In this document: piece by piece, positions 1-64,000 of the stretch
Layout of the letters: the number at the start of each line of letters is the position of its first letter
How positions within the stretch are numbered: position 1 is the stretch's first letter
NCBI GenBank assembly: GCA_033961575.1
Contig: CM066740.1
Location: 92,363,117-92,427,116, forward strand
Reading direction: 5' to 3'
DNA length: 64,000 nucleotides
From: Aselliscus stoliczkanus
Lineage: Eukaryota > Chordata > Mammalia > Chiroptera > Hipposideridae
Position numbers and translations under genes: made by a program
The notes under the pieces: generated by a model
The model's database searches: none
What the model was told of the DNA's origin: nothing
The model's input: the letters and a program-made list of their open reading frames with translations, nothing else

Positions 1-1486
1 CTCTGCCAGGCGCCTTCTCGGACGGGAGCGGTGCCAGCAAGGGGCACTGCCCAGAGCCTGGAGGGAAGCGCCACTGAAGGCACTAAAATATAAAACTGCT
101 TTCTGGAGCTGGTCTGCCTCTCGCCCTCATAGTGTCATGGTACTTTTTTATTTGCTATTTAATGTTGTAAAGAAAAAAATGTAAATTATTAGCATGAATT
201 TTATACTATACGGTGCCAATTTTAAGGCAGATATAAGAGCATTTAATCTGTACATGGCATCACCAGAATTACACAATCTGCATTTCCTACTGTATACATC
301 CGTGTACTCCGTGCTCACCAGAACAGCCGAAATGCTGAGCAAAGCGGACTCCTCTGTGGTCGCACCCATGGGGACGTGCCCTCGGCTCACAGCGCACCAG
401 AGGCTCTGCGTGCCCCCAGATTGTCTCTCCTTCTGCATCACCATTTTCAGTGTGAGTGGCTACAGGGAAGTGACATGCCCAGGTGAGGACATGAGAGGGT
501 TCCATCCAGTACCCAGAATTCAGAAGGAAAAGAGAACGTGGGGACAGAGTTGTAGCTTGAAGCAGAAAGGCCAAGAATTTTCCAGATCAGGAGGAAATAC
601 AAACATAGACTTAAGAAGCCAAAGGAACCCCACTATGATTTTTAAAGGGACGAAAGAAGAAAGGTGTGTAGTAAAGCCGCAGAACTCTGAAGGCAAAGGC
701 CCTGGAAGCCCTGAGGGCAGGAGAGGTGACGATCACGGAGGCCACAATGACGGCAGAGGCTAGAAGACCGAGCATGCCATCTCGGTGCCTTGAGGGTGAG
801 AGTGGCAGTCTAGAATTACACATACACAAATGGAAATTCCAGTCAAGAACGGAGGCAAGAGAGGGGCAATTTCAGACCAAAGCTGGGGTGGTGCCCCTGA
901 AATGCCTTCACTAAGGAACCGGTAAAGGGTGCCTTTCCTGAGGAAGACAGCAGCCCACCGTCCGAGATGGGAGGAGCAGCGAAGTGCAAGGGAGGCAGCC
1001 AAATGCACTAAATGTAACAGACACTGCACGACGAGCACGACAGTGTCCCTCCAACGGGGCTGAGAGAGAGACGAGCTTAAACGTGTGTCAGGGACCTGAG
1101 TCAGGAAGGTCGGGTCAAAGCGCCCGGAGACGCGGCGTCGTGGAGACGCTTTAGACTTTCATAATCTAAGGATGCACGCCACGCCGAGGGTCATGGGTCA
1201 GAGGATGACAATGGAGTTTTAACCTCCAAAGTGGAGGCGGAAAATAGAGAAGATGCCAGTTGGAAAGAAGAACAGAGATGAAAGCTAACCAATGGCAGGA
1301 CAACTAGACAACGGAATGGGGCGGACACAGTTCGCGGCGGGCCGGCAAACACGCAGACGGCACTGAAGGTGCCCATAAGAACTAAAATCCGGTTGCATGT
1401 CATGTGGAGAGATTCTGATGCACGGAAACATCAGAAGGCATGTGAGTATATAAATACGTTCTGACATCAGACAAAATGGATGCTTA

Positions 1487-1587
1487 CTTTTTTGAGGGCA
1501 GTGTCGCCGGCCGTCCCATGCGGGGCCCGAACCGCGGCCGCCGGCGTCGCAGGCCGGCGCCCAACCCCCGCGCGCCTCGGCGGCCCG
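1487..1587 (-). mobile_element. tRNA-derived SINE, GC-enriched copy
   Basis: The stretch aligns along its full length with the reverse strand of the SINE seen elsewhere in the window: T-run, GAGGGCAGTGTC, then the B-box and A-box regions. Many positions that are A or T in the other copies are G or C here, and it carries many CpGs. No clear target-site duplication was found. It sits at the left edge of the CpG island, so the GC shift fits local GC-biased conversion. Confidence 0.75.
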
Positions 1588-1689
1588 ACGACAGAGTTTG
1601 AAGCCACGAGCGTTACCGACGCTGGTTCCTTTCAGGGACACGCGTGTCACGTAGAAAAGCTGGCCGCGTGACTCCCGTCGCAGCTGCGG

Positions 1690-2020
1690 GTTAGCGTGCG
1701 CCTCCGCAGCGCCCTCGGCCAGGGATTTCTCTTTAACTGGAAACGTGTCAGATGTCTGGGACTTACGGACCGGCTCCAAGGAACGGCAGCGGAACACGCG
1801 TCCGAGCGCGTCAGGCGGCGTCCCCCCGCGGCCGGGCCGGGCCCTGGAAGCGAGGCGGCTGCGGGCGCCCCGGAGGCCGCCCCGGGCCCTGCGCTCCGAG
1901 CCTCCGGGGCCCGCGGCTCCGCGCGGCAGGACGCGCCGCCGGAGGCCTGTTGCTTAGCAACCGCGCAGCCCGCGGGCGGGCAGGCCTTGTGACGTAACGC
2001 CGTAATGACGTAGTATGCCA
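1690..2020. promoter_or_regulatory. CpG-island promoter-like element with RFX X-box and CRE-like sites
   Basis: The stretch is very GC- and CpG-rich. At 1949–1961 it contains a perfect palindromic X-box (GTTGCTTAGCAAC), the binding motif of RFX factors. It is followed by two TGACGTA motifs (1990–1996 and 2006–2012) resembling CREB/CREM/ATF sites. RFX and CREM-type sites together are typical of ciliary and spermatogenic promoters, which would suit RNF32's testis expression. No transcription start or first exon can be shown from sequence alone, and the direction is unknown. It could be an alternative RNF32 promoter, an antisense promoter or an enhancer. Confidence 0.5.
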
Positions 2021-2052
2021 CAGCGCAAAGCTTCGCTTACCCGTCGGTTGTG

Positions 2053-3150
2053 ACTGTCACCGCGTAGCCGCCGGTGTCACGTGTAGCCGCCGGTGGTATC
2101 ACGTGTAGCCCCCGGTGTCATGTGTAGCCGCCAGTGTCACGTGTAGCCCCCGGTAGCCGCTGGTGTCACGTGTAGCTGCCGGTGTGACCGAGTAGCCCCC
2201 AGTGTCACGTGTAGCCCCGGTGTGACGTGTAGCCCCCGGTGTTACGTGTAGCCGCCGGTGTGACCGTGTAGCCCCTGGTGTCACGTGTAGCCCCTGGTGT
2301 CACGTGTAGCCCCTGGTGTCAAGTGTAGCCCCGGGTGTCACGTGTAGCCGCCGGTGTCACGTGTAGCCCCCCCTCCCATGTCCCTGTATAGCCGCCAGTG
2401 TCACGTGTAGCGGCCGGTATGTAGCCCCCGGTGTCACGTGTAGCCGCCGGTGTCACGTGTAGCCCCAGTGTCACGTGTAGCCCCCGGTGTCACGTGTAGC
2501 CGCCGGTGTGACATGTAGCCCCCGTGTCACGCGTAGCCGCCGGTGTCACGTGTAGCCGCCGGTGTGAAATCTAGCCCACGTCTTACGTGTAGCCCCCCAC
2601 CCGGGTCCCCGTATAGCCGCCAGTGTCACGTGTAGCCGCCGGTGTGACATGTAGCCCCCGTGTCACGTGTAGCCCCCGGTGTCACGTGTAGCCCCAGTGT
2701 CACGCGTAGCCGCCGGTGTCACGTGTAGCCGCCGGTGTGACATGTAGCCCCCGTGTCACGTGTAGCCCCCCTCCCGTGTCACCGTATAGCCGCCAGTGTC
2801 ACGTGTAGCCGCCGGTGTGACATGTAGCCCCCGTGTCACGCGTAGCCGCCGGTGTCACGTGTAGCCGCCGGTGTGACATGTAGCCCCCGTGTCACGTGTA
2901 GCCCCCCTCCCGTGTCACTGTATAGCCGCCAGTGTCACGTGTAGCGGCCGGTATGTAGCCCCCGGTGTCACGCGTAGCCGCCGGTGTCACGTGTAGCCGC
3001 CAGTGTGACATGTAGCCCCCGTGTCACGTGTAGCCCCCCTCCCGTGTCACCGTATAGCCGCCAGTGTCACGTGTAGCCGCCGGTGTGACATGTAGCCCCC
3101 GTGTCACGTGTAGCCGCCGGTGTCACGTGTCGCCCCGGCGTCACGTGTAG
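2053..3150. repeat. Minisatellite of ~18–20-bp units rich in CACGTG
   Basis: About 1.1 kb of tandem units of the form GTGTCACGTGTAGCCGCCG and variants (CCCCC for CCGCC, GACATG for CACGTG). A hand count gives about 30 intact CACGTG palindromes plus many one-base variants. Higher-order structure is visible: a block with a CCCCTCCC insertion and a GTATAGCCGCCAG unit recurs near 2370, 2594, 2769, 2904 and 3034. There are no unique spacers and no coding potential. Copy number is likely variable between alleles and hard to assemble. Confidence 0.95.
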
Positions 3151-3169
3151 CGATACGCCCCCACAGCGG

Positions 3170-3590
3170 TAACAGCAGCCAGGATGAACGCCAGGCCGCT
3201 GGAGGGTGTGTTCACCGCACTAAGCCTCTCGGCTCGGGCGCCCTCCCGACCTCACGGGAAAGCTCGCCGCGCCCGGGCTCCGGTCGCGCCCCGCCACCCG
3301 GTGCCCTTCCTGCTGCTCGCGCAGGCGGCGCGGGGACCCCGCCCGCGGGCGCCTGAGACCCGCCGCGCAGCCCGACTCCACGGGGCGGGACGCGGCCCTC
3401 GGGCCCGTCCCGGGGAACAGGGCTTCGCCTCGCCCCGCCGCCCGCCAGAGGGACGCGGCCCCACGCGGGCGGCCGGGCGCCCCCGCCACGCGCCCCCACG
3501 GCCGCCACCCCACGCCGCGCCGTCCCGGGGCCTGGCCGGGGGCCGGGGGCCGCACGCCGCGCTGCTGGCGGCGCAAGACGCCCCTGAAAT
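3170..3590. other. CpG-rich block abutting the minisatellite
   Basis: Dense CpG sequence (GCGGGCG, CGCGG and CCCCGCC runs) ends sharply at about 3590, where the sequence turns AT-rich. Long open frames across it on both strands are a by-product of GC richness and have no recognisable domain. It may be the second half of the same intronic CpG island that starts near 1.5 kb. Confidence 0.6.
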
Positions 3591-5146
3591 AGGCTATTCC
3601 ATTGGTGCACTTTCAAATGATATTTTGGACATTTGGGGTTCAATAAAATACATCATTAAACTTAATTCCCCATCTTTCAAAGCTTTTGAATGCATATCCT
3701 GCAAATTTTAAGAGTGCAGGCTTGGCTCAGGTTACGTTCTGCTGGGCAGTGCCAATCCAGAGCGGCTTCCACGGCCCGCATCTTACAGAGTCCTAAAGTG
3801 CATCGTCATCACTCGGAGAGGATCAGACAGCGCGGCAAGGAGCCGTTCATGCTGAGCCCCAGGCCCCAGCTCGTTGCAGCCTCCGGGTTTCCTCAGCAGG
3901 GAACGCCTGTCCTGCTCTGATGATCCAGATCTTTGCAGCTCAGTTGAAATCCATACACGATGCTCTTCCTTCCCGGCCCGCGTGACACTGTCACAGCATC
4001 ACTTACCCATCCAGGCATTTCTGCTAATGTTCCTGAAAAAACCACGCAGGACTTACGGGAAAATGGGCAAACCATCTGAAACCTGGACACCTGCTACCGA
4101 AACACTAACAAAAACAATGACTGTCTTCATAAACTCTACTCAAGTTGAAGACATGTTGAATTTCTAATAAATCAATAACCATAGGACTTTACTTTTTAAA
4201 AAATGATAGCATCTTGACGGAAGGGCATATACACAAGGCTTGATGGTTCCTCATTTTGAAGATTAAAACTCACAGAGATGAGGGAGGAGCACACTGTAAA
4301 TATTTCCAAATTAGGACACCGGTCCAAACTGAGAGCAGAGGAGGCTCAAGGGCGCTGTTGTGCCGCTTTGCCGCTCGCAGCCGTTACCTTGTGATGGCAC
4401 AACAGCGAGCCTGCTGGGGTAGCCGCCCGTCAGCCCATGGGCCACATCTTCCAGGCACGTGCCGCCTGACCAGTCTCACCGGTCCACACACTGGGGAGCA
4501 GGGGTCGGAGGTCAGTCTGCTCCATCCCGGCAACTCTGGTTTCCTGCCAGCAGGAGGCGACAGTCCGCCCTGCCACAACCAGCCAACAACGTGCAACTAA
4601 AAGGCATCCGTCCTAAGATCACTGCGCCTTTCTAAATCTTTTTGTATCGAAAGTATAGTACTTCATAGAAAGAACTGAGCTTCGGGGAGTATATTTAAGG
4701 ACACCTTCGAAGCAAACTTTTTAGAAGTTTGAGATGAAATGTAATGTGCTGCCCCCATATTTATGGGAGCAGTGAAAACAACGTTAAGTCCTGAAGATCT
4801 GCCCTGCAGTGAACCGACTGCATCGGCCTATGCAGAGGTTTCCCAGTCCTTAGGCAGTGGGAGGTTTCAAACTATGATTTTATAGCTCGGTGAGGAAAGC
4901 AGGCTGGATAACTAGTTTAAAGAGGGTGGATTTCCCGTTTTTAATGGTCACACTGCAAGGATAATTCCCTCTGTGGCCACAGTGGGAGGACGCCGGCAAG
5001 CAGACACGACCAGCTCCCATCACCCGGCCACCGCAACAGCTGTCCTCCTTTTGTAAAATTCTAACTCCTTTCTCCTCCCAACTTTTAGCTTCACTGTATT
5101 CCTGGCTGACAACCAGGTGAACCTTTCTGGCGACCTCTTGGCATGA

Positions 5147-5671
<525 letters not shown>

Positions 5672-5812
5672 TGAGTTACTCCCCGGCGGGCACCTGCCAG
5701 CCCCCCGCACCTGTGTGACCAGGGTGACCTTAGCAGTGAGCCGTCCTCGCGGCCACCGGATCCAGGCCTCCAGGTTTACAGTTCTCTCTTCACCCTGGGA
5801 ATGTCCTCCTAG

Positions 5813-6106
<294 letters not shown>

Positions 6107-6317
6107 ACTCGTGGTCAGGACACATTATCGTTTGGGGGACGCCCAGCTTAAGTGAGGATGACTTGTGGGCGGTTGGGGTTACCCTGTTCTCTCAGTCGTG
6201 CAGGGGAAGCCCAGCTATGCTGGCAAAGCAGACAGCCCATCCAGTTTTCCTCTTTATAGTCTATAAAAAAAAAAATTCAAATTCATGATTTTAATCAGCT
6301 CAAAGAAGTGAGGAAAG

Positions 6318-6323
6318 AATAAA
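6318..6323 (+). terminator. RNF32: RNF32 polyadenylation signal
   Basis: AATAAA lies 212 nt after the RNF32 stop, followed by a GT/T-rich stretch (TTTTGGTTTCAGAGGTTCTG) suitable as a downstream element. It gives a short 3' UTR. Confidence 0.7.
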
Positions 6324-6344
6324 ATTTTGGTTTCAGAGGTTCTG

Positions 6345-9300
6345 TAACTTACTGCCTTGCTGTGCTTCATGGCCCAGTCAGGATTGCTCAGAGCAGTGAA
6401 TCACTCCCTTCCACACCTGATTAGCGGGCCTATTTCCACGCAGTTCTGATTGGCAGGAGTGGGCCTGCCAGGCCGGTCCCAGCACCGTGTCCCAGGCTCG
6501 GCCAAAGGCATGGGGCCACACACAGCTCATGTCTGACCAGCACGCCGGTCACGTGAAAGCACTCTTCAAACGAGGCAGCGGAGAGACCAGAGGACCTGTG
6601 ACTTCACTCTGCAGCCGACAAGGACGGCTGTGCGCGCTTCCCAGGGGCCATGGAGACCTGCAGCCTCGTGGTGCGGCCACCGCAGGCCACATCCCTGATG
6701 CTCAGGGCCACCTGAGCAGCAAGTTCTTTGAATAGTCCCCCAAAGTAAAAGACATCACATCGCACAGCCTCTCAGGAACTGGGAAACCCCTTCCTCCGGT
6801 TCTCAGCCCCCACTGGACTCCCCGCCTCCCCACATCCTAACCCGGAGGACCCCTGTTTCGCTTCGGTCCTCAGACACCGCGGACGTTGGCTGCTGCCTCC
6901 TGTGAACCCTGCTTCTTTAGCACATTCAGAAGGTCTGATGCCAAAGTCGTGTCTGAAAATGACTGGGGTTTTTGTCTAAATTTCCTGTGTGGTTACATCT
7001 GAATTTCAAAAGCGTTTTCCTAATTCAATTACACAGAATGGGAAATAACATCACTTCTTTTGAAAGCTAGCTCCTTGCTCTGCCCCGTCAAGGCATATGG
7101 ACCAATCACTTAGTTTTGAAATTTTGTAATCCACTTTTCCGTTTTTGCCATGTCTACTGATTTTAATTACGTTTTTGCAGTGCAACAAGTAATTTGCATG
7201 ACACTATTTTTGCTTCCGTGGCATTTGTAATCACGAATCTTACCCGAACAATTCTCACAACCCAAAAAAGGGTCTTTGTATTTGTTCTTTCAGATTCCAA
7301 AGTCACGTTTTTCAAACTGAAGTTTACCATCCACTAGGTCCAGAAGTGACTTAGGGGCTTCTGTCTAGAATTTTAAAAAGTAACAACAGAGCACAACAGA
7401 AATTGCCAGCATACATCACATAGTAAGAGTAGGTACTGCTTTGTTAAATGTTGGTTTATATGGATCCAAGTGTGCTGCAGGCCGAGTTACAATGCAGAGT
7501 GTGTCTTCCTGCGGCCAAAGAGCCTGAAAGCCACTGGCTGGTGTAAAAACGCCTGCCCGTCAGGGAGCAGCCAGAGGCTGGTGCCACGTCGTCCTCCGGG
7601 AACCCGGGGTGAAGCGGCCTGGACACCGTTAGGTGGTCCGGGCCTTCTAGGAAGAGATTACAGGAACCAAATCCAAATAATTCAAACAACTAAACAACAT
7701 ACAGAATTCTAATTACTACTGCTACATTTCTGTCATGTGACAAGAAATCGATCTACCAGTAACTCCACAGCAAAAGAAAAAATACCCACTTCCTCAATTC
7801 CACATGGCACCAGAATAATTATTGCCGTTTATAAAACTGAAACAGAAGTAACCTAATAGGCCCTTAGATGTGACTGTATTTAAAATGTTTTTAAAACCAT
7901 ACATTTGAGTGCCTGTAAACCAAAATATGAACTCACTTTTGTAAAACTTTAATTTCTAAGCCATTTAAAAAGTCACAGTGAAAGTATCTCATAGAAACAA
8001 GACTATCTGTAAACAAAACACTGTAAACAAACATTTTTAAAGTAACATCAAACTAGACTTTTTGAAGTTTAAAAAGTCAGCGCTGCATGTGTGCTCATAG
8101 TTTTTTAATGACTGTTAAGAATTCTGCCTTTATGCATTAGGGGCTCTGCTAACTACGAAGAAAGCCACGTAGGGCTTCGCAGCGAAAGCCCATGCTGCTG
8201 GCAGACTCGGGCTCAGGGGTCCATCCTCATCCACTGACCCCGTCAATGTGATAGAGCTCACACTCGTGTGTGTAAAATGTTCACAGATGGGCCAGCCGAG
8301 TGGCGCACTGGTTAAAAGCTGGTTTTGGGATGCCAGCGGCCCCGGTTCGGATCCCACATGAGGGCCAGTGACACTGCCCTCTACAGCTAACAACAGCTCC
8401 ACCTGGAGCTGGGCTGTGCGAGCCCCGGTGATGGTGTGGGCTGCAGCCCCTGCTGCAGTGGGCTGCCATAGGCTACAGTGAGTGGCCGGCAGCCAGCGTG
8501 AGCTGCCAATAGCCGCGGTGAGTGACATCCAGAGGCCAGCGACCGATCTGCCTCACCCGGGAAGAGCGCAATGACGATACCAACAGTGAAGCAACGTCCT
8601 CCGCAACTAAACTGAAGAACAAAAAGACGGCAACTTGTCTGTTCCCCTTCCCCGATTCCCCAACACTGTTCCCCTCTGCCAATTCCCCAATAAAATCTTT
8701 AAAAGAAAAAAAAAAAAATGTTCACAGAAAGTTTCCTGTTTGGAGGTCTATTTTAAATAGAATTCACACAAAACTAAGTAAAGATTAAATCTAGAAATAC
8801 CTTGAAAAAACAGTAAAAATCATTACCAACGTTATACTCTAAATTTGATGATTTGAAAATAACTTATTTCAATATTGCAGAACCAATTAATGGCGGGCTC
8901 CGGCCAGGTCCCCTTCAGAAACTGATGCCAGTGCCAAGCTGGGGTGGAGGGCGCCAGGGCCAGTGGTAGGGGTGCCACGGGCACTCCCCCGGCCCCACCT
9001 CGGCGCTGTGCCCTCACCAGCCACGTCTGCAGCAAAGGAGATCCGAAAGGCGCCTGTCCTTCCCCGGTGTCCAGGGTCAGGCCTAATGCCGCCCACTCGT
9101 GTCACAGGCCCCCGCAGCTGGCCCGGTGTGTGCCCACGGATACACCTGCATGCAGGACGAGCCCCTCCCTCCCGGGAAGCTGCCTGAGTGTGTGACCGGG
9201 ACACGCGCTGTTGACACAGCCCGAGTGGCTGTAACCGCAGGAGCCCGTGTGTAACGACGTGTATTTGAGACCCCAGGTTCACGCCGTCCTACCACGTGAC

Positions 9301-9437
9301 GGGCGTCCTCTATCTCAACAGCGACCAAGACAATGAGCCTTGGGAGCTGATAATACACATTACCGCCTACTAATCCAAGGCCTCAGGTCCTCAGACAGAA
9401 ACTTCCAATAAACAGAGTTGATACAGACATTGAAAAG
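6345..9437. other. Intergenic region between convergent RNF32 and LMBR1
   Basis: No exon was found. Apart from the composite SINE at 8288–8714 the sequence appears unique: AT-rich around 6940–8120, GC-richer at 6400–6900 and 8930–9330. The left boundary is the RNF32 poly(A) signal and the right boundary is a candidate LMBR1 poly(A) signal, so either could shift if longer 3' UTRs are used. Confidence 0.5.
8288..8714 (+). mobile_element. Long composite tRNA-derived SINE (T+ type) with 14-bp target-site duplication
   Basis: The head matches the short SINE of this window: A-box region GAGTGGCGCACTGG and B-box GGTTCGGATCC. Instead of ending after GCCCTC it continues for about 300 bp, with imperfect internal repeats of GCTGCCATAG/CAGTGAGTG type. 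It ends in AATAAA (8689–8694), TCTTT (8696–8700) and an A-run, the poly(A)-signal plus pol III terminator arrangement of T+ class SINEs. A perfect 14-bp duplication (AAAATGTTCACAGA) flanks it at 8274–8287 and 8715–8728, indicating a fairly recent insertion. Confidence 0.85.
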
Positions 9438-11038
9438 TTTAATATTTTACTCAAAAAGGTTCAGACGTCTTACAAATACCCAGGAATGCTTCCTCTGGAC
9501 GTGCCCTGAAATCGGGGTCACTTGAAAGTGATATTCTTTTATTTGAAGAAGTGCCCTCCCTGCCCTCCGACCTGGTGTGCCCACAGCCCGGACGGCAAGC
9601 GAGTCTCAGGGAGACGCGAAGCTGGCAGCTGACACGTGACGAGGCGTGGTGCCCGTGAGCCCGACAGCAGCCGGCTTTACTGGGCTCTCAGTGTGCGTAC
9701 CCAACGCTGGGACAGTCACCAACACGAGGACTAGTGGCATTTACCGGGTGTTAGAACAATCATAAAATGTTCTTTTTTAAAAACTAAGCTGCATTTTAAC
9801 ATGAGAAGCCCCAAAGGAAATGCAGAGGTATAAAGGACACGTATATTCACTGGAGCTTACAAATAGACCCATTTTTCCTATTATTTTGGCTCCAAATGGA
9901 AATTGTGGACGTCAAGTAATGCAGCCCCTTTTTCACAAATATCTCCTGCCCACAAAGGCTTTAAATTCAACAATTTGAGAAAAGCGTTTCTCTCTTGTCT
10001 GAACAGACTATCAATTGCCACACACGTGGTTCACATGACACACTGCATGTGACGGTGCCTGTGACATGTGTCCACAGAGAGGGCATGACTACGAATCCCA
10101 TGCAAAGGGCCCATCTCGTGTCCGTGGGCACAGGTTTCAGGACTCTGCCCCAGTGGGTGTTACCCTTCCAGTTTGTATTCAGTGGACTTAGGGTCAAGGA
10201 ACCAATTTGACAAGTGAATGATCGCTGCCAAACGATTCTTGCACCAGGAATGCTGGTGCTGTGTGTCTGGGTGTTAAACTGGTGACCTTCATGGCTCGGA
10301 GGGTCAAACTGGCATATACAAAAGTGGCCACAGCTGCAGAATGCGGCGGGAGAAGGGCTGCACCACCGAGCGTGTGCGGCCTCAGTGGGGACGCAGGGGC
10401 AGAAGGAACTGGGGGTTCTGAAAAAGGCTTAGAGCCGCGAGTGCCGGCGCCTGCTCCCGAGTCGGCGCGGGCGGCTCGCAGCGCGGCGCCTGCTCCGACC
10501 ACCGCGGCCCACACTGCACAACCAGGCGTTCCCGGGCGCTCCACCCAGGCGCAGGCTTCAGAGGAACTTTCTGTCTTCCCGTGACTCGAAGTCCACTCAG
10601 CATGGCTCCCCAACACAGATCAGAACTACGCCTTGTGCTCTCCTTTAAGCAAAAACATCACCTGTGACCCTTGCAGCTCGAACACCCCTCCAATGAGAAT
10701 GGCAACGAGTGTCACTCCGCAGCGCCCCGCCGCGTCCCAGCACCAAGGGCGCCTCTCACGCAGGCTTCCAGGTTCAGAGCAGCATCGGCTGTGGCTTCCA
10801 GGGAACCCTCAGAGCCCGAAGCCGGCCTTTCTGGAGTCCCCACGGGGTGACTACCGACTGGCAGCACCAAACGTGCTCAGAGGAGCGTCTGCCTGAAGGC
10901 GCCCACATGCGGCTGGACAGCACAGAGCCGGCGCCAGCCGAGCGCTCGGGAGACTCTGGGACAAGGACGGCGACAGACCAGGCCGACTGTGGCCTGGCTG
11001 CCGGGGGCCAGGGGCCCGGCTGCAGACGGTGGCTGGCC
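9438..11038 (-). other. LMBR1: Probable LMBR1 3' UTR
   Basis: The region directly follows the LMBR1 stop codon on the minus strand. Candidate poly(A) signals on that strand are ATTAAA (complement of 9438–9443) and AATAAA (complement of 9538–9543). The true end cannot be settled by eye. A GC-rich patch occurs at about 10380–10560. Confidence 0.45.
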
Positions 11039-11124
11039 TCACAGGGCTTTCTGGTGCCCGTTCGCAGAAGGCCTGGTTGTCCCCGGGTCCCCTGATGTAT
11101 CTGATAAGTGCAGCTTATGAAGCC
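11039..11124 (-). CDS. LMBR1: LMBR1 exon 17 (C-terminus and stop)
   Basis: The acceptor CCCTGCAG precedes 11124; the exon opens with the last two bases of Gly463. It encodes the hydrophilic tail LHKLHLSDTSGDPGTTRPSA followed by NGHQKAL and TGA (complement of 11039–11041). The tail is about 28 residues and presumably cytosolic. The NGHQKAL terminus agrees with the mammalian protein; the middle is more variable. Confidence 0.95.
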
Positions 11125-14047
11125 CTGCAGGGAAATAAGAAAATGGTGAGAAACGGCGCCCACACGGCGCTGGGCAAAGGGCTGGGGGATGAACGAGGCC
11201 GAACATTGAGTGCTGCCATCGAAACCGAGGTCCTGGCCAGAGCCCCGCAGGGAGAGAGTCTCTTCTCCCCGCTGCCAGCTCCCAGGGGGACGGGGAGGCT
11301 AAGCTGGAGGCAGCTGCCTGGCGGGAAGTCACGCCCTCTCTCCAACCCAATGCAGCTCTGGGCCCAGGGCCCACTGAGGCTTCACTGAGAGGCATGTGGC
11401 CCACCTGGGCACCATCCCCCGCCCCCCCCCGCCCTCTGCACTGACCCCAAGAGAACCCCAAGACACCTCCTGCTAGCTTGTTCCCATCCCACAGTGCACT
11501 CCCCAGGGAGCCTGACCACAGACAAGTATGATCCTACTTTGTTTCAAAACACAAACAGACACATATACACAAGCAGGAAAACATATGAAAGACACACCAA
11601 AATGTTAATCATAATTTAAAAGGAAAAACAATGAAAAACATTACGAAAAAGAGGAAGAACTGGCAAAAGAACCAGCTGAACATAAACAATCTCTCAGTAC
11701 TCAGGAGCAGTCAGAGCCTAACCACCCCCTAAGCGACAGTAAGTGCCCTGTGTCGCACAGCGACTGTTTACCTGCCACAGCTCGCACACAGACCACTGCG
11801 CAAGGTCTACGAGTTCCTGCGACAGTGAAGCTACAGGCGTCTGAACCCGTGAGGCACAAAGGCAGAGATTCTGAGGAAACAGCTTTTATGAGGCTCAGAT
11901 CTTTGTGACAGCTTAGAAACGTACTTGGATAAGATTGTTTCCCCCCTAAAATTCCAGATGGTTATCTACCTGACAGTTATACAACTTTATATCACTCTTA
12001 AACCAACAGAGCACTCCTAACTAAAAAATTTCTATCACCTGCACGTCTTAATGAAAAGAAAGATAAAACTGAGCCTGCCTGTGATGGATGAATGGGAAGA
12101 AAAAACTGAATGCAACACAAAAAGCGGCTCCGGCCTGGGGATGGCAAAGTCCTGAGCGCCGACAGGGACCCACGCTGGTGGCTGTGGGTCTGGGAGGGGT
12201 CGGGGAGAGCAGCTGCAGCGGCTCGATGCCCCGGTGGCACAGAGCCGCCTCTGGGTACGTTATTTCAGCTGCGTCCTCCTGCAACTTGGGGCTGCACAGG
12301 CCGGCTCTGAGGACCATGGTATCTGTCTTGTGCAGGACTGATCTTCCCCCCGTCATCCCGACAGCTACATGAGCGTCTCCCAGGTGCCAGGGACTGTGAC
12401 ATGGGCGCTGTTTACTACCAAGGACACAGCAGCAGACACACCTACAAGCAGGGAACGGGGGGGAGTGGTCACAGTGTGCTCACGTTATGAGCCCAGTGAC
12501 ACCCCCACCTGAGGCCTCAGCTCACCCTGTGTCATGGGTACCAAGGGGGCCCCTTGCTGCCTTTGAGACATCGCTTCCTTACAGCACCTCCTAAGACGTG
12601 CGGAAACGTGGGGGAAACCTAACTCTATCGGGTGGCTCTACGCGTCCGATCCCCCCACTGCCTCTACAGGCACGGCCAACAGCGAGGGGCCTTCCCCGTG
12701 GTCGGGTTACATCTACTGCTGGGACACAGGCCCCCCCAGCCAGATGCCGTCCAGGACTCTGAGCAGACTCCCTGCAGGGCCTGTACCACCATCACAGGCA
12801 GTGAATGCTAAACGGGAACTGATCTGAGATTATGGCTAACCAATCCTGCTAATGTTACATCAGGCTTAAAAACAAAGGGTTAACTGGACCCCTGGCTGGG
12901 AGAAGGGTCTGATGACATCTGGCCAGCATCACGGAACCTGGGCATTACCATCCATCAATTTGCTGGTTGGTGCTTCCACTGAAATAAGATGTAACTTTTC
13001 CCTTTCAGGCCAATATTTAATCAATCAGACTCTCACAGTTAATATAAAGTAAAACATGAATGAAGAGATCGTCTGAAATCCTTTTGCCTCCCAAAGGTCC
13101 TCCTTTCAATCATGGGGCTTGGACAGCCTTGGTGGGTGCAAAGCTTTACCGCTGCGGTAAGGCTTCAGTTACGTGGAAAAGGCCTCGTAACTGAAGTAAC
13201 TCGAGGGCTCTGTTGCCTTTTGCAGCAGCTAAAGGCCACAGCAAAACACGGAATGCTCACCTTCAAATGATGTCAATTCATCCGTGAGCTCAGTCAGGCT
13301 TTTCTGCAATAAATCACTGCCTTTCCTGTCTTTCATTGTAAAAGAACATGGCCCAAACCCTAGCGGGTGTATAGAGCACAACAGTGTCTCTTGTCCTGGT
13401 GCTGCTCAGAGCGAGGCTGAGCTATGCTTAGTGCCAACGCTGAGCGTGTAACGCCCTGCGTACACTTATACCCTTCAGACTTCAGCCAGGCTTCGGAGTT
13501 CTTCATACTGGCACAAGGCTAGTGACTCACGGAATATACGTCCCATGGATGCCAAAAATACGAATAATTTACCCTGAATTATTATTTACTTACTGAAGAG
13601 AATTATGGGTCAGCCTGACACTTGTAAAAAAATCCAAGCCTCAAAAAGTACCTAACTGAAAACCAGTAAGAGATATCTACCAAACTGAGGCTTCAGCACT
13701 CTGTCAAACTCATCTCCCCGCCACTACCATTGTCACAACAATAAAAGAGCTACTGTTTTCGGAGCCCTTCTGATGTCCCAGGACATCGCTCGGGCCCTTA
13801 CAAGAATAATTTCAGTTAATATTCACAACCGTCCTAAAAACAGGAAGATCGTATCACCATGTTACAGATGAGGACGCTGAGGAGAAAAGACGTCATTTTA
13901 CACAAGAGCCTAAGCAACAAGCAGGGGCCGGAGCCGCGGGCTCAGGGCTCACACGTGTGGGAGAGTGAGGAGGGGAACTGAAAAGGAACTCAAATGTCAA
14001 GCTTGTCAATTAGTAGGAGAGACAGCACCCATACACCTGAGGATTAC
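11125..14047 (-). other. LMBR1: LMBR1 intron 16
   Basis: No exon was recognised. It holds a C-rich run at 11416–11433, an L2-like patch around 12366–12460 (weak), a short perfect inverted repeat at about 13165–13200 (11-bp arms CTTCAGTTACG and its complement) and an antisense MIR at about 13741–13960. Confidence 0.7.
13741..13960 (-). mobile_element. MIR SINE remnant, antisense
   Basis: Contains the diagnostic antisense core ACAGATGAGGACGCTGAGG preceded by degenerate GCCCTTAC..ATTTCAGTTAAT..CACAACCGTCC. It is an ancient, diverged mammalian-wide repeat. Confidence 0.7.
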
Positions 14048-14209
14048 CTAGGGCCTTGAACAGCTCTTCTCGGACAGCGGAGGTGAATTTTCTGACCAGA
14101 CACAGTGTTGTCACAATAGCAAAAAGCAAATTGTAGGATAAGACAATATAGAAATTTCCCAGCCAATTAAACCTTCCAAAGTCTCCAAGCAGATCAAATC
14201 TAGTGATTC
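14048..14209 (-). CDS. LMBR1: LMBR1 exon 16
   Basis: 162 nt, acceptor TTAACAG, donor GTAATC. It encodes residues 409–462: GITRFDLLGDFGRFNWLGN, then the hydrophobic FYIVLSYNLLFAIVTTLCLV (last membrane span), then the basic VRKFTSAVREELFKAL. This is the most conserved-looking exon in the window, with no visible difference from the human protein as I recall it. Confidence 0.97.
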
Positions 14210-15715
14210 CTGTTAAAAACAAACAGAACAACCCTTAATAAAATCAGGTACGATGTATTTATACTTATATGTCACAAAATAAAATGCAAATCAGGTCCAA
14301 CTGCACGGACTTCTCTTCCCACCTACTGGACCAGCTGGCCCCAACCTACTTATCCGCCGGCCAGTCATCTGGCCCTTGCCAGCCACTCAGAATTTACACT
14401 TTTGGGGTCACAAAGCTCACAGTGCTGCTCATATGGGAAGGCGGGGCGCCTGCCCAGCGGAAATCGGAACCAGAAGCATGCTGGGAAAGACCCCTGGCAA
14501 ACCCGCCCACCTGCCCCGCCACTTGTCCCCGCCCCCCTTCAGGTGCCAGTGCCAAAGTCACCTCCTTCACGAGGGCACCTGCTCCCCCACCGGTAACAGC
14601 TGGCCCCTCCGTGGCCAAACGATGCCTCTTCGCAGCACACACTGCCTGAGGCGTTTGCGTTTTCCTTCTGGCGTATTTGCTGCCTAGCTCCCCACTGGAC
14701 TGTGAGAGGCACAAGGGCAGGGACTGTCTTTCCCTCTCTGATCCCAATGCCTGCATATACTTACACTCGTTACATAAAGGAGTAAACACACAGAGTGAGT
14801 CCTTTCCAGAAACAAAATTATTGCTGCGAACCGGATGCTACAGGCTGTGGATCGAAGTGACAGAGCTGGCAATGCAGTGTGGTTATGTCATATATGTACC
14901 GGAGTTACTTTAACTCACCTACACAGTTTAAAAAACAGTCCTCTGATTTAAAAAATAATTTAAATAGTCATTCTATTCAATGAGTGTATGCCCGAGGCCC
15001 AGTACCTACTGTAAAGAATATGTGAGTGGTGGGATTTTTCTAACCATTGGTATATTGTCAGCATTTTTCAAGAAAAAATTCGAAGAGCTAACGGGGCCAT
15101 AAAAATTTTTAACCAGAAAGGACTATAAAAACTAAATCATGGATCTTCACTTTATGGGTGGCCTAAGAGTTTCAAAGATAACTTCAGCTGAACTGAATTT
15201 CGCCCTCTCAGCCAACTTTGGAACCCAACTCTCATCAACACCCCCATGCAATCATATCACCTGCTGTAGGAACGGACCCCACAAAAGCAGCTTATGGAGA
15301 CAACAGGAAACTTTCACATCCGAACAGTGTAACAATGACTGGACGTTTCTTTGTAGCCACATCTACCCAGGGCCAATGTATTTGAATTTGAGAGACAACA
15401 ATTTCCCATAACATTTTTAAAGAGACAGAAGATTAATGGAAACACACAATGAAATCTCTTTCCAAAGGCGGAGGGCCCAGCCGCAGCAGGCTGCGTGGTG
15501 CAGGTCACACAGCATGAGATCACAGCGGCCATGGCAGCCGCGGCTTCTCAGGCACTTGAACAGAACTGTAGTAGTTAAAAGGAATATGTATCTAAGGAGA
15601 CATCTTATTTTTCCAATAAAATACCATTTATTTCACCTAGGAAGCCATTTAAGGATAAGATGTAGTCCCTACAGAACCAACCTCATTGCTTTCAGCCTTG
15701 GGTCCCAGACAAGTA

Positions 15716-15796
15716 TTGGGTTGTCTGAAAAATAATGACGTAATTTTTCTCTGTTTTTCGTTGCAAAAATGTGTCATGACTTTTCCGACAACCCAA
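15716..15796. mobile_element. Mariner-like MITE, 81 bp
   Basis: The ends are imperfect terminal inverted repeats: TTGGGTTGTCTGAAAAATAA at the left and, read on the other strand from the right, TTGGGTTGTCGGAAAAGTCA. It is about 80 bp with no coding sequence, like the MADE1-type internally deleted mariners. A TA dinucleotide precedes it at 15714–15715. Confidence 0.75.
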
Positions 15797-17889
15797 CAGT
15801 TTGATTCCTAGACCCAGAGACTCTTCTGAGAATCTGGGGGAGGCACAGCTCTCTCACAGGAAAAGCACACATCTGCACACACACAGAACTGTGTATATCC
15901 TGAAGCTCATCGTAGAATAAAAATCCTTGCTCAGATGCCCCATAAGTCTTGTCTGATCTAAAAAATTTTAATCACATGCCACCCTGAGCAAAAACAAAAT
16001 TAGAGCACGTATACCCAACATATGTGTGTGTGATTGTAACTATCCGTGTACTAATTGGCATATACATTATAAACGGGCAAAGACTTTAAATCAAAATTAC
16101 AGCAATAAAAATAAATGCAATTTGTGATAGTTTCTTCACTCAGCCCAATGACTGTAAATTCACGGTTCCACACTCCACCGTGGAAGCCACAGGCGCCTGC
16201 TAACGTCGGCCACCACCGGAATGTGGCCTGGGCACCCTGCTGGGCCACAGTGGCACCCAACGCGCCCGCACAGCAAGAGTGGAAGGTGCGGAAGATCAAC
16301 GGGGAAGTGCTCTCACTCCAACTTCTGAGTGGACTCAACTTGAGAGTCGGGGTTAATACCGAAGAGGAAGCACCAGGCAGAGCAATGTCTGCTGTTAGAT
16401 GCTTTGGCCCCAGGACACCTCAGGTAGACCTTGCACAGGAGTCCATGAGCTGGCTGCTGCAGTGGACTCAGGCAACATGTTAGGTGATAGGGACTACAGG
16501 CATTATTTCAAATTTAGTGTTTTTTTAAAATCTAACTAATACTGACTGACTAAAAGATTACTCCGGACAACACACACAGCTCTTCAGTTCTGAAAATTCT
16601 GTAAGACTAGACAGGAAGAAACCTTAAACTAACACTTCTCTAAACTTCTGAGAGGTTTTGTGACAGCAATAATTAAATTGTAAAGTATACCTTTTTATTG
16701 AAAGTACCAATACTTAAGAAAAAGTTAACAGTACTTAAAGTTTAACTTAAAAATACTTACTATACAGATGTATAATACTTCAAAATTTTTATTTCTGGAG
16801 AAAGGTATATGAGTTTTAAGGCAGCAAAATTTAAAATACTACTAACTATAAGAAAATTCATTATCAAATGTGGTTATCTACCTCTCCTAGTCAGATATTG
16901 AAACGCTTATTCCCATTTAGAAGTGCAATTCTTTAAAAGACAAGTAAAAGAACCAGGTAAGAGGCTTAGCTAATTAAGCAGTGGATAAGTATAAGGCCAC
17001 ATTATCTGAATTATCTGTCAATAAAATATTCTTCATGACAAATCACACATCAGCTCCCCCCACTAGGATCAAGTTGAAAATGTTTTCTGCATAATTCCTT
17101 GAATAAAGATCTTTTTCTATTCATACCTTATAAAAGAACTAAGGTACAAAACAAAATCTCATTTCAAGAAAGAGCTGGTTACTCCACTTTCAATGAGTCA
17201 ACAGAATGTATGTTCGTTAGCCCACCTGAGTCAACTTCGACTTTTAGCAAGCATATTCATGTTCCTTAACTAGCATGAAGTTGAGAGAAAGTTTATAAAT
17301 GACACGCTAAAGGGATCATTAAAGTAACTTCATCAATAAGTGATGTGTGCTAGCGTATCAATGAAGGGATGATGTGGATATCCATGGCTTTACTACAAGA
17401 CTGCAAGAACACATACATCTTGTTACAAAAAAATAAACTTAGAAATTAAAAGTTCTTTGATGAAACATTGGGATTAACACATTGCTCCCCACTGTAGACT
17501 CTCACAATGGTTAGTTTTAATTATCATGACTAGGTTTTCAAATTCCTTCCTCTAAACCAGACTTCTGAAATAAATTAGCCTAACATAGTGTCAAAAAATA
17601 AATGTGACTTAAAGAGTGTGAAATAGTAAAATCTACAATCATTTTAAATATCATTGATTTCAGGATTAATGTAAATAGGCTCACTGCCAATTGTATAATT
17701 TACTCAAAAACAAAGTCTTTCTAAAACTACAGAGGTTCCACTTTGAGGGTAGAATGAAAGATGATGCTGTTAAAGCAAAGACTAATTTTTGAGCAGCCTT
17801 ACTGTACAAGTAGATTTTCATTAAATTACATCAATTATAAATATGTTTATTAATTTCAGGCTCCAGCCAAGATGGAGCAAAAGAGACCA

Positions 17890-17998
17890 GATTTTCCCTC
17901 ACGCATTAAGTTTTGGGGGAGTCAAAGTTATACACAGATTTTTTTGACTATGCGGAGAATCAGTGCTCCTAAACCCCGTGTTATTCAAGGGCCAACTG
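17890..17998 (+). mobile_element. Tigger-type DNA transposon fragment (right end)
   Basis: The end AAGGGCCAACTG followed by TA, and the preceding AGTCAAAGTTATACACAGAT and CCTAAACCCCGTG, align with the better copy at 19101–19410. It is a truncated pogo/Tigger-family non-autonomous element. Confidence 0.65.
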
Positions 17999-18200
17999 TA
18001 TATCAGAAGCTACAGGAAATATTGAACTTAAGTAACAATATGGAAGAGATAAAACAAACCTAAGCTGACCTTCTACAAAGAAAAATTACAACGTAAGATA
18101 TTAAACACACCATGGGATTAACAACAGGTTAGACACTGCAAAAGAAGAGATTAGTAGACTTGAAGATACATCAATAGAAGCTATTCAAAATGAAACACAG

Positions 18201-18308
18201 GGCTGGCCGAGTGGTGCAGTGGTTAAGCACTGGCTTGGGAAGCCAGCTGCCCCGGTTTGGGTCCCACGTATGAGGGCCAGTGACACTGCCTTCAAGAAAA
18301 AAAAAAAA
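18201..18308 (+). mobile_element. Short tRNA-derived SINE
   Basis: Sense copy with A-box (GAGTGGTGCAGTGG), CTGGCTTGGGAAGCCAG arm, B-box-like GGTTTGGGTCCC, AGGGCCAGTGACACTGCC and an A tail. Flanked by AAAATGAAACACA on both sides. Confidence 0.85.
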
Positions 18309-19100
18309 ATGAAACACACAAAGCAAAACAAAACAAAAAATGAGCACAGCATCAGTGAACTGTGAACTAATTTCAAATTGCTAGTGTGCTTATGGTGAGA
18401 GTTCCTGAAGAACAGGAACGTGAGAATGGGGAAAAAAACATATTTGAAGAAATAATGATTGAACATCTTCCAAATTTGGTGAAAACTATATACCTAGAGA
18501 TAAAAGAAGCTCAACAAACTCAATGAAAAAGATTCTGAAGAAAACTATTCCAATGCGTATCATAATCAAACTGCTTAACGTCAATAAAAAAAATTTCATA
18601 AGTAGTCAAATTTAAAAAAGGACAAATTACATTTAAAAAAACAAAGATAATGATCACCAAAGATTTCTTGTCAAAACTATGCAAATAGGAAGACAGTTAA
18701 ATAACATCTTTAAAATACTGAAGAAAAAATAACTCAGTCTAAAATTCTATACCCAGCGACAACATCTTAAAAATAAGGCAAAAGAAAGACATTTCACACA
18801 TGGAGAAAGCTGAAAGAACCCATCACTAGCAGACCTGAATTACAAGGAAGGTTAAAGAAAGTATTCCCGGCAGAAGGAAAATGATGTTAAGAGGAAACCT
18901 GGATCTACACAAAGAAATGAAAAGCAACAGAAATGACTGCTATGTGAGTAAAAATTAAAAGATATTTTAGTTTGAAACCTCTTTAAAAGATCATTGTTTA
19001 AAGAAAAAATAAAAACAATGTATTATGGGGTTGATAACATGTGTACAAGTAAAATGTATGAAAACAATGGCACAAAGGCTGCAGTGAAAAAATGAAAATA

Positions 19101-19410
19101 CAGTTGACCCTCAAAACACATGGGTGTGAACTGTGCAGGTCCACTTATGCACAGATTTTTTTTTCAATAAATACCTGTACTGTTTTCGATCTGCAGTTGG
19201 AAGTCCGTGAATGCAGCGAGCAGACTGTGTGCATTGACCTATGACACTGTATATCGGGGACTAGAGCATCTGCTGCTTTGGGTATCTGTGAGGGGTCCTG
19301 GAGCCAATCCCCATCAAGGGACAACTAAATCTGGGGAAGTCACAAGTTATGCATGGAGTTTGTACGGTGGTTCAGCGTCCCTAACCCCCACACTGATCAA
19401 GGGCCAACTG
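19101..19410. mobile_element. Tigger-type DNA transposon, non-autonomous
   Basis: Starts CAGTTGACCCTCAA and ends CAAGGGCCAACTG, which are terminal inverted repeats, and is flanked by TA on both sides, the pogo/Tigger target duplication. About 310 bp, with no transposase. Confidence 0.75.
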
Positions 19411-21120
19411 TATATTGTTGTAAAGTTCTTATACCAAGTGCTATAATATCACTTGAAGGGAGATTATGATAAGTTAAAAATGTATACTATAAACCCTAAA
19501 ACAACTATTCGAATAACACAACACACAGTTATAGCAAATTGGCCAGCAAAGGAGATAAAGTGGGATCCTTTTTTTTAAATGCAATTTATCCATCGAATGC
19601 AGATAAAGAAGAACAAGGGAACAAGGAAGAGATGGGTCAAACAGAAAATAAATAGCAATATGTTAGATTCAAAACATCAATAATCACATTCAATGTAAAC
19701 AATCTAAACATCCAATTCAAAGACAAAGATTGATAGTATAGATGAAAAAGTAAGACCCAACTATACAGTATCCACAAAAAAAAAAAAAAAAAAAAAAACC
19801 CTACTTAAATATAAAGACACAAACAGGTTGAAAGTATAAGAATGAAAAAAGTACTATGTTAACACTAATCTAAAAAAGCTAAAATGGCTATATTAATGTT
19901 ACATGAAGATTTCAGAGCAGAGAATATTAGCAGCAATAAAGAATGTGACTATCTTTATCATAATTATAAAGGGGTCAATTCATCAAAAGGATATAACAAC
20001 CCTAAATATTTATGTATCTAATACCAGAGCTTCAAAATACATGTAGCAAAATCTGACAGGACTGTAGGAAGACAAACAAATCGACAATTATAGTAGATTT
20101 CAAAACCCTTCTCTCAATAATTGATAAAACAAGTAGGTAGAAAAATAAGTAAAAGTACAGAGAACTTGAGTCATGTTATCAACCAATTGGCCTGATACTT
20201 ACAGAACACTCTACTCAATGAGTAGCAAAATACACCTTTTTTTTCAAGTGCACAAAGAAGATATATAAAGATAGACTATGTTCTGGGCCATAAAGCAAGT
20301 CTCAATAAATTCAAAATGATTCAAGTCAGACAAAGTATACTTCCACACCACAATGGTATTAAATTAGAAATCAGTAACAGACAAATCTCTCTGGAATATC
20401 CCCAGACATTTGGAAACCAAATAACATACTTCTAAATAATCCATAGTCAAAAGAGAAATAACACGGTTAGTCAAAGGTATTTTTAACTGAATGAAAATGA
20501 AAACACTTTATATCAAAATTTGGGGGATGCAGCCAAAACAGTACGTAGAGGGAAATTTATAGTACTAAAATGCCAATATTAGAAAAGAGATCTCAAATCA
20601 GGGAACTCAACTTCAATTTCAAGAAAGTAGGAAAGTAGGAGAAAGTAACCCTCAAAGTAAGTAATAAAGAGCAAATCAATGAAATAGAAAATATAAAAAG
20701 GATAGAGAAAAATATATGAAACCTAAAACTGGTCTTTTGAGAAGATCCATAAAAATCAATAAACCTCTAGCCATTATGTTCAGAGAGAAAGAGAGAAGCT
20801 ACACAAGTTGTCAGTATCAGCTGTGAGAGAGGTGGTATCATGGCACTGCACCCATGTATCTATTTACACTAAAAGGGGAGTAAGGAAGCTTTATACCAAC
20901 AAACCTTTCAACAACACAGGTGAAATAAACAAATTTCTTAAAAGACACTAACGAAGCTCACGCAAGAAGAAATAGATAAGCTGAGTAGTCCATTATCTAT
21001 AAAGGAAATTAAATTTGTTGCTAAAACCTCTCTACAAAGAAAATTCCAAGCACAGTTGGCTTCACTGATCAACTACATCAAACATTAAAGGGAGAAAAAC
21101 CAATTCTTTAAAAACTCATT

Positions 21121-21488
21121 GTCTTAGTCCATTAGGGCTGCTATCACAGAGTATCACAGACTGGGTGGCTTAGAAACAACACAGTTATTTCTCACCATCT
21201 GGGGGCTGGAAGTCCAAGATCAAGGCTCCGGCAGGTTTGGTGTCTGGTGAAGGGCAGCTTACTGGTTCAGAGATGGCTGTCTTTACACTGTATCCTCACA
21301 AGGCCGAAAGGGCAAGGGAGCTCTCTCAGGGGCCTCTCCCATAAGGGCACTAATCTCATTCACGAGGGCTCCACCCTCATGGCCTCATCACCTCCCAAAG
21401 GCCCCCCCCCAACACCATTGCATTGGGGACTAGGGTTCAATATATGAATCTGGTCCTCGGGGGGAAACACAAACATTTAGTCTATGAC
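21121..21488 (+). mobile_element. MLT1-type (ERVL-MaLR) solo LTR
   Basis: Opens TGTCTTAGTCCATTAGGGCT and runs through ACTGGGTGGCTTAGAAACAA, GGAAGTCCAAGATCAAGGC and AGGGCTCCACCCTCATGGCC to ACACAAACATTTAGTCTATGACA. These are hallmarks of MLT1 LTRs. It is nested in the L1 remnant, with no internal retroviral sequence. Confidence 0.8.
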
Positions 21489-22170
21489 ATTCATCCAGAA
21501 CTCTGAGAAGAAGAAATGCTTCTGGATACTTTCAATGAAGGTAGCATTACTTACATATCAAACCAGAAAAAGATATTAAGAAAAGAGAACCACAGATCCG
21601 TATACTCCTAAATACAGATGCAAAATACATCAGCAAAATTTTATCAAATTGGATCCAACAATATAAAAAAAAGGATAATATGTCATGACCAAGTGGGGTT
21701 TGTTCCAGGAATGCAAGATTGGTTTAACATTCAAGAATGGCTCAATGTAATTCTGCACATTAACAGAATAAAAAAGAAAAGCTACTTGATTATGTTAATA
21801 GATGCAAAAAAAAGCAATTTAACAAAATCCAACATCCATTGCTGATTTAAAAAACAATTTCCAACCAAGTAGGAAAAGAAGGAAATTCCCTCAGCCGGGT
21901 AACAGGCATCTACCAAAACAAGTGAACAGTAACTGCAGCTGATGTGGGTTACGGTCAGACAGCGCTTGCCGCCAGCATGGGGGGCGGGGCCAAAACGCCC
22001 ACATGGTGCTGGGGGCGCCGGCTCACCTGCTCCTCCATCTCAGAGCTGACTACATGCAGCTGTGCCACTAACCCTCTCAGCTGGAGTGGGGTCTTGATTC
22101 TTAGTACAAATTAGACTCTTACCATAGTTTGCTGTCTAGTTTTAAGTGTAACATTTTAATTGTTAACCTC

Positions 22171-22280
22171 TTTTTTTTTTTTTTTTGAGGGCAGTGTCAC
22201 TGGCCCTCATATGTGGGACCCAAACCGGGGCCGCTGGCTTCCCAAGCCAGCGCTTAACCACCACGCCACTCGGCCGGCCC
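22171..22280 (-). mobile_element. Short tRNA-derived SINE
   Basis: Antisense copy: T-run, GAGGGCAGTGTCACTGGCCC, GCTTCCCAAGCCAGCGC, ending CGGCCGGCCC. The near-duplicated flank TTAA(T/C)TGTTAACCT marks the insertion. Confidence 0.88.
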
Positions 22281-23702
22281 TAACTGTTAACCTTTTAAAA
22301 ATTACATCTTAAGGTTCCTTCCAGCAAAGGATCCTAACTGGAATGATTTTCATCTGAAAAATATTTTCTGACGAAATACAATTTAAGGTATTTGAATGTA
22401 CGTCATCAGATAGCTAAGTTCTTCAGATGTGTGTGACACTGTCTCAGCCAAGACTGTAAGTCTGAATAGGAACACTGTCAGAGAACAAACACACTGGGAC
22501 AGGGCTGGGGCCTGGGGGGTGGGGTGCCAGTCACTCTCTGTGCTCTCAGACACTAGATTTTATTTAAAATCCTAACTAGATATACAAATTTACTGTTCAG
22601 ATGAGAACATTAGGAATCAACCAAAAGTTAATTAGTACCACTCATTTATTACTTTCTGCAAAGTAACTGAACATAAATCGTATACAAATTTTGGCCAAGA
22701 AATTTTCACTGTGGAGTTTGGAATTATTTCTGCATCGAAGTTATAATTAGGGATATATATTATGATTTATACTTCTATTTCACATCTGTCATTTCTAACC
22801 ATCATTTATTTCTGTTTGACACGGAGAACTGGAGAGGGCTAGCCCAGGATAAAGATGAGGAGTATAATTATTTACAAAACCCCAAATAAAAACCTGTACA
22901 AAAAGGACAGGATTTTAAACAGGATCCCATTATCAAGGAACAAAAGAGAATAATCCACTTTGTCTCCTGCAAGATGATGGACTATATGGGACCCAGATGA
23001 GAAATATGTGGATATACTAAAAATAAATTCAATTTGAAAGGGTGTTTTTGTTTTCGCATTATAAGTACATCGTTTTTTAAATAGCTGCATTTGGGCCTTG
23101 CATAACTTACAAGTCACAGAAAGAACTTCAGGATGAAAAAATTACTATAAAAATAATTTTAAAATAGAAATTAGTAAGAGTATTGCAAAGTCTGTTGGTT
23201 GCATTTGAGAAAATTCTCTGGTTAGAGAATATCTCAAATAAAGAACACAAAGAATGTCAATCTCTCAGTTGGTTTTTTTTTTTGATGGAGCATAATAAAG
23301 AACATATCAACAATTGGACAAAATCTGTTCTCATATAATTCATTACTAACTTTAAAATATTTGATTACAGAAAAGTTTGGGCATCTATAGATCATTTATT
23401 AAACTTGACCCTGTTCTATTATCACTTTTGTTTGTTAGCTCCTCTAATCACCTTGAGAGTCTATTAAACCAAATAGTAACTTGTTTACTAAAACTGTGGA
23501 CATCACATCCCCCCAAATGTTAGATTCCTCAAAACTGAAGTCTAAACAGGCAGCAAACCATGTTTTGGAAACGCATGGCCTTGCTTTGAAAGAGCTTTAA
23601 AGAGATTGAATAAAAATGTCCCATCAAGGATTCTTTGTCTTTCCTATTAGTAACAAAACTATCTTCTATATTAATTATATTTGATTAAAAATACATGGCC
23701 AA

Positions 23703-23835
23703 GGGGCCGGCCGAGTGGCGCGGTGGTTGGGAGCTGGCTTGGGACGCCAGCGGCCCAAGTTTGGATCCCACATACGAGGGCCAGTGACACTGCCCTTAAA
23801 ATAAAATAAAAATAAAAATTAAATAAAAATAAAAA
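23703..23835 (+). mobile_element. Short tRNA-derived SINE
   Basis: Sense copy with GGCCGGCCGAGTGGCGCGG head and an (AAAAT)n-type tail. AAAAATACATGGCCAA occurs directly before it and again after the tail as the target-site duplication. Confidence 0.9.
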
Positions 23836-25177
23836 ATACATGGCCAAAATTTTTCTCACAAACCTTCACAGCAAGTGATAATGCATATAAAATCTACTTA
23901 GTGGTAGCTTTTCGATTAGTACAAAATTTTCCACATTCAAATATAAGCTATTCCGAAGAAATTCTTTAATCATGTGTCATATCACACCACCATTTAAGTC
24001 TGCAGCTATAGCTATACAGGAACATTAGCAGTTGGCAAATTAAAGAAAAAAAAAACCTCACAGAACACCAAATTAATGATTTTATACAGGATTCAATAAA
24101 GTTTTGATTTACAATTAAAGTTGTAATCGTCCCTAAAAAAATCACTGCCATAGGAGAAAGGTGGCATGTGTGCAGGGAAGTTCAGAGCTCCGGCTGCTGT
24201 CTCCCATCTGACTGCCAGGGGTGCGGAGCTCACAGGAGCAATGCGAGCGGGCGCCCTAGGGTCAGGGTTCCTTGGGAGCCGCACTGAGAAGAGTGCGGCA
24301 TCCCGCAGACTGGAATGTGGTTGGTACACACATCCTCTATGCTAGTCTTACAAGCTTTGCAGCAAGTAAATCGGAATCCCGTTATACAGTAGGATAATAT
24401 TCATGACCATTCTCTACAATTTATCTTCTTAAAATCAAAGACTCAATTCTAAAGGGTTAATAGAGGAATTACAAAGTAACTCTCCAGTTTGCATTTCCCA
24501 TAATACAAAAATAAAGCTTTTTCTTTTAGTCTAGAAATTTGCTTTTTTAATACTGTGAAAGCCTCTATGAATCTGTTTAACGTATTTACTTCTTTTCATC
24601 TATTCAGTGCCACTGGGCATAACGCGGACTGCAGTGCGTGCGGGTATTCTGCAAAGCACCACATGACTCACTGTACCCGACCATACTCCATTAATCCTGT
24701 TTGGACAGCTGGGGCCAGGCATCTGCTAGCTCCATTTTAATTGTTCCATCTTTCTTCTTCTTCTTTTTATTTATCTCTATGGCAAACTACTCAGGAATTT
24801 AATTTGTTGATCTTCAAAAAGCAAATTTTGCCATTAAATTGTCTTCTTTGTATTAAAACTATACTCAGCATGCAATTTTCTTCCATAAAAATCAGTACGT
24901 ATTACTATTAACACTTAACCTTCAATAACAGAGCAGACAAAAAGGTAGGATGGCTGTAATATCACAGGAATTATTTGCTGGACAGTCAGAACACACACAA
25001 TAACATTCAGCTACAAATCAAGTTACTAACGTGCTTATGTTTGGTATTTTCAAGGGTAGCATACCATGAGCAGGTGTCAGAACACTGAAAGTCCTATAAG
25101 CAAACATGAAAGAAATGGGACATGAATGAGCTTCCTATCAGTCTGTGGGGAGGGGTCCCTTTTCCATTTACACTTAG

Positions 25178-25227
25178 ACCTCACTTTGTACTACGTGAGA
25201 TTCCTTGTGAGATTTACAAAGTGAGGT
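25178..25227. repeat. Perfect 13-bp inverted repeat with 24-nt loop
   Basis: ACCTCACTTTGTA at 25178–25190 is repeated as its exact complement at 25215–25227. It could fold into a hairpin. I do not recognise it as the ends of a known transposon. Confidence 0.6.
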
Positions 25228-26123
25228 ATAAGGCCCCTGCTTTCTCAGCACGGCCCACAGCCCTCCAGGCCCGAGTCCTGAATAAATCATGGAGGCAAGC
25301 GAAGAGCCAGGAGCCAAGCAGCTCCGAGCTGCGAGGCATCTGTCCGGAGCGGTCGCTGAGGCTGAACGACAGGATTTTTCTAATCATTTGTGAACTCTCA
25401 AGTCAAAACCCAAGTCGAGAAAACTGTCTAGTGGAAACTGCCTGAAACAATCTTTAGCCAAGAACTGGGCGTACGGTCTGCAACCGACTCTCAAGAAAGG
25501 TAAGGAGGCCAAATGGAGACGCATTCAGCTGCTTCAGGGCTAAGTGGAAACGTGCTACTTTCAAAAGATCAAAACTCTCTGGGAATCAAAAAATGGAGGA
25601 AATGCTATGAATGACAGGCAAGCAAAATCCTAAAGGGCTAAAGGGTGTCCTCTAAACCTGCATGCTCTCAAAGACACCACTCTTTCAAGGGGCACAAAGC
25701 AGCTTAAGACCAGTTTTACAGATTTTCAGTTTTGTAAACCACAAATTAAATTACAAGTTTTTAAAAACATTTTGTATAAAAAAATTTAATATTTTCTAAT
25801 CATTAAACTTCCTTTTAAAACTCACAGTTTCCTTACTAGAGGACTCAAAAGCTTTCTTAGTCAGTGGGGGGGAAAAAGTCCATTGTTTAGAGAAGACATG
25901 TTTTTCAGTATTTAAAAAAAAAACTAAATGGTCTTTATTTGATAAAAGTACTTGTCTGGCATAGCTCTACATGTAAATGAAGTATAAGAGTAAAGATATC
26001 AAATAAAATGGGAGGAAATATTATATTTCAAAGGGTGATCTTTTAGAAACTACGCATTAAGGAAGAAGTTTAGAAAAGGTATCTTTAAAAGGCATAGATT
26101 TGGAATGAAAGCATTACACTCAC

Positions 26124-26190
26124 CCAGGGTCCGTGACATGACGGGCAGGGCGGAGCTCAGGACCAGGATTGACACACAGTTCCCAATGAT
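26124..26190 (-). CDS. LMBR1: LMBR1 exon 15
   Basis: 67 nt, acceptor GTGACAG, donor GTGAGT. It encodes residues 387–408, IIGNCVSILVLSSALPVMSR followed by TL, mostly a membrane span. The final G joins exon 16 to make Gly409. Confidence 0.95.
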
Positions 26191-26680
26191 CTGTCACGGG
26201 AAATCAGAAAACACTGGGCAGTTAAACAGCAGGATGAAAAATAAAGCCCACTCCCCTTCCAGGACGTTAGTGCACATGCCAATTACCTGTTGTGCTGTGC
26301 TAGCTTCCTAATCATACTATTCAACATAGAATTCGAAAAGAACAACACACTTGGTCTACAAACATTTCAAGTTCTATCTGTAAATTCTAGAAGATATTTA
26401 TAGAGCTTGGCACAAATAGAAAGTTATAGAACACTTAAATTACTTTACACCTCAGACAATGCGTTTTACATTATTGATTGAGGTTGCAAATTTCAAAAGG
26501 ACTTGCCTATCAAGCAAAAAAGAATTAATACATTTAATACTTCTGACTATTTTTAAAGCTGAGTACTGCTCAAGATTTGTATGAGATCTGCGACTAATAT
26601 TATAAGGGTTAATACCAAAAAGCTAGAAATCCAAAACACCTAAATTCTCATAATTCATTTTCAGTGTATCCTATGCTTCT

Positions 26681-26822
26681 TTTTTCTTCTTTTTTTAAAT
26701 TAAATTTATTGGTGTGACAATGGTTAGTACAATTACATAGGTTTCAAGTGTACAATTCTGTAACACATCATCTATATATCACATTGTGTGCTCAGCACCC
26801 AGGGTCAGTTCTCCTCCCACCA
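26681..26822 (-). mobile_element. L1 3'-end fragment of bat type
   Basis: T-rich start, then TTATTGGTGTGACAATGGTT, CATAGGTTTCAAGTGTACAA, ATCATCTATATATCACATTG and CACCCAGGGTCAGTTCTCC. This is the reverse strand of the L1 3' UTR that recurs in bat genomes. It is a 5'-truncated insertion. Confidence 0.7.
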
Positions 26823-26920
26823 CCAGCTTATTCTTTCACAATAAATATGAAGATGAAAATGCTGATTAACACTTAAGGTCCTTAAACTAGATGCTAAGGA
26901 TCTCAAGGAGTTACAGCATT

Positions 26921-26921
26921 T

Positions 26922-26992
<71 letters not shown>

Positions 26993-27009
26993 GGGATCGA
27001 TCGATCGAC
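26921..27009. repeat. Compound microsatellite (TAGA)n(CAGA)n then (ATCG)n
   Basis: About 12 TAGA units, six CAGA units and a short GATCGATCGATCGA tail. Antisense reading gives spurious SIYLSIYL peptides. Confidence 0.97.
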
Positions 27010-27611
27010 ACATAGAAAATAACTTCTCTCTTTGAGGACAGGATGACAGTATCAAGTATGTAATAATACAAAGAAAGGAAGGCACCACCAGCTCTTCTGA
27101 GCGATTCTCCACACCGGCCTATGGGATGCCCTACGAAGCTGCGCCACTATAAAGATAACAGCCTTTGTCACTCCGAAGCCAAGACAGTACTGAGAAAGTC
27201 ATATCAGCCTGACTACCAACTGTTTCTGAATAGAGAGCTCTTTCGACTTGCTTTAATTATTCAGCTCTGAAATATTTTTTGTCTCTACGACTTGTGGCAG
27301 CTGAGTTGTTCAGATTTCAGACAAGGCCCCTGAAGTACAGTTAGCGCAGTCCGCAGTCCCAGTCCCTCATTAGCAATAGGTTTTCTTTAGAGGCAAGAGA
27401 GTCCTTTCAGGAGCCTTCCAGGCTAAGCCCTGCGCCCTCTACAGGTAAAAGTGAATGGGCCCCTGCGAAAGGAAACAGCACATCCTCTTGCCACTCCTTG
27501 AGCGTTTTGAAAATCTTCCAGTCTGTGTTGTCACAACTTACAGACAAATACCTCTCATCGCAAGTGAACCATTCAGGGGATTACCAACTACCACAGTCCG
27601 AGACTTCTCAC

Positions 27612-27702
27612 CTTCGTCATGGTTGTGTCATCCTTCTTGGGAATAAAGTCTCCAAAAATCCGGAGGCTATAGAAACCGACAACAGAGGACACCATGAGAT
27701 AG
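27612..27702 (-). CDS. LMBR1: LMBR1 exon 14
   Basis: 91 nt, acceptor CGCACAG, donor GTGAGA. It completes Phe356 and encodes residues 357–386: YLMVSSVVGFYSLRIFGDF, then IPKKDDTTMTK. The start is the end of a membrane span and the KKDD segment is a hydrophilic loop. Confidence 0.95.
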
Positions 27703-27922
27703 CTGTGCGAGTCAAGGAAAACTCTCCACAGCACGTACCTTTCCTTACGTTCTCAGGAGTCTCCACGGCATTAAGACCCAAAGGAAACACAAAGCAAAGC
27801 AAAACCAAAGCCCCGTGGAGTGCCTGTGGAACGACTTGTTTTTTCTTCAGGCAAGTGTCTTGGTAAATGACCACTGCCCCAGCAAATGTAACAAACAGAA
27901 CGTCCAGTTAAAGAAAGGATAC
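27703..27922 (-). other. LMBR1: LMBR1 intron 13
   Basis: Short 220-nt intron with donor GTATCC and acceptor CGCACAG. No repeat was recognised. Confidence 0.9.
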
Positions 27923-27996
27923 AAAATTAAAATGATTTCAAGAGCAGCTCCCACAAATCCAAAAGCAGAAAGAGAAGCATTTCCTATTCCAGAGCC
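27923..27996 (-). CDS. LMBR1: LMBR1 exon 13
   Basis: 74 nt, acceptor TTTTTTTTCCAG, donor GTATCC. It encodes GSGIGNASLSAFGFVGAALE then IILI plus two bases of Phe356 (residues 332–355). The glycine/alanine-rich second half is a membrane span. The human protein as I recall it reads GPGIGNAS, so the second residue may be a Ser for Pro change. Confidence 0.94.
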
Positions 27997-28952
27997 CTGG
28001 AAAAAAAAGAAAAAACATTTTTCAGAATTCAGTGGCACTATTATATTTGGTTTCCCTAACACTGGTGTTTCATAAGTATAGGACAATTGAAATCAGGAAT
28101 GTTTAATACCCTAGAATAACATCTAGATTTTCAAAGGACAATAAAACATGACATTAGACTGAGTGCATCAACTAATTCAACCACATGTTAATAATTATAA
28201 CAAGCTCAAAACATTTCTCCTTTATCTCAAATTTAAGGTACTCATCAAAATGATATGATTATGCTTAATGTGAAATCCTGAATATTCTTGGAAGAAAGTT
28301 TTTTATATGTAATAGTACAATAGGAATAAAATATGTAATTATCTGAGCCCTGAGGCAACATATAAACAGTATGCAATTAAAGTATGTCAAAAGTAAGCTA
28401 AGCACAGAAAGAAAGTGAATATGCATATCCTATTTCTACCCTGGAAAGTCTCCTTTCCCCAAACCTCCCCTGGGAATTCAGAGTTTTAAAAGATGTAAAT
28501 CGTGAACCTGGACCTTTAAAACAGAGAACTCTCCGCGTATGTCCCTAACCATTAGCCTATCTTTTTCTGGAACCCATACAAACAAACACAAAGGAAAAGT
28601 GCCTGTATTAATGAGACCAGACAAGCAAAAACTATTTCTTAACTGAAGTAGGAACAATATTTTCAGAGCTTACTATCTAAAGGAACTATCTGAATACGGA
28701 CAACTGTTTTACTATCAGCTTCAATTACATCTAACAGAAATACCAGAATAATTTAGCATGTATAGTCATACTAAGAAAAAATAAACCAATAAATAATATT
28801 ATACACATTTTATATATATTCTAATTTAGAAATAAAGAAATAAGAATACCCATGGAAATTTCATATATAATTAAGGTAAGAACAAAGAATTTATCAATTT
28901 TTGTCAAGATTTTGAAGAAGAAATGAACAATGACAGTAGAAAGCTTACTGAC

Positions 28953-29567
28953 TGATGGGGTCAGGGCAGACCACCCCAAAATACGCCAAGATGGCACATT
29001 GATCACTCCACATCAGTTACTTGAGAACTAGCCGGTCAAGAGGCCACGTTGACCCCCATCTGTTCCTGGGAACCAAGTAGCACAGCTCCCATGGGAAGGC
29101 CCCTCCCTGGGGCCCGGAGCGGGGGCATCTTTATCACCACGGAAGGAATTCGGGCCATAGGACGCTACAAACAAACTTTGTTAATTCTTCGAAAGTCGCT
29201 AACCCAACACAAACCCTTTGTTTTATGCTATATTTACAGTTAGTTGTTCCTTTGTCTGAAAATGGTATATATACTAACTGCTTTGGGCGTTTCTTTTTCT
29301 TTTCTTTTTTTTTTTTTTGAGGGCAGTGTCACAGGCCCTCATATGTGGGAACCGAACCGGGGCCGCTGGCGTCCCAGGCCAGCGCTTAACCACCGCACCA
29401 CTCGGCCGGACCTGCTTTGGGCATTTCTTAAGGTCTCATGTCTACAGGGTCTCCTTACATACATATGTAATTAAATTTTATTTTCTCCTGTTTATCTATC
29501 TCATGTCAAATTAATTCTCAGCCAGAAGAACCTGGAAGGGTAGAGGGAAAATATTTCTTCCCCAACA
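28953..29567 (+). mobile_element. Probable ERV1-type solo LTR, carrying a nested SINE
   Basis: Begins TGATGGGGTCAGGGCAGA and ends CTTCCCCAACA. Inside are a GC-rich part with CTCCCATGGGAAGGCCCCTC, a TATATA element near 29270 and a poly(A)-signal-like AATTAAATTTTATTTTCTCC region, the usual U3-R-U5 layout. No gag, pol or env sequence flanks it. Clear target duplications were not established. A SINE splits it at 29297–29411. Confidence 0.5.
29297..29411 (-). mobile_element. Short tRNA-derived SINE
   Basis: Antisense copy with TTTTTTGAGGGCAGTGTCAC and GCCAGCGCTTAACCACC. Target duplication TGCTTTGGGC(G/A)TTTCTT on both sides. Confidence 0.9.
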
Positions 29568-30857
29568 ACTGGCCTGGAAAACACTGTGGAAATATTCCGT
29601 CTCGAGAGAAGGCCTACCGGCGGGGCTAAGGGGATCTGACTTACTGACACGATCACACAGGGAGCCTGCCAGGTATAAGGCCCTCCCTACCAGGCACTAA
29701 GGGGTGCCCGGGCTTAGGCCTTACCTAGTGTGAGGCACACTGGACAGGTTAACAGGTGGGTAGGTGACTTCCTACTCTGTCAACGGATTTGGGTCTAAAC
29801 CAAAGCCCGAGACCGGCTGTGGAGAGCGGCTTCTGCTGCTGACCGTCGATGGCACAGGGCAACGGGGGCTGCTGTTAGGTCACACGGGTGGGGGCACAGC
29901 CGCCACAACAGGAAGCACTGGAAGGCCCCGGAAAGGGGCGCTGGGGGACTCAGACAGACATGGCGGTTTCTCTGAGAGAAAAGGCACGTCTTCTGGCTCA
30001 GAGAGAGAAGTGGCATCAAAAGTCTATGAGTTTTGAAGTCATTTCTGTGGGGAATGGGAAAGCTGCTGACTTCGATAAACATAATGAAATGTCAAAACTT
30101 CAATGCCACTTCAAGTTTATAGAGACACCTAGAAAAAGTATGCCAAATATGAATATTTAGTTGTAATTACCTTCTATGGAAAATATATTCAAATAGGCTA
30201 ATTGACAGAATTTAATAAAATCATCAATGTTTTCAAGATTTTTTTTTTCTGTATTGTAAAACTTAAGATTTGGGTACATCCAATAAAACCAATTTCTGAG
30301 GGGGAAAACTCAAAACCCACAATACAAAGAAAAAGTTAATACTTCTGGGTTACAGCAGGAAAATCATCAATTTTTAAACAAGAAAGAAACTAAGTTAATT
30401 CATGAAAAGATGTCCATCTGACTCCCCTCCAGTAACTGAATATTTTGACTCAGTTTCATAAAACATGTGACTTTTGAAGCATGAGACCCTACAACCACAC
30501 ATCTGGATCTTTTGCAAACCCAGTGAATCCACCTAATAAACTCTTCATATGTCACTATATCAGAGTATACATTTTCTTAAAGAATCCCAAATAGTGCATT
30601 TCAGTAAAACAAAGATAAACTCTGATATGAAGTATAATGCCTGATAAAAGGCCCAGCCAATCCAAAGTAAGATATCAGAAACAAAAATCATAGTTTATAA
30701 ACACTGTTTATGAAGGCTCCTTGTGTGAAGAAATTCATACATTTTGAAGTATATACATGCAGAAAGGTGCCTGTTTCAATTTGCTTATTTGAAATACTCG
30801 GGGTACACATACTGAACATTTTTGCAAAAGAAAGACATTTAAAACATTTTACTTTAC

Positions 30858-30935
30858 CCTTGTTCCCTTTGGCATTGCTGTTTCATCGACCAACAGGCAG
30901 AGGATATTGCACGCCACCAAAAGGACCGAGATGGA
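30858..30935 (-). CDS. LMBR1: LMBR1 exon 12
   Basis: 78 nt, acceptor TTGTGTTGTAG, donor GTAAAG. It encodes residues 306–331: SISVLLVACNILCLLVDETA then MPKGTR. The first half continues the membrane span started in exon 11; the second is a loop. Confidence 0.96.
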
Positions 30936-31580
30936 CTACAACACAAAAAGTAAGCCATCGGCTGTAAGTTTCAAACATATTTTGCCAATACACATATACT
31001 AAAATCAAAGTAATCGACCAACTGTATTCTTCAGAAGACAAGAAAAGTAGTCAAGACCAAAATTCTACATATAAACCAAAAATAAAAAGACTATCTACAA
31101 AAACTCCAGAATAAATTCTAAAGATTCTGCAAATTATTATAATTTCAAGGCTGTGACCAAAGCTAATACCATAGATCCATTTACTAACTGATTTCACAAT
31201 TGGAAACTAACAACTCCACAGATTTTTAAAAATGGTTAACATGTTATCAGAACTAATTTAATCATATAATTTTCACATCCCATCATAGAGTTTGAAGCAG
31301 GGTACCTATAGCACCTTGTCTCTTCTCAATTTTCACTGAAACAAAAGAATGAATTTCCTGCTCTCTTGAAAAAAGAGATAATCTTATGGACTTTTTAAAA
31401 ATTACCATGAATTCCTATTTTTGCTTTAAGTTTTTACAAATAAAGGCATAGATGGATTTTAATCTTGTTGACAGAAAACCAGTTTACCTGGAACCATTTA
31501 GCTGAGGGAGTTGCCATACTCAAATGTTAAAGTAAATATAAAACAATTTGCTTTATATAAGTACGCAAATAAATTCTTAC
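30936..31580 (-). other. LMBR1: LMBR1 intron 11
   Basis: 645 nt, AT-rich, no repeat recognised. Confidence 0.85.
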
Positions 31581-31657
31581 TGTCTTAATAAGGAGGAGAA
31601 TCATAACAGCAGGATACACCAAATTTCTTTCCCATGCTGATGCTTTTTTTCGCCTCT
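31581..31657 (-). CDS. LMBR1: LMBR1 exon 11
   Basis: 77 nt, acceptor CTTATAATAG, donor GTAAGA. It completes Glu280 and encodes residues 281–305: RRKKASAWERNLVYPAVMIL then LLIKT. It joins the cytosolic coiled region to a membrane span. Position 304 is Lys, where I recall Glu in human LMBR1. Confidence 0.95.
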
Positions 31658-32489
31658 CTATTATAAGGAAAAACAATACAACAGAAGATTTCAGTAATTG
31701 CCCAAAATTCTCTCCAGATTCACATTTTCATTCCTGACCACTATAACCAGTATGTATTATTTTTATAGAATTTCTTTTTAAAAAAAACATAAATTTTTAA
31801 TTTTCCTCCAACTATAAATATCAGAGTTTTAAAACCAGCTTGCTACATTAAACAGCTCAATCCTGTGTTGGTTATATTTTAGCTCTGTAAAGATATTTCA
31901 ATGATACACACAGAGGAAAACCCCTGAAAAATAAAGGAATATCCCTGAGCTAGGGGGCAGCTTCCAGGGAGCTAACGTGTGTGAGATTGGAGCCCCTGAA
32001 AAGGGAGGCACAGAGAGAAAAAGAAGTGTTGGGAAAAGTAATGGCCCCAAATTTTCCATAGTAGATGAAAACTATAAATTCCCAGTCCAAGACTCAGGGA
32101 ACACAAAGCACAAGAAATATAAAGAAAATTCCTCTAAAGCACATCATAATCAGGTTGTTCAAAATGAAGGATCAAGAGGACACCAGAAAAGCAGGTAGAG
32201 AAAAAAGACATTAAAGGTGAGGATGACACGATTACTTGTCAGAATTACTGCACTGAAAAGACAACTGAGCAATAGCTTTAACATCGGCATCTGTGAAAAG
32301 TCATTTTGTACAAAACGAAACAAGGTCAATAAGCAGATGCTTATCTTCTCAAACTAAAAGACAGTCTGAACCAATGGCTTTGAACAGGTCGAAAGATTTC
32401 ATAATTTTTTAATATTTTGGACTACCATAAAGTCTTTAATAAGAAACCAAGACCAAAATACAAGTCAGGGGGAAAAAAACGTTCAATAC
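31658..32489 (-). other. LMBR1: LMBR1 intron 10
   Basis: 832 nt, no repeat recognised beyond A-rich stretches. Confidence 0.85.
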
Positions 32490-32570
32490 CTAGTTTTGTC
32501 TTAAGAGCCTTTACATTTTCCAGTTCTTGCTCCACCTCCATTACGTTGTATTCCACTGCTGAAGAGAGTC
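32490..32570 (-). CDS. LMBR1: LMBR1 exon 10
   Basis: 81 nt, acceptor TTTCAACAG, donor GTATTG. It encodes Gly253 through LSSAVEYNVMEVEQELENVK ALKTKL (residues 253–279). Heptad-like leucine and valine spacing with many Glu and Lys residues suggests a coiled-coil in the large cytosolic loop, continuing from exon 9. Confidence 0.96.
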
Positions 32571-32989
32571 CTGTTGAAAGCAGAACTATTTTAGAAGGAT
32601 GACAAAGAACCCCAACAGTACAGAACAGGCAGTGCTCACATTTAATTAAAATATAAAATAACACACCGCAGATCCTGACCCTTGAGAATAAAAACAAACG
32701 CTGCTGTGATTCAGAGCAGACTAAATCCGATTTTTTACCACTGAACAAGTCCAAGTTCTTACTGATTAAAACACTGTGTTTCCTAGAAAATATATCACTT
32801 TGGTAAAATTCTTATTGGATCTATTATTATTTTTTTATTAATTCTAAAAGTATCATGTGCTTATTATAGAAAGAAAAGGAAGGCAAGACCTCTTGTTCGC
32901 GATCCCACTTTCCTCCGATGACAACTGTGAAGAGCGTGCTTGACGCTGTCCGAGCTTGCTGCACGTTTGTGTACGGACTCACCCGTTCA

Positions 32990-33550
32990 CATAGGCCTTA
33001 CAAATGGCTTTCGTTATATATGTTACTAGAATGGGTCAAATCACCCACGTTCTTTTACCACTCGCTTGCTAGTCAATGATACGACCGGGACATTCTGGCC
33101 CTGTTCTGTCGGATGGATCCCAAAGTTCAGACTGCTGAGCCTGGGGTGTGCGCATTACAGTTTTAAGGCACATTTAAAGGTTACTTCCCCCCAAATATTG
33201 CAATTGATTGTAATAAATTATTATAGGTTTACATTTCTATCAACAGTTTTTGAAAGCACCTATTTTCCAATCTCTTCCTTAGCATTGGAAGTTATGAATT
33301 TTTGCCAACTTGATGGGTAAAAAGTTTTCTGTTTTCTTATTGTCACTTGAACATGCATTTCCCAGATGTGGTTAAGTATCTTTTCATGTTTATCTATCAC
33401 TTGGATTTCCCCAACTCATATTTTCTGCTTATTTCTCCAATGGTTTGTGTCTCCATATTCTTTCTAGTTTGTCTGTTGAATTCTGGAATGGATCGCACAC
33501 ACACAGCTGCACTTCCGGCGCTCTCGGCCTGGTTTTCTCATTGTGTGCTT
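32990..33550 (-). mobile_element. Old L1 fragment, antisense
   Basis: Reads like the reverse strand of the L1 3' region: TTTACATTTCTATCAACAGT, AACTTGATGGGTAAAA and AAGTATCTTTTCATGTTTAT. Highly diverged, so the limits are approximate. Confidence 0.55.
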
Positions 33551-36252
33551 GCCTCCATCTAAGGGTCTGGGCTCCTGTGAGACCCTTAGGTCCCCTTAGG
33601 AATCACACCTGTCATGTTAGGTGATGATGATCCTTTTTGTCGTTCATGCTTTTCAGCTCAAATTCTGTTTCATGGACTTTAAGTTCTACTTTCCTTTTGT
33701 TTTTACCTGCCTCGCTGATTTACGTGCAAGAGACAAAGAAGGAAAGATTAGCATTAAAAGGCATCTATATACATGCTGAATCTTACTTGAGGTTTAACTT
33801 TTACCACTTAAGAGTTCATTGGGTATAGCAACTGAAGTTGAGTCTGGCCTGTTGGAACAGAAAAGGAACCCATGAAACAGCAGCAGGAAAGCTTTCCAGG
33901 AAGGGAAGGAAAGAGACCAGGCAGGAGCTCCAGGCAGAGGGACAGACGGGCAGGCTCCGCGCGGGGTCACAGCTGCGACGAACCAGTGCCAACTATTTTC
34001 AGTCTCTGTCGCTATGATCAAGATCAAAACTCCAGGGAGCAAGTGTCCTAATGGCCTCGCTGGTCACATGTCACTCTTTGGCTGGGAGGCAGAGAACTTG
34101 GACAAGCAATTCCAGGGATCTAATGGCACAGGAGGAACAGCAATGCCAAATGGGGGGCTTTACTTGAAGAAAGGGCACTGGACTTGTGGCAAAACGGGTA
34201 AGTGTGTTGAGCACCCCAATCTGGGAGTCTCTGTTCTCTGACGGTACGTTTCAGCCCATTTCCAGTTGGTAAAGCACTGCACTCGCATTCAGTATCATTT
34301 AGCACAACAGCTGATAAGCTTCATTTTATATAATTCCTTCCATACTACCTGTCCTGGTCTTAAGTGGCTTTTTAAGTTTTATTCTTTACAGAAATGCATC
34401 GCGCACACAGTCCCACGTGTCTAGCATGGGCACAAGGTTGGTTGCCACGCTCGCCCTCCTCCCAAACGGCGGCTCCCTCGATGTTTAGCCGATGCCTTCG
34501 GTATTTGTCTTCCGATCACTAAACAAAAAGTTCCCCTCGCGATTTCTCGCCTTTGCAGCTTCAGGTATTGACTGCTACCCGCCTGCCATGGACCGTGAGG
34601 GCTGAAGTCCCTGTACGCCGCCCGCTTCCCCGACGGGGTCACGCTGGCAGTCTGGGTGAGACGGATGTTGTGTCAGCAGGATCACCACAGAAACCCTACC
34701 TACTGCCTACCCTGCCAGGAGCTACGGTTAGCTTTCCCTTCATCCATGGCATTCGTCTTCCCAGCCCAGAACTGCATTTCCACTTGCTTAGTTTTTTTTA
34801 TGTACTTATCACTAGTTCAAAGCCAAACTTTCCTCCCAAACATCTTTATTTTTTCTTGGTTTTCACACTCATCAGTTACACTACCCATTTTGTTTTCTTG
34901 AAGAGGCTCTCCCGTCTCCAAGCCTTGTGACACTGTCACCCTGGGGCCCTCGGCTCTTCTGCCCGGGGCACAGCTCTTAGGGCCATGAGCGTGCCTCGTC
35001 TTTCCCGGTTCCCCCTCGCTTCCGCGGGGCCTACCTCCAGCAGCCTGCTAAGGAACAGTGAACGGGAGGTCCTTTTTTTTTGACTGTACAAGTCTGAATA
35101 TTTAACCTCTGCTCTTCTTAAACTTTGGTTAAATACAGAAATCTAGATCAAAATTAATTATCCTTTGGAATTTTGAAGTCCTTGGAATTTTGTTGTCTCC
35201 CAGCTGCTGGCGTTGGTTTGGAGGAGCTGAAGCTCTCCCTCCTGTCCCCATGCGTATGAACTGCTTTTCACTGTCCCCATGGCACATGTAGGACCTCTGT
35301 CCCCAGTGTTCTCGCGCTGAGTCATTTCAATGTACTGTGGCAGCACGGGGCGAGCCCCCTTCCATCTCCAAATTCATGTCCGTTAAGTCTGAGAAGTTTC
35401 CCTAATAACTTCATGTAATTAGATGTCTACACACAGAGCAGGCTTCAAAGTGGATTTTCCGACAGCTCACATGGCACTGAGGACTGAACCCTGCCATCCA
35501 CTAGTTGGCTCCTTACAAAGACTGCTGCTTTCTCCTTTCGTGTAATCTTGTAATGTCTGTTTTGTTTATTTTGCACTTTATTTCTTCTTTTCCCGACTGG
35601 TGGAATTCCTGCTGGTCCTTCTCCCCCGTTAATTTGGCACTTGAGTGATTGCTTTCTCACTGGCTCCCAACACGGCGGTCATCTGGCAGTGCTGGAGCCG
35701 AGCGTGAGAGCGCGGTGCCGGCAGGCCGCGCTCCTCCCGGAGGCCCTGCTCCCAGCCCCCAGAGACTGCAGCGCCCCTGGCTCCTGGCCCCTTCCCGGGT
35801 CGCCCGCCCTCTGCTGCCATTGCCTCTTGGCCTCTGGCCTCCTGCCTCATCTCTCACTCATAACAAGGCTGCAATGACACTGGGCCCAGCAGGTCATCCC
35901 TTACTCACACTGTACAAAGGGGACACACTGAGAGGCTCTGGGGGACAGCTCCTGGACACCTCGGCGCGACTCCGGTATCTACCACAGGCTCGCCCATCCT
36001 CTGCCCAGTGAATATGCAGGTTTTCCCACATTCTGGGCAGCCTGGTTTCCGCTCTAACGCTGTGAGGGTCTGTATACTTTTGGGGACTAAGTACAAATTC
36101 TTGGTTGTCTCCCCCCGGGAGCCTCCGCCACTCCGCCTTAAGTGAATGGTAGCTTTCTACCTGCTGCTATTGGCCCTGCACACCTAACGCGGTCACAGTC
36201 GCTCACACAGTGACACAGCATTGGGAGCCCAGGAACTTCCGTCCTTGAGGAC

Positions 36253-36280
36253 GGGGGGGTGGGGGGGTGGGGGGGGCGGG
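36253..36280 (+). repeat. G-run with quadruplex potential
   Basis: Three runs of seven or eight G separated by single T, then C and GGG. This meets the pattern for a parallel G-quadruplex with one-base loops on the + strand, which is the non-template strand for rightward and template for LMBR1 transcription. Confidence 0.8.
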
Positions 36281-39200
36281 CCAGAAACACGGCCTCGGGA
36301 AGAAGCCTCGGGAAGAAGCCTCGGTGCTGGGGGATGGGACCCCCTGGAGGTGAACGGAGCGCTCCTGTCACAAAGGAGAGGCGGGATGGCGGGGTCAGGC
36401 CCAGAGCGAGGCCGCAGGGGTGCAGGTGCAGTAGGGGGCTCAGGGGCCTCACCTCCCAGTCTTACCCAGGTTTCTCAGACAGGTGAGTACTGCCCCCCCG
36501 CCGTCCCCCTCGGCGTCTCCTTCCTCACTTCCGTCCATCACTGAGGACACAAATCCAGTGCCCTCTCTCGTGCAGAACTGGGATATTACACATTCTCTCC
36601 AGAACTCGTCGATACGTGACTTATAAAAGAGTGGGGGTGACTTATAAAAGAGTGGGGGTGATGACAGTGCTGAGGTGTTCAGGCCGTGTGTCCCAAAACT
36701 GCTAAGTGTTGACTACAAATTTAGTTTAGAGTTTCTGGAAGCCAAAGCAAGGAAAACATTAAGTTATAGGATTAATAGACATTTCCACATAACAAGGAGA
36801 CTTACAAGAAGATGGCATAGCACTGTAAGATTTTTCAAGTGTCTTTGAATACAATAGTCTTAGATATAAGTACACTTTACTTTTTAGCCCATTCTTTATC
36901 AGTTATATGGTGTATATCTATAGTGAATGCTTATGTAACTTCTAGATCCGATTAGTTACAAGTACAATCCCACACTACACCCCAGGACTTGTAAAAGAGT
37001 ACTGTTCCAGCAACCAGTTCGGCGCCACAAAAACAATCTGACGAGTATTCAGAGTCTTGAAAGGGGTGGATATCGGAATAGACAGTATTCCTGCAGCCAA
37101 TTTAAATTTAAGAGAAAAGACACAAACCCCTGTCTTGTGGGGACGATGTCTACAAAGCTCCACACAACGTGGTATTTTTCAAAGGAAATCACTGATGTGG
37201 TTCTTCTGAAACTGTGTTTATGTGGGTAACACAGGGCAAAGGACACGGCCAGTGGTCAATAAACACAGCCTTGCACACAAAACGCAAGAGCACACCCTTA
37301 CTGTCCTCGAGGAAGTCCTGCTTTCATTAAACAGCTGGCCGCACCTGGAATACCACCAATGCCAAGGCCATTCTGTCCTTCACCACACACACCAGCGCCT
37401 AAGCGAGAGCAGGGGCTCAGGGCTCAGGCAGAAGCCCCCACCGTGAGTGCGCAGACGGGAAGGATGGCTGCTGGCAGGAGTCATGACAGCTGCAAACAAT
37501 CCTGGAGTGGAACACAAATTTAAGTGGCACCAACAAAACCATCCAACTATCCCGAAGATCTGTATTATCATTGCTTGATTTCAAAACGGATCCAAAATGC
37601 TCACTGTCAGCATTGTCTAGTCAATAAGTCAAATTGGTAGACCAAACCTGTTTGGACTAGTCATGAAAAATAAAAAGGGATTCTCCAAGAAAACCACAAA
37701 GCAGCTCATTGAAGGTCAATTTAACGGTATTATTCTGTTTTCCTTCCAGCCTCGACTTAAGATTTCACTACCTCAAAGGAAATTGTAAGAGTATCTATTT
37801 GCATTCCCCCAGGTGATTGGCAGTTCAACACCAATTAGTTCAAAATTACACTGTTACTAGCGTGCAATAAAAACAACACCTTTCATCTTTCTTACATCAG
37901 TAAGAATAACTTCAGAGCCAATAACTTTGATCAAATAAGTATTTTTGATCCTGCCCCACCCGTCTCTTTGGATTCAGGAAAACTAATAGCTGAAGGCAAC
38001 TTTTCCCAGCTTTGCTCTTAAGCTGAAAAACTAGTGTGATATTGAAAACATTTTGCTTCCAAGATATCAGAATTTCCCAAAGCCTAGCATTTCTTCAATA
38101 ACTTCGCTGTCCTTATATATTTTCTTGATACATAGGACAGCCTTCATTGACATTCATATGCTACAGGACAGGTACTAATTATTTAATTTAAAATATATAA
38201 TGTTGCATTTCTTAAAACAAATGTAAATCTCCAACTTGGTATGGAAACAAACCAAATAACCTGGAGCAATAAGACGATCTCCCTAAAACCTTGATTAGAA
38301 AATCTGTTATCCAAGAAACAACTCTTTGAATCCTGATTATCCTTAATACTTTAAAGTGACCAGAGTGACCTCCCTCACCAAGAATGTGAGGTCACGCAAA
38401 TACTTTTATTTTCTCATCACTTAGGCAAACAATTTTGTGGTTAAAGCCCAAGACTCCCAAAAATTCGTAGGGTGAACCGTCTCCATCCGCTAAGCCAACA
38501 GAGTGCGGGGCCGCTGCCGACGAGGCAGACCCCAGACAACTCGGGAAAACCAAGGCCTGGGCGCCCAGGTCTATAGCATCATTTCAGCATGGACAGACGC
38601 CGTTACTATCTATGGAGCCGACAGACAACCCAGAAAGTCCTATTTCATTTGCAAGTCTGTTAAAGTAATAGTTTCCATTTACTTCTGACCTACCCACAAA
38701 AATATGGCTAAATATGGAACCAAGTAACATGGAACTTTCGCTATCCAACACAATTTTGAAAATGCTAATATACTTTCATTATAAATGGCCGCAAGCAAGA
38801 CAGAAAATATTAAATGGTGAGCTTTAGGAACATCATATAAAGCTACGAAAAATTAATGGTTTGGCTTTTTTTTCTACTTTAGATGTAAGTCACTGGTAGA
38901 TCTTAAACGAGGTTATTTTTTAAACTTCATATTTCCGTGTGCTGCCATCGGGAACACCATCACCCCAACAGGCTACAGCTGAACAAGTGGCCTGTATATA
39001 GACATGGAGGCGTCCTCTGCTAACACAGTTGGATCATTTATCTAACACGATCTCTCTAAATGTCAGCAAGTATATGACTCTTGACTCAAAATTATTTTAT
39101 AGTTTCTCATTCCAAAGTAGTCCTCGTCTACTGATACTATATAGGATTAGCTTGTATCTCTTCAGTCGCATCATTTCATCTTGTGACAAATAATCTGTTT

Positions 39201-40303
39201 GGGCCACATTTTATTGTCTTGAAAGTGATTATATGACCCAAAAAGCTGAATAAATTTTCACAAGATGCCTTTCACTGTTTCGAACTCTTGGACCCAAATG
39301 TTATCTGATTAGAAAGGAACCATTTAATTAGTAATACCAGTAGAATTAGTATTCTTTCCTGTAGCTCAGGAAGTCAAGCTATTACTGAACACTTCCTTCT
39401 ATCACAGTACTGCCAAAGAAGGGGTCATTCGGTGTCAGTAATTTTTGCTGTGTATGTTCCTGATGAAAGCTGGTAGTTGGTCACCTTCAGCCTGAGGAAG
39501 CCCAAATCTTTCTCAAAGTGGCCCCAAGTCCAATGAACGTGAGATAGTTTCACTTTAGTGATATAACTAACAGTAAATTGTATTCTTAGAATAACTGTTA
39601 CTAGACTACAGGAGAATACCTCGAGAGCCAAAATGAAATAAGTGCAGGACATAAGATAAAATCTGACGTAAGCTCCTTATATCATTAGGGATGTTAGGTG
39701 AAAGACATCAGATAAGTAACGACCAAATTAGCAAATCACCTTGCCAGTGATGACGGGGAATGCCTCTGACCGGACGTTATTGCTCTAAAGCAAGCACAAA
39801 TACCGCCCTAAACCTTGGCATCCTCATAAAATTGCCTGGCAAACACAACTCAGTTTTAAATAGCAAGACTCAAGGACATGATGACAAAATGCTTCTGATA
39901 GGTCACTAGTTCCACAGAAAGGTCGATGTGTTGGTTTTTTAAAAATCCTTTATTTTTTAGAATACAAAGGCATTACAGCCTGACTTTCAGCAAAAATTAA
40001 ACAAGTACATCTTTGGTGCTCTTAAGAATAAAGAATTAATACAAGCTTTGACAGAACAGGCTCTAAAAAGAGATTAGAATCAACCGGGAAAATAACTGCT
40101 ACCAAAAGTGATATACGAACGTTTTATCATAAGGATGAAAATAGCACCTAACAAAATTCAATTGAATCATTAAGTTCAAAGGCTACAATATTTTTAAATA
40201 AATTACATTAAAAGAACTGTGAAGGTTTTGAACTTAAACAACAAAAACTAATTCCTATTCATTATGGTGCTTCTAAAGTTACCCAGTACACCCAGAGGCT
40301 ACA

Positions 40304-40348
<45 letters not shown>
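40304..40348. repeat. (CA)n microsatellite
   Basis: Uninterrupted run of about 22 AC units. Confidence 0.97.
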
Positions 40349-40350
<2 letters not shown>

Positions 40351-40759
40351 CAAAGCTAATTATTTCAATTAACGCTGCTGCATTACTTAAACATTTAAAC
40401 ATGCTAATGATACATGCACCCCCCTAATCCTGGGCAGGAATTACAAAAGATTTTCTACCACAATTAATGTAATGGGACTTTCTGTTGGGCTGCTCTGCAG
40501 GACTCTTGGAGCAGAAACGGGTCTTGACTGCTTGAACCCCAAGGCTTAACCCCAGGGAAGATCTCCTTCCTGTTCCTTCCTCGGCAGCACCCCAGCACTC
40601 GGGTCCCACAGCCCCCAACCCCAGCTTGTCTCCAGGGGTCTCCACCTTGGGCTTCCCGGACACTGTCCAGGGCTGTCGCTCATCCTGTCACCAAACTCCA
40701 CTTCTTCCTTCTTCACCTCTGTGGCACGATGACAACCCTCCACGTGCATGGTTTCCATG

Positions 40760-41850
40760 TGTTCATTCACTCAACCGCCCCACTCTGTGTCTGGCACTGC
40801 CATGGGACCAAGGGCACGGACAGGAAGAAAAGGAACAAGAATGCCTACCCCTGGGGGCTCCTGCTCTAGTGTGACCGGGCAGGTGACACACAGGAAGTAA
40901 AGCAGGGTGGCACAGGAAAGTGTCACCGGACAAAATACAACAGAAAGGAGGAAAGCAGTGGCAGAGTGGAGGTGGGGCTTAGCCAGAGCAAGCCACACCC
41001 GCGGCTCTGGTGAGAGTGGTTCCAGCACATCTCTGCGCTGACAGAAGAGATGGGGGCAGGGGAGCGGCTTACGGAAGGGAGACACGGTAGTGGAGGCGCT
41101 GGGTCACGCCCCTGAATCACTGAGAAGGGGCAGAATCCAGGGCCCTGGGGGGTTGGGGGGCTGGCTTGGGCCAGAAGCACGGACAGCCCAGGTACAGCGC
41201 CAGGAGAAGAGGCCGCACGCGGAGGGGCTGCAGGGACCCATCAATCCTGAAGGGAGAAGCCCGGGCACATTTCTTCACGATGCACTTCCATCCTCTCCAG
41301 AAAACAGGAGGCAAGGTTATCAGCTGAGAGGGACGGTGAAGATGTGAGGAAGAGAACACGGCAGTTATCCAGGAGAAAGGAAAGTAAACTGAGGATGCTG
41401 ATGAGCCTTTAAAGAAAGGCCAGGCTTTGGGGTCAGCTGAACAGGTGTGAATGCGGAGACGGCAAGGTGGCTGCCCCAGGGTGGGGCGTGGCCAGGCCTG
41501 AGGGCAACAGGCTGAGAGAGGACTGATTATAACAGCCCAGGAATTGAAACTGTGTGAGGACGTGGGCAGCTGAAGGAAACGGGGGAAGGTCATGGAAAGG
41601 CATTAGGCTAAATACCCGGCAGGTGACACCTCAGTAATGAAGAACGCAGGGGAATGGGGGCCCACAGGAAGAGGGCTGAGGGTGAAGGCGGGAGAGCGAG
41701 GTGACTGGTTCTGAGAGCATGCAAGACATGAGTCCCTGCTACTGACAGGGCCGGTTCTGATCACAGGCGACGCATGGCTGAGGGGCTGTGAGAAGACAGA
41801 GCTCAAGGGACGCCCCCGAGGACAGGAAAGGTCACCCACGTGGACAGTGC
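40760..41850. mobile_element. Possible L2 LINE remnant
   Basis: The start resembles the L2 3' region (TTCATTCACTCAA, TGTGTCTGGCACTGCCATGG, then CCTGGGGGCTCCTGCTCTAGTG). Further right the resemblance is vague. Confidence 0.35.
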
Positions 41851-44800
41851 CAGCACCAAGAATCCTGACAGGTGGTGTTGCAGAGAATGGTCATGAGTGC
41901 GGAGCTCAAATCCTCCGTGATGGAGGACAGCTGGGAGCTGAGCAGGGACTGCGGACGGAGAAGTGATCGGGTCGGTCCCGTGACGTGAGACTCACGGTGT
42001 TTGCAACAGCGTAGAGGACAAGAGGACACCTACCCAAACCCCGGGAGCAGTAAAGTGAGGGATGCGGGGGAGAGCAGAGCTCCCCGCTGAGGGCGGGTGG
42101 CGGGGAAGCCCGGGCGCCGGCCCAGCCGAGGTTCTTCGAGCAAGACGGTACGGGGGCTTGCTGCTGGGTTAGCGCTCCGCTCCAAAGGGTACAAGCAGGA
42201 AGTGCCAGGGCCTCGGGACAGCGGGAAATCAGGCTGGCCATGAGCAGAAAAGGCACACAGGGAGCAGCGTCGGAGATGCAAGGGGTCTGGACCCCTGCCC
42301 CTGACGCCGCCTCCAGGAAGGGGAGGGGAGGCCCCCCGCTGCCCCGGGGGGGCCAGGCCCGGCGCTGGGGCTGCAGGGAGCGGGCGTCTTGCTGCGTGCT
42401 GAGTCCAGGGACATGTCTACCCCACAGAACCAGGGGGCCAGCAGCGGGGCTGTCTCAGCCGGACAGCGGGCAGCTGGGGGCCTCCTGCTCCAGGACCAAC
42501 GGCTTCTCTGTGCTTTGTTTCTTCCAAGTGCTTCGGCCCTTAGTTCTGTGAGAACCAAGAATCTTACCGATTCTCACTCTTCTCTTCTTCAGTCAACTAG
42601 TCTTATGATTTGAGACTCAGAGTCTACATTCACCTCCAGCTGCTCAAAGACGACAATGACACAGGAAACAGGATGCTGGCTGCCTCGCATCACAAAAGCA
42701 CACAGGTCAGCTTCATCTTATTAACATATTGGATGCAGTGAGAATATAGCAACAAGTACAAACCCTCTAACACCATCGAGGGGCAAACAGGACGACAACG
42801 GAGGAGTCACGGGCAGCCGCGGCATCCGAAAGCCATCCTGAGACACGGACAAGGGGACGTGAGCGCTCATCTCCAGTAATATAATAACCACAACAAGCTT
42901 CATTATCTCCGGGAGAAACTAGCGCTGTTCCTGCACTAAAGCACTTCTTGATATTAACTATCATGTTTTCCAGGTAACTGGAAAGCTGGGCTCAGAGCAA
43001 ACCGTGCAGATGTCCCGAGGACCCAGGTGACGCACGCGTGTCCCCACATGGACCCGACAGCGAGCCCAGTGTGCCATCCATGAGCAAAACACCACCTCAA
43101 AGTCTGGGTAAATTGCCGCTGTAATCTGTCTTTTTTTTTAATCTTTTACCCTGATCATACTGCAATTCTTTTTAATAGCCCAGAGTAAAAACAATGAAAA
43201 CTTCACTTGTAAAAAATAATTTTCAATGAAGCTGGTACAACAAATTACATTTCACAAAACTCTAGATGAAATGAAACTCATGAGGATGATTTATATCACT
43301 AACTCCCTATGATCTACATTTTCTTAACAACAGCAGATCATCAAATGTTTTGTTCCATCTTGGGTTTCTTCCTCCACCCATGATGATAAATATGCTCGAC
43401 TGAAGCTCACACTTCTCCCTGTTAGGAAGACGCCCATTTTACCGCAGAGCCTCTTGTGTCACCGCCTAGCCTCCTCCTTCTGAAGCTCCGCAGAGCTAAC
43501 CAGCAGCGAACAGCACAACTGCAGCAAGTACCGCGACAGAGCGTTGGCGGCTGTCCTGGGCACAGCCGGGCAGCAGGCAGTCAGAGGCCTCCCCGGATGG
43601 CAGAAAACGGAGCACCCTCGTCAGCTATGGCACCACCCGGGCTCCTCCAACGAGCGTTTCCGGGCTGGCCGCGTTTTACAACACCAGCCTCTGGCACATC
43701 TCTCCTATTTCTTCAGTTATAAAGCACCAGTTTCGATTTGAGAAGCCAAGGGATCTAGAAAGGTTCTAGAGGACTTTTTTTCCTGCTGTGCCAGAGCAAA
43801 GTAAGAAAAGGCTGTATTTCCGGTTTGGTTTGGTTTTGATGAGACTTACTTCCAATTCTTTACTTTACGGAGCACTACGCTTTCCTTCCTGGGCCCGAGG
43901 ACCCAGGTCTATGAGAGAGAAAAGGTCAGCGCCTCCAGCTGAGACGCAGCCCCACACTGCGGGGCAGGCTCGCATCTATTCCTTACAAATCCGGCATGTT
44001 TAGTTCACAATAGCATGATTATCTAAACAAGACAAAGTTATTATAATATTTACCACTTTAATGAAATGTTATAAAGCTGACACTATTGATTAAAATTATA
44101 ATTCTCGAATTAAACAGGCTTAAATCTTAAAGTAGCTTTAATAAAGTTGGAATAATAAAAGATAGGTGTAATTCAAGTCTAAAAGTTATCAGTATCAAAA
44201 TATACATTAATGACAAGAATTCTTCAGAACAAATGCAATCTGACATCTGCTGATCTAAGAACAAAGTTATAAATTATTATCAACACTTTTGGATTGATGA
44301 TTTAAATCCACTATTTGTAACTGAAGGTAGGTATATTTCTTTTTCTTAATATTTCATACTTACAGTAACCTTTCATTGTAGACCTACTCTTGCATTAGAC
44401 CTACTCTTCTGAAATACAGTTAGTTATTAATAATTTGAAATTGGTGGTGCATTTTCAACCTTAAAAAAATACGTTGTAAGAGAAAAGCATGCAGGGTGAA
44501 AATCACCTAGGTAAAATCAAAAGAAAATTTACCCAAACGATGTCATATCTCCATTAAACTATATCATTACTATTTTTTTCATTGGTTCTTCACCTGAAGC
44601 CAAAAATGATCAGTCATAAAAAATGAAATTTTAAAGTCTCTGACGTGTTTATTTGGTTTTCAGCAGACCATGAATTGCATTGCCAAATAACAACAAAGTA
44701 CAACTTAAGAGAGTCAAATTTCACATCTCAGTGTCAAAGAAACACACTGCTTTTTACCTTAAAGTTTCAGCATGAGAGGAGTGAAATGGGGACGTGACAG

Positions 44801-45090
44801 TCACTAAGTAACTGAAGGCACATGCTCACAATACCGTAGGACTGGCAGCAGGGGTGTCCCGCCGTGGCCAGGGTCTCAGAGCCAAACTGGCCTTGCTGAC
44901 TAAGTCGGACAGTCAGGGAAAGACAGGAACTTGGCCAAAATGGCGCTCGTCTTCAACAAACCCTCCCAACAGGGAGGCTCAAGCGCTATAGCAACAGATG
45001 CTGAGAAGCTTGTACTTTTCCCCTCAGTCATCTGTCTTTTTTGAATTAAATAATTTCTTATTCTGGTCTAAATATGTAATATATACATAC

Positions 45091-45163
45091 CAATTAGTCG
45101 TCTCTGGAGTGCTTCTTCCTCTAGGGTAATAATATAAATTTGTTCATCCAGGTCTTCAAGAAT
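45091..45163 (-). CDS. LMBR1: LMBR1 exon 9
   Basis: 73 nt, acceptor AAATTTAG, donor GTATGT. It encodes residues 229–252: ILEDLDEQIYIITLEEEALQ then RRLI, plus the first base of Gly253. Strongly acidic helix at the start of the large cytosolic loop. Confidence 0.96.
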
Positions 45164-45340
45164 CTAAATTTAAAGATCAAACTATTGAATGATGAGTGAT
45201 GCAACATTACAAAACTAGTGCTTAGGAGAACAGCGAGGCTATTTGGTCTGTAATTCAGATAACCATTCAAACTACTAGGGATTAAAATAAAAATGCTCAA
45301 ACTACTCTACGCACAAATTAAGTAAAAACATTACAGTATA

Positions 45341-45453
45341 GGGCCGGCCGAGTGGCACAGTGGTTAAGCGCTGGCTTGGGACACCAGCGGCCCCAGTTCG
45401 GTCCCACATATGAGGGCAGTGACACTGTCCTCAAAAAAAAAAAAAAAAAAAAA
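45341..45453 (+). mobile_element. Short tRNA-derived SINE
   Basis: Sense copy with GGGCCGGCCGAGTGGCACAG head and a long A tail. Target duplication ATTACAGTATA at 45330–45340 and 45454–45464 is perfect, so the copy is young. Confidence 0.93.
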
Positions 45454-47230
45454 ATTACAGTATATAACGAAACACATCAAAAACTGCTTATCACAAAATC
45501 TATATATTTAAATGGGATTTTTTTTAACTTTAAAGGATTAAATTACTCTGCAGCTCTCTCAATGGCAAACAAATGTATAAATTCTAAACATCCAAAAGAC
45601 TAAATACAGTAATATTTCATTATATCCAAGGCAGTATTTTAGAGCTGGACGAAACAGATCTTGCAGTCCAACTTTGGTTTCTCATCTGTTTTTACCTTCA
45701 TAATGTTTAAACCAAGAAATCCATAAAACAAATCACTACCATGCAGTACTTCCCATTTACATCGTCTTTATAGACTAAAAATTTTCCACAAATATTGAAC
45801 CCTGGTACCATCAAAATCATCCTGTAGACAGAACCCTAGAGAAATAGTAGGCTTGCATATGCACAACTCACTATCACACCATACAACATGAGTAAAATAC
45901 AACCACCCAAAAACCACTAATCAATAAGCAATTATCTTGGACATTATTGCACTATCTTCGAAACTGGTAAAACCTCAAACTGTTGAATTCTAGCTTTGTT
46001 AACACAGCTTTCCTTCTTGAGACCATCCTAAGTGTGTTCCTGGCTCTGGGAAATCTGAAAGGAGGCGGGCTGATGTCAGTATGCTCTGTCACTGAGACCC
46101 AAACCGCTTAGTCCCAGCAAGGCAGACAACTGTGAGGAGCTAATGGACGACACAAAGGGATGGAAACCTATCCATGCATATCCTTGCAGCTTCCCAATGA
46201 GGTGTTTTCAGGAAAAGCACTCTCAAATCAAATTTGCAGAATTTATACAAAGCTTATTTAAAACAATCCACTAATTCCCAATATTTCAGTAAATATTGAT
46301 AATCTATGGCCTAGAGCTAATACCAAAATCAAATAATAACATAAGAATAAATAATAACAAAACATAAATAATTACAAAAGACACCACCCTGTGAGCCGGA
46401 GTGGGAAGGCAGGCGCACTCACCAGCCGGGGGCGGGGACGCCATCCCTGAGGAAGGGGTGTGTCTTTGTGGGCCACCACACCACGTTTCTTTCCTTTCCG
46501 TGTTCTCACCACTCTGTTCTGGTTTTCCTTTCCTTATAGTCTACCACGTACAAAGGGATGTCCTCTTACTGGGAAGCTGTTCAATAACGGCTCACTGCCA
46601 CAGGTACGTGCCGTGTAGTGACACTGAGTGTCTCCGTGCATCGCCCCCTTGACTGTACCACAGCCCTATGAAAACACTGTTCTCATCCCCATGGGGACTC
46701 CACACAGTCATGCGGAGCCCCTGGCCTGAGAAGGCTTATGTTCCGGTGTCCAGCAGGACGGGCGCGCGCGGCCGGAGCTCTCTCAGACCTGCGGGCCTGA
46801 GGGCGCGACGCGGCCCCGACGCGCAGCTGCCTCAGCCACAACATGGGCACACCGCCAATTAAGTCATGGTTTGTCATCGGGATCCATGAAATCACGTGTA
46901 TAACAATGTACTTAGCACTTAGTAAGTAACCATTAGTATTGGATGTGAGAAAGAAGAAAATGTTTTGAGGAGACTGTTTTGAGGAGACAAGTCTGGGGAG
47001 GGAAGGGGAGGGGAGGAAGTAGTTTGGCTTCACGTAGGTAGAGTTTTCGGCTCCATGGGGTACTCAGTTCCAGCACCTGTTCTCCCCGGATCAGGCGTTA
47101 GGCGTGGAGTACATGGCAGGGTCTCAGGAGAACAGAGATGAGCCCTGTACACCAAGGACAGAACTTTAAACATCTGCCTCCATTTAGGGGGAGGAAAATG
47201 AAAATGAAAAAAGAGACCAAACAAAAGAGG

Positions 47231-47447
47231 CGGCCAGTTAGTTCAGGTGGTTAGAGCGCAGGCTAATAACACCAAGGTTGCCAGTTCGATTCCCACATGG
47301 GCCAAGGAGCTGCGCCCTCCACAACTAGATGGAAGACAACAACTTGACTTGGAGCTGATGGGTCCTGGAAAAACACACTGTTACCAATAAAATTTAAAAA
47401 CAAAAAAAAGAGAGAGAGAGAGAGACAAAAAAAAAAAAAAAAACAGC
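47231..47447 (+). mobile_element. Second tRNA-derived SINE family (rhinolophoid type)
   Basis: A different tRNA-like head (GGTGGTTAGAGCGCAGG, B-box GGTTGCCAGTTCGATTCCC) is followed by CTGCGCCCTCCACAACTAGA, TTGACTTGGAGCTGATGGGT and CCTGGAAAAACACACTGTTA, then AATAAA and an A/GA-rich tail. This is the SINE type I associate with horseshoe and leaf-nosed bats. Confidence 0.8.
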
Positions 47448-48108
47448 CCGAATAGAGAATTAGGAAGAAACGAAATGAAGGCAGTGTCACCAAACCCATT
47501 GAAGAGGGCAGTGAATTTCAAGATAAGATTTGATAGCATGCGTATCGTATGTGAGCGTGTGTATAGTTAGGTAGCAAGTAAATCATCCATTTTATTTAAA
47601 AGAAGATATGAAAAGATTTTGTCATTTATTTAAAAAACTTTCATAATTAAACAAGCATTTGCTTAAAAAAAAGGATCAATTTGGTATCTCCTCATTCTTT
47701 CCCTTTAATGACTTGCCCTGACAGGAAAACAAACATATAACCATCATCATTTAATAAGGACAACTGTTATAGTAAAATACGAACAAAGGGAAATAGGAGA
47801 TTGCAGAGGAAAGAGCTTTATCCTTTCAGCTTAAAGAAGTGAGTCAAGGTTCAAAGCTGATAGGAATTGCGTGGACCCCAGAGCCAGGCCCGAGGGAGGC
47901 GGCTGGCAGGAGAAGCCCCGAGACGCGCTTGGGGACTGTGAGAACACCGCCCGCTCTGAGCCAGCAAGTCAGCCTGCAACTGGAGTCTGCGGAGGCGGCT
48001 GGGCGTGTGGAGGGTGGTACCTGCAGGACAATTCAGTGGGAAGGCTGGGGAAAGCCCCAGGACACTGGTTTAGAGTTTTAGGCAATGAAAGGCCATCAGA
48101 GCAATTTA

Positions 48109-48242
48109 TTTATTTATTTTTATTTTTTTTTATTTTTTTTTGAGGGCAGTGTCACTGGCCCTCCTATGTGGGACCCGAACCAGGGCCGCTGGCTTCCCAA
48201 GCCAGCGCTTAACCACCGCGACACTCGACACTCGGCCGGCCC
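48109..48242 (-). mobile_element. Short tRNA-derived SINE
   Basis: Antisense copy with a TTTATTTTT-type tail. A small duplication (CGACACT repeated) lies in the A-box region. Flanks CAT(C/G)AGAG(C/T)AATTTA repeat on both sides with two differences. Confidence 0.88.
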
Positions 48243-48551
48243 CATGAGAGTAATTTAAATGACAAATTCCCTGCATGGAGCTAAGAATTATTTTCGCATT
48301 ATTAAATATTTGACAAAATAGCTAGAGGCCAAAGAAACTTAGGGGCAAATCATTAGAATTACTACCATTTGAAAATCACTTAAAAATGAATACAAAATTT
48401 CTGAGACTAAGGGAAAAAGTACAATTCAATTAATCAAGATGTAATACGCAAATTTTCAGAACTGTAACTATGCCAGTTCACAACGCAAAGAATGCTCACG
48501 TGACAAAGGATGGGCAATGATAAACCGAGTGGTTTGCAGTGATGGACTTAC

Positions 48552-48616
48552 CGTGGGCTTCACCAGCAGCTGGCCCATGACCGTGAACATGCGGGAAAGG
48601 CCGACAGGGGTGCACA
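48552..48616 (-). CDS. LMBR1: LMBR1 exon 8
   Basis: 65 nt, donor GTAAGT. It completes Leu207 and encodes residues 208–228: CTPVGLSRMFTVMGQLLVKP then T. The segment follows a membrane span and contains the conserved CTPVGLSRMF. Its acceptor follows a pure C run (see 48617–48634). Confidence 0.96.
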
Positions 48617-48634
48617 CTGCGGGGGGGGGGGGGG
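48617..48634 (-). promoter_or_regulatory. LMBR1: LMBR1 exon 8 3' splice site with C14 polypyrimidine tract
   Basis: On the coding strand the acceptor is fourteen C then GCAG, with no uridine in the tract. The homopolymer may vary in length or be mis-assembled. Confidence 0.8.
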
Positions 48635-49423
48635 TCACAGACAGACAGCTCACGTCAGACTAAGCAGAAAACCAAAGCAGCTCAAAGACTACTGCTCTAA
48701 GAAAGTTCTCATCTTGACTTAGATTCTCTCAGTTTTGTCGGGGGGCTCGTCATCACCTCCGATAAGGGAGCTGAAGGGGTGCCTTCCTGTGCTTAAGGAG
48801 AGACGGGTGACGACTAGAGAGGCTTAGGGCAGGCAAGACTCTAGCCGTTGAGTAGTAAGTATTTTCACTTAAAAGCAATTAAAGAAAACCAACTAAAGAA
48901 CAGATTAAATTTCAAGTACTAATGGAAGTGAGAGCCAGACAAGAATATATAAAAGTGACAAGTGTAATCTTAAATCCTTTTAACTACATTTATCTGCTTA
49001 TAATATCCCTGAGATGTGTTGTAATGTCTTAAGTAAAACTAAACAAACTCTGAAATAAAGACACAAATTCACCATACACAATTCTACCCTCACCATTCAA
49101 AAGTAGAAGCTAGTGTTGCAATGGCCATATGTGCGTGTGCGCCTGTGTGCGTGTGTGTGCCTGTGTGCATGTGTGCACGTGTGTGCACCTCCCCCTCCCC
49201 AACCCTGTGGAAGATGCTTTCCTTAGAGAACACCACAAGTGTCTCATTATTTCAAGGCTTCAGTTTATCAGAAGTTACCTTGAACATAAAAAAAAAAAAA
49301 GTTAAGAGCCAACCAAAAAAATCTCCAAGTTGTTACGGAATCTTACCAGGAAAATTTCCCATAATTTTCTAGAACACAGAACAACTCTACTTTCCTATCA
49401 TATTAACTCAGAAAAATACTTAC
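48635..49423 (-). other. LMBR1: LMBR1 intron 7 (remainder)
   Basis: Contains a degenerate TG-rich tract at about 49130–49190 (alternating purine-pyrimidine). Otherwise nothing recognised. Confidence 0.8.
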
Positions 49424-49492
49424 AGAGAAGCAACAAACATCCCATTAGTGAGATACAGGAATATAAATAGGGTAGGTAGAACTCCCAGAGAT
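49424..49492 (-). CDS. LMBR1: LMBR1 exon 7
   Basis: 69 nt, acceptor TTTTTATAG, donor GTAAGT. It completes Asp184 and encodes LWEFYLPYLYSCISLMGCLL then LL (residues 185–206), a membrane span running into exon 8. Confidence 0.96.
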
Positions 49493-49944
49493 CTATAAAA
49501 AATGTAAATACATTTTAGTAAGTTCAAAATACTGTACATTAAGATATGGGCTGACTATAAATTAATGTATAGTAAACATCATAATTGCCTATTTGAGTCT
49601 ACTAAAACCATATAATTTCTAAATTGTACAATAAAAAGATCTAAAATAGAAAAACAGGAAATAACCCCCTTGCAAAACCTGTTTGGAGAGAGAAAAAAGC
49701 CTCCATGGAATTTTAAGAACAGAAATCAACTAAGCAAAAAAAAAAAAAAAAAAAATCTGAAAAGCTGCTTACAAGTCCTGCATATAGGAAACACATGACC
49801 ATTCATTTCTTTTCTTAAACATGTCTAAAGACTTAAGTCTGTAAATTAACAAGGGTTAACTAAGACAGAGAATTCCCGCAATGTTTGAAAAGGGCCTGGC
49901 GAGCACGCCCACCAGAGAAGCTGGCTAAGCAGGGCCATGCCTAC
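49493..49944 (-). other. LMBR1: LMBR1 intron 6
   Basis: 452 nt with an A-run near 49736–49755. No other element recognised. Confidence 0.88.
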
Positions 49945-50071
49945 CGTGCAAGGACTCCATGCTCGCAGCGTCATTGTCGATGAGCGCCGAGGCCACCCAC
50001 ACGATCCCAAACATCAGCAACGCCAGCAGGACAAGCATGACCAGGGTTTCTAAAACCCGGGCTCGGATCCC
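49945..50071 (-). CDS. LMBR1: LMBR1 exon 6
   Basis: 127 nt, acceptor CTTCTTTTCAG, donor GTAGGC. It encodes residues 142–183: GIRARVLETLVMLVLLALLM, then FGIVWVASALIDNDAASMES and LH. A long membrane span is followed by the conserved IDNDAASMES loop. I chose the inner of two acceptors because it gives a continuous reading frame; the outer one, 53 nt upstream, shifts the frame and reaches a stop. Confidence 0.95.
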
Positions 50072-50124
50072 CTGAAAAGAAGGACAAGCATGACCAGGGT
50101 TTCTAAAATCTGGGCTCGGATCCC
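50029..50124 (-). repeat. LMBR1: 53-bp tandem duplication creating two exon 6 acceptors
   Basis: The first 43 bases of exon 6 (50029–50071) are repeated at 50082–50124 with two or three differences. Each copy is preceded on the coding strand by a pyrimidine tract and CAG: TTCTTTTCAG for the inner, ATATTTTTCAG for the outer. Using the outer acceptor adds 53 nt (not a multiple of three), giving GIRAQILETLVMLVLLFRGS, then a few residues and a stop. Confidence 0.92.
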
Positions 50125-52880
50125 CTGAAAAATATAATAGCGATGTCATTTTAATATTTTATTTCATGACATGACAATTACGTTTCTGTGTGAAAGCATA
50201 AAAATTCTTTGTAAGGAGAATTTATTAGCTGGACAAAACACACTAAAGGCTTACAGTCTGTAATGTGTAGACTGACTTTTCAAAATTATGTAAAATACCA
50301 TTAAGCTTTGAAGACACTACCAAAAAAATTCTTCATAAAAGCATTTTGCAGAACCATTTCAAACAATTAATTACTTTCCTAACACCTTCCACCAAGAAAG
50401 TAGATTAACAATTTTTTTATCTGTGGTTCTAATCAAAGGAACGGAAGGCCAAGCGGGGCATACGGCCCAGCTGGTCAGCCCGCGGCCCTGGGCGGCACAG
50501 AGGCCTGGGTCCGCCTGCAGCGCCCGGCCTCCGGCGCCCTCTAGTGCGCGGCCGGAGAAGTCCTCGTCTACTCCACCTGAGCAGCCAAGGGGACAGCAGT
50601 TACACCGACGTCATCTCATCCCCGTCCACGCTAGACAGAATTCTCATTAATTCCAGCACGAGGCTGGAAGACAGCAAAGGAGCCTTATTGCACAATCTGC
50701 TTTAAATATAAAGCAGGTTCCGACCTCAGGGCCAAACTCGAGGCCAGGCTGTTGAACTTGAAGGCAAAAACGAAAAACAAAAAACCTTCCTTACATTCCT
50801 GACGTCACCAAATGATTGAGTCCGTACCTAAACTTAAAAGTTCACACTGGTACGATAATGCACTAATCTACAACGTCTAAGACAACAAACAAAACGATAA
50901 GTATTTCCATGTTTCATAATGAATCACACAATCTTCCTTCCACATTAAAAATAGTTTAAAGATATGACTTATCAACACACACTTATTTCAATGTTGCCAT
51001 AACTATTATTTCCCAATTTCTGGATTACAGGAATAGGCTGCACTCAAATCATGGCACCCCAGTTCCCAAATTCAATGGCTGGAGTGGGCATGTCCTAAAC
51101 CAGAGGCGAGCAGGTTTTCGCAGCCCTAAGTGACAACACGGGTCCAAGCGGCCCAGTGCCACCACCATGGGGCCACCCTGCTCACTGAGAGCCAGCACCC
51201 TGAGCCCAAGGGGAGGGGGGGCCGCTGACCAAGAGGATGAGGCTCGTAGCTCACACCCAGCAGTAGACACTTCGCCGGCGAGATGAAGTGTGAACAGTAC
51301 AAAACACGCACCTAAACAACGCACTCCCACTTCACGGGAGAACCTCAGAACCTGACTTCACGACTTTCAAACACTTGGGATGCCCAGACATGACCACCAC
51401 TTTTTAACAGGGATTTCTTTCTCTGTCTTTCTCTCTTTCTAAAGAACTATCTTTTTATTACACAGTAACTGTTATGTGGAAAGCCTATAAATCACACAGA
51501 TAAAGAGCAGATGCTCTGGTGTGCGTGTGTCACACGCTCACAGCTCCTGCCTGCCTCTCTGACCAGCCCGCGGGGATATGAGGGCGCCCAGAACACGTAA
51601 CACGTGTGTCTGAAGTGTTGTGAAATGCGCCGAGGAGTACACCACGGTTAATATCTATGAGCTACGCTCCTTGGACCCATTTGAGACCCGCTGCCCAAGC
51701 AAAAGTGTTTAAATACTGTTATAATTATTAAACAGTTATAACAATGTAACCATAGTGTTACAATGATGATGATGATCAACGTTAAGGACTTAATCTCCGT
51801 AAGATTTACACACTTCCTGATATTGTGTTAAGAAATGTCTCTCTCAGCCCTGTGGGAGAGATCTACAAAATCATGAGACATTTTGGCTGCTACGTTCTGA
51901 AGTGGGTCCTCAGCGTGACCTTGCCATCCTTACACTGACCTCCGGCTCGCGGACAATTCCCACTGAGTGCTGAAATGCGTCACACTCTCCTTGCCCCCCG
52001 CGCACCCCCTCTCCCAACGCCGCTGACCTGGCCCCCCAGTGAGGCAGGCCCCTCGGCCCCCTCGCCCAACCCTTTGTCTCGGGCCCCAGCCTCACGTCTC
52101 TTCTTCGGCGAAGGAACATCTGCCGGCCCCCTTTCTCCCACGCTCAGGCTGCGAGCCCAGCCTCACGGGCGGTGTGGGTGCTTCTCAAACTCCAGCCCTG
52201 ACGGCACCTCTGTCCAACCTGGGAAGACGGCTCACCTGGCAGTCGGCTGCTCTTCGCCAGGCGACCTTGCCGCCTCACGTGGCCAAGGCCTCTCCAGTCT
52301 TGATCTTGAGTCCAAATCTTACCGCTGAGGCCAAGGCCATACGGCCTCCTCCGCCCCCCTTAGGTAACTCACAGGCACCTTCCACTTAATTCTAAACTGG
52401 AGCTCCCCATGTTACCCTGAAACCTGCTCCTCCCTGAGTGTGCCCCTGCTCAGGCCGTTTGGCACTGTCACCTCCTTCCCGCTGCACCGCCCCATGCACG
52501 CCCCCGGCCCCTCCCCTGCCGCCACGGCCTTCCCCCGGGATGACCCCCTAACCTCCTGGCCAGTGTCCTGCACCCACACTTGTGTCTCTCTCCGACCTGC
52601 TGCCTACAGTGCGGTGCGAATGTGATCTTTTCAAAATGCAAATCTGGCTATGCCACCTCAGCTGTGCCTTGCTAACGGGTGCAGCCTGCAGCTGGGGACA
52701 GCTGCACTGGTGTGACAACAGATAACGGAAGTCCCATCTCGGAGCACCCTCTCGGACCAGCTGACAGGCTACACAAGTGTGTCCTCAGAATGGACCCTTG
52801 CTCTCCCGTCTGCTGTGTAGACAGCAAAGAACAACTACAGATAAAAGAAACCAAAGTATTTATGACTTAACAGCATAGAA

Positions 52881-53092
52881 CAGCACTGTCCAATAGACCC
52901 TTCTGTGATGACGGAAAGGTCCTCTACTGAGCGAGCCAATGTGACAGCCACCAGCCACATGTGTTTACTGAGCCCTGACAATGTGGCCACTGCAACAGAG
53001 AACTGGTTTTTCATTTTATTTCATTTTAATTATTTGAAATGTATAGGCCACACACGCTGAACGGTTCCCATGTCCGTCAGAGCACACTGGTA
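52881..53092. mobile_element. MER5A-type hAT MITE
   Basis: Begins CAGCACTGTCCAATAGAC and contains CACCAGCCACATGTGTTTAC, GACAATGTGGCCACTGCAAC and a TTTCATTTTATTTCATTTTA tract, characteristic of MER5A. No transposase. Confidence 0.8.
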
Positions 53093-55534
53093 ATAGCCTG
53101 CTGCTAACAGAATCTGATATAAAGACTCGCTGTGCTCTCTTGGGTACTTTCTGGGCATTTTTCTATATAATACAAAATCCTTTGAAAAACAGCTTGGTTA
53201 AAGTAACCTCGCTTTAACAAGCTATTGCCCTACTTAGTGTTATAAGTAGTGTTTGTGTCAAAAAGAGGAGATCTAATACTAAATTCATAACTAGCTCCTA
53301 TTTATATTAAGAAAAAGTATCTCACTGACAAAAATAGGTAGTATTTATAATACAACTAAGTATGACCGTACCTGAAGGTGATAGTAGGGTTAAATATCCA
53401 CATACTTATCCACATATACTTACAAACTAAGTCCCCCCAAAACATCTGGTATGTATATGTTAAAAAGTTCTATGTAAGCAGTCTTTCTAAAAAGGAACAA
53501 GCTACACAATTCCCAGAGTAGCTTTTTCTATTATAGATGCATGAACAATACCCAGAAGAAATGTCTAAAATGTATATTCACGTGCTTAAGCCATCAAACA
53601 AGAAGCTTTTAATTAGAAAAACCCTCTGTAGTTAAATTATACAAACTGTTCAAAAATTTACTTCAAATGGATTAATATTTCTTTTGGAAGCCAGTAAATA
53701 ACACAAACAGAAATCTATTTTCAGCTATTGATCTCAATAAAAAAAACGAAATTAGCAATGTTACATTTACAGAAAAGGCTGCCACAGAGCGAGCCACCCA
53801 AATCATTGCACATGGTTATGCCGTTGATGAAACGTTGAAGGTGACTGATGTCCTAAGAAATCATTGTTATTCTGACTTAATCCACTAGGAGGCTAGGACA
53901 CTTACATTTTCCTTTTGTGAATTTCATTCTCTTTTTGTGATTAAATGACACAAAATCAGCCCAACTTGAAAGCCATTAAGTGTCACATGTATGAACTTTA
54001 GCCAAACTAACAGAAAAACATAACAGATTTGTTCATTAAACGTAACGTGGCAGATTTCTTACCTTGAACAACTTTAGGATAGAGAGAAAAGGAGTGATGG
54101 GACTATAAATAATCAGAAACTTCAGTTGTTAATTCAGGATTGACTGGCTCATACAAATGCCAAAAATATATAAACTTACCAGTACCTTTCTTGAGATCAT
54201 AAAAATATTACAAAGCCTAACAAATATGGGTTTTGTGACATGTAATGTGTGAGGTTTTTTAACTTCTGTATGTGAGTCTGTCTGCAAAGTAATGAAAAGC
54301 ATGATGAGAGCTTTTATCACCACCATTAATCACCAGCAGGACAGCATATAAGCAAAAACTATGCCTACTGCTCATTTTTCCATTAAGAGTCAGAACCAGG
54401 AGGGGGAGGCCCCAGGGGACGGTCCCCATCAACTCCGTTCTCACATACGCTGAGCTAAAAGATGCGCCAGATGTCAGAACAACGCCCTGAAACACCCTGC
54501 CCACGACAGAGGGAGGTGGCGTCCACTGTCCGCCCTAGAAAGACAAGCCTCCTAACTGAACGCCGGCAGGCCTGAGCGGGCCGTCGAGTCACCCACAGCG
54601 GTGCTTCCTTCACCTGAGGTGAGCGCTTCCACTGTCACGTATCACTAGGGCTTCACCAGCTTTGTCACGTTTTTGTCCCCAGTGTGGATATTTATCCTAA
54701 CCCCTACCAAAAAACCACAAATCCAAGTTACTACAATGAAACTGCATCACCTTTATTAAAATCATAGTGGCATAAGCGCTCAGTGTGTTAGTGAAAACAC
54801 CAACCAAAGTACTTTCTGCCGATGAGATACTGCAGTTATTAAGTAGGCTATATAATTAATTACACCCGTTTCATACCAGTGTTATTTCAGATATCACAAC
54901 TATCTCAGCATAGTTAACAGTCTGAATTAGATTAAATAAGCTAGTAGAGACTAAACACACGTAAACTCATGAATTTCTGTCTAGATTTAAGTAAGTACCG
55001 AATGAGTCAAGTTAAAACACTAAAGAAGTTATGATATAATTGCTTCTTGAAATTTTTGTGCTCGTCAATCACACATTTAATTGCTCTGGACTGAACATCA
55101 GTAAAGTGAAAACTACATTGTACTTACAAAAGCTCTAACAATAAGCTGATATGTTTCTATGGTGATGAACATTTAAACAAGATTTTGCCTGGACATCTTG
55201 ACCTCTTGGAAGGTATGTAAACACCACTTTATATACTATGTCTCCACCCATCAGGAAAGCCTGGGAAAATTTTCTACATTCACAGAACATTTAAAATAAA
55301 TATCAAGCCATTGTTTTCATTTAACAAAAAGGGTCTCCTGGTAACATTAAGATAAGGTTTGCTCAGCATGACATCAAGACCGCACCAAACATACATGCAG
55401 TCATCTGGGGAAGATCGATAGAAGCACTAAGAAAGAACAGAAAATAAAGGCAGGTATTCATTATTTGAAACCATGAAAAAACTACCAACAAGCATCTCGA
55501 GAGAGTGTCAGACATTCCCCACTCCCTCCCAAAG

Positions 55535-55705
55535 TAATCATTACGCGTATGGACAAAGGGGTTTGGTCCCAGGTCAAAGAAAAGAGCTTTACAGAAACAT
55601 TGTTAGGTTCTATAGTGAATGGTTTCTTAATATTAATATTTTCTGCAGTCTACTTTGTACGTGTATACTTACTTAATGTATTCTATACAAGATAGAAAAA
55701 CTAAA
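55535..55705 (+). repeat. Unrecognised dispersed repeat, copy A
   Basis: About 170 bp centred on AAAGGGGTTTGGTCCCAGGT. It matches copy B (57451–57620, opposite strand) at roughly four of five positions over its length. A frame through both copies translates to related peptides (YGQRGLVPGQRKELYRNIVR here). I cannot name the family. Confidence 0.7.
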
Positions 55706-57169
55706 TCTATAAGATGTTCAAGTTAGTAAAATTTGACAAAAATAACGTATTTTAGGATGAGTTAAAATGAAAACACTAACAATATATAGCTCATTCATTG
55801 AACCAAGGTGTCCTGTCTTCAGATTCATGGGCCGAATTTCTCATGGTATCAGCCAAACAAAAGTCCTCCGGATTGCAGGAACCACATTACGACAGCAAAT
55901 TTCCAGCATGTGAACGGAAGACCTGAGCTGTGGAAAGACTGCTGGGGCTTTATAGCAAAGCTTTAAACACAATTCTAGATTCAGAAGGAAGTGTTTCTCA
56001 TCACTTACCAGCTAGCCCGTGAGGGTCTGTCCCCGACTCTGCTCTAACTTCAGGACAAAGCGGGGACAGCCGGGAGCTGGCACTGGAGATGTGACCCCGA
56101 ATCTTCACCGTCTACTGAAAGGTAAATGTTTTTATAAATAAGGAAGCTCACTCCAGAAAGTAAAGCAGTCTGCCTGGGGTCCCGCTGTTCAATGGCTGTC
56201 CGGACCACCTTAAGTTTGGGCTTGTCAGCTAGGAGCTATGCTTCCCACCGCCCCGCGTGACAGAAATCAGACACCAAGACAAATCCATGTGGAAACAGGG
56301 AAGTAGGAGGAAACTGAAAACACACATAGGACAAACCTATAATTTTAGCAAAGAAATCAAAGCAAAACACATAAGAGCTCCTTTTTCTAGAACATTTATT
56401 TTCCATAATACAAGCCGGTGCTGAGGGCAAGCGCTCTGTCCTGTAAGACCCTTCACACAGTAGGACATCACAGCACTGCCTTCCGGTGCGCTTCCTGATC
56501 CGCCCAGGCACAAGCTCTAGTAAAGCCACAGCACAGGGGACATCACCAGGGTTACTATTCATTACATCACTACGGCACAATGGCCAAGGTGTTATGGGGT
56601 CGGGGAGAACATAACGCCATGCTGCAGGCTAATGCAGGGGCCGGCGTCCTAGTGCGCCTCTGGCAGAGAGGACACTGGGAATCCCAACACAGCCCAGGAG
56701 AGCTGCCCTCGTGCGAGTGGGCAACACAGGGAAGGTGCCCCGGGAGCTGAGGGCTGTCCGTCCTCATTGGGACAGTCCCTCCCCCGCTGGCTGTGTGGGG
56801 CCCCTCTCTCCCTGACTTCCACAACCCCTCCGGCTCTCAGTAACAGCTATCCTGGTGGCTGGGTGTGCGCACATGCCCGAGTATTTTACAGTTTTCTACT
56901 AAAAATCAATAAATTGGCATTTTGGTTTTACCTATCAGCCTGTTGGGTCATGTGAGCCCAGCACCAAGAAATAAGTCGCCGTTCTTTCTGTTTTTAAATA
57001 ATGAAAGGGCACTGTTTAGCTCTGTATGTCTGTGATGCCTGTGGCTAGATCACCCAACTTAAGACACATCCCCGGGACCAATGTGGCGCCCGCGTGGCCC
57101 TCCCAGCCGCACCACACTGTCCAAAGTTGCCTCCACTTTGAACTGTTGTGGTCATCATTTACTTACTTT

Positions 57170-57445
57170 TGCATTACGGCAAAGTACCTAACAAAATTTA
57201 CCCCTAGACGCATGTTAAGTGCACAGTTCAGTGGCATTCAGCACCTTCGCTGTGCAAACATCACCACCATTCGTCTCCAAAACCTTCCGTCTTCCCAGAC
57301 TGACTGTGCACCGGTTGGACACTGACCCCACCCCGCCCGCCAGCCACGCCACTTTCTGACTCGATGAGTCCGGCGGCCCTCAGTACCTCCCCTCGGACTT
57401 GCCGTACGGTGCCTGACTGATTTCACGTAGCACAATGCATCTTAT
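57170..57445 (-). mobile_element. Old L1 3'-region fragment, antisense
   Basis: GTGCACAGTTCAGTGGCATT, CAAACATCACCACCATTCGT and TGATTTCACGTAGCACAATG match the reverse strand of L1M 3' regions. It directly abuts copy B of the unrecognised repeat. Confidence 0.7.
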
Positions 57446-57450
57446 AGGGT

Positions 57451-57620
57451 TAGTTTCTCTACCTTGTACAGACCACATCGAATAAGTATACACATATAAA
57501 ATAGACGGCAGGAAATATTACGAAACGTTCACTATAGAGCCTAACAACGTTTCTGGAAAGCTGTTTTCTTTGACCTGGGACCAAACCCCTTTTTCCATAC
57601 ACGTAATGCCAGAACAAATA
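57451..57620 (-). repeat. Unrecognised dispersed repeat, copy B
   Basis: Reverse-strand partner of 55535–55705. The shared stretch runs from the ACG(C/T)GTATGGA start to the (G/A)TACAAG(G/A)TAGA end. Its translated frame (YGKRGLVPGQRKQLSRNVVR) has stops outside and no start in context, so it is treated as a repeat and not a gene. Confidence 0.7.
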
Positions 57621-58968
57621 TTTTAAAGTCTCCCTGAGCCCTTCTCTGTGCACTCTTGCAGCACGCTGACTTTGGTGTCCCTCCCAATCCTGGCTTTTCC
57701 CAAAGGTCTCGTCATCTTCTGAACCCCTGCTCATCTTTATATCCAAGAGTTTTTCGTCCTGCCTGTTCTCGTTGTCACCTCCCGCCTCTGGTGACAGTGG
57801 ATCCGGCTCTGGGAGAGGTGTGTCTCGGTGGCTCCGATCTAGGCAGACCCCCCTCAGTGCTGACCGGACACTCCAACGCCGGGACCCACACCCTCCCTTC
57901 GGCCCAAAGCCAGCATCCCTGCTGCTTGCTGGCTGCAGCTCCCAACCCCCGGCACCTGGGCCTTTCTCTCTCAAGTCCTTTGGCAGCATAGCCACATGGT
58001 TTTAATTTTTGCTAAAACCACGTCAAAGGAAAATTTGAAGACCCCAGATATCCTTAGATAATCGGGAAAGCTAAATAAAATCAATTTGCTAATAGACGCA
58101 AAACTGGATACTATCCAATGACAATAAAATGAAATGTTCAGGGCTCTCTTACGTGTAGGGAGGAATCAATTCCATCTCTATCAGACACAATTCATTTTCA
58201 CTGTTCTCGGTTTCCTACCAGTGAACTCTGACCCTACGGACATGTAAAACAGCCAAGTGAACAGAAAATCCCCAAAGCTGCCGGCCCACCTCCCGGTGGG
58301 GACGCCCCGTGGGGGAGCGCCCCGGGGCTCCCACTCCCATTTCCAAGTCCTGGACAAGCTTTCCTGCACCAGGAAATTTATGTACATAAAGTGAATTATT
58401 AAAGTAGGGACACAAAATATATGTACACACTAATTATAATTACACAATAATCCCAAGGACAAATGTTGACAGGTAATTTGGAATGATATAAAATACACTG
58501 CAGGGTTAATTGGCTTTCTCTAAAATTGTCTCAATTAAAATTAAAATATTAATGAAAAACCGACAGAAGTCAAGATACACAGGAAAATCAGCCAAAATCA
58601 TCGGCCTTGTGCGTATGCCTAATGCAAGCCAAGTAAGACAGGAAAATTAAACACAGAGCACCCTGGAATACAGAGGGGTCAGGAAGGACCCATCCGCTGG
58701 AAGAGATCATCTTGAGATCACAACAAGGAATCTCTGAAGACTGGATTGGAAAAGGTCTTCTTTAAACAACTTTAAGGCCATGAAAGGTCACAACAGCTAC
58801 AAAGCCGAGAGGAGGGCCGGGAAACCCGGGCCAGGCCGTACTTGTTGATGAAATCAGAGCTGATTCAAGCAGGGACCACAGAGCCTCCCAGATCCAGGGA
58901 AAGGTCAAACAACACCCCCAAATTAACAACTAACTAAATTGCTACTACAGCCAGACAGAGGGCCAGGA

Positions 58969-59076
58969 AAAGGAACAGGCAGAGAGAGGGGGACCAGGGA
59001 CATTGGTTCAAGACACTGGATTAAAGGAACAGGCAGAGAGAGAGGGACCAGGGACATTGGTTCAAGACGCTGCATT
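58969..59076. repeat. 54-bp tandem duplication, two copies
   Basis: AAAGGAACAGGCAGAGAGAG...GGACATTGGTTCAAGAC occurs at 58969–59022 and again at 59023–59076 with a few differences. Confidence 0.9.
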
Positions 59077-60181
59077 AAACGCATACGGGGACAAAAGGGC
59101 CCACACGACTGGTGAAGGAACATGCCAAGTTTAAGCTCCACCTGGACCAACCTTTCCTAGAGACCCGAAGGTTCACACTGTGACATGCTAGACAAGTGAT
59201 TCTACAGACGAATAAATGCGTGTTTCAATGCCAAACAAATGTACCATCTTAACAGTCTGAAGTCTAGCCCCTTGGCTGAGCCCTTTCTTACAGGTCTGTG
59301 GTGTGGGTCATATTATGTAAAAAGCTCTGTAGTCAGCATTAAATCTGACATTTAATTTTACTTTCAAATAAAGTTCATTCTAACCAAGGGTGGACAGTTT
59401 TCAATTCCCCAAAAAACTTTTAGAAAAGAGACTCTAATTGACAATGGCTATTTCTATAAAATCGTTTCAGGAAAATTGGAAGTCTTAGGGCCAGTTTAAT
59501 GAAAATTAATTACAATTACTTTAAAATCTAAACCCAGTGATTTTTTTATTTCCTCCCTACCAAAACTTTTCCCCATTTAACAAAGAGCCCTGAATTATGA
59601 GACATTTGTTGGCAATTTAATCATCATATAAAATAAAGCTTGAAGTTTAGTTACCCATTAAACATAATACCTATTTTTACAACCCATACTGGTATAAGAT
59701 AAAACAATTTCAATTTCAAAAAGTAAGTAAATGAAGCTGGCTGTCTGTGCCCCTGTCATTTCTCACATCGCGTTGCCATAGATACCATATAAAAGCAGTC
59801 TGTCCTACACACAAGTCTTGCGGGGTCTCACTGAGGCTCAGCTGCCACACTGTGCACCTATTCCAACTGCCACTGCGGCTGTCTTGGGGGAAATCTGCAA
59901 ACAGACTGGATGGGGCGGCCCAGCCCCTTGGCAACGCGGTGACAGGGTGAGCCCTGCAGGCCCATTTCCCAGAGACACAGAGAAATGTGCCTGCAGGTCC
60001 AGGTGAGCAAGGAGGAGGGGAAGTACTGTGCAAATAAAGAGACAACCCAGCCTCGCGGAAATCTCTCCTTTTTGATAAGTGGAGACAAGGATGAAAGTGC
60101 TGTATAATAATAGTCCAATTCAAAGTACCAGACCATCAAAGTACAGGAGAACGGAGCGATGTCTTTTAAAAACACAGCTGC

Positions 60182-60292
60182 GGGCCAGACGAGTGGCGCG
60201 GTGGTTAAGCGCTGGTTTGGGAAGCCAGCAGCCCTGGTTCGGGTCCCACATATGAGGGCCAGTGACACTGCCCTCAAAAAAACAAAAACAAA
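60182..60292 (+). mobile_element. Short tRNA-derived SINE (first of a pair at one target)
   Basis: Sense copy with GGGCCAGACGAGTGGCGCGG head and an A-rich tail. It is flanked left and right by AAAAACACAGCTGC (60168–60181 and 60293–60306). Confidence 0.93.
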
Positions 60293-60306
60293 AAAAACAC
60301 AGCTGC

Positions 60307-60453
60307 GGGCCGGCTGAGTGACGCGGTGGTTGAGTGCTGGCTTGGGAAGCCAGCGGCCCTGGTTCGGGTCCCATATACGAGGGCCAGTGATACTGCCCTC
60401 AAAAAATAAATAAAATAATAAATAAATAATAAACAAATAAATAAAATGTTTTA
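60307..60453 (+). mobile_element. Short tRNA-derived SINE (second of the pair)
   Basis: Sense copy with GGGCCGGCTGAGTGACGCGG head and an AAATAAATAA-type tail. It is flanked by the same AAAAACACAGCTGC on both sides (60293–60306 and 60454–60467). Head and tail differ from the preceding copy. Confidence 0.93.
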
Positions 60454-60609
60454 AAAACACAGCTGCTATTTAAGAAAAACAGAGATGTTACTGAAGTTAT
60501 AATTAATTCCATCCGATATGCAATTGTATAAGAATATTGACAAAATTAATGTCATTTCATGAAGTAAATGATTTTTAGTTCAAAATCTTTATAAACTCAA
60601 ATAACTTTT

Positions 60610-60712
60610 TTTTTTTTTTGAGGGCAGTGTCACTGGCCCTCACATGTGGGACCCGAACCGAGGCCACTGGCTTCCCAAGCCAGCACTCAACCACCGCGCC
60701 ACTCGGCCAGCC
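60610..60712 (-). mobile_element. Short tRNA-derived SINE upstream of the ZRS
   Basis: Antisense copy with a perfect 14-bp target duplication CTCAAATAACTTTT (60596–60609 and 60713–60726). It ends about 285 bp left of the ZRS core. Confidence 0.93.
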
Positions 60713-61298
60713 CTCAAATAACTTTTAAATGAAATAAACTCTTTTCCTCAATACATACGCTTTGTCTTTCTCTGAGGTCCCATGAGCCAAGCTTCCAGGA
60801 CTGAAATCTCTGGCTATCCTGTGGTAACCATGCCTGTTACAGTCGAGTGACAATTTCTAAAGGAACCTTGAGTGGAACAACAACACTGGAATTGAATGTT
60901 TGGAAAATAATCATTCTTATCCATGTTGTTTCTCTGGAAAAAAACTCATGCTGCCAATTGGGGGAGGGTGGAGGAATTCTATTAATAACCTACTGAATGA
61001 TTTTTTTTTCTTGAAGGTGTTGGGAAAATCACATTAACACATAACAATAGTTAGTGAGATATGACTCCATCTTCTGTAATAAACACCAAGATCAAAACGC
61101 GACCCTGGGTGAATTTCCTTGAAAGGTCCTCAGCAGGAGTTTCCCTTTGGGATGTGATTTCCTCTGGCCACAAAACCCTGCGGAATATGCGCCTGTGCCA
61201 CTAACACTAAGCAGCACTTCCTCAGTCACTCATTTCCAACAATTTATGGATGAGCAGTGGCAAAAACAAGCAAAAATAATGAAAGAACGCAATGAAAG

Positions 61299-61345
61299 CT
61301 CGCTGAGGCCGCGCGGGCCTCCCTACGCGGCCCTGCATGTCTTTA
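61299..61345. promoter_or_regulatory. Divergent CpG-rich block inside the ZRS
   Basis: Between the conserved GAAAGCTCGCT and GATGGAGGCCTGACAC lies a stretch with GGCCGCGCGGGCC and TACGCGGCC. I recall this interval in human and mouse as AT-richer and containing an ETS site with TTCC core; here the aligned position reads TCCC (61320–61323). No GGAA or TTCC occurs from 61238 to 61377. The comparison is from memory. Confidence 0.6.
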
Positions 61346-61385
61346 GATGGAGGCCTGACACAAATTAGCCACTGCGGGGAAAAGT

Positions 61386-61391
61386 CATCTG
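61386..61391. promoter_or_regulatory. Conserved E-box in the ZRS (HAND2 candidate)
   Basis: CATCTG within GAAAAGTCATCTGGCCATAA, a stretch conserved with other mammals as I recall. HAND2 is known to act on the ZRS through an E-box; assignment to this one is inference. CCATAAA directly follows and fits posterior HOX binding. Confidence 0.6.
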
Positions 61392-64000
61392 GCCATAAAA
61401 TACAGTACAAGGTCACTTTTATGTAAGTTTGCCAAAAGGGACATAAACCAGGACAGTCTCAAACTGTGACACAGGATAGGAGCATATTAAAGCGATCTCT
61501 GTTCCTCCTCCATTGTGCTGCCGCGGTGCCCACTTTATAGGCTCCAAGCACCAGCACGGAGCTCTTCGCTTCCACCTGGTCAGTCCAATTAATTAAGAAA
61601 GGAAGTCACCGCAAATTTTGTACTTTTTGCTTTTATTATCGAGCACTCCGTTTGAAGTTACAGGAGTTAACCTCTTAATCCTTCAGACCGTGTGCTATGT
61701 TCTGGACATTTCGGGATGTCTGGATGGCTTGGGTAATTAGTCAGGATGTTGCTGTCACTTATGTTAAATTTTATGCTATGATTTCAAATCAAAGATAGGC
61801 ATTAAGGTGAGGCACGGTATTAAGTTACTCCCACAAACATCTTTGGTTTAGGAATTAATCTGTCACTGATGGGAGTTTTTTCACTTTCATTCACTTGTTG
61901 AATTTTTTTCCTCATAACATTTTAATTCAAAGAGGTTAAAACATAACATGAAACAAACACGTTCTTTATTCCCAAACCTTGGCCAGGGGCTCAGCCTCTG
62001 GGTTCGTTATGCGACGGGCAAACTCTTCTGCCATCCCCCAGACAACCCAGAGGCCTCGGAGGCGGGCAGCTAGGTGGCCGTGCGACAGAGACAGCGCGCG
62101 GCGGCCCGAGACCCTCAGACTGGGGCACGCGGCTGAGTGGCCGAAACACAAACCGCGAAGAAAGTGTCTCTACCACAAAACACTCCCCAGCAGATGCAAC
62201 CTTTCTATCAGCGTTGAAAAGTTAAGGTGTAGGCGTGTGGTCAGGTTCAAACTCATAGGGACATGGACGATGTCCGACACAATACATACAGGGGACAGCA
62301 ACATCATCTACATTTGGTAAGCATTTAACTGCTAACAGTAAGTTAAAGTGCCAAGATAAAAAAAAATAAAAAACACTTGTGTTATCAAAACCACGCATGC
62401 TCTCCTGCCCTTGGGAATTACCAAGACGAGGCACAGGAGGACATAGCCCCGCTAAGACAGAAACGAGTGCCATGGTAAGGAGAAAGAAGAAAGGCTACTT
62501 GAGACCCTTAAAAGGACATGGCCAACCCCCCAGGCCCAAAATGTCCTGTTTGAATTAACATAGTGGCTTAATTAAAAACTAAGCAGAGAATTCTGCTTAA
62601 TTTGACTTTCAGTCCAAGCCTGCGCCTGCCGGTGGCTAGCGACCAATTTCCGCCTCTCGGCACACCAGGCAAGCGGCTGTTTTAAAATCGATCGCCCAGG
62701 GGAATCACTAGCAGGACACGGGGCCATATGCCTTTTGGGGACCCCACCAGACGTAGACACAGTAAAACAGCACCAGGAGGGGCCGGGGACTGCCGAGGGA
62801 CTTCAACTCAGCCGCATTCCAAGTTTGTCATTACTCAGATTATTGCCGATCTACCAATTAGGGGTGTTTCCTCAGCTCTCTGCGGTATTGCTGGGAGCTA
62901 ATGTGTCACACGTGACCAATGAGAAAGGGCTTCCAAGGGACATATACACAAATGTGTGCTTGCTGGCCAGCTGTGTGACGCACGGGAGCGGGTCCGAGAA
63001 GCAGCGGAGGTAGTGACAGTGCGACACGGCCTGTGGCCCCGTGTGAACCACCAGAGGTAGTAACGTGACTTAGAATCTGCCCAGTAAACACCTGCGGTCT
63101 TCCGTCACAGGAAGGCGCACGCTGCGCTTTACACACACGCTTCCCTGCACACTGCCAGCCCAGGCAGCCACTGCGCCCTGCATTCAAACTGGAAAATATG
63201 GATATTTTAAAATAACGTCATGAGCCCCTCAGTTTTAAAGCTTTCCAAACATTTCTAGTAAGGCCTAGGGTGCACCTTATCTTCAAGCAGGTTTGATTCT
63301 GCTTCAGTCCAGGCCATTTCAGTCTGGGAATAGTAATTTGGAACCTTGAAACTGCCTACCCGGTGAACGGCTGAGCGCTACCTGTGGCACTGAGCTGCCT
63401 TCAGGTGACCCCACACCACATGCTGTTTTCTGGAATACTCACTAGTCAGATGCTTTCAGCCCACGCTAGTGGCGGGACCCACTCCACTGACGGAACCGCG
63501 TCCTGGGCAATGTGTGCGCTGCCGTGACGAGTCTGCTCTCATGCCATCCAACAAGGGCACTCACTCCTATGCCCACTTTACGGAAAGAACCCCGAGGCGG
63601 TGTGACGCCTGTCGCCTTCCGCGGGCCCTTGCCCCAGCCACCCGCACCCTCCTCCTCCATCGGCGCTGGGGCCACCTCCTCCGTTTGGTCTCCACCACCT
63701 CCGTTCCCCCCACGGCTGCCGAGCCAGGCGGGCGGGCACCGTCCCGAGCCCGGCTTTCTCACCCTCCTCTGAAACTCTTGGTTGTGTCTGGGAATTACAC
63801 AGACCAGTCGTGCCAACGGTACCCTGCCATTCACCACATCAGTCCCCTTTGCTCACGAAATGGAGCTGGTGACCCTGAGGAATCCTGAGGAGAGTAACAG
63901 TCAAAGATGAGCTTAGAGAAGAATATTCAATCGCGGATAGAGGAACAAGGAGTAAAAAGTTCAGAGGGAAGAAAGTTGTACAACGGAGGGTGCAAAGTGG

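What the first reader, a model, noticed from the sequence alone, without database searches (positions are those of the whole stretch)
61010..61810. Complete ZRS limb enhancer of SHH in LMBR1 intron 5
The ~0.8-kb element is the most important functional unit in the window and has no open reading frame to mark it. Conserved blocks occur in the expected order along its length. The window suggests a bat, whose forelimb digits and limb SHH expression are unusual, so sequence change here has direct developmental interest.
Basis: partly seen in the sequence, partly recalled or inferred. Interest (0 to 1): 0.9.

Follow-up and report, generated by a model that had tools for sequence, protein, structure and literature searches.

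The report
Bat version of SHH limb enhancer
This is the well-known long-distance switch (ZRS) that turns on the limb-patterning gene SHH, here in a leaf-nosed bat; it is the expected ordinary copy, though a few of its published protein-binding sites look altered.

Summary
Window 61016-61808 (minus strand) is the ZRS, the SHH limb enhancer, in the intron after LMBR1 codon 141 (human intron 5). Support that uses no recalled DNA: six of six printed human reference bases fit one anchor, the only such anchor in 61100-61800; the published ETS and HOX sites occur in numbers that 0 of 2000 shuffles and 0 of 1414 other segments reach together; SHH lies on the same chromosome, on LMBR1's 3' side, about 512 kb away; the own-genome search listed no second place. 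Chromosome lengths identify the genome as Aselliscus stoliczkanus, a hipposiderid bat. It is an orthologue of a known enhancer, and bat ZRS has been studied before (BAR61; Myotis and mouse reporters alike). The new detail is that three published sites are missing as exact strings: a third AGGAAGT, an E-box near ETS3, and the ETV4 site B AGAAAAT. Whether this is specific to the species, the family or bats, or matters at all, could not be tested. Interest is modest.

The parts
61016..61808 (-). ZRS core (SHH limb enhancer), written 5' to 3' in LMBR1 sense from 61808 to 61016
   Evidence: extent (recalled human sequence); identity
61734..61739 (-). [C/T]AATTA homeodomain (LHX-type) site, CTAATTA context
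   Evidence: motif and long-range role from PMC12267059 (passages)
61631..61638 (-). TAATAAAA, taken as Hoxd13 site 1
   Evidence: motif C/TAATAAAA from PMC12263586
61600..61606 (+). AGGAAGT, taken as ETS site 1
   Evidence: motif from PMC3314984 (passages)
61586..61595 (.). two overlapping [C/T]AATTA sites (TAATTA and, on + strand, CAATTA)
61573..61578 (-). CAGGTG, taken as E-box 1 (paper: near ETS1; its letters were not seen in print)
   Evidence: PMC12263586
61473..61479 (-). bases matching human ZRS 328C and 334T of the ETS-A site
   Evidence: variants from PMC10830414 (passages)
61393..61447 (.). three CATAAA Hoxsites (61442-61447 +, 61418-61423 -, 61394-61399 +); CCATAAAA at 61393-61400 taken as Hoxd13 site 2, which the paper equates with Hoxsite 3 although it does not fit the printed C/TAATAAAA letter for letter
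   Evidence: PMC5561167 (passages), PMC12263586
61396..61406 (-). ACTGTATTTTA, place of human ZRS 401-411 (c.423+4914 to +4924), a segment said to be fully conserved in more than 60 species; only four of its human letters were seen in print and they match
   Evidence: PMC11394837
61386..61391 (-). CAGATG, E-box 2 (Hand2 consensus)
   Evidence: PMC12263586
61284..61345 (-). GC-rich stretch (63% GC, 7 CpG in 62 bases) between E-box 2 and Hoxsite 4; holds AGGGAGG (61318-61324), two mismatches from AGGAAGT
61243..61248 (-). CATAAA, taken as Hoxsite 4
61216..61222 (-). AGGAAGT, taken as ETS site 3
61192..61197 (-). CACAGG, 18 bases from ETS3, where the published E-box 3 (CANNTG, <20 bp from ETS3) may have been; no CANNTG within 60 bases of ETS3
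   Evidence: PMC12263586; identity of the spot is inference
61157..61163 (-). AGGAAAT, taken as ETS site 4
61113..61119 (-). AGGAAAT, taken as ETS site 5
61069..61075 (-). AGAAGAT, one mismatch from the published ETV4 site B AGAAAAT, which is not found in 60900-62000
   Evidence: PMC3314984 (passages)
49946..50071 (-). LMBR1 exon after the ZRS intron (codons 142-183); the preceding exon ends at extended coordinate 66599, 2.6 kb past the window end

Best explanation
The segment is the orthologous ZRS (MFCS1) of Aselliscus stoliczkanus: a limb-bud enhancer that works from inside LMBR1 on the SHH promoter about 512 kb away. By established knowledge of the ZRS (inference for this species), ETS factors (GABPa/ETS1) and 5' HOXD proteins bind its ETS and HOX sites to switch on and set the level of SHH at the posterior limb-bud margin, bHLH factors such as HAND2 act through E-boxes, ETV4/5 restrict it anteriorly, and the [C/T]AATTA homeodomain sites give it its range. 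Shown here: location, synteny, a single place listed in the genome, and the site array. Inferred: activity, factor binding and target.
For: LMBR1 exons ending at codon 141 (66599) and starting at codon 142 (50071) flank it, matching the printed c.423+49xx naming of human ZRS variants (PMC11394837); the 404-equivalent lies 5196 bases into the intron against 4917 in human. Six of six printed human reference alleles fit one anchor, unique in 61100-61800. Site array beyond chance. SHH on the same chromosome, matched at C14:91907043-91912467, its first exon scoring 168 bits to Sonic against 139 to Indian hedgehog chains; the C5 hedgehog locus scores the other way round. No second place listed by the own-genome search. 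Three [C/T]AATTA positions, strings taken as both Hoxd13 sites, and E-boxes 1 and 2 present.
Against: Three published sites are missing as exact strings. The variable T run that PMC3314984 reports inside the ZRS (six in human, eight in mouse) has no counterpart of six or more in LMBR1 sense within 61010-61810; nine T lie on the other strand just outside, at 61001-61009. No reference ZRS could be fetched, so base-level orthology rests on six printed bases, printed motifs and a recalled sequence. The six-base anchor alone is weak elsewhere: 57 anchors in the window plus 80 kb fit all six (34.7 expected). No functional data for this species were seen.
Confidence: 0.97

Rival explanations
1. The element is a ZRS orthologue whose regulatory logic has shifted: loss of the 3' E-box, of one ETS site and of the ETV4/5 site B changes when or how widely SHH is expressed in the limb of this bat lineage.
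For: Missing exact strings; ZRS overlaps a bat accelerated region, BAR61 (PMC4809552); [quoted passage not shown] E-box 3 was sufficient for robust activity in a chick assay (PMC12263586).
Against: M. lucifugus and mouse ZRS reporters gave similar patterns; E-box 3 is not essential when Hoxd13 sites are present, and mouse itself carries a change in E-box 3 (PMC12263586); a single ETV site suffices for repression (PMC3314984); substantial conserved parts of the ZRS are dispensable in mice (PMC5561167). The place of these sites in other mammals was not seen.
Confidence: 0.08
2. The segment is a different conserved LMBR1 intron element or a decayed second copy, not the ZRS itself.
For: None found; only that the genome copy is partly masked, so a second copy of the masked part could be missed.
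Against: Only one place is listed by the own-genome search, and the site array and printed allele positions fit.
Confidence: 0.01

Closest known systems
ZRS / MFCS1, SHH limb enhancer of human and mouse (LMBR1 intron 5)
   Same: Same intron, similar distance to the preceding exon (5196 against 4917 bases to position 404), same array of ETS, HOX, E-box and homeodomain sites
   Different: About 512 kb from SHH here against about 1 Mb in print for human and mouse; 4 of 5 AGGAA[G/A]T sites; no CANNTG within 60 bases of ETS3; no AGAAAAT
BAR61, the bat ZRS of Myotis lucifugus (PMC4809552)
   Same: Orthologous enhancer in a bat; reported accelerated in the bat ancestor and active in mouse limb at E12.5 (passages)

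Membership tests
ZRS (SHH limb enhancer) | Lies in LMBR1 intron 5 (after c.423) | tested here: met
   Flanking exons end at codon 141 and begin at codon 142; naming from PMC11394837
ZRS (SHH limb enhancer) | SHH in cis on the same chromosome, on the LMBR1 3' side | tested here: met
   C14:91907043-91912467, 511,665 bases from the exon-1 match to the ZRS
ZRS (SHH limb enhancer) | Printed human reference bases at 328, 334, 402, 403, 404, 406 | tested here: met
   6 of 6 at one anchor, unique in 61100-61800
ZRS (SHH limb enhancer) | Four CATAAA Hoxsites, three of them within a 110-bp domain | tested here: met
   Five CATAAA in the element, three within 61394-61447
ZRS (SHH limb enhancer) | [C/T]AATTA homeodomain sites, three in the core | tested here: met
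   61734-61739, 61590-61595, 61586-61591
ZRS (SHH limb enhancer) | Five AGGAA[G/A]T sites (three AGGAAGT, two AGGAAAT) | tested here: not met
   4 of 5: two AGGAAGT, two AGGAAAT; a reported site count rather than a condition of orthology
ZRS (SHH limb enhancer) | E-boxes 1, 2 and 3, the third <20 bp from ETS3 | tested here: not met
   Two of three found; no CANNTG within 60 bases of ETS3
ZRS (SHH limb enhancer) | ETV4/5 sites: B (AGAAAAT) and A (contains AGAAA) | tested here: inconclusive
   AGAAAAT absent in 60900-62000; AGAAA only at 61596-61600 within 61010-61810; where site A lies in human was not seen
ZRS (SHH limb enhancer) | Drives reporter expression in the posterior limb bud (ZPA) | not testable with these tools
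   no bench work
ZRS (SHH limb enhancer) | End-to-end alignment to human or mouse ZRS | tested here: inconclusive

The most novel reading that the evidence does not exclude
In this hipposiderid bat, and perhaps in bats at large, the ZRS has dropped the Hand2-type 3' E-box, one activating ETS site and an ETV4/5 repressor site while keeping HOX and homeodomain sites, so that limb SHH depends more on 5' HOXD input and is less tightly restricted, contributing to the unusual SHH timing of bat limbs.
Probability: 0.06. Interest if true: 0.75.

Novelty: new member of a known kind. Interest (0 to 1): 0.27.

Why it matters
The ZRS is the reference case of a long-range enhancer, and single-base changes in it cause human limb malformation. 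An orthologue from a leaf-nosed bat, placed in a chromosome-level assembly with its SHH distance, gives a natural variant with which published claims about E-box 3, ETS site number and ETV4/5 site B can be tested directly.

Tried and rejected
Recalled human ZRS as an alignment partner: 94% over 797 columns, but typed after I had read the window. I suspect that one stretch (the GC-rich gap) copied the window, so no indel or identity claim rests on it; only the ends 61016 and 61808 are taken from it, and they agree within 2 bases.

Looking for printed ZRS sequence in papers by short strings: 9 and 6 papers, none on the ZRS by title. Six strings looked for in each of PMC9304341 and PMC5659820: no occurrence. 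The sequence strings asked for in PMC12263586, PMC5592926 and PMC10830414 also gave none. Searches for papers listing numbered variants: 0 papers and 1 irrelevant paper. PMC5832050 was seen as an outline and a find without occurrences.

PYHIN/HIN domain loss as a bat test (PF02760): asked, never answered; made needless by the chromosome lengths. SINE type as a bat marker: the roughly 100-base SINE is shorter than the Ves family described in PMC4436864 (passages); not decisive and not used.

Of the six loci of that interval that I did get (53 kb), one holds 106 N.

The idea that a base in the bat carries a human disease allele near the 3' end: considered and dropped, because the human numbering there was recalled and inconsistent.

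I do not claim that these site changes are unprinted; I only note that no held paper has both ZRS and Aselliscus.

Full report
What is there. Window 61016-61808, minus strand, is a non-coding element; two ORFs of at least 50 aa overlap it, the longer 73 aa. LMBR1 lies on the minus strand. With a recalled human protein as probe, exons were found in the window and in the 80 kb fetched beyond it. The exon that ends with codon 141 is at extended coordinate 66599, followed by GTGAGT. The next exon starts with codon 142 at 50071. Human ZRS variants are named c.423+49xx (PMC11394837, whole text read), and c.423 is the end of codon 141, so the element is in the same intron, which that paper calls intron 5. 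The human 404 equivalent is 5196 bases into the intron here against 4917 in human.

Identity tests that do not use recalled DNA. Six human reference bases printed in two papers were used: 328C and 334T (PMC10830414, passages), and 402C, 403T, 404G and 406A (PMC11394837, where c.423+4919A>G goes back to a reference titled 406A>G; the other numbers follow). All six fit a single anchor, 404 at window 61403, and no other anchor in 61100-61800 fits. Over the window plus 80 kb, 57 anchors fit against 34.7 expected, so the test has force only in combination. The 11 bases in the place of 401-411, a segment said to be fully conserved in more than 60 species, read ACTGTATTTTA and occur once in the 144 kb; only four of their human letters were seen in print. 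Published sites were looked for as strings in 60900-62000. Within 61010-61810 they are AGGAA[G/A]T at four places; CATAAA at five, three of them inside 54 bases; CAGATG once; [C/T]AATTA at three positions; also TAATAAAA and CCATAAAA. At least 4 ETS and 5 HOX strings together are reached by 0 of 2000 dinucleotide shuffles and 0 of 1414 other segments.

Synteny and copy number. The hedgehog family profile gives six matches at three loci in the genome. The one on C14 is SHH: its first-exon product scores 168 bits to Sonic and 139 to Indian hedgehog chains, while the C5 locus is the other way round. The exon-1 match ends at 91,912,467 and the ZRS starts at 92,424,132, 511,665 bases apart; the promoter, not located, lies a little nearer. 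Papers give about or nearly 1 Mb in human and mouse. The own-genome DNA search listed only this place, in two pieces because part of the element is masked in the genome copy. The 501 flanking bases returned 45 matches: the place itself and 44 in the stretch around a SINE, with only 40 of 3615 first-look candidates scored, so the search does find repeats.

Species. Contigs C1, C5 and C14 are 207,901,853, 177,415,154 and 93,423,647 bases, exactly Chr1, Chr5 and Chr14 of the Aselliscus stoliczkanus assembly (PMC10724287, parts 1 and 2 of 4 read). By this inference the window is Chr14:92,363,117-92,427,116 of that hipposiderid bat. The total of 2,187,126,926 bases in 146 contigs is close to, not the same as, the 2,187,325,338 bases in 191 scaffolds printed there.

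What differs. PMC3314984 (passages) reports five AGGAA[G/A]T sites, the two at the 3' end being AGGAAAT. The bat has two AGGAAGT and two AGGAAAT; between the two AGGAAGT nothing comes closer than two mismatches. One of seven such near misses, AGGGAGG at 61318-61324, sits in a GC-rich stretch between E-box 2 and Hoxsite 4. PMC12263586 (parts 1-4 of 6 read) reports an E-box 3 within 20 bp of ETS3 that was sufficient for robust activity in a chick assay. Here no CANNTG lies within 60 bases of ETS3, and CACAGG stands 18 bases downstream. The ETV4 site B AGAAAAT is absent from 60900-62000; AGAAGAT, GGAAAAT and the ETS5 string AGGAAAT are one mismatch away at the 3' end. The T run that PMC3314984 reports in the ZRS was not found at six or more in LMBR1 sense within 61010-61810. 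All these statements are about exact strings in this assembly. That they are losses, and when they happened, is not shown, because no other mammalian ZRS could be fetched.

How it most likely works. By established knowledge (papers above; PMC5561167 and PMC12267059, passages), the ZRS is switched on in the posterior limb bud by ETS and 5' HOXD proteins, limited by ETV4/5, and given range by [C/T]AATTA sites. The bat element keeps the homeodomain sites, the HOX cluster, the strings taken as ETS1, ETS3, ETS4 and ETS5, and E-boxes 1 and 2, so ordinary activity is the expectation. The papers also say that E-box 3 is dispensable when Hoxd13 sites are intact, that mouse itself has a changed E-box 3, and that one ETV site suffices. 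PMC4809552 (passages) found the ZRS overlaps a bat accelerated region, yet Myotis and mouse reporters looked alike at E12.5; its authors do not exclude later or quantitative differences.

Verdict. It is ordinary in kind. Its mild interest lies in three absent published sites that make testable predictions.

Noticed in passing
50025-50130: The start of LMBR1 exon 6 is tandemly duplicated (53-bp unit, 94% alike) together with its splice acceptor. The upstream acceptor would shift the frame to an early stop; the downstream one keeps the frame, so its polypyrimidine tract would derive from coding sequence.
   Followed up: partly
C14:91912467-92424132 (genome), ZRS end at 61016: SHH-ZRS distance is only about 512 kb, about half that printed for human and mouse; gaps in the interval were not checked in full.
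   Followed up: partly
60168-60720: Three copies of one roughly 100-base tRNA-like SINE lie just 3' of the ZRS; 22 matches, itself included, in 144 kb.
   Followed up: partly
2055-3151: GC-rich minisatellite, about 58 copies of a 19-base unit containing CACGTG, some 8 kb beyond the end of the LMBR1 coding sequence.
   Followed up: no
61284-61345: GC-rich, CpG-bearing stretch inside the ZRS between E-box 2 and Hoxsite 4; may be an expansion in this lineage.
   Followed up: no
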